NCBI GenBank assembly: GCA_017506865.1
Contig: JAFCMP010000156.1
Coordinates: 62,001 to 126,000, forward strand
Direction: 5' to 3'
DNA length: 64,000 nucleotides
From: Tribonema minus
Lineage: Eukaryota; Sar; Xanthophyceae; Tribonematales; Tribonemataceae
In this document: one piece after another, positions 1 through 64,000 of the stretch
How the letters are laid out: each line of letters opens with the position of its first letter
Numbering within the stretch: the stretch's first letter is position 1
Made by a program: the position numbers and the translations under genes
The notes under the pieces: generated by a model
What the model was told of the DNA's origin: nothing
The model's database searches: none
Seen by the model: the letters and a program-made list of their open reading frames with translations, nothing else

Positions 1-4972
<4,972 letters not shown>

Positions 4973-5212
4973 TGCAACAGCGCTCAGCTATAAGTTATCA
5001 CGCGCCAAGTGGCCAGCGCAAACACCACTGGCAGTTGCAGCCTCAAGTTATTGGCACAACGCACGCGCTGCCAGTACAGCAGGTAGCTGTCGACATGCAC
5101 CAGAGCGTGTCAGCATAGCAGCCTGTTACTGCGGGCGTTTTGTAGTATGGCAAGACAAGCGTAGCAGCAGTGGGGGACAACCAGAAAACCAGTGTGCAGG
5201 TGCCCCTTTTCA

Positions 5213-5217
5213 TGTAA
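5213..5217 (+). promoter_or_regulatory. Possible TGTAA polyadenylation signal of MetAP2
   Basis: TGTAA lies about 240 bp after the MetAP2 stop codon. UGUAA is the usual poly(A) signal in chlorophyte algae. The motif is short, so this is only a candidate. Confidence 0.25.
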
Positions 5218-5624
5218 ACCTACGATGCGGCGTCCATCTGTTCAATATGAGCAAGGCATTGTGCCATACATCAAATTGCATGGTCTGCGATACGTTTTTC
5301 CGCTATGCTGTGCCTGGTTCCATGCAATGCATGCGTTGTGCGCCGCCAGCTGCCGCTGTGGTGGTGCATCATGCATGGAGTTGCTCTCAACTGCAATTCA
5401 TAATTTCACAGCGTTTATCTCATGTAGCGGCCATGATGATGGGGGGGGGGGCACATGGAGGAGGACGTAGGGGAGGATCCTGAGATGCCATTTGGCGGCG
5501 GCGGCGTTTGAGCGGTTGTCGTTGAGACACTTTCAGAAGTCACACGACATGCAGATTCCGTACAGCAGCATCAAGTTTGACCATCATCTGGGCTTTTTCG
5601 CGCCCTGAGCGAGAATTAATGAAA

Positions 5625-5640
5625 AGTACTTCGAAGTACA
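5625..5640. repeat. Recurrent palindrome TACTTCGAAGTA (one of five)
   Basis: AGTACTTCGAAGTACA here. The core TACTTCGAAGTA or CACTTCGAAGTA also occurs near 43432, 53099, 57170 and 63621, always outside the inferred coding exons. Confidence 0.8.
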
Positions 5641-7106
5641 TGTCAACCGTGTCAAGGCCAATGGGGGCTGTGCACCCATGCAAGAGGCTCGCTCTGGGCA
5701 ACTGCAAGAGCGCAAGAAGAAAAGCACTGTGTGATTGAAGGCAGCAAGCAGTGAACATCAACCATTGGGGATTTCTTCTGGTTGTGCCTGTGGAGCATCT
5801 GAAGTGCTGCGTCACCCTGGGCGGAAGACAAAGTTAAAATACAGTGCACCGTTGCTGACAGCTGCTAGCGCCTAGGCGCCGCAGCAGCAGGTGCCGCAAG
5901 ACCTCCTGCAGCAACTGTACATGACATGACATTGACCTCACCTCAGGTGTGAAGAATTCAACCAGACACAAACGTGAGGTTTGAGTTCAGACATGAACTT
6001 GAGGTTGAGGCTTGCGAAAGGCTCAGCTTCAACTTCATCTCGAGGAACACGTTGACGTTGCAACGCGGACTCGCTGCTAAGGTCTAGATGGGGCTTTGCG
6101 CGCAGATCAGTACAGCCAGACACCATCTGCAAACGTTTGTGAGCGGGCATGGCCGTGCTTGAAGTCTGCAACTAAGCAAGGGGTCAGCCTGCTCTCATGC
6201 ATACACAAACATGGCATATGTGGATACATTGTAGAATGATTCACTGTGGAGACAGAGTTTGCATACACTTACAACCCCAAGCGTTTTCGTACACTTACAG
6301 CCCCAAGTGCTTATACAGCCACCTGCAATTGTTAACTTACCCGAGCTGGCTGACTACGGCCCTAGACCTAGGCTTCGCAAAGACTGGTGCCAAAAGATGC
6401 GAGCATGGAGGGGCTGGGGGGGGGGGGGGGGTACGACACAAGACGAGGGGTACGATGCATCAAATAAAGGCATTGCGGTAGAGGCGACCTTGCAGTGGAG
6501 GCTGAGTTGCACACAAAACAGACACACTTCAAATCTCTACAGCTCCAGCATATTTGTGCACGCAGTCGATCACACAGCTTAGCTACAGCAGACAACAAGA
6601 GGGCACTTGGAAATGAAAGTAGGTGGGCGATGAGCATACATTTCATTTGTTGTGTGCACCTGCATGGTCTACAAAACCTGTTGCAACGTAGAGCTGCTGC
6701 TCACTACCCTGTTGCACCACACCCGCAGAGCCAGACATCAAGGGGACAAATGCAAAATATTGTAGTCTGGCCACCGGCAAGTGTAACTGCCGTAACCGTC
6801 AAGCGTGCAAACGGCAATGAGCATGTAATTGCCATATGCTCCAACAGTCCAGCCAAAATTATCAAAGCATCTGCTGAAACCATTCACTACCAGGCATCTG
6901 CTGGCAGTTCAGCAAAACCCTTGCGAACCGCACGCACTGCACAGGCTGTGTGAACTGCTGACCCGTATACACTTCGCGCAGTTGGTACTGCGGCCAGTGG
7001 GCAATGCGACAACCGTTGATGTGCAGGCTGTGGAGCGTTGAAGGCAGCACCTCCATCAAAGGCTGTGCATCAGCATTACCTTGCTCTGTCCAGTATGTCA
7101 AGTGCG

Positions 7107-8254
7107 CTAGAAGAAGGGGCCAGAAGTGGGCAGCCACGGTGGAGCCATGACTGGGTTCCATGAGAGCGACAGTGAGCGCAGCCTATCTGGGTATTGCACG
7201 ACATCATGACGGCGATTGTCTAGCTCGAGCGCCTCCAAGGTGTCAGGCAGCGTTGGTAGCTGACGGCCGTACTCGCTCATCCTAAGCACACGCAGCCGTG
7301 GCGGCAGACTTTCTAGTTGATCACATCCTACCAACGTAGGCTCCTCCAGGCTTTCTGGCAACATTTCAGCAGAGATGTCAATCGATTGGTCACCATATAG
7401 GTTCCCCAGAGCAAACGACTTGAGGCTTGAAGGCAGCCCATGTGTAAAAACAGCTTCGATGCCGGACGACATGATGGAGACTCGACGCAGCGTCAATGGT
7501 AGCCTCTCAAAAATCAGTTGCCCTTCCGCGAAGCAGTTTTCTAGCTCAAGAGCGAACAACTGCTCAGGTAGGGGGGTCATCAGGATACGGCCTTCTGGAA
7601 CCTCAAATTCGAAAGAACAGTTGATGAACCTCAGCGTCGCCACCACTGGTGACAGCAGGAGCTGTATTGGCTCCCATGAATCCATGGCCCAGTTTTCTAG
7701 CTCGATGATCTTCAGTGCCCTCGGGGTGCGCACATCAGTGCTGAGCAGAGACGTTAATCTGGGAGCTCCCTTGTTGGTGAAGGACCGCAGAAACACAGAT
7801 CTTCCAGCTGCGGCGCATTGCTGATGATGGCGCTGTGTTCCCAAGGAAGGCTTGAACATCGCTTTCAACAAAGTCTTCTTCGTCTTCGAGAGACATGCTG
7901 AGATGGGCGCATCGCAGACCCCCCCCCCCGGAGGGCAGGGGCGTCAGCCTTCCCTTGAAGTTGACAAGGTCTAGCTGGACAGTGGTCTCGCAAAGGGCCA
8001 CGGTGTAGGGGTAGTTGGTGAAGGTACCTTCCAATTCCACGCTCAGCGGCCGCTTGGTGATGCCTCCGAGGATGTTTGTCACCGCTGTTGGGTTGATGTG
8101 TGTTTGTCGCTAGTAGCCGCGCTTTAACGAAAGGAACAGCAGCGGTACACAGCTCCCGTGAGAGACTCCAGCCCTCCTTCGGCAGCAGACGATTGGCTGC
8201 CAGCACTTGAAACAAGGGGTCTAGAAAAGAAAAGTGGGGTCGCAACTTCCCCAA
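7107..8254 (-). pseudogene. Leucine-rich-repeat protein, frame-broken copy
   Basis: Three overlapping minus-strand frames together read as one leucine-rich protein. The N-terminal part (8254 to about 8090) has no ATG. The middle frame is 8082-7735 and the C-terminal frame is 7871-7107, ending in TAG. The last 250 residues hold repeats of the LPxxLxxLxL type, such as LPDTLEALEL, LPPRLRVLRM and LPSSLKSFAL. These resemble FNIP or short LRR repeats that usually mediate protein binding. The frames change near 8090 and again near 7800; neither point shows a convincing intron. A run of about ten C lies at 7919. Either this is a decayed family member or the assembly has indels at homopolymers. An inverted fragment of its upstream end lies at about 8640-8750. 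The precise function is unknown. Confidence 0.55.
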
Positions 8255-8750
8255 ATCCCCGGTACTAAACGCGTGCCAACTCAGCCCTACAAAAGCGCGG
8301 CATCACGATATAAAAAAGGCTTTTTTTTATTCAATTAGCACTACGAAAACCACGTTTTGCACTACGCGCGCATTAAGGGGTGCAACCCTGCAATTCTCGT
8401 ATGCGGCCTTGCATGGCAGCAACAAGGGGCGCTGTGAACTTTTCTCCGGGTTAGGGGTCCCGGTTGGCGAGAGCACTCTTTCAGGAGGACTTTGGGGGGG
8501 TCTGCCGACCAAGCAGCAGTAAACAAATGAACCGTGCTCGTCTTACACGCCACCTTATGAGGTGCGACCGGGTGGGTTAGAACGCCAGATAATCAGTCTC
8601 CAACATCTCTTAAGGTTGCGTAGGCAATAGTGGCGTATAAACAACACACGCGTGCAAAAGCGTTTTTGTAGGGATGGTCTGACCACGGTTTTCGGGGAGT
8701 TGCGTCCCCACTTTTCTTCTCTAGACCCCCTTGCTTGAAATACTCGGATA
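8207..8750. repeat. Inverted repeat: two divergent copies of the LRR gene's 5' end
   Basis: About 8207-8300 and the reverse complement of about 8640-8750 are clearly related. They share CAAGGGG-TCTAGA-AAGAAAAGTGGGG-CGCAACT-CCCC blocks and a CCCTACAAAA-GCG block. The left copy is the start of the minus-strand LRR gene. The right copy, on the plus strand, reads GELRPHFSSLDPLA and then stops. The two face away from each other across about 350 bp. Confidence 0.7.
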
Positions 8751-8940
8751 GTGTGCAGTCCTGGAGCAGGCTGAGGAGGAGCCGGTGGGATCATGACACA
8801 CAAGACACAATGTGCGAGCATTTTATTCACCCCCCTTAAGGGCCACCCTGGGCACCAACCCTCCATTCGGGTGACCGGGGGGCAGGCTGGCACGATGGAC
8901 GCATGGCTTGCCTGAGCCACTTTTTTTTTCTGTGCCTCAG

Positions 8941-9933
8941 GTCAGAGCACCAAGTGGGTCTGTGTGTGGCCATTGGACCATGTATGGTGATGAAAAGAAA
9001 ATTGAAAGTGGTGGTGACACCAGCAGTATTTCAGCAGGCAGCAGTCATAACGGCACCAGCAGCAGTGGTAGATGGGTAAGCGTCGACAACGGCAGTAGCA
9101 TTCAGGGCTTGTGCGCCGTGATCGTCGACAAGTGTGATGGCGGCGGTGGCGCTGCCAGCCGTGTACAAGTGGAGCTGCAGGGGCATGGCGCAGCAAGTGA
9201 CGATAGGGGGGGCAAAGGCAGCAATGCAGGGGATGAGTCTCTAACACCTGGTGCATTCGGTGGCAGTGCTGCACCGCAACCACAGCACCAGCCTGACTCA
9301 GCGGCGGCCACTGCTTACAGCCTCGTCGTTGTCATGCAGATGGACCCGGCAGGGAATGCGTCGACATCGCGAAGCACCAATCACGTCACGGGCCCTGATG
9401 GCCAGCGCTACCGCAACCGCAGCACCTATGATGCCGGTTTCCGAGTTCGGCTTCATGCGCACCGGGGTGACCAGTGCACCGGGACGTCAGGCAGGCGATG
9501 GTTCAACGCCTCGGAGCCAGGGGGGGATGCTGGCTTGGACAACTTCTTGAACTGGGCGCGACTCGTCTTGGACGCAGGGCTCGTGCACCCCGACGATGCG
9601 CACATGTGGGCCTCCACCTTCATTGAAGTGGAAGGAGGCGGACGGGGCAGGTACCTGATATCTGCTGCTGACAGCACGTGGCGCACCGTCGTCAGTTGGG
9701 CGCCTGTGAGCCAGGGCAACCACCGTGGTGACCGTGCGCGGCGCCTAGCACATGCGCAGCCCGACGCCGGTGCTGATTCAAGTGCGGGTGCGTGTGCAAG
9801 TGAAAGCGGATGTGACGAAGATCACAGTTGTTGCAGCAGCGAGGACCAGCCGGAACTGCTTGCTATCGCGTCATTTGGTTCGACGATGGGTCGTGCATTG
9901 GGCTCATCAAATAGATTCAGGTACAGCACTTGA
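8941..9933 (+). CDS. Unidentified exon-like ORF, Gly/Ser-rich
   Basis: A single open frame follows a pyrimidine-rich stretch ending in CTGTGCCTCAG, a good splice acceptor. The first inner ATG is at 8981 (MYGDEKK). It ends at TGA 9931, though a donor-like CAG|GTACAG at 9920 could splice it onward. The first 170 residues are Gly/Ser/Ala-rich with poly-Ser patches and look disordered. The stretch from about residue 175 to 265 looks more ordered and has several Trp residues (RRWFNASEPGG, FLNWARLVLDAGL, DAHMWASTFIEVEGGG, RYLISAADSTWRTVVSW). I do not recognise a family. The long open frame and composition favour real coding sequence, but the gene structure is unknown. Confidence 0.45.
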   Translation, partial: VRAPSGSVCGHWTMYGDEKKIESGGDTSSISAGSSHNGTSSSGRWVSVDNGSSIQGLCAVIVDKCDGGGGAASRVQVELQGHGAASDDRGGKGSNAGDESLTPGAFGGSAAPQPQHQPDSAAATAYSLVVVMQMDPAGNASTSRSTNHVTGPDGQRYRNRSTYDAGFRVRLHAHRGDQCTGTSGRRWFNASEPGGDAGLDNFLNWARLVLDAGLVHPDDAHMWASTFIEVEGGGRGRYLISAADSTWRTVVSWAPVSQGNHRGDRARRLAHAQPDAGADSSAGACASESGCDEDHSCCSSEDQPELLAIASFGSTMGRALGSSNRFRYST

Positions 9934-11095
9934 TTTGCATGGTGCAACTATGCAGGTACGAGCGCGCAGCCAGCAACAGCTGTCACACTGACTGAACGAC
10001 TGCGCTTTCCGTGGTAATTACTGGTGGTGCACGTGTATTCGACATGCAGGCGAACCCAATGATGCCGAAGATGTTGTGTTGCAGTCAGATGTGCTATCGA
10101 CACTATCTGTGCATTAACCGCAGCTGTCAGCATATATACAGCCAGCATGCTGCATGTGACACTTCACGCTCCTTGAGCATTAACAGCAACACATCTGCCA
10201 GAGATGTACACATGAGAATATGAGTACACAAGCCATGACCTTGCCAAATAGTTGCACACTGTGACCCTCCTGTACCACATGCCGTACAGCCCCTCCACGT
10301 CAAGCACACAAAACGACCGGTCGCGCTCGCGGCCCTTTTTGATACGAGAATATGAGTACAATTTAGGATTGACATGCAGTCAGGTGCACTGAGTTATCCT
10401 TTTGTCTGTTCAACTGCTCATCTCAGTTTCCTGCTGCTCATCTGCTTCATACATAGCTGACCACTGCACCAGTACACTATCACTTGTACAACCTGCATGC
10501 GCCAGGCGTCTTTGCGAAGTTGGCCATGCGCGCTGTGCGCACGAGAGCGCATTTGCCTACAACAACTCCTAAGGTGGTCAATAGTTGTAAGTTACACATG
10601 TAATAGTGACACAATGCGTCTGATGGATGCAAGCGCGCCATCACGAGAGGGTACAGAGAGTAAACAACAAGATGGAGAGTCAGGAATCAGTATAAACCAC
10701 GCACTTGCTATTGCCCCCCCCCCCTGTGAAGTGTCCCCCTTTGAAGCGTCCCCCTGTAAAGCATTGGTGCACAAATCTGCGTTGGCAATGCCACAACACT
10801 GTCACAGCGTAAACTGCGAGCACAATCCCCAATGCGTGTTGTAGACACCGCAGAGGTCAAGCGCGAAGCTCCTTCCTGTCCCAACCCTCAGCGGCAAACA
10901 CCAAATCTTATCCTGGTGTTGGAGTTGTAGACCGCGGACAGCGCGCATACAGCTGCAAGCATCGGTATCTGCTGTAATTGCCAGACAAAGCTATCAGCAG
11001 TGACCGGGTGCCGTCGCTGACAGGAACGCCGTGCCAACATGCCGTCATCCCGAGTACAGCCATCACGTCATCCCGAGCACAGCCATCACCCCTGT
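9934..11095. other. Intergenic, no gene recognised
   Basis: No supported exon. The word GAGAATATGAGTACA occurs twice (near 10214 and 10347). A TGTAA on the minus strand at about 10592-10596 could serve the minus-strand gene ending at 11096. A homopolymer of about ten C lies at 10717. Confidence 0.4.
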
Positions 11096-12786
11096 TCATG
11101 TGCGCGCCGTAATGGATACCAGAGACACGGGTGCGCCGTAAGCCTCAAAGTGCTCTACATAGTCAGGGTCAGCGTACTGACGTATCTGATCCCCATTGGC
11201 CCAGAGTCCCCTGACGAGTTCCAGCGCATGCGTCTTGTTCTTGGGGGTTCCGTACAAGAAGTCCCCCCTGTCGTCAACGGTCAGGTGCTGCGCAATCCAT
11301 CAATGTCAACAAAGCAGGTATGTATTAGACGGTGACAGTATGCTATCAGACATGTTGCATCCCTTCTGATATACGCCAAAGAATGCGCCCGAGGACAGTC
11401 GCGTCAACCCCACACTCAACCACTCGCAGGCAGCACGAAAGACGGCATTATGATACCAGAGAGATAATGGTCAGTGCACAGCTTATGGGGGCACCAATCA
11501 ATCATGACGCGCGGCACCACAGACAGCACGCAAGTCAGGCAAGGGCCAGCGCTCCCATCAACATTTCAGCAAGTGAATCCACACAAACCGACCACACGCA
11601 TGGCAATGTGGTGACAGCAGGAATGTCAACCTGTGTTTCTCAAAGTTGCACTCACCATGATCTCTGGCGCTCCCATCTGCCACAGGTTGCGCTTCTCATG
11701 CGTCAATCGCATCCCCTCTGCCCAAGTCCTCACATCCTCAGGCGCCTTGCACTTGTTGAGTGCTGCAGCAAGCAGCAACAACAAAGGAGAGAGGTCAACA
11801 GATGCAGGCAACAACATGCGGTGCTGTTAGTCATGAGGACATGCCACATTCTGTCAATGGCCACTATTGGCGTCGAATGATGCTGCATGTTGCCGAGGTG
11901 TTAATATGTGCTACGTCAACGCTGAGACATGGGGAGCATGCGCGTCACATGCCATATGCATCACGCAGTCACTGTTCACAGTGATTCCAAGAGTATTCCA
12001 GGACTTGCTGCTGTAGATTGTCACCATTGTGTATACTGCAATGTGTGTCGTGCAACGGAGCGCCGCTGCGCCAACTTCAACTTCGGCGCCAACAGCACCA
12101 AGAGCTTGAGCTCGTGCTGAACCACGCTCGCATTGACTGAATTGAGTTTAGGGGGACCAAACATCACATTGGTTTCAGTTGCCACAAGTGGCGTGTGTCG
12201 ACGCTGAGCTTGCGTGTTGTGCTATTGCTACCTCGTGGTGAACAAAGCTGCCATTGACTCATTTGAGCGGTTTGCGCAAAATGTCACGTTTGTTTCAATT
12301 GCCGCAGGTTGCGTCTATTGATGCAGCATGTTGCCCAGATATTGTTCTATGCTGCGTCAACACTGACTGTACCAAAAGCTTGGGCTTCTTGCCAATGAAA
12401 GAGCGACTGGTGATCCCCAACACGCTCACAGCATTCACATCACGGCCAGTCTCACGTAACCGTGATAGAGTGGGTGTGAAGCTCCCATTGTGCTTCATAC
12501 CTATCGTCGACTAAGAGCACTGGCTCCTACTGGCATATGGGGCGATGCCGACCAGCACCACTCACCGCGCTTGCTGCCGAGACGCGTCTTGAAGGCCCCA
12601 TCGTGCAGCTCCTCCCGTGTGATCTTGAGAACGGCATTGTAGACAGCCGCCTTGGCGCGTTTGTTGGGTGCCGCATCCAGGAAGTACACCTCTTGCTCGC
12701 CGGGCGCTGCGGTGAGCGCAAGGCCAGGCAGGGCCTTCGCGGCGGCGACGCGACGTACCACAGCGCGCACATGCTCCAGGTAGTCG
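11096..12786 (-). CDS. Unidentified gene, three C-terminal exons
   Basis: Three minus-strand exons join in phase: 12786-12566 (ends G|GTGAGT), 11762-11656 (acceptor CTGCAG, donor ATG|GTGAGT) and 11287-11096 (acceptor GCGCAG, stop TGA). The joined tail is about 170 residues. It includes DYLEHVRAVVRRVAAAK, GEQEVYFLDAAPNKRAK, CKAPEDVRTWAEGMRLTHEK and, near the end, DDRGDFLYGTPKNKTHALEL. It looks like a folded soluble protein without membrane segments. I do not recognise the family. No upstream exon was found before the inverted-repeat element at 13891, so the gene is either interrupted by the insertions to its right or is a duplicated 3' fragment. A 270-bp repeat lies on both sides of the first exon. 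Confidence 0.6.
12061..12346 (+). repeat. Dispersed 270-bp repeat, copy 1
   Basis: This is nearly identical to 13300-13540 and partly similar to 13027-13186. It contains GAGCTTGAGCTCGTGCTGAA at its start and GTTGCCCAGATATTGT at its end. Confidence 0.85.
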
Positions 12787-13026
12787 CTGGGGACAAGCGC
12801 ACCTTGCACCTAGTTGCCCTCCGTCCCTGTCCGGCAGCAGCGCCAGATCAGGCGGTGAGACGCTGTCACAGTTGGCACATATCAAACCAAGCATCACTAG
12901 CAACAAGCCGTGCCATCGCGTGGCACAGTGACTTATCCCACAGTGAGTCAATGAGTAGTGTAAGACCTGCTGCATGTTGTACCGTGTATGTACTGCAATG
13001 TACGTGACACAACAGACAGCCCAGTT

Positions 13027-13545
13027 GCGGCAACTTCAATTTCGGCGCCAACAGCACCGAGAGCTTGAGCTCGTGCTGAACCACGCTCGCCTTGATTCAG
13101 TTGAGTCTAGGGGCACAAATAGCACAATGATTTTAATGGCCACAAGTGGCGTCTATTTATGCCGCATGTTGCCCAGATATCATCATGTCGCTACGTGAAG
13201 AGCACACAGTTGCAGCGAGCACATGCCGGACCTGCAATGAGGTGCAATCTACATTCAACAAACAGCCCCGTTGAGCACCACAGGTACAGAATGCTTGAGC
13301 TCATGCTGAACCACGCTCGCATTGACTGAATTAAGTTTAGGGGAACCAAACATCACATTGGTTTCAGTTGCCACAAGTGGCGTGTGTCGACGCTGAGCTT
13401 GCGTGTTGTGCTATTGCTACCTCGTGGTGAACAAAGCTGCCATTGACTCATTTGAGCGGTTTGCGCAAAATGTCACGTTTGTTTCAATTGCCGCAGGTGG
13501 CGTCTATTGATGCAGCATGTTGCCCAGATATTGTGATGTGGTAGT
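13027..13545 (+). repeat. Dispersed 270-bp repeat, copies 2 and 3
   Basis: Copy 2 (13027-13186) is shortened and diverged. Copy 3 (13274-13545) is almost the same as copy 1 at 12061-12346. All three are in the same orientation, and copies 1 and 2/3 bracket the exon at 12566-12786. No coding capacity or terminal structure was seen. Confidence 0.85.
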
Positions 13546-13890
13546 ACGTCAACCAGCGTCAACCAGCGTGGTGATGCCACAGCGTGATTGGGCTCGTGTT
13601 GAAAACAAACAGGCTCTCATGTGTATGTTGCAGAAACAAGCTCTCAATGTTGTAGTGGACTCCTTGAACCTTCCGTACAGCACGAGACCACCCAGGTGCA
13701 ACCATGGCTTGGCTTGTGGAAAAGTCTGTGTTACGGGTTGTCCAGGGTCGTCAAGGCTGCTGCTTGCTGCTGCTCAACTCGCATGTTGCTGGCTGAACAG
13801 CAGCAGCGAAAGAGCGTCATGTAGTCAGTGGCAACCCAGGTATCGCAGTCTGAGAGTCGTAGTCAGGCACATGTACATCATGTACTTCCA

Positions 13891-16417
13891 CAGGCGGGAC
13901 GAGTAGAGTAACTGGAGTACGAGTGCTACTCTACTTTTTTGAAATCGAGTAGTGGAGTAGTACTCTATTGAGAGTGGCATTTTTGTGTAGAGTGGTCGAG
14001 TAGCACTCTAGTTGGCAGGCACTTTTAGAATCGAGTACGAGTAATTACTCCTTCTGAGCTGCCTTTTTTGTGTAGAGTTCGAGTACTTTACTCTAGTGTT
14101 CACTCTAGTACTCTAGTACTCTAGTACACTAGAGTATACTCTACAGATTATAGTACATACCCTACAGATTAGAGTGCATTATACATGTTTAGGAACATAT
14201 TGCATTCTTGCAAGCACGTTGTCCACTGCGCAGACAAAGGAGTCCTGAACGTAATGTACTTTTATTAATTTCGCTTCGCAAGGGGCGCGAAAAGCCCTCT
14301 CTGTGGATGTGCACTCAATGCAACATTCCTTCTCCGAAGAGAGACTCAAACGCAAACAGGCTTCCCCCTCTTCACACTACCACCAACACCCCACAACCAA
14401 ACCCTACTTAGGGTTGCCCAGCCGTGAGGCACACTTGTCCCGTCTTGGAAAAGATTTATGCAGGCCTGGGTCGCCTTTGACAGCGCCCAGAACTGAGGAC
14501 CATGCTGACACGTCTGAATCACGCCTCTAGGCAAAATGATCACTGGGCACCAGGCACTGGTGCTAAAGGTATCAATGCTGTTGCTACGAAGAGTCCGACC
14601 CAACCCCAACACCCCCCACCCAAACCCTGATTGGTCCCCACTATCATGCTGCACCAAAGTGCCTAAGCTACTGCCTCTACACGACCAGACCCACTTTAAG
14701 GCCTCCCGTGTCTCTGCCAAAATGGTCCTAACCGTGAACAGCTTTGTGCAGGCCTGGGCTACTGTTAGCAGCGCCCAGAACTGAGGACAATGGATATGGA
14801 TCACTAAGTGCCAGGCACTGGTGCTACAAAGGCTGATGCTGTCACTAAAGCAAGCATATCTACGAAAACCCGCCCTTCTATTTGCTAGTGTTACCCCCCC
14901 CGGTGTCCCCGGCCACACACTGGAACCCCTGCTGCGAACTCCTTCCTCCTGCTGCTCCTGCTCCTGCTCCTCCGCGCCGCTCCCGCCAAGCAGCTGCCGC
15001 CGCCTGCCCCGTTGCCGCGCACAGGCGCCGCTCTCTAACCACATTCCTTGGACAACACTCCGCAGAGTTGTATGACTAACAATCAAGGGTGCCGCGAGGC
15101 CCCAAGATAGTGTCCTTGTGTCGGTTGTGGGTTGAAGGCGTGCGCCATCGCCGGCGGCAGGGACGGCGGCAGAGAGGCTCCGGTCTTCGACGTTGTGGTT
15201 GCAGGTGTTGGCGTTCGCGTTGATGATCTTGGTGCAGCAGGCAGCAGGCTTGACACTCGGTCGCTGCGTCGGCGTCGGCCACCAGGCAGGCGAAGCCGCC
15301 ACCTGCCTGCGCCGTCGCCGCATCGCTAACCCTTCCCACGGACAAGACTCTGAAAGAGTGTGTGTAACAACAATCAAGGGTACCGCTAGGTCCCAAGATA
15401 GTGTCTAGATGTGAGGTGCTGGTAATGTACTACAGTAGGGTGGAGAGTGTGCAAAAACAAAACGCACATTTGGTACCCTGTTCTCAGCAAAAAGTGACAA
15501 ATATGCATATGTGCAGCTGCTACATAGACTGCTGTGAACGTCATTAGATCGCAAGCCGTTTGAAAATTTCAGCATTCTCAAAACTACGCAAGAGATATAT
15601 AGACAGAACCCATCATCGCTGCGCAGGCTCAACACAGTGTCAAACAGCTGCAGACAGCTACCGCCTGGCAAGAGCGTTGCTTCCCTTTGGACTAGTCAGT
15701 CACGATGCCTTCATAATCCCAAGGCAAGGCACGATTTGCAGAGGGGGCTTGGACACTGCGACAAGAGTAGAGTTTCACCGGACTCCTTCTCCAGCTGCTG
15801 CCGCTTCTCCACTCTGACGTTATCTAGAGCAATCGGCTTGACGACGCCGCCAGCGGGGAACGCACTGCGCCTGTTTCCACTGCAAATCACGTTGGTTCCT
15901 AGACAGGTTCCCCACGATCGATGCAGCCTTCGGCACAGCCAAAGGTTCCAGACTGAGCGCAGACGCCTATTCGGCGTCCGCGTCGTCAGTGCTAGCACTG
16001 GGTCTTCTACTGTGCCCTCTGCTGAGCTGTCGGTCGTGCAGTTGCCAAACTTCTGAAACTTCACGCACGCCAACTTGAAGTATGCAACAGTTGAAGTTGG
16101 TGCGAGGAGGTCGGCGGTGAGACGTAGTTTGGCCAGTAAGTACTCTTGCTGATAGAGTGACAGAGTGGCCTACTCCAATTGCATACCCAACGAGTAATAA
16201 TCACTCTTTCTCACTCTAACTGGACATCAACGTGTAGTTTTGTGATAGAGTACGAGTAGCCACTCTAATCGCCGCTGGATTTTTGAGGGAGTGACGAGTG
16301 TGCACTCGTTCCGGCTCGGCAAATTTGGTGTAGAGTAGGAGTAATCCACTCCTTGATGGTTACTCACTCTATTACTCTACTCTAGTTACTCTTTCTCACT
16401 CGTACTCGTCCCGCCTG
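13891..16417. mobile_element. Non-autonomous inverted-repeat element, hAT-like ends
   Basis: The left end starts CAGGCGGGACGAGTA and the right end finishes with its exact complement. Inward from each end runs about 280-300 bp of degenerate GAGTA/ACTCT repeats (13891-14170 and 16120-16417), so the single strand could fold back. CAG...CTG ends with GAGTAC-rich subterminal repeats resemble hAT-superfamily elements. No transposase was found. The interior instead holds direct repeats with a period near 290 bp. I could not find a clean 8-bp target duplication: the 8-mers outside the ends differ. It is therefore old, or its ends are misplaced by a few bases. Confidence 0.65.
14420..15410. repeat. 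Direct repeats of about 290 bp inside the inverted-repeat element
   Basis: Segments near 14455-14600 and 14745-14850 share GCAGGCCTGG, CAGCGCCCAGAACTGAGGAC and CCAGGCACTGGTGCTA. Segments near 14990-15115 and 15295-15405 share AACAATCAAGGG and CCCAAGATAGTGTC. A 343-codon minus-strand frame across this block simply follows the repeats. Confidence 0.75.
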
Positions 16418-16610
16418 TGCACATGTATCACATGCAAGCTAGTACCGTAGCAGAGTGGATGATACATTCGATAGAGCACAAAATGTCATTTGTGGCGATG
16501 GCAGGTGCTGTGGTTGTATCTACGTGTGCCGCTTGTCAGCTTTCGTGCAGCTTGTCATCTATACACTGAGCCATACGCTGTTGCGTCAGCGATGCCAAGA
16601 ATATTGCAGA

Positions 16611-16972
16611 TGATACAAAGTCCATGTCACAGTGCAGTTCAAGTGCTGTGTACACCTTTGACTGTACTGTACAAGTGTACTTCAGGCCAGTTCACCTGAG
16701 GACCGTTCCTAGGAATTTGCTTGGACTGTTCCAGGAACTACTTGCACAGAACAATCTGGGGCAGCATCTCTGTGGCTTGCTTGGGTACTAACTCTTGCTA
16801 GCCAGCTGCTGGACAGCAGGGACTCATTGGAGCTGAGCCATCACCGATACACCAGGTGTGTGGTCTTTTCTCCATGCAAGTGGTTAGCCTACATCCTGAG
16901 AGTGAGCTCCTGTTTCCCAGAAGGGCTTGGCCTGCTCATGGAGCATCCCCAGAGGCCTTTCCTTTCGGATCA
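16611..16972 (+). repeat. 5' LTR
   Basis: It is 362 bp, TGATACAAAG...CGGATCA, and matches the 3' LTR base for base as far as I can compare by eye. It should carry the element's promoter and transcription start. Confidence 0.97.
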
Positions 16973-16990
16973 TGGCTCGGCTCCAACTCT
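16973..16990 (+). other. Primer-binding site (tRNA-primed)
   Basis: TGGCTCGGCTCCAAC starts right after the LTR's terminal CA. TGG pairs with the CCA end of a tRNA, as in nearly all LTR elements. The sequence is not the common initiator-Met type TGGTATCAGAGC, and I did not assign the tRNA. Confidence 0.75.
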
Positions 16991-17640
16991 CGGGATAACA
17001 CCAGCGTAGCGCGGAATCACTTTTAGCGCGCCGTATACCCAATGTGACGTCCTCCCAGAGAAGTTGCATTGATGAGTTGCACACTACCATGCCAGGCTTG
17101 CTACTGCGCTTAGCCCGACGAGTAGCGGCACAGTGTTTGCAACGGAATAACTCAGATCTGCATGACATGCAACGCGGCGATCAAAGGCCGAGCCCAGAAC
17201 GTTGCAGCTGGAGCCGCGACATGCATGCTCGTAGCAACATCGCATGTGCGCTCAACCCCCTTACGACTGGACACTGTCGAACGGGTGCTACAGCGGTAGT
17301 CCTCATGGCAAGGAAGGCACGCGGTAGTACTGATCACACTGCTGCGTACAGGCCTGGACGACGCCGGGAACGTCGTTGCTACCCAGCCCTGACTGCTAGG
17401 CATTTTACATAGCCGATGCAGGCCCAGCAATACACCCACTGAAGATTCAGCGTCTTCTGCAAAGAGGGGGTGTTGACAGCTGGATTTAATCATGGGCAAA
17501 GTGTCTTGGCAATCATGTCAAACATGCTGTATCCGAGGGGCGAGAGCCTGCCTGACGTACGCATGCACGGGACATGTTGTCATTGCTATGCCATGCAGAG
17601 CGACCTGCAACAAGCGTAACGGGAGTACATAAGGAGAATC
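16991..17640 (+). other. Retrotransposon 5' leader
   Basis: About 650 bp of untranslated leader lies between the primer-binding site and the first ATG of ORF1. Only short unrelated frames were seen; it may contain the packaging signal. Confidence 0.5.
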
Positions 17641-18306
17641 ATGGCGGATAGCGTATCAAGATCGGCGACGGACAGCTCCGGGGAGGCTGGAACGACCCCG
17701 GGAGGCGAGGGGAACGGTGGCGGTGTGCAGCAGCAAGCGCTCGTGCCCCCCGAGCAGCAGCCGGCGACGCAACCCTTCACGTCGTCGGCCGGTCTAACCT
17801 CATCAGCGACGTCGAGCGCCGCCCCCTCGACCGTCGCAGTGACGGCGACCACCACCGCCCCCGCAACCGGAGCCGCCCCGGTGTCGCTCCCTGCTTCCAC
17901 GGACCCCTCCGGCGCGGGTCTTGGCGTCCCGCCTACGACCTCCGCTCCTCAACCCGACTTCAACGAGATACTGCAAGGGCTGCGTCGCGCCCTGCCGCTG
18001 ATGCCAGAGGGCGCCCTGGCTCAGCTCGCGGGACGCGCCGTCAAGGAGGCGGCCGAGATGACGTCCCCCGTCTCATTTCTCGGCACTCGTCCGCCGGCCT
18101 CATCAGCGCGCCCCTCCTTCACGCCAGGCTTCGCGCCCTTCTACCACGCACCAGACCCTTTCGCCACGCGCACGACTCTGCCTCCTTCCCTCACTGCGGT
18201 GCCCACCGCGGTAGAGCTGGAAGCGACGGTCCAGGAGCTTGAGCGCGCGCTGGATCAACGCATCGCCCACCTAGCAAAGTGGCCGGTGATGCAACTGCTC
18301 AGGTGA
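17641..18306 (+). CDS. Retrotransposon ORF1, Gag-like (221 aa)
   Basis: This is the first ORF of the LTR element and sits where Gag is expected. It starts at ATG 17641 (MADSVSRSATDSSGE) and ends with TGA at 18304. Residues 1-105 are Ala/Thr/Pro/Ser-rich and disordered. Residues 105-145 could be helical (FNEILQGLRRALPLMPEGAL). A short coiled-coil-like segment ELEATVQELERALDQRI lies near residue 200. There is no CCHC zinc knuckle and no recognisable capsid core, and 221 residues is short for Gag, so the capsid function is assigned by position only. The end overlaps the Pol frame, which lies in the -1 frame and is open from 18243. Confidence 0.75.
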   Translation: MADSVSRSATDSSGEAGTTPGGEGNGGGVQQQALVPPEQQPATQPFTSSAGLTSSATSSAAPSTVAVTATTTAPATGAAPVSLPASTDPSGAGLGVPPTTSAPQPDFNEILQGLRRALPLMPEGALAQLAGRAVKEAAEMTSPVSFLGTRPPASSARPSFTPGFAPFYHAPDPFATRTTLPPSLTAVPTAVELEATVQELERALDQRIAHLAKWPVMQLLR

Positions 18307-21300
18307 ACCCAGAGGCTGATCCCGCAGCCTGCGAAGTCACTGGCACGCGTAACCATTTGCTAAGCCGTGAGGTCGGTACTCGCGTGCTAGCAGCTATCAT
18401 GTGCGCCTGTTGCGTGGCTAGGTGCAATGACCATGACACCGACGCCAGAGCTGACGCAAAGCGCAAACGCAGCGTGCCGTGCGCGGCGTCTACAGCGGTA
18501 AGTGGGAATGCCGATCTCACTGACCTTGCTTCCGATCTGTGCGCCACCCCCCGTGACACTTTCGTGCACTTGCAGACTAGGAAGGGGGATGCGTGCGCTC
18601 ACGACGGAGAACCCGACGTGACGGTCAGACCACTGCGAGTGGCAGAGCTTTGTTGCGGGGTGGGGGGTGTACATAGGGGGTTAGAGGACTTTGCAAGACA
18701 CACAGGTGTCAAGGCTGAAGTGGTCCTTGCTGTAGATAGGGCCGAATACACATGCGAGGCGTACAAGCACCAGTTCCCTGGCACAGAAGTTCTATGTGCA
18801 GACATCGCCAGTCCAGCAGTGCTCAAGCGCCTCAAGCAGCTGGAACCCGATGCATTCTGGGTCACTGCCCCATGTGTTGACTTCTCGCCCTCGGGCAAGG
18901 GCGTTGAAGGCGAAGCGGCCAGCGTGTTGCCCTCCGCTGCACAGCTTGCTGTAAATGTACGGCCAAAATTGGTCTTTCACGAGAATGTGCCTCGAATGCT
19001 GTTGTCTGGGGCATGGGGCTGCGCCGACGGCCACATGCGTCAGGCGGGGTATTCGACCTTTGAGGTGCAATTTCGTGGCACTGATGTTGATGGTGGAAGT
19101 TCACGCGAGCGCATCTATACTGTGTCTGCGTGCAACACCCAGGCCACCCCTGCACGTTTTGCCCGCCTGAATGCCCTGTTGAATGAGCGCTTTCGCAGCA
19201 GTACCCCAAAGACTGTGCGCGATTGCACTGGTTGCATGGAGGACACATTTTACTGGGATCCTCGTCAACCGCACCGTGCTGGCGTGCTTTCTACTGACAT
19301 GCCACTGCCTAGCCCTGTGACTCGCCAACCTGGCAAGGGTCCCACAAGGTACGTACAGAGAGCCAAGGATGCCGGTCCTACAAAGGACGCATTGATACTC
19401 TCGCCTGAACAGGTGATGGAGTGCCTGGGCTACCATGAGCCCTACCCTGAAGGCACACTCACCCAGAGACGCAAGTGGGCCGCTGACCTAGTACAGCCCG
19501 CGGCTGTAAGCGCCCTGATGCAGTGTGTTCATGCCGTTGCCTCTCTGCCCAATTGTTGGGAGAGACCTGCCCCCGCTGGCCCTGACGTAACTCCTGGAGA
19601 GGTAACAGTGCATGATCACACGGCGCCGCCGCCGGAGTGGGTCGTGGACGCATCGCAGCCAGCACTACTGAGGATCGCCGGGACCTGCTCAAGCGCGCTA
19701 GGGAGTGCTGCGAACTGGTGTTGGGAGAAAGGGAGAGCGTTTCTTGCTTCGCTGCGCCAAGGTGAGCCAGTGCAATTAAATGAAGTACAGTGGCAACGCG
19801 GTGACGACGAGTCTGACTCTGATTCTGACTCACCAAGAGTAACCGTTGAGCCAGCAGTGCCTCAGTCGACTGCAACACCCAAGACGCCGATGGTAGAAGA
19901 GAGCGCTAACCCTGACTCTGACTCAGCGACACCACTGCAGACTCGCATGACACTGCACGAGTTGAAACCTAGGTGGGCAGCAAGAGGCAAAGCGCCCATG
20001 CCACTCCACAGAGTCACCCCGGTAGGGAGGCCACGCAAGAATGGCTTTGTGCACATGACCATGCGCACACAGGTGGGCGATGCCGTGCAAGAGTTTGGTC
20101 TGGATACACTGGTGGATTGCGGCGCGGAGGCTGAGTTCATCAACAAAGATTCAGCGCACAAGCTGCCGCCGGGCACCATCTGCCCTCTGGCTGATGGGGA
20201 CTTCACTACGGTGGAGCTCGCTGACGCCAAGAAGTCGGTACCTGTAGAAGGGGTGGTGCACGCTCAGGTGCGCTTCAAAGACCACCTGCTGACGCACCGA
20301 TTCTACGTCGTGGACCTGCCTTACCAGGCAATCTTAGGGTCAAACTTCTTTGGCAAGTACGGCTCCGTGATCTCCTACGAGCACGGGATGAAATTCTATC
20401 CCGCTGGCTCGTCAGGCCCCGCTGTGCCCATGCGTGAACGTGCGCGCGTTGGAGCCTTGGAGCCCCCCGAAGCAAACTCCATCAAGATAGGCTCAGCAAG
20501 GGTACACACCAAGGACAAGCCTGTACTGCCAGAACGCAAATATCTTCTCAGAGCAGCCTCAAACCAGGTCATTGACGCTGACACCGCGCACACGCTGGAA
20601 GTGGTGTCTCACCCGCCACTGCAGTGCACAGGTCCTGTAGAGGTGCTGCTAACCCCAGACGTCCCAGAAGCGGTGACGGCCGTGAACAAGTTGGCCGAGC
20701 AAGGCGTTGTGTTGCTGGACTCAGTAGATACTGCCATGCCGAACAAACCACTCAGGCTAATGGCTGAAAACACTTCCACAATGCCAGTGCTCATCCGTAA
20801 GGGAGCAATACTAGGCGCTGTTGAAGCACCGGAGATGGTGTGCGGTCTAGACGTTGACCAAGAGACGCTCACAGCTAACCTCACGCGCATAGCGCTCAGC
20901 CGACTTTCTAGCGACCCCCCAACCGTAAATCAGGTGAAGCCTAGCTCAAATCCCACAGCAACCACACAGGCTGAGGCGGAACGCACCGCTCACAGGCGTA
21001 AGGTAGCTGAGGAGCACAATGCCACCTTAGAGCTCTGCACGGACGAGGAGCTGGCAGACGTGCTGAAGCGGGATGGTAAAGTGATACCTATGTTGGAAGA
21101 GCGCGACAAAGACGGTGTTAAGTACTACGATCGGGTCATGGAAGTGCTACGCCGCAGACGTGCTGCCTTTGCAAAAGACCCCAAAAACCCTAGGGTCACG
21201 GATCGCTTTGACGTGGACATTGATACCGGAGACGCGGCCCCCATAGCCGACAAGGCGCGGCGTTGGGCCGAGCGCGAGGCCAAAATCATTTTTCAAGCGA

Positions 21301-24300
21301 TTCAGGACGAAAGGAAGCGTGGGCAAATCAGACCTGCTAGTGGGCCATGGGCCAGCAACCCTGTGCTGGTGGCTCAAAAGGGCAAGATACGCTTCTGTGT
21401 TGACTACAGACCGCTTAATAAGGTCACAAGACGTGACGAATACGGCTTAGGCAACATGGAGGACTTGATTCAAAAGGTGGCAAGTTCAAGAATTTTCTCA
21501 GCTCTGGACTTTGCCTCAGGCTATAGGCAAATTCCCATGACCAAAGAGTCCTCTTGCAAGACGGCTTTCCGAGGGCCCGATGGCTCCCTATGGGAGTACA
21601 AGGTCGCGCCGTTTGGACTAGTATGTCTGCCCAGCATTTTCACGCGCTGCATGCACGAGCTGTTAGGCGCTGCCAGACAGACTCATGCGTGCGTGTATGT
21701 GGATGATGTGCTGGTTCACAGCAAAGGGCTTGAAGATCACATAGCTCACTTGGACGATGTGCTGCGTCGCGTGGAGGAGTATGGCATGAGTGTGTCAAGG
21801 CACAAGTGTCAACTCTTCGCCGAGGAAGTGACATACCTAGGTCACAAAGTCGGCCGGTATGGCATTAGGCCGTGTGAAGACAAGGTCAAGGCCATGGTGG
21901 ACATGATGCCCCCGCTCGGTAAGGACGGCAAGGTTGACAAACGTCTCATGCAAGTCTTGATGGGATGTTTCAACTACTACAGGCGCTACATTCACCGATT
22001 TGCGTCCATCGCGGCGCCATTGATGGAGTGTACCAGGGACGGTGCTGACATGACATGGAATAAACGCCGTCGAGATGCACTCGCAGAGCTCAAACGCGCG
22101 ATGTCGAGCGCACCCGTTATCATGCACCCAGATTTTGACCTGCCATTCATAGTACACACAGATGCTAGCAAGTTGGCAGTCGCTGGAGTGCTATCCCAGT
22201 TTGTGCCACTTGAGAAGCTTCGAGAGCGGCACAAAGATTTTCCATGGGCTCACACCCGCCGTGCCAAGACGGTGGATGGTAAGCCAGCCAGAGAGGTAGT
22301 TGTAGCATTTTACAGCAAAGTCAATTCAGTGCAAGACGCAAAGCTAGGTGCCACCGCGCTGGAATGCCTTGCTGTAGTGCTGGCCCTGAACAACTTCCGC
22401 TCATACGTGTGGGGTAGGCCAGTAACCGTCATTACAGATGCGTCGGCACTGCGCTGGTTGCTAAAACTGAATAACCATAATAGCAAACTCCTGCACTGGG
22501 CCATGCGCCTCCAGGAATATGACGTCATGGTCGTACACCGCCCTGGTAAGGACAATGGCAATGCAGACTGCCCCTCACGAATGCCTCAAATGACGGAAAT
22601 CCTGGGCCCCAGAGAGTATGACCACGCTGATGAGCAGTGGCCAGACTGTACGGATGCAGGACCTGCTCCGCCTACTGGGGTACGCTTTGAGAGCGAAGAA
22701 GTCGTGGATTCCCCCGCGAATATAGGCAGGATTGGGGCTTATGCCTCATACCCAGATGGCCCTGGCATGCGCTTTAACAAAGTCGCACAGGTATCCCCAG
22801 ACCTGAGCGAGGCCATGCTCAAACTTAACCCCGCACAAGTGCAAGATGCTTTGTTTGACACCTCGCTTGAAAGCAGCAGTGGGGACGCCGTGCTTTTCAA
22901 AGAAGAGGGAGGTGAGCAGCCGGAGCAGTCGGAGCCGGAGCTGCAGGAGCTGGCGCTGGCGTCAATGCTTTGCAATCTGCGCACCGGAGTGTACCCAGAT
23001 GGCGTGTGGGATAGCTGCGCATCACTCTTGGCACAGCAAACGGGTGAGCGTACCGAAACCGAGAACTGTGAAAGCAGCAGCGAGCAGGAACCTCAACTTC
23101 AAGTAGACATGATGTCAGTTGATAGCCCTGTTCAACCCCCCGCGCCAGCAACCTCGGAACACCCTGGGGACCTTGCAGGAGGAAGCTCAGGTCAGCCCGC
23201 AGTGCTTGAGCGCGATAAATTTGTGCAATGGCAAGGGCGTGACTCTTTCTGCATGGCTGTGAGGAATTACCTAGAGGACCGCAATGAACCTTCTGATGCC
23301 AAGTTGGCAAAGTTCATACCCCAGAACCAAGAATTCTTCACGCTAGAGCCTGATGGCCTGTTGGTGCACTTCGCAGCCAGTCGCCCCAAGAGGGGAGCCC
23401 TGATCACACAGTGGGTCACCCCTGAGGCACTGAAGCCCCTGGTGCTACGCATGTGTCACGACGATGGCAGCGCTCAGCACCCATCGACCGCCGCCACGCA
23501 CGCCAAGGTGTTTGAGAACTTCTACTGGCGCGGCATGGGAGCTGACATTCGCGACTACGTGCGCAGTTGCATAGCGTGCCAACAGACCAAACCTCAGACG
23601 ACAGCTCAGTACAAGCAAGTGCTCATGCCCCCTCAGCGCATGTGGCAGCGTCTTCACGTAGACTTCACTGAGCCAGGAGTCATATCTCTTGAGGGGCACC
23701 GCTACCTACTCGTGATAGTGGAAGCCAGGTCTGGCTATTGCTGGATTTTCCCCACTAAAAAAAGATCCGCTGCTGAGGTAGCTCCCCTGCTTGCGAAGGT
23801 GCTGCTTGAATGTGGCACACTGGTGGAGGAGTTGTGCTCGGACGGAGCCAAGGAATTTGTGGGTGCGTTGGTGACTAGCCTCTGCCGGGCCTTTGCTGTT
23901 CAGAAGGTAGAGACTAGCGCACACCACCCCCAGTCTAACGGTGTCGCTGAGAACTTGAACGGTCGTGTCAAGAGGGCCCTGGCCAGAGTGTGCTCGCACT
24001 ACCAGAACCGTTGGCACGAACAAGTTGACATCGTACAGTTTGCACTGAGGAACACTCCCAGGGAAGAGACAGGCCTTACGCCTTTCTTCTGTGTCTTCGG
24101 TCGCGAGGCCAGATTCCCCCTAGATGCCCTCATCTCTAAGCCAGAGTGCACGACAGATCTGCACATAGAGGTGAAGCGGTTACAAGAGAATCTGAAGCTG
24201 GCAGAGTCTGTCATAGGCGAGGCGTTAAGCTCCAGGGCTGAGCGCATCCAAGCTCGTAACGACAAGATTCAACGCACCCTGCATGTAAGTGTAGGCGACT

Positions 24301-24647
24301 ATGTATGGGTCAAAAAGCCGCCCTCTGAAGGACGCGCGAGTGGCCTGGAGGAGCGCTTCACCGGACCCTGGAGGCTGATAGCACCCTACGGTGACTCAGG
24401 GCTGTCATTTCAATGTCAACTCAATGGCGCGCGTGTGCGGCTCACTGATGCACACGTGGAAAACATGAAGCCGTATCACCCTAGGCCTGCTAGACTGGTC
24501 AGCGACGGAGTACACGCCGCCGTAGACCCAGAGCAGCTGAAGGAACTGGACCTTGATCAGCGGTTACAGAGAATTCTAGACCGCAGGGCTAATGAGGACG
24601 GTAGCTGGTCATACAAGTGGCTGGCACGCGACGGTACCTCGTCTTAG
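18279..24647 (+). CDS. Retrotransposon Pol polyprotein with N-terminal cytosine-C5 DNA methyltransferase
   Basis: Residues are counted from codon 18279, which is GTG; the first ATG is codon 41, and the frame is open from 18243. Residues 118-415 form a C5 methyltransferase: motif I AELCCGVGG (122-130), catalytic APC (C199), ENV (235-237), SRERIY (275-280) and a late LSPEQVMECLGYHEPYP segment. The protease has VDCGA (D613) and ILGSNFF. RT has ALDFASGY (D1077) and YVDD (1140-1143). RNase H acidic residues are D1295, E1362, D1387 and D1430. Integrase has an HPSTAATH/CIAC zinc site and the exact D,D-35-E set D1795, D1855, E1891. A GPY/F-like FTGPW lies near 2027. A chromodomain begins near 2090 and is cut by TAG at 24645. 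All catalytic residues are present. Confidence 0.95.
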   Translation: MAGDATAQVNPEADPAACEVTGTRNHLLSREVGTRVLAAIMCACCVARCNDHDTDARADAKRKRSVPCAASTAVSGNADLTDLASDLCATPRDTFVHLQTRKGDACAHDGEPDVTVRPLRVAELCCGVGGVHRGLEDFARHTGVKAEVVLAVDRAEYTCEAYKHQFPGTEVLCADIASPAVLKRLKQLEPDAFWVTAPCVDFSPSGKGVEGEAASVLPSAAQLAVNVRPKLVFHENVPRMLLSGAWGCADGHMRQAGYSTFEVQFRGTDVDGGSSRERIYTVSACNTQATPARFARLNALLNERFRSSTPKTVRDCTGCMEDTFYWDPRQPHRAGVLSTDMPLPSPVTRQPGKGPTRYVQRAKDAGPTKDALILSPEQVMECLGYHEPYPEGTLTQRRKWAADLVQPAAVSALMQCVHAVASLPNCWERPAPAGPDVTPGEVTVHDHTAPPPEWVVDASQPALLRIAGTCSSALGSAANWCWEKGRAFLASLRQGEPVQLNEVQWQRGDDESDSDSDSPRVTVEPAVPQSTATPKTPMVEESANPDSDSATPLQTRMTLHELKPRWAARGKAPMPLHRVTPVGRPRKNGFVHMTMRTQVGDAVQEFGLDTLVDCGAEAEFINKDSAHKLPPGTICPLADGDFTTVELADAKKSVPVEGVVHAQVRFKDHLLTHRFYVVDLPYQAILGSNFFGKYGSVISYEHGMKFYPAGSSGPAVPMRERARVGALEPPEANSIKIGSARVHTKDKPVLPERKYLLRAASNQVIDADTAHTLEVVSHPPLQCTGPVEVLLTPDVPEAVTAVNKLAEQGVVLLDSVDTAMPNKPLRLMAENTSTMPVLIRKGAILGAVEAPEMVCGLDVDQETLTANLTRIALSRLSSDPPTVNQVKPSSNPTATTQAEAERTAHRRKVAEEHNATLELCTDEELADVLKRDGKVIPMLEERDKDGVKYYDRVMEVLRRRRAAFAKDPKNPRVTDRFDVDIDTGDAAPIADKARRWAEREAKIIFQAIQDERKRGQIRPASGPWASNPVLVAQKGKIRFCVDYRPLNKVTRRDEYGLGNMEDLIQKVASSRIFSALDFASGYRQIPMTKESSCKTAFRGPDGSLWEYKVAPFGLVCLPSIFTRCMHELLGAARQTHACVYVDDVLVHSKGLEDHIAHLDDVLRRVEEYGMSVSRHKCQLFAEEVTYLGHKVGRYGIRPCEDKVKAMVDMMPPLGKDGKVDKRLMQVLMGCFNYYRRYIHRFASIAAPLMECTRDGADMTWNKRRRDALAELKRAMSSAPVIMHPDFDLPFIVHTDASKLAVAGVLSQFVPLEKLRERHKDFPWAHTRRAKTVDGKPAREVVVAFYSKVNSVQDAKLGATALECLAVVLALNNFRSYVWGRPVTVITDASALRWLLKLNNHNSKLLHWAMRLQEYDVMVVHRPGKDNGNADCPSRMPQMTEILGPREYDHADEQWPDCTDAGPAPPTGVRFESEEVVDSPANIGRIGAYASYPDGPGMRFNKVAQVSPDLSEAMLKLNPAQVQDALFDTSLESSSGDAVLFKEEGGEQPEQSEPELQELALASMLCNLRTGVYPDGVWDSCASLLAQQTGERTETENCESSSEQEPQLQVDMMSVDSPVQPPAPATSEHPGDLAGGSSGQPAVLERDKFVQWQGRDSFCMAVRNYLEDRNEPSDAKLAKFIPQNQEFFTLEPDGLLVHFAASRPKRGALITQWVTPEALKPLVLRMCHDDGSAQHPSTAATHAKVFENFYWRGMGADIRDYVRSCIACQQTKPQTTAQYKQVLMPPQRMWQRLHVDFTEPGVISLEGHRYLLVIVEARSGYCWIFPTKKRSAAEVAPLLAKVLLECGTLVEELCSDGAKEFVGALVTSLCRAFAVQKVETSAHHPQSNGVAENLNGRVKRALARVCSHYQNRWHEQVDIVQFALRNTPREETGLTPFFCVFGREARFPLDALISKPECTTDLHIEVKRLQENLKLAESVIGEALSSRAERIQARNDKIQRTLHVSVGDYVWVKKPPSEGRASGLEERFTGPWRLIAPYGDSGLSFQCQLNGARVRLTDAHVENMKPYHPRPARLVSDGVHAAVDPEQLKELDLDQRLQRILDRRANEDGSWSYKWLARDGTSS
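18630..19520 (+). other. DNA cytosine-C5 methyltransferase domain inside Pol
   Basis: These enzymes transfer a methyl group from S-adenosylmethionine to cytosine C5. Motif order I-IV-VI-VIII-IX-X is canonical. Deviations are APCVDFSPSG for the usual PPCQxFS motif IV and SSRER for QxRxR in motif VIII, but the nucleophilic Cys, the ENV Glu and both motif VIII arginines remain. The domain is compact, with no extra reader domains, more like a bacterial or retroelement-captured enzyme than a maintenance DNMT1. The specificity is unknown. Confidence 0.92.
24645..24647 (+). other. In-frame TAG inside the chromodomain
   Basis: The chromodomain reads ILDRRANEDGSWSYKWLAR up to GTSS, then TAG, then WIHEKEFAESFIVPSWVLD in the same frame. 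The W after the stop fits the conserved Trp of chromodomains, so the stop sits inside the fold. It could be a readthrough site or a new nonsense mutation. Confidence 0.85.
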
Positions 24648-25463
24648 TGGATTCATGAGAAGGAGTTTGCAGAGAGTTTCATAGTGCCGTCCTGGGTGCT
24701 AGACACTTTTCATGCCCTCTCTGAGATCCAACACGAAGGTCACATGCCGTCGTACGCAGAACGCCCTAGCCCACGTGAGGACCGCTCACTACCTAAAGAC
24801 GAAGCGTTGAAGCGCTACCCTTGTGGCACTCAGGTGGTAAGGCAAATTTCAGGTGCCGATCCCGAGACCACTGAGTACATTTGGGGCCAAGTGCGCGACT
24901 TCGTACGATTTAAGTGGCGAGTGCGTTACACGGATGGAATTTGGGAGGACCTGACATCGGCACAGGTACGCTCGGGGAAGTTGCTAGCAGAAGGTGTGCG
25001 AGACAGGCCACGCAGGCTGGCGCGTGAACGAGACAAGCCTGACCCTGCTGAGCATGCTGCAGATATTACAGCTGACCCGCCCCCAGGCGTGCGAGTCACG
25101 GTGTGCCCCCACGTTCCCACCAACTTTGGGCCACTGTACGTCGGGCAAGTACTGCGCTACAGGTTCCCAACGGGCTGGAGCCGTGGCAAACTGCTAAGGC
25201 ACATCTCATCGAACCGTGAGCGTGGGGAGCACGTATTTGATGTAGAGTTCCCCAATACGCGCGGAAACAGGCCGATGGCGAGGCGCCTGAAGCTCCGCCA
25301 AGAGTACTACCGCGACGATCGCAACGCTGAACCTTCCTCGTGGAACCTGCTATTGGCACAGGAAGTCATAGAGCAGCCTGAAACCCCCCACACTCCCATA
25401 GAACCTCAGGTTGCGTTGGGCCAGAATGACCTAGGACCGCGCAAACGCCCGCGTCGCCGTTGA
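24648..25463 (+). CDS. Pol C-terminal extension: chromodomain end and Tudor-like modules
   Basis: This frame is continuous with Pol after a single TAG. The first in-frame ATG (24744) lies past the chromodomain, so translation most likely depends on stop readthrough. It begins with the second half of the chromodomain (WIHEKEFAESFIVPSWVLD). Around 24870-24965 is a Tudor-like strand pattern (WGQVRDF...WRVRYTDGIWEDL), as in domains that bind methylated histones. A second related unit starts near 25130 (LYVGQVLRYRFPTGWSRGKLL). The C terminus is basic (RKRPRRR) and could be a nuclear localisation signal. It ends with TGA. The Tudor assignment rests on pattern only; targeting of integration to chromatin is inferred. 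Confidence 0.75.
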   Translation, partial: WIHEKEFAESFIVPSWVLDTFHALSEIQHEGHMPSYAERPSPREDRSLPKDEALKRYPCGTQVVRQISGADPETTEYIWGQVRDFVRFKWRVRYTDGIWEDLTSAQVRSGKLLAEGVRDRPRRLARERDKPDPAEHAADITADPPPGVRVTVCPHVPTNFGPLYVGQVLRYRFPTGWSRGKLLRHISSNRERGEHVFDVEFPNTRGNRPMARRLKLRQEYYRDDRNAEPSSWNLLLAQEVIEQPETPHTPIEPQVALGQNDLGPRKRPRRR

Positions 25464-25697
25464 AGCTGTGCTGACCCTGTGCGTTAGCACTGGAGAGCAG
25501 TGTCATCGTCACGCACCCGGTGCACGCCAGACCGCCTAGGGTTTGACACGCGCCGCGTAGCCGGCCAATGAGGGACTTGAGAGCGTGTACCGTGGTGGTG
25601 ATGATGCGACAATGAACACCGATGCTGTCTTCTGCGTTTAACAAGTATCATAAAACGCCGTGCGTCTCATGGGCGCGCCGTGGACGGCGGCCCTTTC

Positions 25698-25709
25698 AAA
25701 GAAGAGGGA
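25698..25709 (+). other. Polypurine tract
   Basis: AAAGAAGAGGGA lies directly before the 3' LTR, where plus-strand DNA synthesis is primed. Confidence 0.85.
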
Positions 25710-26071
25710 TGATACAAAGTCCATGTCACAGTGCAGTTCAAGTGCTGTGTACACCTTTGACTGTACTGTACAAGTGTACTTCAGGCCAGTTCACCTGAGG
25801 ACCGTTCCTAGGAATTTGCTTGGACTGTTCCAGGAACTACTTGCACAGAACAATCTGGGGCAGCATCTCTGTGGCTTGCTTGGGTACTAACTCTTGCTAG
25901 CCAGCTGCTGGACAGCAGGGACTCATTGGAGCTGAGCCATCACCGATACACCAGGTGTGTGGTCTTTTCTCCATGCAAGTGGTTAGCCTACATCCTGAGA
26001 GTGAGCTCCTGTTTCCCAGAAGGGCTTGGCCTGCTCATGGAGCATCCCCAGAGGCCTTTCCTTTCGGATCA
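25710..26071 (+). repeat. 3' LTR
   Basis: It is 362 bp and identical by eye to 16611-16972. It is followed by CAGA, the duplicated target site. Confidence 0.97.
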
Positions 26072-26621
26072 CAGAGAACATTGCATTGCCGGTAAACACA
26101 GAATGTGGCACCTTGCTGAGCAGAGTTCAAGTATGGCAGCATGCAAACGTTTGAGGTGGAGTGGATATGAGCTTCCGTGCCGGCTTTCGTACTATCAGCG
26201 GGCCGCTTGATTTAGTGGTCATAACACACAGCCACAACCTTGGTGCTTGCTGCGATGTCTCCACGACACAAGTCGGAGGCAGCGGGTAAAACACAGCCAG
26301 TGCGGCCCACACACTGTTTATGGTTCTGTCTTGTTCTGCTTTCCGACTCATTTTACTCGTTCTGTTTAAGCACAAAAACTCCGGAGAAATATCTGTTTAT
26401 ACTTTTCATTGCTCAAAACTTGATTCAGCATGTGCCTCATGTGCCTGTCCCATTTAAAGTGTACTGAAGGCATCCCTACGTGCTTCCGTGTTCAAACTTC
26501 AGTGACGTTAGCATTTATTTAGTTTACCATCTATCCCAAACCTTCGCAAACTTCTTCCTGGAAGCCTCTACATACATGTCTTACGAGCAAGTGTGCTTAG
26601 TGGGGTGGTTCTGACGTGCAG
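26072..26621. other. Spacer after the retrotransposon, no gene recognised
   Basis: Apart from the CAGA target duplication at its left edge I see nothing supported. Confidence 0.4.
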
Positions 26622-28413
26622 GCGGCCCTCTGGGCATATCGCATGAGGTGGCGGCGAGCGCCGCCGCTGCCGAGGGCGCCGCCGCGCTGCGCGCGTTCAA
26701 CGCACACGTGGAGCAAATGCGAGCGTTCGCAGCGGCCGCAACGCGTGCGCACAGCACGGAGGTCGCTGCGTTGCGCGCTGCTGCCGCGGGTGGCGCTGCC
26801 GCGCTGCGCGCCCGCGATGCCGAGCTGGCGGAAACGCGCGCGTCCGGCGCGGCGGCGGCACGCGCGCATGAGGCGCAGCTCTCCGCGTTGCGCGTCGCTG
26901 CCGCGGAGGGCGCTGCCGCGCTGCGCGCCCGCGACGCCGAGCTGACGGAAGCACGTGCATCTGCTGCGGCGGCGGCGCGCGCATATGAGGCGCAGCTCTC
27001 AGCATTGCGCGCCGCTGCCGCAGAGGGCGCTGCTGCGCTGCGCGCCTGCGACGCCGAGCTGGCGGAAGCGCGTGCATCCGCTGCGGCGGCGGCGCGCGCG
27101 CATGAGGCGCAGCTCACGGCGTTGCGCGCTGTCGCCGCTGCAGGGGACGCTGCTGCGCTGAGCGCTGACGACGCCGGGCCGCCGAGGACCGCAGCGGCGG
27201 CGCGCACGCAAGTCGTAGCGCCGAGCGCTGCTGACGCGGTGGGCGCCGCCGCTCACCAACAGCGCATGCCGCTCAGTGCAGTCGCTGACGAGGGGGCAGT
27301 GGAGGGTGGGTCGGCTCGATCTGCGGAAAGTGCGGTGCTGGGGGCGCGCAGTGAGGCAGTGCTCGACCCGCAGCTTGCGACTGCACCCGCTGAGCATGGG
27401 CACACCACCACACTTGAGGGCGGCGCACGATCGTGGGGAGAGCATGGGCCGCAGACGAGAGTGCCGATATGCACAGTGGCGGCAGCTGGCGTTGTTTGCG
27501 CATCGCTTCATTCTTTGGGGCCTGCAGGGCACACGGCGGAAGTTCAACATGCATCCCATGATGCTGCCGACCATACGCGCAGGACACAGGCGGGCTGCAC
27601 GGTACGGCAAACGCAGACACGCCCATCAGCAACGGCTTTGCTACCGGCGGAGGCGGCGCAACTCGCTGCGGAGGCGGCGCAGCTCGTTGCAGATGCGGGC
27701 AGGGCAGCGCAGTCGCAGGGGCAACGGTCCGCACGCACCAAGCGCAAGCGAGGTGCATCCTCGAATGCACCGGCGGAAACTGCCACCTCGGATGCTGCTG
27801 GCGGGGCTGCTGCAGCGGCGCAGCAAAGGGAGGTGAGCGTACCACCAGGTGCTGTGAATGCAGATGCTGCTGGCAGGGCTGCTGCAGCGGCGCAGCGAAG
27901 GGAGGCGAGCACAGTGGCCGCTGCAGCCTGCGCCGCCGCCAGGGCCAATGTTGAAAATTTCTTCAAGGTTTGTGACATGCAGGGAGTGGGAGCATTCGGA
28001 AACAAACTGCCACAGTACAAGTGCTCGCTGGAGCGTCCGACGCAAAAAAGATCATCGGCACGGGCATCGCGATGGTGGACTGGTACGCTTCAACGGAGAC
28101 ATCGCGTGGCACGCGATGGTGGTTTGGCCGCGTTGATAAATGCGCCGTCCTACCGCAAGCGCATCAACACCCGCAAAACACGTCTGCCAGCGTACAGTAC
28201 CTGCAGTTGTACGTGCAGTGGCGCCATCCCTTGGACCCAGCGGCTGCCGAGAGTTCCCAGCAGCTGCACAGCTCCGCTGACTATCGCGATGACAACGAGA
28301 CCAGGCTGCGCACCAACAGCTGGTTCGTTTGGGGTACCAGCACCCAGATTGCTCGCCTGCAGGACGTGCGAGAGATGCGACATGTGAGAGATGCATCCGC
28401 TGATACACTATAA
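26622..28413 (+). CDS. Alanine-rich coiled-coil protein with C-terminal Trp-rich domain, frame-broken
   Basis: An open frame follows a splice-acceptor-like CTGACGTGCAG. Residues 1-180 form a 39-residue (117-bp) repeat, about four copies, of the type ALRARDAELAEARASAAAAA, rich in Ala, Glu and Arg and strongly helical. A basic patch (RTKRKRG) follows. Near a run of six A (28044-28049) the meaningful frame shifts by -1. The new frame continues for about 120 residues (KIIGTGIAMVDWYAS, RWWFGRVDKCAV, LQLYVQWRHPLDP, WFVWGTSTQIARLQDV) to TAA 28411. This C-terminal part resembles chromatin-reader-like WWFGRV...VQWxxPLD patterns, but the family is not assigned. The break is either an assembly error in the A run or a decayed gene. 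It lies about 550 bp after the retrotransposon. Confidence 0.5.
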
Positions 28414-28620
28414 TGTTGTCGGAGAGGGGCGTGGGTACCAGCAGAAGCCCCGGAGGGGCCCCGGGGGCAAGCTCGGGATCATCAGCTCAGCGCATCGGCA
28501 GCTGCCCATTACATATCTTTGTTTGGGTTACGAGCACCCAGATCGCTCGCCTGCAGGACATGTGAGAGATGTGCCTTCAGCTGACACGTGTACACTTATG
28601 TTGACGGAAAGGGGGGGTGG
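28330..28620 (+). repeat. Partial duplication of the coiled-coil gene's 3' end
   Basis: GAGCACCCAGATCGCTCGCCTGCAGGA-type sequence at about 28525-28600 copies 28335-28410, offset by about 190 bp. The second copy lacks the open frame. The region 28620-29885 shows no supported exon. Confidence 0.7.
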
Positions 28621-29885
28621 GTATAACTTCAGCAGGCACATGAATGGCCCGCATAGGTGGGTGTCAATATTATAAGCAGGCAGGGCCCTGTGGTGCTTGT
28701 TCTGGTCAGGTATTTGTTGGGACCGCACAATGACTGCTGTCTAGTTGGAGTCATGGTTAGGTTAGCGCCCATATACATAGCCAAAGCACACAATGGACTT
28801 GCAAGGGTATGTATACGTACGTTGCAAAATGGGGTGCCCTTCATCATGTAGCAGTTGGCAGCCGCTCTGCATGTACTTGCGCGCACACATGCATGTCGCT
28901 CAGACAGTAATGGCAACCACTGTGTGCTGTCAGTTACTAAGATGGCTCTTCCAAGGTGTCTTTTCTGCCTCTTTTGGCAGCTGCCCTGCTCGCATTTTTT
29001 GTGTCGCGGTATCAGAGCCCCCTATCAGTAGTGCGGCCGCAACCAGGTACTTCACCACGCTTGTGGAGGGCCTAGCACCCACGAGCTGCATATGATATAG
29101 CTTAGCATGCCTACCCAGCAGCTCGATATGTGTGACTGCCATGTCGGTGTTTGTCATGACTCAAAGTGGATTGTTGCGTCACTTTGCCAGAATATGACAT
29201 GCCATGAAGTGTTGTATGCGCCAATATAGGGGTGTGGCACCCAGTCCGGCATGCCTTGGACACATGGAGAATTGTATAAGTGGTGCTTCAAGTGTCTGGT
29301 ACCCTAGCATGCTACAAATGTGTCGTAGGGGGTTCTGCACCCATTGAACCAGCGCATTGAAACGCACACCGTGTCAGCTGACAAGGGTGTCGAGTGAGCA
29401 TGAATGGTTAAGCATCGCGTTAGACAATTGTCCCACTGTTCTGTGTGGCTCAGTGACTGCTGCTGGTAGAAATGTAGCAGGACGGTATCTGGTCGCCATC
29501 ATTGGAATTCAACAACCCTGCCGGCTGTGATTCGAATGTCATGGCATGCACACATACATGAACCGTGAACCTGCTTGTTTTGGTGCATCCTCCGACGTCA
29601 AGAAGTCACCATGCAAAGTCAACGGATTGCGAGCAATGCGCCTAGGGGCTAAAACCTGGTTTAGCCTAGGGCTAAATAAAGCGTTGCGCCTACGCGCCAA
29701 AATGGTTTCGCCCTCAGCTCCTTTGCAACCGCATGCAGTGCCAGCGTCTTCAGCTTTGCAAGGAGTGAGGTAGCAGCAGGTATGATGCGTGCTGATTATA
29801 TTGCAGAACTCAATCCTGTGCTTTGAACATGCTGCAATGCGATGGTGGCATGTTGCTCTGAACCCCAATCTTGCTCGCACGCAGG

Positions 29886-32800
29886 ATGCCGACGCCGACT
29901 GCTGGCGCTGCCGCTGGCAGACGGCTGAGGGCAATTGCATGGGCGCTTTTCATGGTTGGTGCTGCAGCACAGTCAGGTACGTCAGCAACGAGCTTGATGT
30001 GTCGCGTCCTGCTTCATCCATTTTCTGGCAGTTGGCAGATTTTTTTCAAGTGCACGATGGTGCAGCGCTGCCGACATGAACATCTGTTGCAGGAAATCAG
30101 AGGTTTGTTACTACGCCTCAAGCACACTTGATGTGCAAAGAGCTTGATGCACTGGATATTGCAACAGGCGCCTGCCCGCTGAACTGCACCAGACGCCATA
30201 TCATTAGGCCTGCCTCGTTCCTGCGCGTTTGACGTCTGCCATCTGCATTGGCTAATCCTGTCCAGGTGGTGTGCCATTGGAGGGCTGCCAGGAGCTGCAG
30301 CAGCGCATGAGTTTTACGCAGGATGACAGGTGCGTGCACACATGCCTTACGCTTTGACAAGCACCTGCCATTATCCTCACGAACACCAGCCCTGCTCACC
30401 TCCTGCAGCAAAGCCTATCGCCACGCGCTTTTTACAGACGGCGCCGGTGAGATTGCATTGTCAAACGCACTTGCTCTCAGCCATCGACAGCAAGACCGCT
30501 TGCTCTGCACTAATTTCACCAATTGTGCATTATTATGGAAATCGCCGACCACCCATACTTCCTGCACTTTGCTGTTTGCGCTCCGGCGATGCGCCGTCTG
30601 TCTAGTTTATTGATGGCAGTAATGAAGTTGAGCAATTGCGGGAAACAAGCAAGCTCTGTTGGCAGGGGGGGTGCTGGGTTGGCTCGCGCCCTGTCAAGAC
30701 GTGTGGCATCACCCAGCGTACACAAAGCGGTTGTGTGTTGTCCTGATGTCTTCTCTGAACCATATCTCAGTACAGCGTACACAAAGCGGTCATATGTAAT
30801 ATCACCCTGATGTCTATCCTGGACCAATTCTCACAAATAGCCGTAACCTGACCAATTGTGACCCTGACCTCAAGCCTCACCCTGGTTATGCAGCCCCCGA
30901 GACATCAACAGCATACTGCGGCTGGTCAATGAGAAGATCAACCTGGAGCACAATGACGTTCTGAAAGTAGAGGTGAGTCAATGGCGCAGCACTAACCTGA
31001 ACTTGCGGACCTGCATGCAGCTGCGACGGTTTGACAACCACCACCATGCATTCTTTTGCGCTGACATGGCGCAATACTGCCTGTTGTCCATGCTCGTGTG
31101 ACACATGGTTTGCTATGTAAATGGCAGCACCCAGAAACAGAAAGCCAGGAAAATGTGCATGAATTATGGAGCGCCGTGCTCGGCTTGATTTTCGAAGGCG
31201 TGTCTGTTCATCATGTGTGCTTCAGTCGTCTAGCGACAACTGCTACCACGCATGCATTTGTGTACAGCTCGTGAACTCACAGCCACAACTGCCTTGCGCC
31301 CTCTGCAACTGCAGGTGAAGTACCCGGGGGAAGTCATCAGGGGGGTGGTGGGGTCGCATGATGTCAAGGCGACAGTGCTCAAATTGGTGGATGGCGAGAA
31401 GGTTCCCACATGCATTGTGGCAAAATTTGATATCAATGACGGTGAGTTTCCACATGCAATGTTGCAGTTGAAGTTTACGACACTGCACGTACGTTTTGAT
31501 GGCCGTCCGCAATGGTTCTTCACTGTGTTTGGTTGATATGCAGTTCTGATACATGCCTCGTGGATATGATCTGATTATTGAGGTTTGTGGATACTTTTCT
31601 GCGCAGTAGCATACTTGAGAAGTGTAATAAGCTGCAGAATGTATCTGACACTGCTGACCTGGTCACCCGACTCTGCTGCGCCACACATTGTGTTGCGCGT
31701 GCCGAGCGCAGTGGATGAGAAATGTAGCAAGCAGCAGTGATGCTTTCTTCGCATTACTTGACTTTGCTATGCCGCACATGGTGTTGTGCGTGTTGAGTGC
31801 AGTGGATGAGTGCGCGCTGCCGCCGAGCCACCGCATGCACCACAAGTGCCACGCCAGCTCTGAGTGTGTGAACACCATTGGCAGTTACTTCTGCCGCTGC
31901 CCAAGGTGAGAGCACAATGACTCATTGACATTATTGTCAACTACTGCGCAGGGTGGTGACCCTGGTTACTGCCCGCTGATCAAAGGAGCACTCGAATGAT
32001 AGCTGCTCTGAAGCAAATCTGAGCCTTTGCTTCCTTCAATATCGTGGCGTTGTATGATTGCAACACCATTTGCCTAGTTTGTCCGTCGCTCTTCACTTTT
32101 GGCTGCATTCAACTGTCAATAGAGAATACACACTGCTTGTGAGGCTCTCGACATATTTGCTGTGTACTTTGAAAAACAGCTCTCTGGTGCTGTACTAGTT
32201 ACTGTGTACTCAAAGCAGCTTTATTGTGCTGTGCACAGAGTGTTGCCCATTGACAAAGTTCATGCTGTCGCCTGTGCGACTTCACAATGGCTGTACAGGG
32301 GCGAGGCGGCGCTGGAGGGGGCTGGAAGGGGGCTCTGTGGGGGTGCGCTGGACACACAGGACTGCTGCAGAAGGGGGTGCGCAAAGAAGGAGTGCGTGGA
32401 GGAGTGCAAGGCAAGTACCCGAGCTCCTTAATTAGGGCTAGGGTTACCCACTCACTAAGCTTGACTTCACATTTTGTGGGGGGTGCGCAAAGAAGGAGTG
32501 CAAAGAGGAGTGCACGGCAAGTCTTTTTATTGGATTACTAAGCTTGACTTCGCATTTTGTGGGGGTGCGCAAAGATGGAGTGCATAGAGGAGTTGCAAGG
32601 CAAGTCAAAGTACTTAGCTTGACTTCCCATTCTGTGGAGAGAGTGCGCCAGCTGACATGAACAATTAATGTTTGAGAAGGAGGGGGTGCGCAATGAAGGG
32701 GTGCATGGAGGAGTGCAAGGCACATAAACAATTTTTTGTTATGGATTACTCTGCTTAACTTCACATTTTGTGGGGGTGCGCAAAAAAGGCGAGCATAGAG

Positions 32801-35800
32801 GAGTGCAAGGCAAGTCAAAAATACTAAGCTTGACTTCACATTTGTGGAAAGAGTGCGTCAGCTAACTTGAATGTTCAAAAGTGGTAAGGCAAGAGTGCCG
32901 AGAGGTGGGACTGTTGAGAGAGCTGCGCTGCCAGTTGAGCATTGGTGCATGTACTTCAACTGAGTAGCTGAAGTTGAAGTGTACGTGATGAAGGTTTGTC
33001 AATGGGGGCGTTTTTTTGCTCCCACTCGTAGTCCTGTCATTGTAACAAGCATCAACATTCAAATTCCAGACTACAGGTGTGGACAGATGATGCAGTCAGT
33101 GTTCAACATCATTATACTCACTTGCACATGGCAATCCATGAGAATACTCTAATACGCTTCAACTGAGATCTCTTGGGTAAGCTTGTTGCACACAAATGTG
33201 TTTGTTGTATGACATTTGATTCAAAGCGCAGAATGCCAGCATGCCCATCGCAGCTTTCGTCATTGTCAGCAGGTTCTTCAATTACACGAGTACAAGAAAC
33301 TGTGGCAGATCTTCTGCTCTAGTTATACCACAGTGCCAATGGAGCGCTTGTCACGTGACGCGCGCGCTTTCGGCAAGCAAGGGTCAGCAATATCTTACTT
33401 ATACTGTGTTACTGACATCTATGGCAAGTCGAGCATCGCAGGTGCTCTGCAGCGCTATTTGCAGTGTTCGTCATTTGGTGTATCGTCCTATCATACCAGG
33501 TTGCCGTTACCCACAACAGGACTGCCGACTTTCAAGCTTTGGGCGTTTGAAGTTTCAAGTCATGAGCTGGTGGTGCTTCATGACAGTTCACCTTGTACCC
33601 AGAACAGCTGTGCATGGATGTGTGCCGCCTTGTGCCCTAGTGGTGTCAACACAGTGCATCACATCTCTGATGTCTGATTTCATTGATCTGCCATAATGGA
33701 TGGTATGATAATTGACTGGGCATCTCTCGGCGTATTTGCATGCCGCTGCAGGCTGACTTCAGGTGCCCCCTGGACCCCTGCCCCGGCGACTGCGTGACGG
33801 AAGCAACGTGCGAGAGGGTCAGGCCCCATGCGCAAACAGGTATGTAAAAGGGTACGCTTGGACCAAGTAGCATCAACACTTGTTGCGGTTGCTAACTGGA
33901 AGTTCAACTGAAGTTGCAACGGCGCTGCTGCTCAGATGCCAGACAACGTGCAGGGGCGGACACAATGTTATGACGTTGGAATGGTACTTGTAGACCTAGC
34001 ACTGTGCACGCCACGGTGCGCGTTTCAGAGGCGTGCGGTAACTCGATGCTGCATGTAGGGGGGGGGGGGGGGGGGGGGGGGGGCACATGCCGTTTTTTTT
34101 TTCATGTAACTATCACGCTGCTGCTCCCCCATGTTGTTGACCAGAGGATTGTGCTCTTATGTGCATGAGGAACACATCAAGGTCCTGTAGTCCTGTGTCA
34201 TCGCAGGGCAACTGCATAGCGGCAAGGTGGACAAGATGACCTTTTCCCCATGAAATTCTGAATGGGCGTCAGCAGTGCTGTTCATGAGCCACTGTGCAAC
34301 ACTGTTCCATATGGTGGCGCACACTTCTCGCAACTGTTTTTTCACTTGCAGTATGCCTGGGGTTCAGAAAGCCCATTGTGGCTGTACACCCAACAGGTCA
34401 AGGTTTCGGCTGCATGGCCAGCCCGTCAAGTGCGCAATAAATTTAGGGAAGGCGGCAAAACAAGTCTGTGTTGTTTGTTTTTGTTCAACTATACTAAATA
34501 CAACCCCAACGCGCTTGGTTTGGCATCACGTCATGTCGATTTTGGCTGCGCAGGAGGGACTGCACTTCTCCTTCTGGAAAGCGACATCAAGCTTGGCTAC
34601 CGCTGCATATGCCCGCCCAGCACTCTCGGCACTGGCCGCAAATGCGCAGGTGGGTGGTCACCGCTGTATCTGAACTTCACACATCTCTTTTTAATTTCAA
34701 CAACACTATTTGCCTCCATGAGTGCTGTTTACCTAATTTTTACGCTTAATGAATCGTCGTTGCGGTATATACATCTATCAGATATGGCGCGCACTTTTTT
34801 GTCGCACCTGTTGGGCATGTGCAACTGTTGATTGGCGATTGAATTCCTCAGATTTGTCAGGCTGCACATTTTCTCAAGTAATGCGCGATGCCATTTGTCT
34901 AGCCTAGTGCGAACACGCGTTTCTGCTCTGTGACCAGCCTGCGCTGGGCTCTGCATTGTCTGGCATGCTCTGTTAAAGGAGGGATACGCAACCAACTCCC
35001 TGCACCACGCACAAAGCCTTTGGCGCGCTGACACTTTGTTGGCAAATGATAAATTTCATTGACACATGTCGCCACACGTGGAGCAGAAACTTGTCAGGTA
35101 TCTGGTGCGAGTCACTATACACATTCATCGCGCAGGTAGAACTTTTACCGGCACTCAAGCAGGTGCTTCCGATCACACACAGACTCCATGCATTCGTCCT
35201 CTGTTGATCGCATCGCGTATCCGCAACACACACTACCAAATAGCGTGTTCATTGTGTAACATAACAGCCTGTCCCTTTTCCTCAATGCAGCTGGCGCACC
35301 CACTGTGTTCAATGTTGGCTGTTAAAACTGGCGGCATCTGACGCCGCTGACACATGCATCCCTGTGCGCTGTCCTCAGCTGGCAAGTTGAAGTTATTTTC
35401 TGTCAGGCCTGTGACACATGCACGCCTGTGCTCTGTTCTCAGCTGGCAAGACGCAGGTGCCCTGGATAACAGCAGACGGCACACTGCTGGTGGATCCACT
35501 GGCCATCTGTGGCTGCCAGGAGCCCAAGGTCAGGAGTTGTTGAAGTGTTAGTAACTTTCACTCCATATGTGGAGTGGCACAACTTGATGTTGCAGATGGC
35601 ACCGTGGTACTAGAGCACCTTGTCATAGCTAGAGTCGGCGGCGCATTTCAGAGCAGCCTCTTTTTGTTCTCATATGTGACCTTACTTTTGGCTTTGCCAT
35701 TGCACCATTGGTGGATTTGCATGCATCATCTGCATCCATGGCTGCCATGACTGGTGCCCCCGTGGGGTGGACTCGTTGCCAACATACAGACTTTGCATGG

Positions 35801-38800
35801 TTGTGAACGATACTGCTGGTCTTGTGTGGTCTCGTGCAGCATTGTGCATCCCAAGTGCTCACCGCTCCCACCTATCCCCCATGTGCCACAGGTTGATCCA
35901 TGCCATGACAAGGACTGCGGGCGAAACGCAGAGTGCGTGCGCTCGCGTGACGGCGCCTCTGCCAAGTGCATCTGCAAGAACGGGTTTCAGGTATGCTTCA
36001 CTTGAAGTTGCTCATTTGCCACATGTCTCAGTGTCGCATCATGTCAGACGATTGACCTTGCTCAGCACTGAATAGTGAGAACAGGTATGCAGAAGAACCA
36101 GTTGAAGTTGAAGTGACATGTTCGTCTCAGCTATGATGCTGCATTGAACCCAGCGTACGCTGCATTGCTAGACCTCCGTGAGATATGGGAATGGGACCTT
36201 CAGCGCTGATGTTCGGAGCCTTGCACTGAGACACAGATCTTGGTTACTGCAACTCGGCAATGGACGAAGTCCAGAGATTGAAGGTGAGGATTAGGCTGAG
36301 GCTTTCGCCTCAACGCGACAAAGTCCTTGCTAGCACTTGGCAAATTCCTGGTACAGCAGGATCAGAGGCATCGATCGTGTATGCACTGCAGAGGACTTGG
36401 AACCGCAATGCTGGGGTTGATCTAGAGAAACCGCATCATGTGCTGGGTTAGTAAAAAGGTCTTGGATGCGCCATTCATCATGTGCCATACACTAATGCAT
36501 GTACCACTTGCTCAGCACACAAGTCGCCAGTCTTCTGTGTTGATGAAGCGGACTGTGCATTGCCGATTGAAGTCTGCGATGCACCAATGTCGTATCGAGT
36601 GGGCTGCTTGTCATCATGTGTTCATCGCTGTTCTCATTGCAATCGCAACTGCCTGCATTTCAGAAAGAGCTGATCATGTTGTGTATTCAGGCGAACAGGT
36701 ACCAAAATGCGGCAAATGCATAGACAACACCTGGGCGCACTATATTGGCATTGTTGTTGTCTGGCACATGACGCGGCCATCCATACATGCAGCATTCATT
36801 TGGCAACACGTCTGCGTTAGTGTTCACCGCTACACCTCGGTGACCATGCGCTACAATATTCTGGCACTGCATTGGCTGTTGCTTGTTTTGCCTCATGCAA
36901 TTCTCACAACAAATTTCATCATCTCAGCCACGTCAAATCACAACAAATTCCACTGCATTATTTGCTGCTCATTTGGCCAATTCCATGCAGTTTGTTGAGG
37001 GTTTTGGCTGTGTGGACGAGACGTTGCCAGAGCTTACAGTCATCGGCGCCAATCCACTGCGCCTCAAGCAGGTGAGTTGCAGTACGTAGGTATGACATCA
37101 CCCTGCTCGGTGTGCTGCACATGAGATGGGCTGTTGCGTCACCTAGACCGCTTCTGCTGCACCAGCAAAAAACACAATGTTGTTGTGTGATTTTTAGTTC
37201 AAATGCCTGAACTTACAGTCATTGGCGCCAATTCACTGCGTCTCAAGCAGGTGAGGCACAGTAGCTATCACGTCATTTTTCTCGGGTGCGCTGCACTTGG
37301 TACGGGCTCTTTTTGTTCATCGCTTCTGCAGCACCAGCACAAGCACCATCAGTTTTGTGGCTTAAAGTTCAAATTGACGCATACGCATCTGGGATGCGGA
37401 AGTGTACAAAGATATGCAGTCGTTGGCTGCAGATGTCGAAAAAAATCTGGGGCGCGTAAAGCAGCAAAGGTGATTATATCTGCTTCCCAGCGTAGAGTTG
37501 GCCTTTGTGAATAGACACGGACCAACCAGTGTTTGACGCCTTTAGCATGCTGAAGGTGCAGACTAGAACCATGATCTACATAGGTTTGCATGCATATGCT
37601 GAATGATGTCAGACACCCCGCAGCCCTTGCTTACTGTACTTGCTCCTGTCTCATAACTGTAGCAAAGGTTTAAGGTTAGGGTCAGCGTTAGGGTTTGGGG
37701 TTTGGCTTGCATTCTGGTTTGCCTGGCATTGCAGACACGGCCTCTCCAGCCATCAAGTCAGATTTTTAATGCTGCAAACAATTATTGCCATAAATGCACA
37801 AAGACCTGCGCTGTGATGACTGGTGTTTAGCTGACGCACTTTTGGTTATCGCCACCGACTGCTGTGCTGCTACCAGTGTGATACATACGTGGAGCAAGGC
37901 CTGCAAATCAAGGATGAGAACAGCGAAGACTATGCAAGAAGCCTCGAGGTGCGTGAGAATTTATTTGTACAAGCTACATACTTTGAAGTACATCTAGAAG
38001 TATTGCAAGGCACCATGTTTCTGGATCTGCCAATGAGGTACTTGCAGTCTGCAGAACATGCAATTATACACGCCTCTCAAAAGTCTCCGCCGAATGTGAT
38101 GTATGCAGTCCTCAATTCGTAACCTTTAGTAGGTGGAGTTGGAGTTCGCCTGGCCTGCAAACTGTGGGGTGTTGCGCTCGCCAATGCTGTAGCTCCCCAC
38201 ACAAATGTGCAAGACATGACATTATGCGGCTGTTCAGGGTATGACAGTGATTATATACAGATTTACGGATATCCAAGGTATGACAGTGACTATATACAGA
38301 TCCAATGCATGTAGAAGTAGGCAACACATATGGACTTATAGCAGCCGACAGCTGTGCGAGTTGCCCATATCATTATGTAGCACGCTTGCTTTTTACAGTG
38401 TAATTTGCCATGAAGGCAAGCTTGTTTACAGCTTGGCATGCCAGCACAGCGTGCGCGGTGTGCTCGGTGTCCGGTTTAGGTATGGCTTTCCTGCAATGGC
38501 GGACAAGTACGTGCGGCATTGCGTGCTTGTCCTTTAACCCCCTGACCCTAACCTTATTTGTGAGCAGGTGGATTACTCACAGCCGCTAGGCTCGTGCTTG
38601 CGCACAATGGGGGAGTTTCACGTCAACTACACCATACAGGTCAGTGTGTGCACGCACTTGCAGAACTGCCTCTTCAAGTCTGACAAAAACTTGAGCTGGC
38701 AGTAGGTGGAGGTGAAGTTATGCAGAACTTCAAGGTGTGCAGGGCTAGGAGGGCAGTCTTGGGCAAAGCACCTGGCAGCCAATAGGGTAGCCTGCAGCCT

Positions 38801-41800
38801 GACAGTTGCCCTGCGGTTAAGTTGGAAAATCATGATTGAGATCGTTGCAGTAATTGCGACCGATGTTGAGGATTTACATAAGGGTTGCGGAGTACGTTCT
38901 GCAGTGAAGGCTGCAAGATCTTGACAGCACACGGCAGTGGAACTCCTGGACTTGTACACCTTGTTTCCCGGGTGTACACTGTCATTACAACAACATCTGC
39001 AGTGCGTTGGACCTTACATCAAAGCTCATGATGCGCGCTGATCATCTTATTTGTATTCAGTGTACAGTAGGTAACAGCAGCGCTCGACACGCCTCACAGG
39101 GCTTCAGCCGTAACCTGACTGCGCTCTCTCTACGTGTTTCGCCGATCACATAGTATATGTGACTGACATACTGTGCATCACTGTGACACATGTGGCGAGT
39201 ATGATTGTTCGCGTACAGCAAGACACCGCAGCGCTTGGCATGCCTTGCAAGGCATCCGTCGCAACCTGACTGCGCTCTCCTGACGTGTTTCGCCGATCAC
39301 ACAGATGTACTGTGCAGCTACGTGGCAAGTATGCAAGCGCGGCAGCATCAATTGTAGGGCCAGCTTATGCCTAACCCGGTTTTGAGATGTGATTACAACG
39401 ATAATATAGCATGCCTTTGTTTTCATTAATTGATGCCTTTGCCATAGCGCCAGAGCGCACAGCCGCATGCATTGATCACCAGCTTGACAAACGATGCTTT
39501 CATGAATATTTGCTGCTGGTGCTGCAGTCCAAGGAGCCGCCATGCATGCAACATCATCTGTGATCTCTGCGCGCAATTGCATGATGCCACATCAAGTTCA
39601 TCAATTCCAACCACGTTCTGCTGTTGCTGATGCTGTTGCAGACCCCTTGGACGGAGCCACCATACATGCGTGCGATTCGCCGCGTCATAGTGGAGGACAT
39701 AGACGAGTGCAGCCTGCCAGCAATTGCAGAAGGTGCGTCACCACAGTTGCAGTTTGTGTTGCAGTACACACTGATGCACACAGTGCGCGACAAGTGCGCG
39801 CTTGTTGGATAAACTGTGACGCCTCACATCATGCATTGCACACTGCACCACACCCCTGATGCCCCAGATGCTTACCAGGGCAAGTGCCATGCAAATGCGC
39901 TTGCTCCTCAATACCAGCAAGCAGCCTTCACAGGGCAACCTGTGCACCAGCCGACGATATTATATAAGCTGCTGCAGCGGCTGGCACGTCATGCAAACAC
40001 AGCAATACGGCCTTTGCAGCGAAACTTTGTACTTGCAGAGCATATTGAGTCAGCTGCCGCAGGGGGTAGCTGCGCATGTGACTAGTAATCCTTGCTCATT
40101 CCACACTGCTTCGGCTTCCAGGTTGCATGAGCAGAGGCGCAATGACGATAATAACGATAATCATTGACCTTCCTGCAGATACTCTTGCCGTATGTGTTAA
40201 GTATACCGGGTGGCAATGACGATTACAGCTGACTTTTGTGAAGTACTGCCCACCATGCTGCTGTAACAATGTTAAGCGGCAGTGGCGATAATGCCTGACT
40301 ATCTTTGTTGAAACATTGTTCAACACGTCGGGTGCTGTTCCCAGGCCACATCAGTGGAGCAATGACGCGAGAGCACGCTCTGGCGGCGCTGCAGTGTGAG
40401 GAGTGTCAGCCCAAGTGCCACCCAGATGCGCTCTGCAAGAACACCATCGGCAGCTACACCTGCCAGTGCCCGGAGTGCACCACCGGCGATGGGTTTCTGC
40501 CGGCGATATTCCGCCACGGCGCCGCTCCAGAGGTGCGTTGCTGAACACTGCATGTCAACTGAAGGTCATGAGTGTGAGCGGTTTACATGTCACGATGCGT
40601 GGTCAAATTGCTGCTGATGGTTTGTGCAGCGGTGCTCCCACCTTTTGATTATGTATTGATCCCACACCACTGCAGTACTTTGCCACTGTTATGTGGCAGC
40701 GGGATGCCAGCAGGCGTAAACACTGCTTCCGCTGCATTGCCTACATATGCAGAAGCCGCATGAGAGCATCAGTTGCGTTTGACTTTGTTGAACATGTCTT
40801 TTTTGGTAAATGTGTTTTGTATCTTTTCAGGGTTTCAAGGGCGGTACGGGGTGCAAGGACAGCTGTCCCCCCGTCATACAGCTCATAGGGGACACCGTCA
40901 CCGAGTTCAAGTGAGTGAGCTTCGTACAAGTTGCTTGGTGCTGCTGGCATCTTGATGCACTTCTGCTTTTTTGCACTGTTGCATTCTTGCTATTGCAAAC
41001 GCGTGGGACATCCATTACCAAAGGAGAACTAGCATGGGAAGGGGGTCATGAGCAGGTCATGCAGCTATTTTGGTGGTGACATCCCTAGTCATGTTGATAT
41101 TATATAATGATGACATTGCTGAAGTTGCCCTTGCACACGTGTGTACGCACACGAGCTCAATGCTCGTGCTAGTGTAGCCTGCTGCGCTGCAGGCCAGCCC
41201 TAACCTGCTGTAGCTTTGCCACAATCACATTTGCTGTGACGGTCATGATGTATTGCGCAGAAGCGCATGTGTATGCACACCAACGTTACACGGCTTAGTG
41301 CAGGGGGGTACAGACATCACCAATGTGGTGGTTGCTCAGCAATCCTGTGTTGCATCTAATTGCGTCTGGCAGGGTCTGCAAGTGCGAAGGTCTCCTGGGT
41401 GGCAGGGGTGCGCCAGTGCAGCGCGACTGGGATGGTGAGCTGGCACAGCTCATCAGGGAAACAGGTCAGTGTCTAAGGCAAGCACTGGTTGCAGTAGTGA
41501 CATGGTTGTAATCTTGTAGTTCATCTGCTTCGAGTACATGTGCACTCTGGTGGTGAGCCGGCACAGCTCACAACAGAAACAGGACAGTGGCAGTGGCAAG
41601 CTCCGTTGTGTATATATAACATGGTTTGGAAACTTGGAAACTTCAAGTACATGTGTACTGTGATGGTGAGCTGGCACAGCTCGTAGGGAACAGGGATGCA
41701 ATGTTTGCAGGGGATATCACGACTCCACAATGTCTGTACGACTCCGACTCCGCTCCGCGGAGCTGTAACTTGTGGGCCTACGACTCCGACTCCGCTACAG

Positions 41801-44800
41801 GGAGCTGCCACCAATCATTGTACGACCCCGACTCCGAGGAGCAACAAGCCGGCCCGAACGACTCCGACTCCGCTCCGGCGGGAGCGGAGTCAGAGCGGAG
41901 TCGTCGGTCGACTCTGGGGGTGGAGTGGTGATAACCCGTGAATGTTTGTGTCACGCATTTTAAAGCGACAAGAGTGTCGCGATAGGCAAATGTGTACTTC
42001 ATGTACTTGAGGTACATTGCAATACAGTCAAGCTTGGGAAAGAGTACCATGTTGTGACCATTGCAGATCCCGCTGTCTTGACATGATGCCGTTTTGAGGG
42101 AGAGCGCCTGGCGTACGTCTTGTAGTGCAGAGACTTGGTGGTGTGGGCGTTGGCTTTGTGATGAGACAATGCAACTGCATTGTTGTGATGCAATATCCTA
42201 GAGCGGTATACTCAGTGAGTAGTGGCATGTCAATGAAGCATCGCTACTTGACTCGTAATATCGGTACATACAGCGCAGTCGGTCCATTGTTTGCACCTTT
42301 ATCCTCACTCATGGCATGCTCTTGTAGCAAGCTATTGCTCCATCTTTACTTGAGATTGTCCATGCAAACAGGGAACTGTCAAGTTGCAGCAGCACTGCCC
42401 ACCTGCAATGACCGCACGCAAATGTCAGGCATGCGCACGAAGGTGCGCAGCTGCGTTCACAACCCACATTTCTGTCTCGTGTGCTTGGCCACAGGTGGCC
42501 GGGCCCTGTGCGATGAGCGTGACTGGCCTTGTGTCAAGGGCACAGACCGCGTTGGCGGCAGCAAAACAGTTGATGTAACTGCCTCCATAACTGTCGGGGC
42601 ACCCATCAGGTCAGTGCTTCTGCTGTGGTGGGTGAGCACGCTTGCCGATGCACATGTTCATACCATCACTCCGCAGCGCTTCACTTGCGCTGTCACGATG
42701 CGGCCAATATAGAGTCGAGAATAGAGTGAGCGAGTAGGTGCCCACTTGTTGCTGTTGTGACGACCACTGTCGACGCTTTCCTTATGCTACGTTTTCCCCC
42801 GGAAATCACGCCTCTGGAGAAGCACGTTTGTAGCGTGCATGACGACGCGACGATCGATGAAACATGCGCATAACCTTTGCCTGTTTGTCCTGCGGAGTTG
42901 TGTGGACCGAACTGACAACGATGAAGCTCACAAGCATCAACACGTTCACGAACACTGCAGTGGAGCGCCGCGTTACTTGTCGCATCATAATGTGGCAGAC
43001 AGCCATCATGCACCTTGATACTGCAGGGAAACGGCTTAAAGTGGGTCAATTAAAAATACCCCCATTTGAAGTGAATCGCATGAGCCCTGCATACCCACCG
43101 ACACCACCAGAGCTATATACATGCCCACAAACAATGACCTGCTGTTAAAAACATGACCTGTTCTTACACGCATGCAGGGAGGGGCCTTTAGAGTGGCGTG
43201 TGCCGTACGACGTTGTAGATGCCGCAGGCAACCGCGCCTCCATAGACAACCTCAATGCAGCGTCACATACAATCAGAACCTACAGCAGAGAACATGTATG
43301 TACAGTGAATTCCAACCAACCAACAGCAACAACAGTAACGGTAACAGCACTCGTGCATAATGAAAATTTTCGTCTCCCACCGCAGGGAGGGGCCTTTGGA
43401 GTGGCGCGTGCCGTATGATGGGTCAAACACATACTTCGAAGTAGATCCCATGAGCACTGCATACTCACCTGCTATACCAATGCCAAACATACCCTTACAC
43501 GCTGCTGTTACCTGCTGTTACACACAGGGAGGGCCCTCTCGAATGGCGTGTGCCATACGACGTGGTCGACGCCGCAGGCAACCGCGCCGCCACCGTCTAC
43601 CGCACAATCAAGGTCACGCAGCTGTCCCTGGAGGAGTTCGCTGCGCAGGCTGTCGCCAAGCGAGAGCTGGAGCTCGCGCGCAGTGCTCAGCCAAAGCCGC
43701 CGCCGACGCCACCGGCAGTTGCGAGGCCGCAGAAGTGCCCCAAGTGTCCGCCGCCGAAGGACTGCGGCGGTGAGGTGGCGGCTGCGGTGGCGGCGGCGCA
43801 GAAGACGGCGGCGGCGGCAGCGGGTGCAGGGCAGCAGGTGCGGCTCTGAGAAGTGTTGATGTGATGCAATGTTGAGGTTTTATGAAGTGACCAATGAATG
43901 AGTAAGCCCATGGTCCAGGTTATACGGCCACGGGAAAGCTACAACGCCCAGCGACAATGATAGGTGGTTTGGAGTTGCAAGCGGTAAGTCTGATGGCAGG
44001 TGCAGCAGCAGCAGCACGTGCAGAGCAGCAGGTGACATCACTCAAATGACACCGCAAACTACATGAAAAAAGGGTGTAGAGGGTTTCCTGCCAAACATTG
44101 TGCAATCTTGCTGTGAAACTAAATGTGTGAGCAGTGCCCAACGCCCATGTCCACCCACACGCATACATACATGCCTGTGGGGGACACAGTTTTTTTGCAT
44201 TATGCACCATTAACATCTCACTCAACTACACAGGCGCCAATGCGGGGCTGACTGCGTGGCACATTCACACAGCTGCAAGGGACACAGCCTTCACTCAGAA
44301 CGTGTGATGGTACCACAGCAGACCTGGCCTCATCTTCGTATGCACATCAGCTTACTCGGCATACACTGATGCACATTTATTGCGGGTATGATTTGGTATT
44401 TGTGATGTTATCAGGGTCACGCGGAGAAGCAGATCTGCCCATCAACAACACCAACTGACTGCGCCAAGGTGAGCGTGAGCTGTGCATTGCTCATCCTCAA
44501 ATGGTGGCGTATGCTTAGGACAAGCCAGTGTTCTTCTCTGCTGTCTTGTATTCAATGAGGGTCTGATTGCGCCACTGTATACTTATATCATTTTTGAGCG
44601 AAAACCAGTGGCTGTACTGCACGACGTGTTTCCATTTTGCAGCCTGTGTGCGGTGAGCTTTCTCTGACGCTTCAGCACGTTTGAAACTGGCCTTCTGCGC
44701 TTACTGCGAAGTATGTGCGAAGGTCCTTGTAATAGCCATTGTGTCAGATGTCACTGCGACTTCAGCTGCAATGCACCGCCTCTGACTCTCAAAGCATAAT

Positions 44801-46324
44801 TTTGCTGCCCAAGCACAAGTACTCATGGCCCGTCAGTGCGTGCTGTGCAATGTTTTTGCTCTGAGGTTGTGTGCAGACGCAGCCATTGTGCATGTCAGAG
44901 GGTGTATCAATTGCAGCAACTGCACGTGTGAACATGGTTGACTGCGGCCTGCAAGCTGTGAATGAAGGACGTTGAAAGACTAGGGCTTTATGCCGTAAAT
45001 GATTTGAGCAGACCAGAACACCTCCCCTGTGTGCTGCCCTGCTAGCACTCAAATAGTTTTGTCGTTGCTAGTTGTTCCGTTGCACGTTTCGCTAGCAAAG
45101 AACGAGGCTTGCAGTCAGTCACATTGCTTTCGCCACATGTAGTCACTGATGTGTGCTGATTACTTGTCTGACTCTTTGCAGTGCCCACGGAGCCAGTGCA
45201 TGCCGGACGAAGCACTGACAACAGGTATGCTGAAGTATATGCTGAATGAAGTACATGACGTCTACACAGTGTGGAAGGCTTCAGGATGTGACGGCGGATA
45301 TTCAGCGGCTGTCGTTTCACTTGTTCGTGTTGAGTGCCATGCACCAGTGACTACTGAAGCTTACAAATTGCTTAGAGCGTTCACAGCCTGCAGAGTCTGC
45401 TGTCGTTGCCATGTTCACCTCTTGGGGGTTACGCACCACTGCATACAGTGAGTTGATGCTGGACCGTTGTGGCGGTAAAGATGGTACAGTACAAAGAATG
45501 AAGTGACTTTGATGGTTGTGCAGGTTGCGATGGAAGCAAAGCATACACACTGTTCTAGCAGAATGCTCAAGATGTTGTGTTGTGGAGATGTAATGGTGCT
45601 TGACATGTATCCCATGGCGGCATAGGCACACACACACAACCCAAATCTGCGACCGGATGCAAATGGCCTCATGCTGTGCTTGGGACACTGCTCCTTGGCT
45701 GACATGATCTGCGATCACAATCAGTCACCACTGCTTTGGCTGTACAAGTGATGGCAAGCTTTGTTATCAGAGATAAGTACATATTATTGTGGCGCCTGTT
45801 TGTTATGGCGGCTTCAGAATAATACATGTGTGTTTACAAGCAGCTGTTGCTGGCGCCATTCACGTCACAATCTGTGCTCTGGCATCGCTGCGTTGATGCT
45901 GCTCTGTCCGGCCATTACTGTGTGGTGCTGACCTTTAGCTCGCGTGCGTTCTCTGTGGCTCGCAAACTCGGTGCTCTGTGCTGCCGCTGCAGATAACACG
46001 CCTGCCGGCCCGCGAGAGTTTGTCCAGGTCATCGTGCTCGCCGCAATAGGCTGCCTCGGACTGTGGCTGTTCTCGAAAGTGGTGATGGTCATAGTGGCCG
46101 CGATTACCGGGGAAGGGGGCAGAGAAGGCGACCACCTTGCGATGCCCCCCCCTCCGCCCCGTCCTGCGGGGGGCGGTGCAGCGGCGGCGACGCCTGCCAG
46201 GGGCGTGCCGCGCCGCGTTCGCAGCAGCGCATCGGGCTCAACTGGCAGCGATGCCAGTGGCATGCTGTCGCCGATATCGCCTGCGGAGGTACAGGCGCAC
46301 TTCCACCACCGGCGCGTGTTTTAG
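29886..46324 (+). CDS. EGF/Ig-like type I membrane protein, complete gene (about 22 exons)
   Basis: Exons, all phase-consistent: 29886-29976, 30266-30329, 30894-30972, 31315-31441, 31803-31905, 32299-32410, 33752-33839, 34554-34649, 35443-35528, 35892-35990, 36991-37071, 37877-37948, 38568-38639, 39642-39732, 40345-40532, 40831-40910, 41373-41464, 42495-42609, 43528-43837, 44415-44468, 45182-45224, 45993-46324. This gives about 824 residues. A signal peptide (AIAWALFMVGAAAQS) is followed by a unique domain, a calcium-binding-type EGF module (VDECALPPSHRM), further Cys-rich EGF modules, an Ig-like module with a DUF5011 look (PELTVIGANPLRLKQ), another EGF (EDIDECSLPAIAE, CHPDALCKNTIGSYTCQC), and a second Ig-like module (PPVIQLIGD to YDVVDAAGNRA). 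Then come a Pro/Ala-rich linker, one membrane helix (VIVLAAIGCLGLWLFSK) and a Pro/Ser-rich tail ending TAG. It is probably a cell-surface adhesion or receptor-like protein; ligand unknown. An optional 45-bp exon may lie at 34352-34396. Confidence 0.88.
30714..30800 (+). repeat. Short tandem duplication in an intron
   Basis: AGCGTACACAAAGCGGT occurs twice about 61 bp apart, each followed by a CCTGATGTC word. Confidence 0.7.
32365..32860 (+). repeat. Five tandem copies of a Cys-rich exon end with a GC splice donor
   Basis: The end of exon 32299-32410 (GGGGGTGCGCAAAGAAGGAG to AAG|GCAAGT) recurs near 32483, 32563, 32684 and 32777, with spacing of about 80-120 bp. Each copy carries the GTGCGCAAAGA...GAGTGCAAGGCAAGT core, with varying decay, then AAGCTTGACTTCACATTTTGTG. 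No acceptor AG was seen before the extra copies. Confidence 0.88.
34058..34083 (+). repeat. Run of 26 G
   Basis: An uninterrupted G homopolymer lies in an intron of the EGF/Ig gene, followed by a T9 run. It could form G-quadruplex structures and is prone to sequencing-length error. Confidence 0.9.
35350..35460 (+). repeat. Duplicated intron end with splice acceptor
   Basis: About 55 bp, ACACATGCA-CCTGTG-CT-TTCTCAGCTGGCAAG, occurs twice in a row (about 35350 and 35410). The second copy supplies the acceptor of exon 35443-35528. The first has the same acceptor but no matching exon body. Confidence 0.75.
37203..37250 (+). repeat. Duplicated partial exon of the EGF/Ig gene
   Basis: This copies the last 45 bp of exon 36991-37071 (PELTVIGANxLRLKQ plus CAG|GTGAG donor) about 179 bp downstream. 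The nearest acceptor would put it out of phase, so it is probably not used. Confidence 0.85.
38236..38302 (+). repeat. Two copies of a 25-bp word
   Basis: GGTATGACAGTGATTATATA-type sequence occurs at about 38238 and 38278 in an intron. Confidence 0.75.
39095..39305 (+). repeat. Direct repeat in an intron, period about 168 bp
   Basis: AACCTGACTGCGCTCTC, then ACGTGTTTCGCCGATCACA, occurs near 39112-39150 and again near 39262-39302. Confidence 0.75.
41431..41700 (+). repeat. Three tandem copies of an exon end plus donor
   Basis: The end of exon 41373-41464 (GATGGTGAGCTGGCACAGCTC to ACAG|GTCAGT) recurs near 41551 and 41663, with periods of about 118 and 113 bp. The extra copies keep the GGTGAGC-GGCACAGCTC core and an ACAG end. 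Confidence 0.88.
41737..41904. repeat. ACTCCGACTCCGCTCC repeats ending in a hairpin
   Basis: ACGACTCCGACTCCGCT-type words occur near 41738, 41779, 41823 and 41858. The last is followed after GGCG by its inverse (41881-41904), giving a stem of at least 11 perfect GC-rich base pairs. It lies in an intron of the EGF/Ig gene. Confidence 0.85.
43178..43520 (+). repeat. Two extra copies of the next exon's start, each with acceptor
   Basis: Copies start at 43178 and 43386, and the used exon starts at 43528. All three follow CAG and begin with GGAGGG(G)CC, in the same phase (REGPLEWRVPYD). Copy 1 stays similar through VVDAAGNRAS. Copy 2 diverges after VPYD. They could act as alternative exons or be decayed duplicates. 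Confidence 0.85.
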
Positions 46325-49300
46325 GGGCGGGGCTGCTGACGCAGCTGTTGTGGTTGATCACTGCCGTTAGTGTGCTGCGATGGCCACTTGAGCTGCGTGG
46401 CTGCTGCTGCGGCGGCTGCGGCGGCCAATGCTGCAGCTGCTGCCGTAGCCACTGTAGCCTTGCAGCTGCAGTGGCTGCTGCTGCTGCTGTGCGCAGGGTG
46501 CCATCGCAGCGTCTGTCGGCGCAGGCCATCGCTTTAGGCAGCACACCTGCTGTTGCCATTAGCGCCACCGCTGCTGCTGCAGCCTTGCTGCTGCTTGTGG
46601 TGGCGATAGCCGTGCCGCAGCCTTATGCGGCACTTGCGCTGATCATTGTGGCCGCAACAGCCTGTGCCCGACAGCTGATGTGATAGTCTTCGCACCAGCC
46701 TTTACGAACGCTGCTGTGTTTGGCAGCAGCGCCCACGGTGGTACAGCAAGTTAGAGCACTGTCACTGTTGCTGTCCGGGCTGCAGCAGCTGCCACCATTG
46801 CGCTGCATTCGCTCTAGTGGTGACATGCACCACCACGCTGCTAACATGTCGTCAGCGTTGGGTGCATGCGATTGCTGTCCTGACGTGACATGAAGGTTTA
46901 GGCCACTGCACTGCTGGTCTCAGCGGTGTCATGGCTGTGCTACTTCTGTGTGCTGCTGCTGATCCACTTTGCCGCTATTGTGGCATTGATAGTAGCCTTC
47001 GGCACACGCTGTACTGCCCTGCGTGCCGTGCAAAGTTGAGCGCTGCTGCGCGTACAGCTGTGTTTACAGGCATCACAAGACAGCAGTAGATGATGTGGTG
47101 GAGCGCAACGCAGCGATGTTGACGTGTTGCGCACCGGACCGGGCTTACATGATTTTCCGTGCATGTCCAGCCCTCAGATGAGCAGGCGATGCCATGCTAC
47201 CGTCGCACCAACAACTCGTGGCTTGCATATCAGCGTTTGAGCGAGACACGTGATTTTTTGCAGTGCCCTGTTTTTTCAAATCATAGCCATCGTTGGATTG
47301 TGCTGCTGCGTGGCTGCCCATGCTGACTTCGTCGCTGTCACGGAAGAGTCATAGATCGTAACATGACATCACATTGTAAACATGACAGTTGTAAAACATG
47401 CAAACGTTGCACGAACGACTCCTGGACAAACAGATCACATTGCGCATGTTTACTGTGTGCTCAAAAAGTCAATAAATCAGCACATTTCCTCCAGGTTGGC
47501 TGGCGAGTCGTGCCCATGCAGTGAAGTGGCAAGAGGCCATTTTTGTGAGCCAGATGCCATGCTCTGCAATAGGTACGCCCATCATGATCAGCAAAAGAGT
47601 GAAGGTAACATGACAATGCGTGATGCATCCTCGTACTTAATCCTGAATGCAACATATACAACCGCCTCCCTGCTACTACGCCAAGATGATCCACACTGCA
47701 CCAATCCATACACAAAGTCCCCTTCTGACACAACATTGGGCTGCCTCTCTGCCATCAACGGTCACCGTGCTGTGCAGATACAAGCCTAGCGACTACTCTT
47801 GTACTTCAAGAAGTATGCTCTGAGAACAGCGTGCTAGTGTATCGGCCATGCCAAAGCATGACTCGAGTTATGCACACACCGCTCTCGCAGTTGGTTCACG
47901 CACGGCTTGAAACCGTGATGCCGCTGCCGAAAGGCCATGCACAACCATGCATACAGCCATCATTGTCGCTGCTGCAATTCGGCTGCCACAGCATCGGGCA
48001 TATCGTGACCGTGCTGCAGTCAGCCATTCCTGCTACATGGCAGCTGTTGCATCGTCAGCTTGGTTGAGCTCAAGGGTGCTACTGTAGCAGCTCTTGCGTG
48101 ACTGGCCTTGCTACGCTACAGTCAAGGCTATGAGAAGTCGCGATCTGGGAACAGCTTGGGAGCAACTAGTGTCCATGTATAAAGCAGCATGCATGCCCAC
48201 TGGCCTGCTGCTGTCAACCACATGGCTGCTTCGCCGTTCTTTGGATCTGCAAAGGAAGTGAACGAGATAACGCTGCAATGAGACAAGTCTGTAATTTGCA
48301 TGCATTGGGTCCTTCATGCCATGACATCGTGTGAGCTATTTCGCGTTTCAAAGAGACACGAACGGCTCCCTAGACGTTGTGAACGGATCAAAGGGACTGG
48401 CACCCTGTGACGGATCAACCACATATGCAACTTCATGCCGGCCCCTCCGTAGATATAGTTGTTGCAAGCCCGATTTATCGTGTGCTCAGCCCATGCGGTC
48501 CAGGACATAATATACAAGTTCAAGCTGCCTGAAACAAGCAAACCCTGGTCAGGTTCATAAAACTGGTCAAGTTCTTAAAGCTGGTCAAGTTCATAAATGC
48601 TGCCAGTTCAAAAGCCGCGTAGATTAGGCCAGATAGCACGGCATCAGCTCCCCACCAGCAAGCCGTCATACTACCCAAACTGCCCCTGGAGGCACCACGC
48701 CTGTTGCACAATGCGACGCAAATCTGTCATGTCTCATCAGTGTAGTCTACCGCAGCAGTGTGAACACGCATGCACCAACGCACCGCTCATACCTGAGTAG
48801 GTTGCAGGATTTTCAATGCTGCTTGAGTCACTCTGTGGCGGGCAGGCAGGGAGAATGTGCAGAGGGCAAAGTGACCATGTTCAGTAGTGCAGTCCCAGGT
48901 TAAGGTACTCAAACATGCAAACATCAGCTCTGTCTAAAATAGCGGAGCCTCGAGCAAGATAGATAACATTATTAGTGGTGTTGGCGCCTGGCCACTCCTG
49001 ACGGTGTGACATGCACTGCTGAGCAGGGTGGCTCTAAGCATCAGCATGAAGACGTTTCTCAAGGTATTCCTCAACAATCAAACCGCAGGAGTCATCTGCA
49101 ATGTCTCTCTATCGCAATTCAAGATTAGCACCAACTGCCACGCAAGTGACTCTTGCAGGTACCCGACAAGCAACATTAACTGTGTGACCACTCCAAGCCA
49201 GTGCCGCATATGACTCCTTAGATGTCCCTGTTGGTGCTTCGAAATGTGAAACCATGCACGCAGTCAGTCAGTCAACCATGCGCGAGTATGACAACCTGGA

Positions 49301-49423
49301 ACCCATCAACCCACTGCTGGCATGTGCGAATGCTACAAAACTGGTGTGATTCTTGCGCTAGTTTTTCTCATGAAACAATCATGTCGCTTTACACAACCAC
49401 AACAGTCTGTTGAAGTGACTTGC
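46325..49423. other. Intergenic region, end of the EGF/Ig and SERINC genes
   Basis: The two genes converge here. GC-rich CTGCTGCTGC sequence near 46400-46480 is probably EGF/Ig 3' UTR. The last SERINC exon should lie here but was not found. A 17-bp word CTGGTCAAGTTCATAAA is repeated three to four times at 48544-48597. Confidence 0.4.
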
Positions 49424-52400
49424 CTGCACGACGCCCCAGTTGGTGAGCATCATGCCAAAGAACATGGAGAGCAGAATCATGACTATGTTGAACTTCCAGC
49501 CATCGCCGTGATCGTCTGGTTCCGGTTCTTCCGGCGCTGCACCCAACAAAACAAAAGACAAGCGCCAAAAAAATCAGGCAAGCCTTCAACAATAAATGCA
49601 GAGAGCCGAACAGGTGGGAATGCCCTGCCAGGCTGATCTGCTTCACACTTCAGTGCCAGTAAAAGCCGGACACACCGAGCTTTTCTCACTAAAGCAGGAA
49701 CAAGCACAATCAGGTCACATCACACTATACCATTCAAGTCAGCACCAGGGCCTGTGCTCAGCCAGCAGCTGGTGCAAGACAGCAGCGCAATCCCTGCTTC
49801 CTCGTGTACACGCGTGACACCAGCCTGAGTTTCCCTGGCCTAACCTCTGCTGACATGTAGGCACGCAGGCCAATGTAACTGAACTTCCTGGTGGTGACAC
49901 ACGTCTAGCCACCACCTCTCTTGCCGCAAAGTGCAAACTTCAAGCCTTCGCTGGGTCAGATGAATTGCGACTGATAGCGACTGGTCTCATGTCGCTGATG
50001 GCGATGCGCTGACTTGTAAACCATTGTTAGACTGACACCCTGCTCCTGACACCCTGATGCCAAGGGTAAACCTTTCACCCCCTCCGTGCTCCAAGTGTGG
50101 AGAAGTTCAAGTGAGCTGAAAATTCTGTGTTTTGATCTCGCAGCACACAACATGCCGCCGCTGGCACCCCCTTAACAGATCTGCCGACATTCACTAAGCT
50201 AACTTCAACTTTTGCTGCGTGAGAAATGCTTGTTGTCAACGTCACTGACCTGAGACCGTCACGCCCCGTTCCGCGTCACTGATGGCGGCACGCGCGGGTG
50301 CAGACTGCGCGATGAATGGCATGCCGGTGCTGGGTGATCCGCTGGCCTTTGCGGCCTCCGCATTCCTTACCGACTCCACCTGCTCCACCGGGGAAAACAC
50401 AACATTAGATAAACATAATGCAACATTGGTGTTGGCCTGGTGGCGTCGAGCACTGTTGGGATGCGTGGCACGGAAAGCAACGCCCGTAGCATAAGCCTGC
50501 CACTCGTAGAAAGCAGACTATGGGTCCAACAGGGACATTTTTGGGCGCAATCGCAAGCAATGACCGTGTTTGATGTCGCTCTGCTGGATGAGATGGCGCA
50601 CATGCAGCTGCATGCTGGACTTGCAGCGGTTCGTGCGCTAGCGCGTGCGGTGGCTGCTGCCATTACTGCCTTGAAGCGCACACCGCCGGTTAGGGCTACG
50701 TTAGGGTTAGAGCAAGAGTTAGGTTTCCGTGCATGAAGTTCCGCTGTCCTGTTGACTATGGTGCCCGGTCGTATATTGTCGAAATCAGTAGACAAGTAAT
50801 TTATGGCAGTCCATGTTCGGAGAAATAGGGATAAATTTCTTCTGGACACGCTCACCCCAATGATACACTCATGGCCACCCACATTAATGCGCCGCCACAC
50901 CGTGTGAGATGTCAGAAAGTGTTGACAGAACACAGGACAATCATCGCACTAGCGGTAGCCAGGTCAATAAATGTACGTTTACCCTTGCACCAATAACACC
51001 AGACTCAACCTCAATAACGCAACTGCCATGCACGCATGCCACATACACCATTTGGAGATGAAGTTCAAGACTTGAAGTTGAAGACTTGCCGTTGTCGGCG
51101 GCGCTTCTCCCCCCAGCAGCTTGGTTATTGAAGTTCCCGAACTCGCGCATATCCACAGAAGCGACAGAAACGTCAGCACAAGCCCCACTATGATGGATGT
51201 CAGGTTCTGGCTGCTGCCGATGAAGGGGTTGCAGCTTGCGTCGGGGTTCTTGGACACCTGCGATGCAACATGACGTTGGCGCAAAAGACGGCCGGCGCAA
51301 TGAGCAAGTTCAGTGTTAGAAAGGAATGATCAGCTGGAAGCACTGCTGAGGTGATCACCAAAGTGCTCATAAAGACTAAATGGCGCGCCACAACACAACC
51401 GCAACTGGTGAGGCTGGGGGTCCGCATGGTGGTCACCTCGCAATAACATCAACTTGGATCCTGAATTCTGTGGGCTGTCATGCACAAAGCCAATTCGCTG
51501 CACAGCACCTAAGGACCGTGCTTGCTGCTCATGGTACTTCAAATCCTCGCTGCCAAAATCAGACTATTTTATGTACTTAGATGCCCACAATGTACTTGCA
51601 GCAAGCTCTGCACAGAACAACTACTTTGACACCACACCTGTGCCTGACCAGAATGGCACACCCACGCAAGAACAGTGTTCATTATGACAAGAGGCTACCG
51701 TGCAAAATGAACATTGCGACAAAGGTCAAGTGTACCGGTACCAATGCACACGGTAGGTGCAGAGTGTCCTCAAGTGCAGACAGTGTATCTTCTACTTCAA
51801 GCGCAGACTCACCGCTGAAAATCCCAGGAAGGTCATGTACACGGACACCAGTGCACTGGTCAGGAGGTTGCCCTCAGGACCGCTGAGCTGAAGCACTGTC
51901 ATGGCCACTATCATGATGAGTGTCAAGCTCAGAATGATCTGCACATGTAGAGGAGGCAGGGGCAACAAGGGCGCAGCAGGACAATAGGTGATCGTTCTTT
52001 CGATGTCGTGCTGCGTCACGGTAAGCAGTAGCGACACCTAACTTTTGATCATGCTGTCCAAGCGGCGCGGCACAACAACAAAAATGGCAAAGACATGTTC
52101 ACAGTACCTGCACACAAGTCAATGAGCGAGGGGGGCGCGTCAGCATTAACGAGTCTGAGGCATCTGAGGTTGTGTCAGTTTTTAGCATTGGACCTACAGG
52201 AAACGCTAGTGCCAACCCAGATTTGGAGTGATTTGACAGAGCGAAAGGCCTGCAAAGACACAGGGCGATACATAAGGGGTCGCCAATGTATTGCAGGCGG
52301 CCATGGAGGGACTTCGAAGAGAGGAACAAGATCATGCACTGAGAGAGAAAACACACTCAACATGGCTGAGGCAGCGTGGCATGCCAAGCAATGCCTGCAA

Positions 52401-55400
52401 ATGATTCATTGCGCAGCAGCAATGCATGAAGGAAAAGGTACGCCTAGTATACTGAGGCCACACCAGAGACATTCTACCACACAGCAGCGAGCCTCAAGGC
52501 ATCTGACGCTGAATCATGATGTAGGGTTTGCAGGGTGGTAACAACGCTCAGCGCATTACACATCTAGGTCTTGAACTAGGGTTTCGGCACTCACGTCATT
52601 GCTCTGGCACCCCTTGAAGTAGCCAAAGAGAACCCCCACGCCGCTGATCGCAACGGCAAATAGCAGCAACGACGTGCACACCAGCGCTACCAACACTCTG
52701 CGCAAGACAGGAGCGGACGACAATTGTTATGACAACATGGAAACATGATGACACGGAAACATGCCTTCGTAGCGCCAGGTTTCTGTGCCGAGCATACTGC
52801 TATGCACACCTGACGTAACAGGCTGCGGACGCAAGAGGTCTCAGCTAAGTGGGGATGCGCAATCAATGTATGGTACATGTCGATACATCCAACTCCAGCC
52901 TCTTTGATATTGCAAAATGGCAAACGATAAACATGTAGAGTGCAGAGTGGTCACCAGTCAGCATCGCCTGGCACCCCCTGTCTCGGATAGAATGCATACC
53001 TCAATGCATGGTACCCTTCTCTCCGTCATTGCATGGTCATCGAGAAAGAAAAACAAGTACAAACACTGCTTGTGACCAGTGTCAAAGCTTCTGCAAAGTA
53101 CTTCGAAGTACATACACGAACCCCTTACTAATTCCACAAAACCAGCGCCTAGCGCGCCACCAAAGCCCAGCTCATCTGCTACCTCACAAATTTTCCATGC
53201 CGTTGCTACTCACTGGTGATTTTAAACAGAGAACCATAAAGCAGTTGACATCCCTGGCGCTCTTTCACAACGCACTTTGAAGTTCTGCCCCAAGTTCAAG
53301 ACGTGACTCACTTTCTTCCCTCGCCATCTTCACCCAGGTCCTGTGCCTTCTTGACGCACGCGTCATTCCACTGATAGGCAATGTCTATCAGCACGATCTG
53401 CTGCAGTATGATGAACAGGAATGCCCCAAACCTCGCAGCCCACACATATCCGTGGTCGTCGAAAACGGCGTTGCTGATGAATACCGAGGCGATGATCATG
53501 ACGGACCAGAATGTCAGCTTGAGCGCCCAGCACCTGCAACGACAGGGCAGTGACGCTCAGCATTAATCTCGCTACCGCCGCATATCATGGAATTCCATTT
53601 GATAGAGTTATGTAAAACAAAGACAGGGCAACAACGCTCTGCGTGACTCGCACCACTGCCACATTTTAAAGGAGCTCTGTGTGGTAGAAGTATGTAGCAC
53701 GCGAAAAGGCACGGTGTGGGTGCCACCGAGCTGCACAAGTATGTACCATCTCGTATGCAGCATTGTGAGAAGCAGCATCTTACAATACAGTCAAGGCTGA
53801 TAGATGTGGCAGTCTCAGCGCTCAGCACCTGCTGAGGCATGTGCCGCATCTCTGAGATTGACTGGACACAGAGATCATTGCATGACCACACATTTGCTTC
53901 CCCAATATCAGAGCATCACAGGGCCGGTCATTGCAAAGCGCACTAGTGAATGAACAACAAGGGGGGCATAGTGCATGGAAGCTCGTGCTACAGAGAAGGT
54001 GTTTCGTTTCTCAAACTTCACCTAGGCTGTGTAGGCGCAACGCCAGCAGATAAGACAGCCCTCGCAATGCATTGTGGCATCAGAAACATGAATACACTGC
54101 CTCCTTCAGTTCACTTTGCATGCTGAAAGCACGTGCATGGCCACAAGCCAACATGCAAATTCATGATGCTGCATGCGATTGCTTCTCAACGTAAAGCATT
54201 TGAGCAGGGTCTCTGCGTGCACAATGAAGCCTGCGGGCTTGCCTTAGCAAGCGTATAAGTTGGGCTAAAGCCAGAGCGGAGCTCACCTGTTATTGAAGAG
54301 GCTGCCAGTGAATGAGCCCACCATCATGACAAAGAAGAAGATAGAATCCACCATGCTCACCCTGGAGCACCAAGACAGGAGCAGAAGCATCGCAGCAAGG
54401 TGAGTCATGCATCCAGATAGAAAAACAACCAGGACTAAAAGAGGAAAACAAAAAGACAGCACAAAAAGGGGGTAAGCTAATGGTGGATCACATGTGTGTG
54501 AGACAAAGACACAGAGCGCATGCTGCTGAGCAATGTAGAGCATCAGTGCAGGCACCGACAGCGACAGGGACAAGCGGCTGAGAGAACACTACCGCCTGGA
54601 GGAGAACGCATGGCTGCCGCCGCGCCATGGCTCGCCATACACAACTCTGTTACAAAGAGAAGGAGCCCCCACCAGGGGATCCTGGCCAGCTGTCAGTGGG
54701 AGAAAGGTACGCAGCGAGTCAGGGGGCAGAAGAGGGGGGGGCGGGGGGGGAGCCAGGCCTGCTCGGGAGCACCCCTGCAGTCTGTGCTGTTAGCCCACAT
54801 GTACTTGATGGCAGTCCCATGTCGTGAGCACCAACTTCAGCAGCGAGTACATGCGCCTCCACAGGTACACGTGAGGGGGGTGTGACTGCTCAGTACTTCC
54901 GCAAAATGAATTCAGTCATCTTTTTGAATTCAGCGTGCATCATCTGAGAGTGGTGTATGGCATCACCCATACAAAGCTAACAACTGCCTCTGCAATTGTC
55001 GTCATGAACAAGGCTGGGGAAGGGCATGTAACAGGGCATGCGCAGAAACATAACCCCTACTGTCACTGAGGTCGCATGTACACTGCTGCGGCAACGGCGC
55101 ATAAGCTGCTGCAGCAACGACCCCATTGCGGGTCTGGCATCCTGAGGACTTGCAAAAACCACATCAAGAACCTGTAGCTGTTTGATTCCATACCCAACAA
55201 TGACAGACCTCAGGTTCAGCATGCTCACCGCAAATACAGTGTTCAGCCTGTGAAACATTACGGCTTCACTGCCCTCAATAGGGGTATAATGAGGTGAGGA
55301 CTTACAACGAGAGCGTCAGCTCTCTATGAGCGCAGCTCATCCTCAATCTGCTCAAATTGAGGCGCAAACACGCACAGCAAGTGTCCACCTAGCCACCGTC

Positions 55401-58235
55401 GACAGGGCATGTATGCTAGATGCAGTGTCGGCTGCCGCATTTTTGAGCCGTGGCCACAGATTCATCAACCCTCTATAGGCAAATGTGGCGATGCAGATGG
55501 TGAGATATGCCATGATCGATGTGTAATTGAGACTGCTTGAGGAACTCATTAGCTATGCTTGCCGCCCAGAGAACAACTGCTCAGGGCTGCCTAGATTTGT
55601 CAGCTGGTTACTCTCAGCAACGACCTGGTCATTTTCTTTGAGCCCAAGCACTTCGTAGGGCCAGATGCAACAAAGCCAGGCATCATGGTCATTACCAGGG
55701 TCTCCCCAAGCGCGACCAGTTTAAAAGAGCACACATACTAGTAGCACTGAGCAGTGAATTTGAGGGGGGGGGCATCACTGTCAACTAGAAGCGCAAAGAT
55801 CACTGCCAACCACCAGCGCAAGGGGGCTTGGAATTCAGTAAATGCGTAGACCAATATCCACTGAGCAGTATCCAATTCGAATGGCTTTCGTGCTTGAAGT
55901 TACTGCAGGTGATGATACTGCTTCAATTGTAGATTGTCATCATTACCCCTCGTGCCATGAGACAAGTGTCTGGCCTGCCTGTGATAAGCCGGAAACATGG
56001 CTAGACTGTCGCTACCTCCCCCCCCCCCCCATCGGATTGCTAATGCATGGCTGACAGATTGCACATTCCCTGACACCAGTTGGCACCGTGCTCACTGAAA
56101 GCCTGTGTCGTCAGCCACAGATGCAATGTAACCTGCCGTGTTGTGGCCACCAACAGCCGCCACCATGATGAGCAAAACTCTTGAAATGTACAAGTGCGTA
56201 CCGGACCATTATGTTGCACCACACCAAAAGCAGCAATGCAAACATACAAAAGTACCCCTCCCAAAACAATTTGGAGATCGTGTATGGGTACTTGAGTACC
56301 ACTCTTAGAGTACATTGGCAGCGGGTGCATGTTTTGCAAACTGGAAAAGTGACTAAAACTGGTTGCGTTTATACTGAGAATACAAGGGTGCTCAGCAGGC
56401 ACACATACACACAGCAACTCGTCTGACACAATACAACCAGTACTGTTGAAAGGTGCTGCTTTGTGTGAGCTAGAGCTGAGAGCCAGCTCTGATGGTCGAG
56501 CCGGTATTCATGAATCAGATTTGACTATGCCATTACTTGATATGTAGACACAACATATTGCATTCACAGCACCCTACCCTTACCCTTACCATCCAACTGC
56601 TGCTGCTGCTACTGCAGCTGATGCTGCTATTTCGAAATCTGGCCTGCTGCCTTATACCAAGCTGCTATTGCCAGGACATGCATTATACATGACCATTTGA
56701 CCTGAGAACCCAGGAAGGGATTAATCCCGAGAAAGGCATCACACTTTTCAACACTTTTTTGGCGCAATACAAAGGTACGAGTGCGCAGCTATTGGCTTCA
56801 CGGCCAATTCAAGCAGTGCTCACTTGCTACTCTCACAGTACTCCAAGCACTTGTCAGCAAGTGAGTAATGGCACTTGTGCTTCCATGTACTTGTATTCAG
56901 AATTGCAGTCTTTGAAAAGTACTAAATGCTGCCCCCGTGCAATAAAACCAGTACTTGAAAGCGGCTACTTACTTCAAACTTTCAAATAATGGGTACTACA
57001 CGCATGACCATTGAGGAAAATCATTGCTGCGACAGCACTTCTGCCCTTCCCGACTATGCTAACGACACGATGGTCAGGAATGGTGCATGTTTGGCTCGTG
57101 CCTCCCCATCACATGTCATCTTGATGCACAAGCAAGAAACAGCTGAGGGCATGACACGCCAGAATACACACTTCGAAGTATGTCAATCAACCAACCCTGG
57201 TTGCCGTGGTTGCATTATACCGGTACATACAACAACTGTGTCTGCTAGGTGAGACCGGGCCGATGCCATTTGCAAGAAGCGTATTAAGGCACAGTGCGAC
57301 GTGCTTCATTCACTAACGACTTTCAGCCAGCGCATGGCTCCTTTGATACTTAAAGAAGTCATTATTGTGATTGTGCCAGCCAGCTGATGGACACCTGCCA
57401 TGACAGTTGGCGTCATTGTTGTCGATGTTTGAGCCAGATCATTCAATGAAGCTCCCACAAGCATTCAGCAATTGCGCCAATGGTCGTTGTTTATCATTGA
57501 CATCAACATCAAAAATGCTGTGCACGTGCTGCTGTCAATTCGTTTCTGCGAAGCGCTGCAGTTCCTGCAACCTAGGAATACTACAGCCTGGGGCGTCTCA
57601 TAGTATGTTGCAAATTGTGATGCGCCACCAGCACCATGCACTAGTCCATTCTACCTATCACGACTGCTTTCATTTGCGTGCATCTGAGCTTCGCAACTTC
57701 CCTGTTTGCTTTTTGCAAATGATGAGATGAAGTATAAGCTATAGTCTAGTATACAGTGACCATGTTTGAGAACATACCTAAATCACGAGATTTCAAGAGT
57801 CGAGTGACAGGCGGCCGCAGCAGAGCTAAAAACTTTGTTACAGCAGCTGGTGCACTGAATTGTTTGCATTGAGCACAGTGGGTCACTGATTGACGCCTGT
57901 TTTATGTCAACTGTATTATTTATAAAGTCCTTGACATGCGCTCACCTGAGAATTGCTGCGTTGCCTTGACACGCCTGATTCCCATCGCAGCCATAATTCC
58001 ATTGGTCCAGCTTATCAGCCAGCTTATCCGCCCACATGTACTGTGTCAGCAACCCCAGTACTATGCTGACCATCACCAACCCCATGCTCCGCAGCTTCCC
58101 CACCATAAGGTCCCTGGGCGTAGACGATCCGAATGCGCTGCCGCACAAGCACCCTGCACAGCTGCAGACGGTGCTGACGGTGGTACATACTGCACTGCAT
58201 GCTGTGCACGCGAAGCAGCCCAATGCTAAGGCCAT
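49424..58235 (-). CDS. SERINC/TMS1-family membrane protein, last exon not found
   Basis: SERINC proteins are multi-pass membrane proteins linked to incorporation of serine into lipids and to lipid scrambling. Minus-strand exons: 58235-57946, 54361-54287, 53533-53312, 52697-52595, 51938-51813, 51257-51090, 50379-50250, 49536-49424. Phases match throughout and give 409 residues. The start codon is at 58235 (MALALGCFACTACSAV), leading into the family's CLCGSA cysteine motif. Family landmarks are RVSMVDSIFFFVMM, a helix ending FLFIILQQIVLIDIAYQWND, KNPDASCNPF, VESVRNAEAAKASGSP and FFGMMLTNW. About nine hydrophobic segments are visible. Two introns use GC donors (after 51090 and after 49424). The expected final segment (a Trp-rich helix ending near LVAP) is missing from any clean exon, so the C terminus is unresolved. 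The 3.6-kb first intron and others hold no recognised features. Confidence 0.9.
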
Positions 58236-59107
58236 CACCTAAGCTCCGCCAAGGATGAAAACTCTGTTGCGTGTCACCCAAGGACTGACCGCGTGCACCC
58301 GCTAGCAGCTGACCTGCGGCAACTAAACTTTCAGCTACTAGCCTTCAGACAGTCGATAAGCTAGCACAAGCCTCTCGCTGCGCTGAAATTGCTAAGTTTA
58401 TGCTTCGAGCTCGCCAGGAAAAATCCAGGAATGGTCCCCAACGGCCAAATCGGACCCCCTTCAGCCCCCCTGATCATGATGACAGGTGTGCCAGCGGCGA
58501 TGGTGAGCACGATATCGCGATGGTGGATGTGGCAGAGTGTACCGCAATGGCACTGCAAATGGCGGCGCGGCGGACGGCAGCGACACCAGCGACAGTGTCG
58601 GCGTGTCTCGGCGACTGCATACGATACCACCGGCGGACGTCAGTTGGGCAGCGCGGCGGACGCTGCTGTGGGACAACGCTGCAGCGGCGCCTTAGCCCGT
58701 AGTGGCATCAGTGCGACATCGTGCGAATGCCGTGGGGGTGTGCAGTAGGTAAGGGGGAAAGGGGGGGGGGGGGGGGTGAGCTGAGCACGGTTGACCAGCT
58801 ATTGCTTGAATGATCAGATCAAGCTTTGATCTTGCCGTTTCCTGCACATTGGCGCATTTAGCAACATGCATGTCATTGAACAGGGAGCCGCACCGTGACA
58901 TGTGTTTCGAGTTCAACAAGAGCCAAGCTTTCAATTAATGAGCACATGGAGTTTTGGTCCAGAAGGGTGCCCACGCACCCCTTCCTGGCAATCCGTCGCT
59001 ATGCTCATGTGCCCGACAGTATGGCTACGCGCTGCTCTGATAATCAGGAACCGTCTTCCAGCCGCTGTGTAAATGCCAGACCTTTTAACCAGACTGCAAG
59101 GAGGTCA
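58236..59107. other. Divergent/convergent spacer, no gene recognised
   Basis: This lies between the SERINC start and the end of the next minus-strand gene, and should hold the SERINC promoter. A run of about 15 G lies near 58760. No supported exon. Confidence 0.4.
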
Positions 59108-62100
59108 TCAGCTGTATCCGCTCGCATACCAGCGCATCATGCTGGTCTGCAGCGCCTGTTTGCTACTCTCCATGCTGCTGCGACTGTCCGCCAACTGGCG
59201 TCGTAGGCTCTCTGCTGCGGCGCCCGTCTGTAGGTTCTTGGCGAGCTCGTCCATACTGCTGTGCCGTTGCGATTCTTGCTTCTCTCTGCACGGTGACAAT
59301 TAGCAACGATTAGCATGTGCATTGTCAGATCACCATCATGATCACCGTGACCGTGATATGTTTTCCTCCATGTGCAGAGTGCCTAAATCGAGGATACCAC
59401 ATGACAGTATTGCATTGCAGCAATACAGGAACGCCTAGTCTAGGCAGCGCTAGCAAGCACCAGCAATCTGCATATGCATGGCGGCGTGCAGCAGTCGAGT
59501 CCACTGGTACATAATGCTGCACAAGGTGCCACAGCACACATGGAGAGCATACATGGAGATCCTGGCTGTATGTGGCTGCCCAGTTGTTGGTCACGTTCAA
59601 AAACGCACACCTGCAAGCTCACAAAAGCTCCAAACAAGATTCTCGGATATGCCATCAGACACTTGAAACTGTGTATGATGACACTGGGTATGTGTCAAAC
59701 TTGGAAGCTGCTGAAGCGCCGAGCACACCCTAGCTGCAGTTACGCACCGACCAGCCTGATCTCTGCAGGTCTTGCTGTTTCTAGTTGTGTGAGTACACCA
59801 CATACCACTTGGCGGCAGAGCAAGGCACATGCAGCAGTGCAGACGCACCTCTTGCTCTGGCTGATGGCCAGCTCTGTAGAAGCTTCCGGCGGCTTCTTTT
59901 CTCTGTAGGCAGAACTGGCGCTGCTAGTTGCAGACTGAGCACTCATGCTGTGCGATCGCTGGAGTCTGCCGCCCCTGCCGCTGTTCAAGGCCGCAGTTGC
60001 ACTCAATGATGCCTGTGGAGGGTAAGCAGAAAGAAACTAGTGAAGCACAGCTCAGTACACTTGCAGGCGGTCAGCAATATTTGACACTCTAAGTACTTCC
60101 AAAATAAATCGTGTGCATTATTCAATTACTGTTGTCAAGTCAGTTTGTATCTGTCAGCAAGTGCTCTTTAGATTTTTCACTTTGAACTTTCAGGTGAAAA
60201 CCATGTATATTACATAGGGTTGCCAAAACCGTACCTTTTTTACAAATATACTCCGTAAATCGTACCGTAATTCGACCGTAAACTCCTGCCTATTGAGGTT
60301 TTGGAGAACTTCGATACCATTTTTGCGTCTGGCACAGTAAGCCAGAAGACAAACCTGAGGGCACCCAAAGCTCTGGTCAAGATCAGCATGGTTTACGCTA
60401 GAAATACCGTTGACCGTATTTTTTCAATAATACCGTTTTGGCAACCCTAATATATTATTACAGTGTTACTGCCTGTACTTTCCAGTCATATTTTTCTTTG
60501 AAAGCACAGGCAGCCACATGCTTGCCTCGTCTCATGCAAGGCAGCGCGAGATCAAGTTCAGGATATGCACAAGTTATCACATGACCCTGAGTGATAAGGC
60601 CACTATGATCATGCATGATTTGCTGTCTTCTGCTTGGCACATGAGCCCTAACCTCTGTCACAATACATGTGCTACATTGATTGAGGGTTGGGCTGGAAGT
60701 TGGGGGTAGTGCTCAGTATAGCCTGCGCAGCAATTGACGCTGTTACTGATATGTTACCGAGAGGCAAGTGCCCGTCACTTGCCGCGCTGGCTATGCCTTA
60801 AGGTTGCAGAGGGGGAGCATTGTGAGGGGAAAAACTGGAAATCAAAAGTACAGCCAGGTACTGGCTGTGCCATTCATACCAAGCAGAGCGCATGGGGTGT
60901 GTAGCACAGTCAAAGTTGCTTCGCCGCCATCTGCACGTCTCAGCAGTCATGGACGCGAAGGTACTGCTCACTTGCTCAGTGAGCTGCCTGCACTGTTCAC
61001 CAGCGCTGCATTTGTGCCACAGGTGGCATGGCATCGAAGGGGGTCGAAAGTCTGCAGTCGCACAACATGAAGGCGGCGCTGACGGCGCACACTGGCGCAA
61101 GCGTATGCATGGAGTAGTTGACAGGAGGGGGTCAACAATATGTAAATTCATGAATGCAATGCTAGATGTCAGACGCCGGCATTACCACCAGATGCATTGC
61201 ACTGTGACATGAGTAGATTCTATGCACCATCAGCGAACACCTGACAGAGCTGGCTGTCAAGGTGACACCATTGAACGGTAGAGCTAGCTGTAACGGTGGC
61301 GCTATTGCACGGCTGAAATCATGCGGGGCGCCCATCACTCTGATGACAATGCCCCCCAGCCACGCATGCCCAGCTGAATGAGTTGTGGACTGAGCTTTGC
61401 CCGCGCCCTGATGCTTGTTATCTTGTGCAGCAGCAAATACGCACTTGTTGACCAGCAGCAAAATAAGCAGTACCTATGTGTTTACTTCAATCACTTGCGC
61501 ACCTTGGCCGTGGAAGCGGAATGCCGCCGTTTTGATGTAGGCTTGCCTGGGCCAGCCATGCCGTTCTCTGCTGGTAGGCTTGCTGCAGAAAGAGACGGTG
61601 CAGTGTCGCAGCATTAGCTACTGTCATTGACTCGAAGGCTGTGGCGTGACAAGATGGCGGCAGCGGCAAGGTCGATGCATTGGTTGGTAGACTTGATGAA
61701 ACTGGCGCACAAAGTGGTCAGCCTCCTTACATGCAAACTCAACGGCAGGTTCACATTATATGTACTATACTACTAGTTGTACATTAATGCACTGGCTCCA
61801 ACCGCTAATCGCTGGCCCAAACATTCATCAGGCTGCTCTGAGGGTCTCACCCATTCCTGAACTTGTATGATTACCCAGCTGACCCAGCTGTCAAGCAGAC
61901 TTGAGGGGTTGGGACATTGAGTGCAAAGGTTTAACAGCCGGTAAGCATAGTTCTTGCTTTTGGATGAGTGGGCTGAATAATCGACTAGCCTACCGCCATC
62001 AATGCGGTTTCATTGCCTGGCACGTACAGTCAGGCGTGACTGAGAACAAAATTGTCTGCGAATGGATAGTTTGTGATGGTCTTTTCTCATGTTGCACGTG

Positions 62101-63949
62101 ACCGTCGCAGCACTGGCGATGGGAAGACTTCTACGTCCGTCTTGGTTGCGCCAGCCAGCGGATAACATGTACGAGGTGCTGATGACAATGACGGCGCAAA
62201 CTCTATGCTTATCTTGATTGCCTCATACAAAGCCCCTCCCCCGCCTTTACCGCCAGGAGCAAAGAAGCATCCATTGACATTCATGCAACAACGTGGTAGC
62301 GCATCCTGACAACACAAATGGGAACAACATCCACGTGCCAATCACTGCTGTGAACATACCGTTCTGAACATACTGACGTACATGACTAAGGGAACCGTCT
62401 GCGCCCATGACTAGCTTCAATTTAATGCCTGGTGCCATCATGATTGAGATGCCAGAACGCTATAAGGTCCAGTTTACAAAAGGCCTGGACTGCGCTGGTG
62501 CCAGCGGCAACTTGCGAGTGCACATGCTATGGACAGCAACATGCAGTGGTGGTGGTGCTGCAGCAACAATCCAGCATGCATGCATATGATACAAAAGACT
62601 GATTGCAGACCATCAGTGCTGTGAGCTCTTCATCTCTTCGAATACGCTTATTCTGCGGACGTGCAATCAATCGTGTAACTCAGCCTGAAACCACAATGTT
62701 TTGTGCAGTTGCATGACTCAGGAAAAGCAGCACAAGTGAGCACGAACGCAAATAGGGCCCTTCATCAAGTATCAAGTGCTGCTGCGGGCCTGAGGGTTAA
62801 CATTCTCGATTACTTCAACTTTTTTTTATTGTTGCACCTGCCTGCGGCGCACCGCGCCACCTGCTTTGTGGCCTTCAAAGTCTGGCAATCACAGCAAAAC
62901 CACCATTACTGATCAAACAAACACTGTAAATCAACTGCCACGTCAGACTCACTGTTGGAGTCCCAGGCAGCTGCCCGTTGCGCGGAGCCACTATACTTGG
63001 TGGCCTTGGCGCGCACCGCACATACGCCGCCGCCCGCCGCCACTTTTGCCAACCCTTTGGCCGAGCCTTGTGCGAATCGCGGCGAGCAATGCTGCGCAGC
63101 TCTTTCAGCAAGTTGCGCCTGAAGGGGATGATGAGCGGTGCTACATCTGAGGTTTTACAGCCACTGTAATTTCAAAGCAGAGCTAGATATTCCACAGTGC
63201 ATTTGCACTGTGAACCCTGATCATGTGACAGGCAGAGCTCTGCATGGCACGCACGTATGTCAGCATGGAGGCCACTTGGAACATCCATACAGTCCTGATT
63301 AGACAATTGTGGTCGCACAAGCTTGATCACAGTGAGCGGCAGGCGCATGATGGCTGGCTGACATTTGTGTTGCTGGGGTATGGGTATGTGATATGCAACT
63401 TCATCGGCACGTCAAACTCATGCAGACCTGCGCATGCAGCAGGCAAGCAGCCATCGCCTCTCTGCCATCATCATAGCACCAACAGTATTTTCGGGTTGCT
63501 GGGTTATGGGTATGTATTGTGCAGGTTTGACATCGTGCACCGCATCCATACCAGTTGCAGACATGCACGTCTCTTGTCGCCATCACAAGGTCCAGATTGT
63601 CTGCTGTGCCCTGACATGTATACTTCGAAGTACTTAAACTTCAGCCATGAGGTATCCCATCGCGCATCTCTCCATGATGTAAGGAAAACTCAAGGATTCC
63701 CTCCTAAGGTCTGTAACCGTCGTCCTTACAATTAGCTGCAAGCTGAACACACAGAATATGCAGCGGATAGGCCTGATTCTTACCTCTCGTTCCACCCTGG
63801 CAGCAAAGGCAAACGCCTCCGCTAGCAGATCCATGTCCAACTGATCTTTGTGTGAGCCTGCTTTGATGCACAACCGGGACAAGGGTTGCACCTTGAGTGC
63901 AGCACAGCATAGTTGTGGGGAGCCCTTAATGGCCTCCGCGGACGCCTCT
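59108..63949 (-). CDS. Unidentified Ser/Ala-rich protein with coiled-coil C terminus (3' part)
   Basis: Minus-strand exons are about 63949-63784, 63118-62953, 61582-61503, 60012-59849 and 59285-59108. Donors and acceptors are clean (GAG|GTAAGA, TTCAG, ACA|GTGAGT, CTGCAG, AAG|GTGCGC, CACAG, AG|GTGCGT, TGCAG) and all phases agree. The stop is TGA at 59110-59108. The protein piece is about 250 residues. The first exon is helical (DMDLLAEAFAFAARVERE). The middle is low-complexity, Ser/Arg/Ala-rich (KRRHSASTAK, RSHSMSAQSATSSASSA). The tail is a coiled coil (MDELAKNLQTG, SLRRQLADSRSSMESSKQAL). The upstream part leaves the window. I do not recognise the family; a structural or scaffold role is only a guess. 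Confidence 0.65.
60215..60449. mobile_element. Short inverted-repeat element (MITE-like), 235 bp
   Basis: It has ends TAGGGTTGCCAAAACCGTA and, inverted, TACCGTTTTGGCAACCCTA, which match at 18 of 19 positions. The interior is AT-rich with further TACCGTA-like words. TATATTA lies next to both ends (60206-60212 and 60451-60457) and may be the target duplication, with 1-2 bases of uncertainty. It lies in an intron of the minus-strand gene and carries no coding sequence. Confidence 0.7.
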
Positions 63950-64000
63950 AGAGTACTGATTGATCATGCTGAGTTCTTCATAATGCGCTTCGGCCTCACA

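Follow-up and report, generated by a model that had tools for sequence, protein, structure and literature searches.

A cytosine methyltransferase domain within the polyprotein of Ty3/gypsy retrotransposons of the stramenopile Tribonema minus

Introduction

Cytosine methyltransferases are enzymes that cells often use to silence jumping genes, and the locus described here raises the question of why a retrotransposon would carry one inside its own polyprotein. The window, a stretch of 64,000 nucleotides from contig C156 of Tribonema minus (Xanthophyceae, Stramenopiles), was originally predicted to hold a methyltransferase built into a Ty3/gypsy polyprotein, possibly as an independent capture. Retrotransposon-borne cytosine methyltransferases have been published for dinoflagellates (Symbiodinium LINE and DIRS elements) and charophytes (a Klebsormidium gypsy element), and belong to DNMT3 or to an orphan LINE type (PMC5890265). 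A 2025 survey repeats these cases, writes Copia for the 2018 paper's Gypsy and names orphan lineages (PMC12344493).

Results

A Ty3/gypsy LTR retrotransposon spans positions 16611-26071 of the window (Table 1). Its LTRs, target duplication and primer site add to the original prediction, which did not list them. Its LTR limits derive from an exact 364-nt repeat (16609-16972/25708-26071), and the LTR is also found in other copies. Bar a few bases, the putative primer site is common to 11 of the 12 other copies printed with an LTR end; in the remaining one, L017, the outer side of a 3′ LTR lies there. The window copy's own form of the site, AGTTGGAGCCGAGD, had no exact place in the genome, most other copies having one base changed.

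As predicted, the methyltransferase shares a single frame (18243-24647) with reverse transcriptase (RT), RNase H and integrase. PF00145 (DNA_methylase) matches frame residues 132-317 (E 4.8e-16), RVT_1 matches with E 2e-32 and Integrase_H2C2 with E 3e-18, and rve falls just under the cut-off (E 5.7e-7). The RT is of Ty3 type, with 4ol8 (E 1e-57) and the Ty3 Gag-Pol 7q5b (E 1.2e-56) at the head of its 12 PDB matches. All the motifs named beforehand (AELCCGVGG, APC, ENV and RERIY, together with the YVDD of RT and those of RNase H and integrase) could be located, and the enzyme's proposed position, 18630..19520, was right, our own limits being 18627-19547. An uninterrupted frame from methyltransferase to integrase had also been claimed: the frame and its motifs are there, with the protease recognised by its motif, and the polyprotein is cut by the stop at 24645-24647. 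No Pfam protease match was obtained in the window copy; PF13975 is found below the cut-off in its relatives P0002 and P0003 (E 9e-4 and 8e-5). The domain order PR-RT-RH-IN thus holds as in Ty3/gypsy elements, with the protease placed by motif in this copy. Beyond the integrase, PF21743 was below the cut-off and Agenet/Tudor rows had weak scores, and this tail had no useful match in the PDB, where the top hit, at E 0.18, was to a plant virus coat protein.

Table 1. Features of the methyltransferase-bearing retrotransposon and their positions in the window.
Feature	Position	Strand	Basis
Left target site duplication CAGA	16607..16610	.	Flank sequence
5′ LTR, 362 bp, TGAT...ATCA	16611..16972	+	Exact repeat, trimmed to TG..CA
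Putative tRNA primer binding site	16973..16990	+	Starts TGG directly 3′ of 5′ LTR
N-terminal Gag-like fragment ORF, 221 aa, truncated in window copy	17641..18306	+	ORF; alignment with copies
Open frame methyltransferase-PR-RT-RH-IN, 2134 codons stop to stop	18243..24647	+	ORF and Pfam
Junction of ~1.69 kb Gag-like loss including C2HC finger	18264..18271	+	Alignment; shared with L016
C5-cytosine methyltransferase domain, 307 aa	18627..19547	+	PF00145; AlphaFold2 model
Motif I AELCCGVGG, AdoMet site	18642..18668	+	
Motif IV TAPCVDFS with catalytic Cys	18864..18887	+	Motif listing; alignment
Motif VI HENVPR with catalytic Glu	18978..18995	+	
Motif VIII SRERIY	19101..19118	+	
Conserved block PLPSPVTRQPG between motifs VIII and IX/X	19302..19334	+	
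Aspartic protease active-site stretch LDTLVDCGAEAEF	20100..20138	+	Motif; PF13975 in relatives
Reverse transcriptase	21378..21851	+	PF00078; YVDD within 21693-21722
RNase H	22131..22520	+	PF17917, E 9.4e-23; motif present
Integrase, H2C2 zinc finger and DDE core	23421..23960	+	PF17921, PF00665; D, D, E motifs
In-frame stop cutting C-terminal region	24645..24647	+	ORF; motif listing
Remaining C-terminal region 3′ of integrase, Tudor/Agenet-like barrels (weak)	24648..25463	+	
Polypurine tract ahead of 3′ LTR	25698..25709	+	Sequence
3′ LTR, 100% identical to 5′ LTR	25710..26071	+	Exact repeat
Right target site duplication CAGA	26072..26075	.	Flank sequence

Just 3′ of the element lies a 590-codon Ala-rich frame with 117-bp tandem repeats (26615-28387). 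The public gene model JKP88DRAFT_354395 (P0004) splices this frame together with pieces of the element and EGF-like exons, and looks like a chimeric annotation.

To place the window copy among its relatives, we searched the T. minus assembly (158 Mb, 554 contigs) and obtained 129 matches to the domain, fragments included. About 20 of these, at 97-100% identity, form family A; a group near 63% forms family B, and a large group at 33-37% comprises families C1 and C2. Open frames of at least 1000, 2000 and 3000 codons hold 98, 63 and 27 of the 129 matches, respectively. Pooling several methyltransferase searches, in which the best candidates were scored, gave at least 283 distinct places, among them fragments, a number of stand-alone frames and one or more host genes (DNMT2 at C523). 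A check on sister copies, suggested along with the original prediction, came out in its favour: the best-scoring 82 of 658 RT candidates represent 82 distinct places, and at 77 of these a same-strand methyltransferase match lies no more than 8.5 kb upstream (five have none). The position of the domain is constant in the fetched family A copies, and in B, C1 and C2 it forms one frame with Pol; it is also present in the ENA-record proteins P0001, P0002 and P0003. Seven further frames of ~2500-3100 codons (C340:8319, C101:636029, C145:3063, C66:311936, C312:55546, C175:112952 and C533:1881515) match PF00145 or the DNMT2 query, some across nearly the whole Pfam model, and are perhaps more methyltransferase-bearing retroelement families.

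Trees built from RT-RNase H and from the methyltransferase agree in shape for six lineages (A, B, C1, C2, P0002 and P0003), with C1 represented by L033 in one tree and by L034 in the other. Branches common to both received at least 98 in both support values, and P0007, which has no RT, was placed at 76/82 in the methyltransferase tree. This agreement shows one inherited capture, which most likely took place between Gag and protease, before the sampled families diverged. Change has been quicker in the methyltransferase than in RT: their identities are 63% vs 88% between A and B, 46% vs 70% between A and P0002, and 36% vs 54% between A and C2. Unbroken matches at 46-49% similarity, the level of the ENA-record proteins P0002, P0003 and P0007, were absent from the T. 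minus listing, so the element clade probably reaches beyond this genome.

The original prediction placed the enzyme behind a very short Gag-like ORF. That ORF turned out to be the product of a deletion, as ~1.69 kb are missing from the window copy and this Gag-like stretch is retained in 13 of the 19 other family A loci aligned. The stretch is missing in four (L014, L015, L016 and L021), and the remaining two are uninformative, as L017 begins at the junction and L024 is rearranged. The window copy and L016 share one junction, and L014, L015 and L021 share a different, frame-keeping deletion. Two distinct deletions within Gag are thus shared by copies at separate places, all of which keep methyltransferase and Pol. 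The occurrence of shortened copies at several places suggests that they were probably mobilised by Gag made elsewhere. In L012 the Gag-like region, with a C2HC finger, is continuous in frame with the methyltransferase, as it is in P0001; the finger was read by eye, and no Pfam family scored above the cut-off in the Gag-like region. The in-frame stop was absent from all four other copies printed. Owing to the Gag-region deletion and this stop, the window copy is young yet not intact. The full polyprotein most likely reads Gag, C2HC finger, methyltransferase, PR, RT, RNase H, integrase and a Tudor/Agenet-like tail, the tail being weakly matched.

By its predicted fold, the domain is a complete C5-methyltransferase: the AlphaFold2 model (pLDDT 85.6) has the complete two lobes of these enzymes, its least confident inner part being the catalytic-loop stretch (residues 81-90, mean pLDDT 53). 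The catalytic Cys of motif IV, Glu of motif VI and Arg of motif VIII are present in all 24 distinct fetched copies with an unbroken domain, a set in which L026, the window copy repeated, was not counted again and from which the broken domains of L027 and L028 were left out by a length rule. PSPV.R.PG is invariant across the ten rows of alignment A2. In C5-methyltransferases, our reference rows among them, the catalytic Cys is commonly followed by Gln or Asn, and motif X is of the GNAV type. Among the element families, motif IV reads APCVDFS, SSCVEFS, PPCTDFS or PPCTDYA; V, S or T occupies the position otherwise held by Gln or Asn, and motif X is divergent (LVQPAAV or LIQPNAV). Family B has SSC rather than PC in all three fetched copies (L029, L030 and L031), and motif I deviates in single copies such as L033 and L031.

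The domain is under purifying selection. Between the window copy and L025 its dN/dS is 0.117 (16 synonymous and 6 nonsynonymous changes; p 2.7e-6 against neutral); the values are 0.18 for L030/L031, 0.195 for L033/L034 and 0.196 for A vs B, where synonymous change is near saturation. Eight of 11 comparisons, some of which share loci, yielded a ratio, and seven of these fall at 0.117-0.209. The eighth, window copy vs L023, has five nonsynonymous changes and one synonymous, contrary to purifying selection. Across 17 family A rows the per-site ratio is 0.24 (19 synonymous, 14 nonsynonymous); the same count, based on few changes, gave 0.07 for the protease, 0.32 for RT-RNase H and 0.91 for the integrase. 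Within this one element clade the identity of the domain falls to ~32-33% while the catalytic residues persist, so selection has acted on it through several family splits.

CpG transitions were 1.94-2.16 times those at other C/G in all five comparisons of more diverged copies, and the ratio ranged from 0.53 to 2.32 (mean ~1.3) among 16 comparisons of the youngest copies. This bias is a weak and mild sign of CpG methylation, non-specific to the element's enzyme, and may come from codon constraint or the host DNMT5.

Which methyltransferase was captured? Among single sequences, DNMT2 was the nearest family (9hgm, E 1.5e-9; 1g55, E 3.9e-9), and a profile search of the PDB likewise scored DNMT2 (E 2e-12) above M.HhaI (E 2.1e-8), and its 28 PDB matches within E 1 did not include a DNMT3 chain. 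In profile-profile comparisons of motifs I-VIII, DNMT2 came first (E 7.9e-21), followed by bacterial/phage enzymes (8.1e-18), M.HhaI (4.6e-11), DNMT1 (3.5e-8) and DNMT3A (6.7e-8), the weakest of the five; DNMT2 was also nearest for six of seven lineages taken singly. A tree of references that did not include DNMT5 and DNMT6 joined the element lineage to DNMT2 at 91/86 (not starred), and a clade with DNMT3A was not rejected by the AU test (p 0.178). A DNMT3A query against the T. minus genome, for which only two candidates passed the first look, gave no match at E<=0.001 and no element copy within E 1, with E values of 0.0105 and 0.0315 for the two places obtained; the same query found plant DRM2 in the PDB below E 1e-17. 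By fold, M.HaeIII and M.HhaI were nearest, and VIA placed the domain slightly nearer to bacterial enzymes; no DNMT3 chain was among the 50 VIA rows listed, a list that excludes nothing. By profile, then, the domain has no DNMT3 affinity, and a simple DNMT3 capture as in Klebsormidium was rejected.

A donor was not found, as a scan of viral_contigs and genome_contigs with profile A1 returned no relative (58 and 70 pattern-matching stretches, respectively, none confirmed). Close relatives in protein searches were only element-borne or fragments; far below them came bacterial- or phage-looking enzymes, rows selected by our own profile and thus biased towards it. The best BFVD fold match was to an enzyme of the phage Siphoviridae sp. 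ct0yh16 (E 1.8e-20, TMq 0.83), followed by Yasminevirus, and these best rows do not show a viral donor. The host's DNMT2 is a separate gene in separate frames. The tree outcome named at the outset as refuting the prediction did not arise either: in a comparison that covered DNMT2 among the host's own methyltransferases, the domain does not group with this gene in particular.

Other methyltransferase-like frames occur in the genome. Three stand-alone frames of 367-390 aa (C223:937874, C223:702740 and C181:39962) had the top PF00145 scores (E 1.7e-35 to 9.5e-31), and are possible host or virus-derived methyltransferases and potential donors. Five neighbouring short frames at C223:827886-831796 (-) and four at C346:899765-902753 (+), each ~290-540 aa, match the DNMT1 query (E 1e-9 to 4e-4) outside long retroelement frames and look like tandem arrays of methyltransferase-like genes.

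Discussion

The reading we favour, with confidence that is evenly balanced, is that a once-captured, selected enzyme enters the particle and methylates the element's own new cDNA before or at integration. Lying after Gag and before the protease, the methyltransferase would be assembled into the particle, carried in with Gag-Pol. There it would meet the RNA genome, the primer tRNA and the cDNA, and could methylate the last as it is freshly made, before or at integration. A new copy would then enter the genome pre-marked, and might either escape foreign-DNA defences or be so quiet that it is tolerated. The mark could later be maintained by DNMT5, the maintenance enzyme that this host has kept. 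We rate methylation of cDNA or new copies as most likely because a DIRS-borne enzyme could do so in yeast; the KnitGypsy and LINE enzymes gave no methylation in that test, a negative that its authors call inconclusive (PMC5890265). Several sequence features count against the cDNA model, namely that the nearest profile is that of the tRNA enzyme DNMT2, that Gln after the catalytic Cys is replaced, that family B has Ser-Cys, and that motif X is divergent.

The strongest rival of the cDNA model, possible but unlikely, is a DNMT2-like RNA methyltransferase that would methylate genomic RNA or primer tRNA in the particle, for protection or to tune priming, and not DNA. DNMT2 is nearest by single sequence, profile and profile-profile comparison and is joined to the element lineage in the tree, and the Ser-Cys in motif IV of family B recalls the PSC of S. 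pombe Pmt1. Pmt1 methylates tRNA-Asp and was once thought dead owing to the Ser before its Cys (PMC5372726). With a tRNA enzyme as nearest family and Ser-Cys as in Pmt1, the question of DNA or RNA is directly testable on domains A and B. Taken further, a whole Ty3/gypsy radiation could run on a captured DNMT2-like enzyme that modifies its own RNA or primer tRNA as an anti-silencing or priming device, an extension that we consider rather doubtful. No LTR retrotransposon is known to us that places 5-methylcytosine on the genomic RNA or primer tRNA it uses.

Less probable still, the domain could have been retained for something other than catalysis, such as binding nucleic acid or giving structure to Gag-Pol, and transfer methyl groups rarely if at all. 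Such a role would fit the altered motif IV (Cys without a following Gln; SSC in family B), the divergent motif X and the motif I changes of single copies such as L033 and L031, as well as the low confidence of the modelled catalytic loop. A dead domain would however be expected to lose its catalytic residues, and the retention of Cys, Glu and Arg in all sampled families despite the drop in identity counts against it.

We regard it as quite improbable that the Tudor/Agenet-like tail aims the methyltransferase at host chromatin near integration sites, in order to choose silent sites or to silence neighbours or rivals. The C-terminal barrels do resemble Tudor/Agenet folds, weakly, and a Tudor-bearing element, Gypsy-10_Ec32, has been published together with mention of a T. 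minus homologue (PMC12477816), but protease cleavage of the polyprotein would probably separate the two domains. Finally, an ordinary host gene or assembly artefact joined to a retroelement by chance, as the chimeric P0004 model at this locus might suggest, is practically dismissed, as is a one-off insertion, by the many copies, with the domain at the same place in family A, in frame with Pol in B, C1 and C2, present in P0001-P0003, and distinct from the separate host DNMT2 gene.

How does the T. minus element compare with known enzymes and elements? DNMT2 carries a CFT motif, and none was seen in the element domain sequences examined. DNMT2/TRDMT1 is the nearest profile and a similarly compact domain, and human DNMT2 has GVGGMH where the element has GVGGVH; its motif IV, PPCQPFTR, is absent from the element enzymes, which unlike it are fused into a retroelement polyprotein. 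M.HaeIII and M.HhaI share 14-20% identity with the element domain, which differs from them in having no Gln after Cys and a divergent motif X.

Among retroelements, the closest parallel is KnitGypsy-Dnmt3 of Klebsormidium nitens, which is likewise a Ty3/gypsy LTR element with an intronless methyltransferase in its Pol frame, several copies, and a Ka/Ks under 0.2 as in T. minus (PMC5890265). Compared by published class, its domain is a DNMT3 and its host belongs to another supergroup (PMC5890265), whereas the T. minus domain has no DNMT3 affinity by profile. The Symbiodinium elements SymbioDIRS-Dnmt3 and SymbioLINE-Dnmt are likewise methyltransferase retrotransposons in very many copies, but are DIRS and LINE elements rather than LTR Ty3/gypsy; the DIRS enzyme is a DNMT3, and the LINE enzyme, compared by description only, is also an orphan lineage (PMC5890265). 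Gypsy-10_Ec32, again compared by description, is an ochrophyte Ty3/gypsy element with a C-terminal Tudor-type tail, and section 5 part 1 of its paper does not mention a cytosine methyltransferase for it (PMC12477816). Among the open-licence PMC papers searched, none was seen to describe a named stramenopile Ty3/gypsy element that carries a cytosine methyltransferase.

Stramenopiles thus become a third eukaryotic lineage with methyltransferase-bearing retrotransposons. An independent capture, initially put forward as a possibility, is now the better reading: the host lineage is another one and the enzyme class differs by profile from that of KnitGypsy-Dnmt3, so the capture was probably independent. 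That the class differs from the published gypsy case suggests that the capture of methyltransferases by retrotransposons recurs and is not tied to DNMT3.
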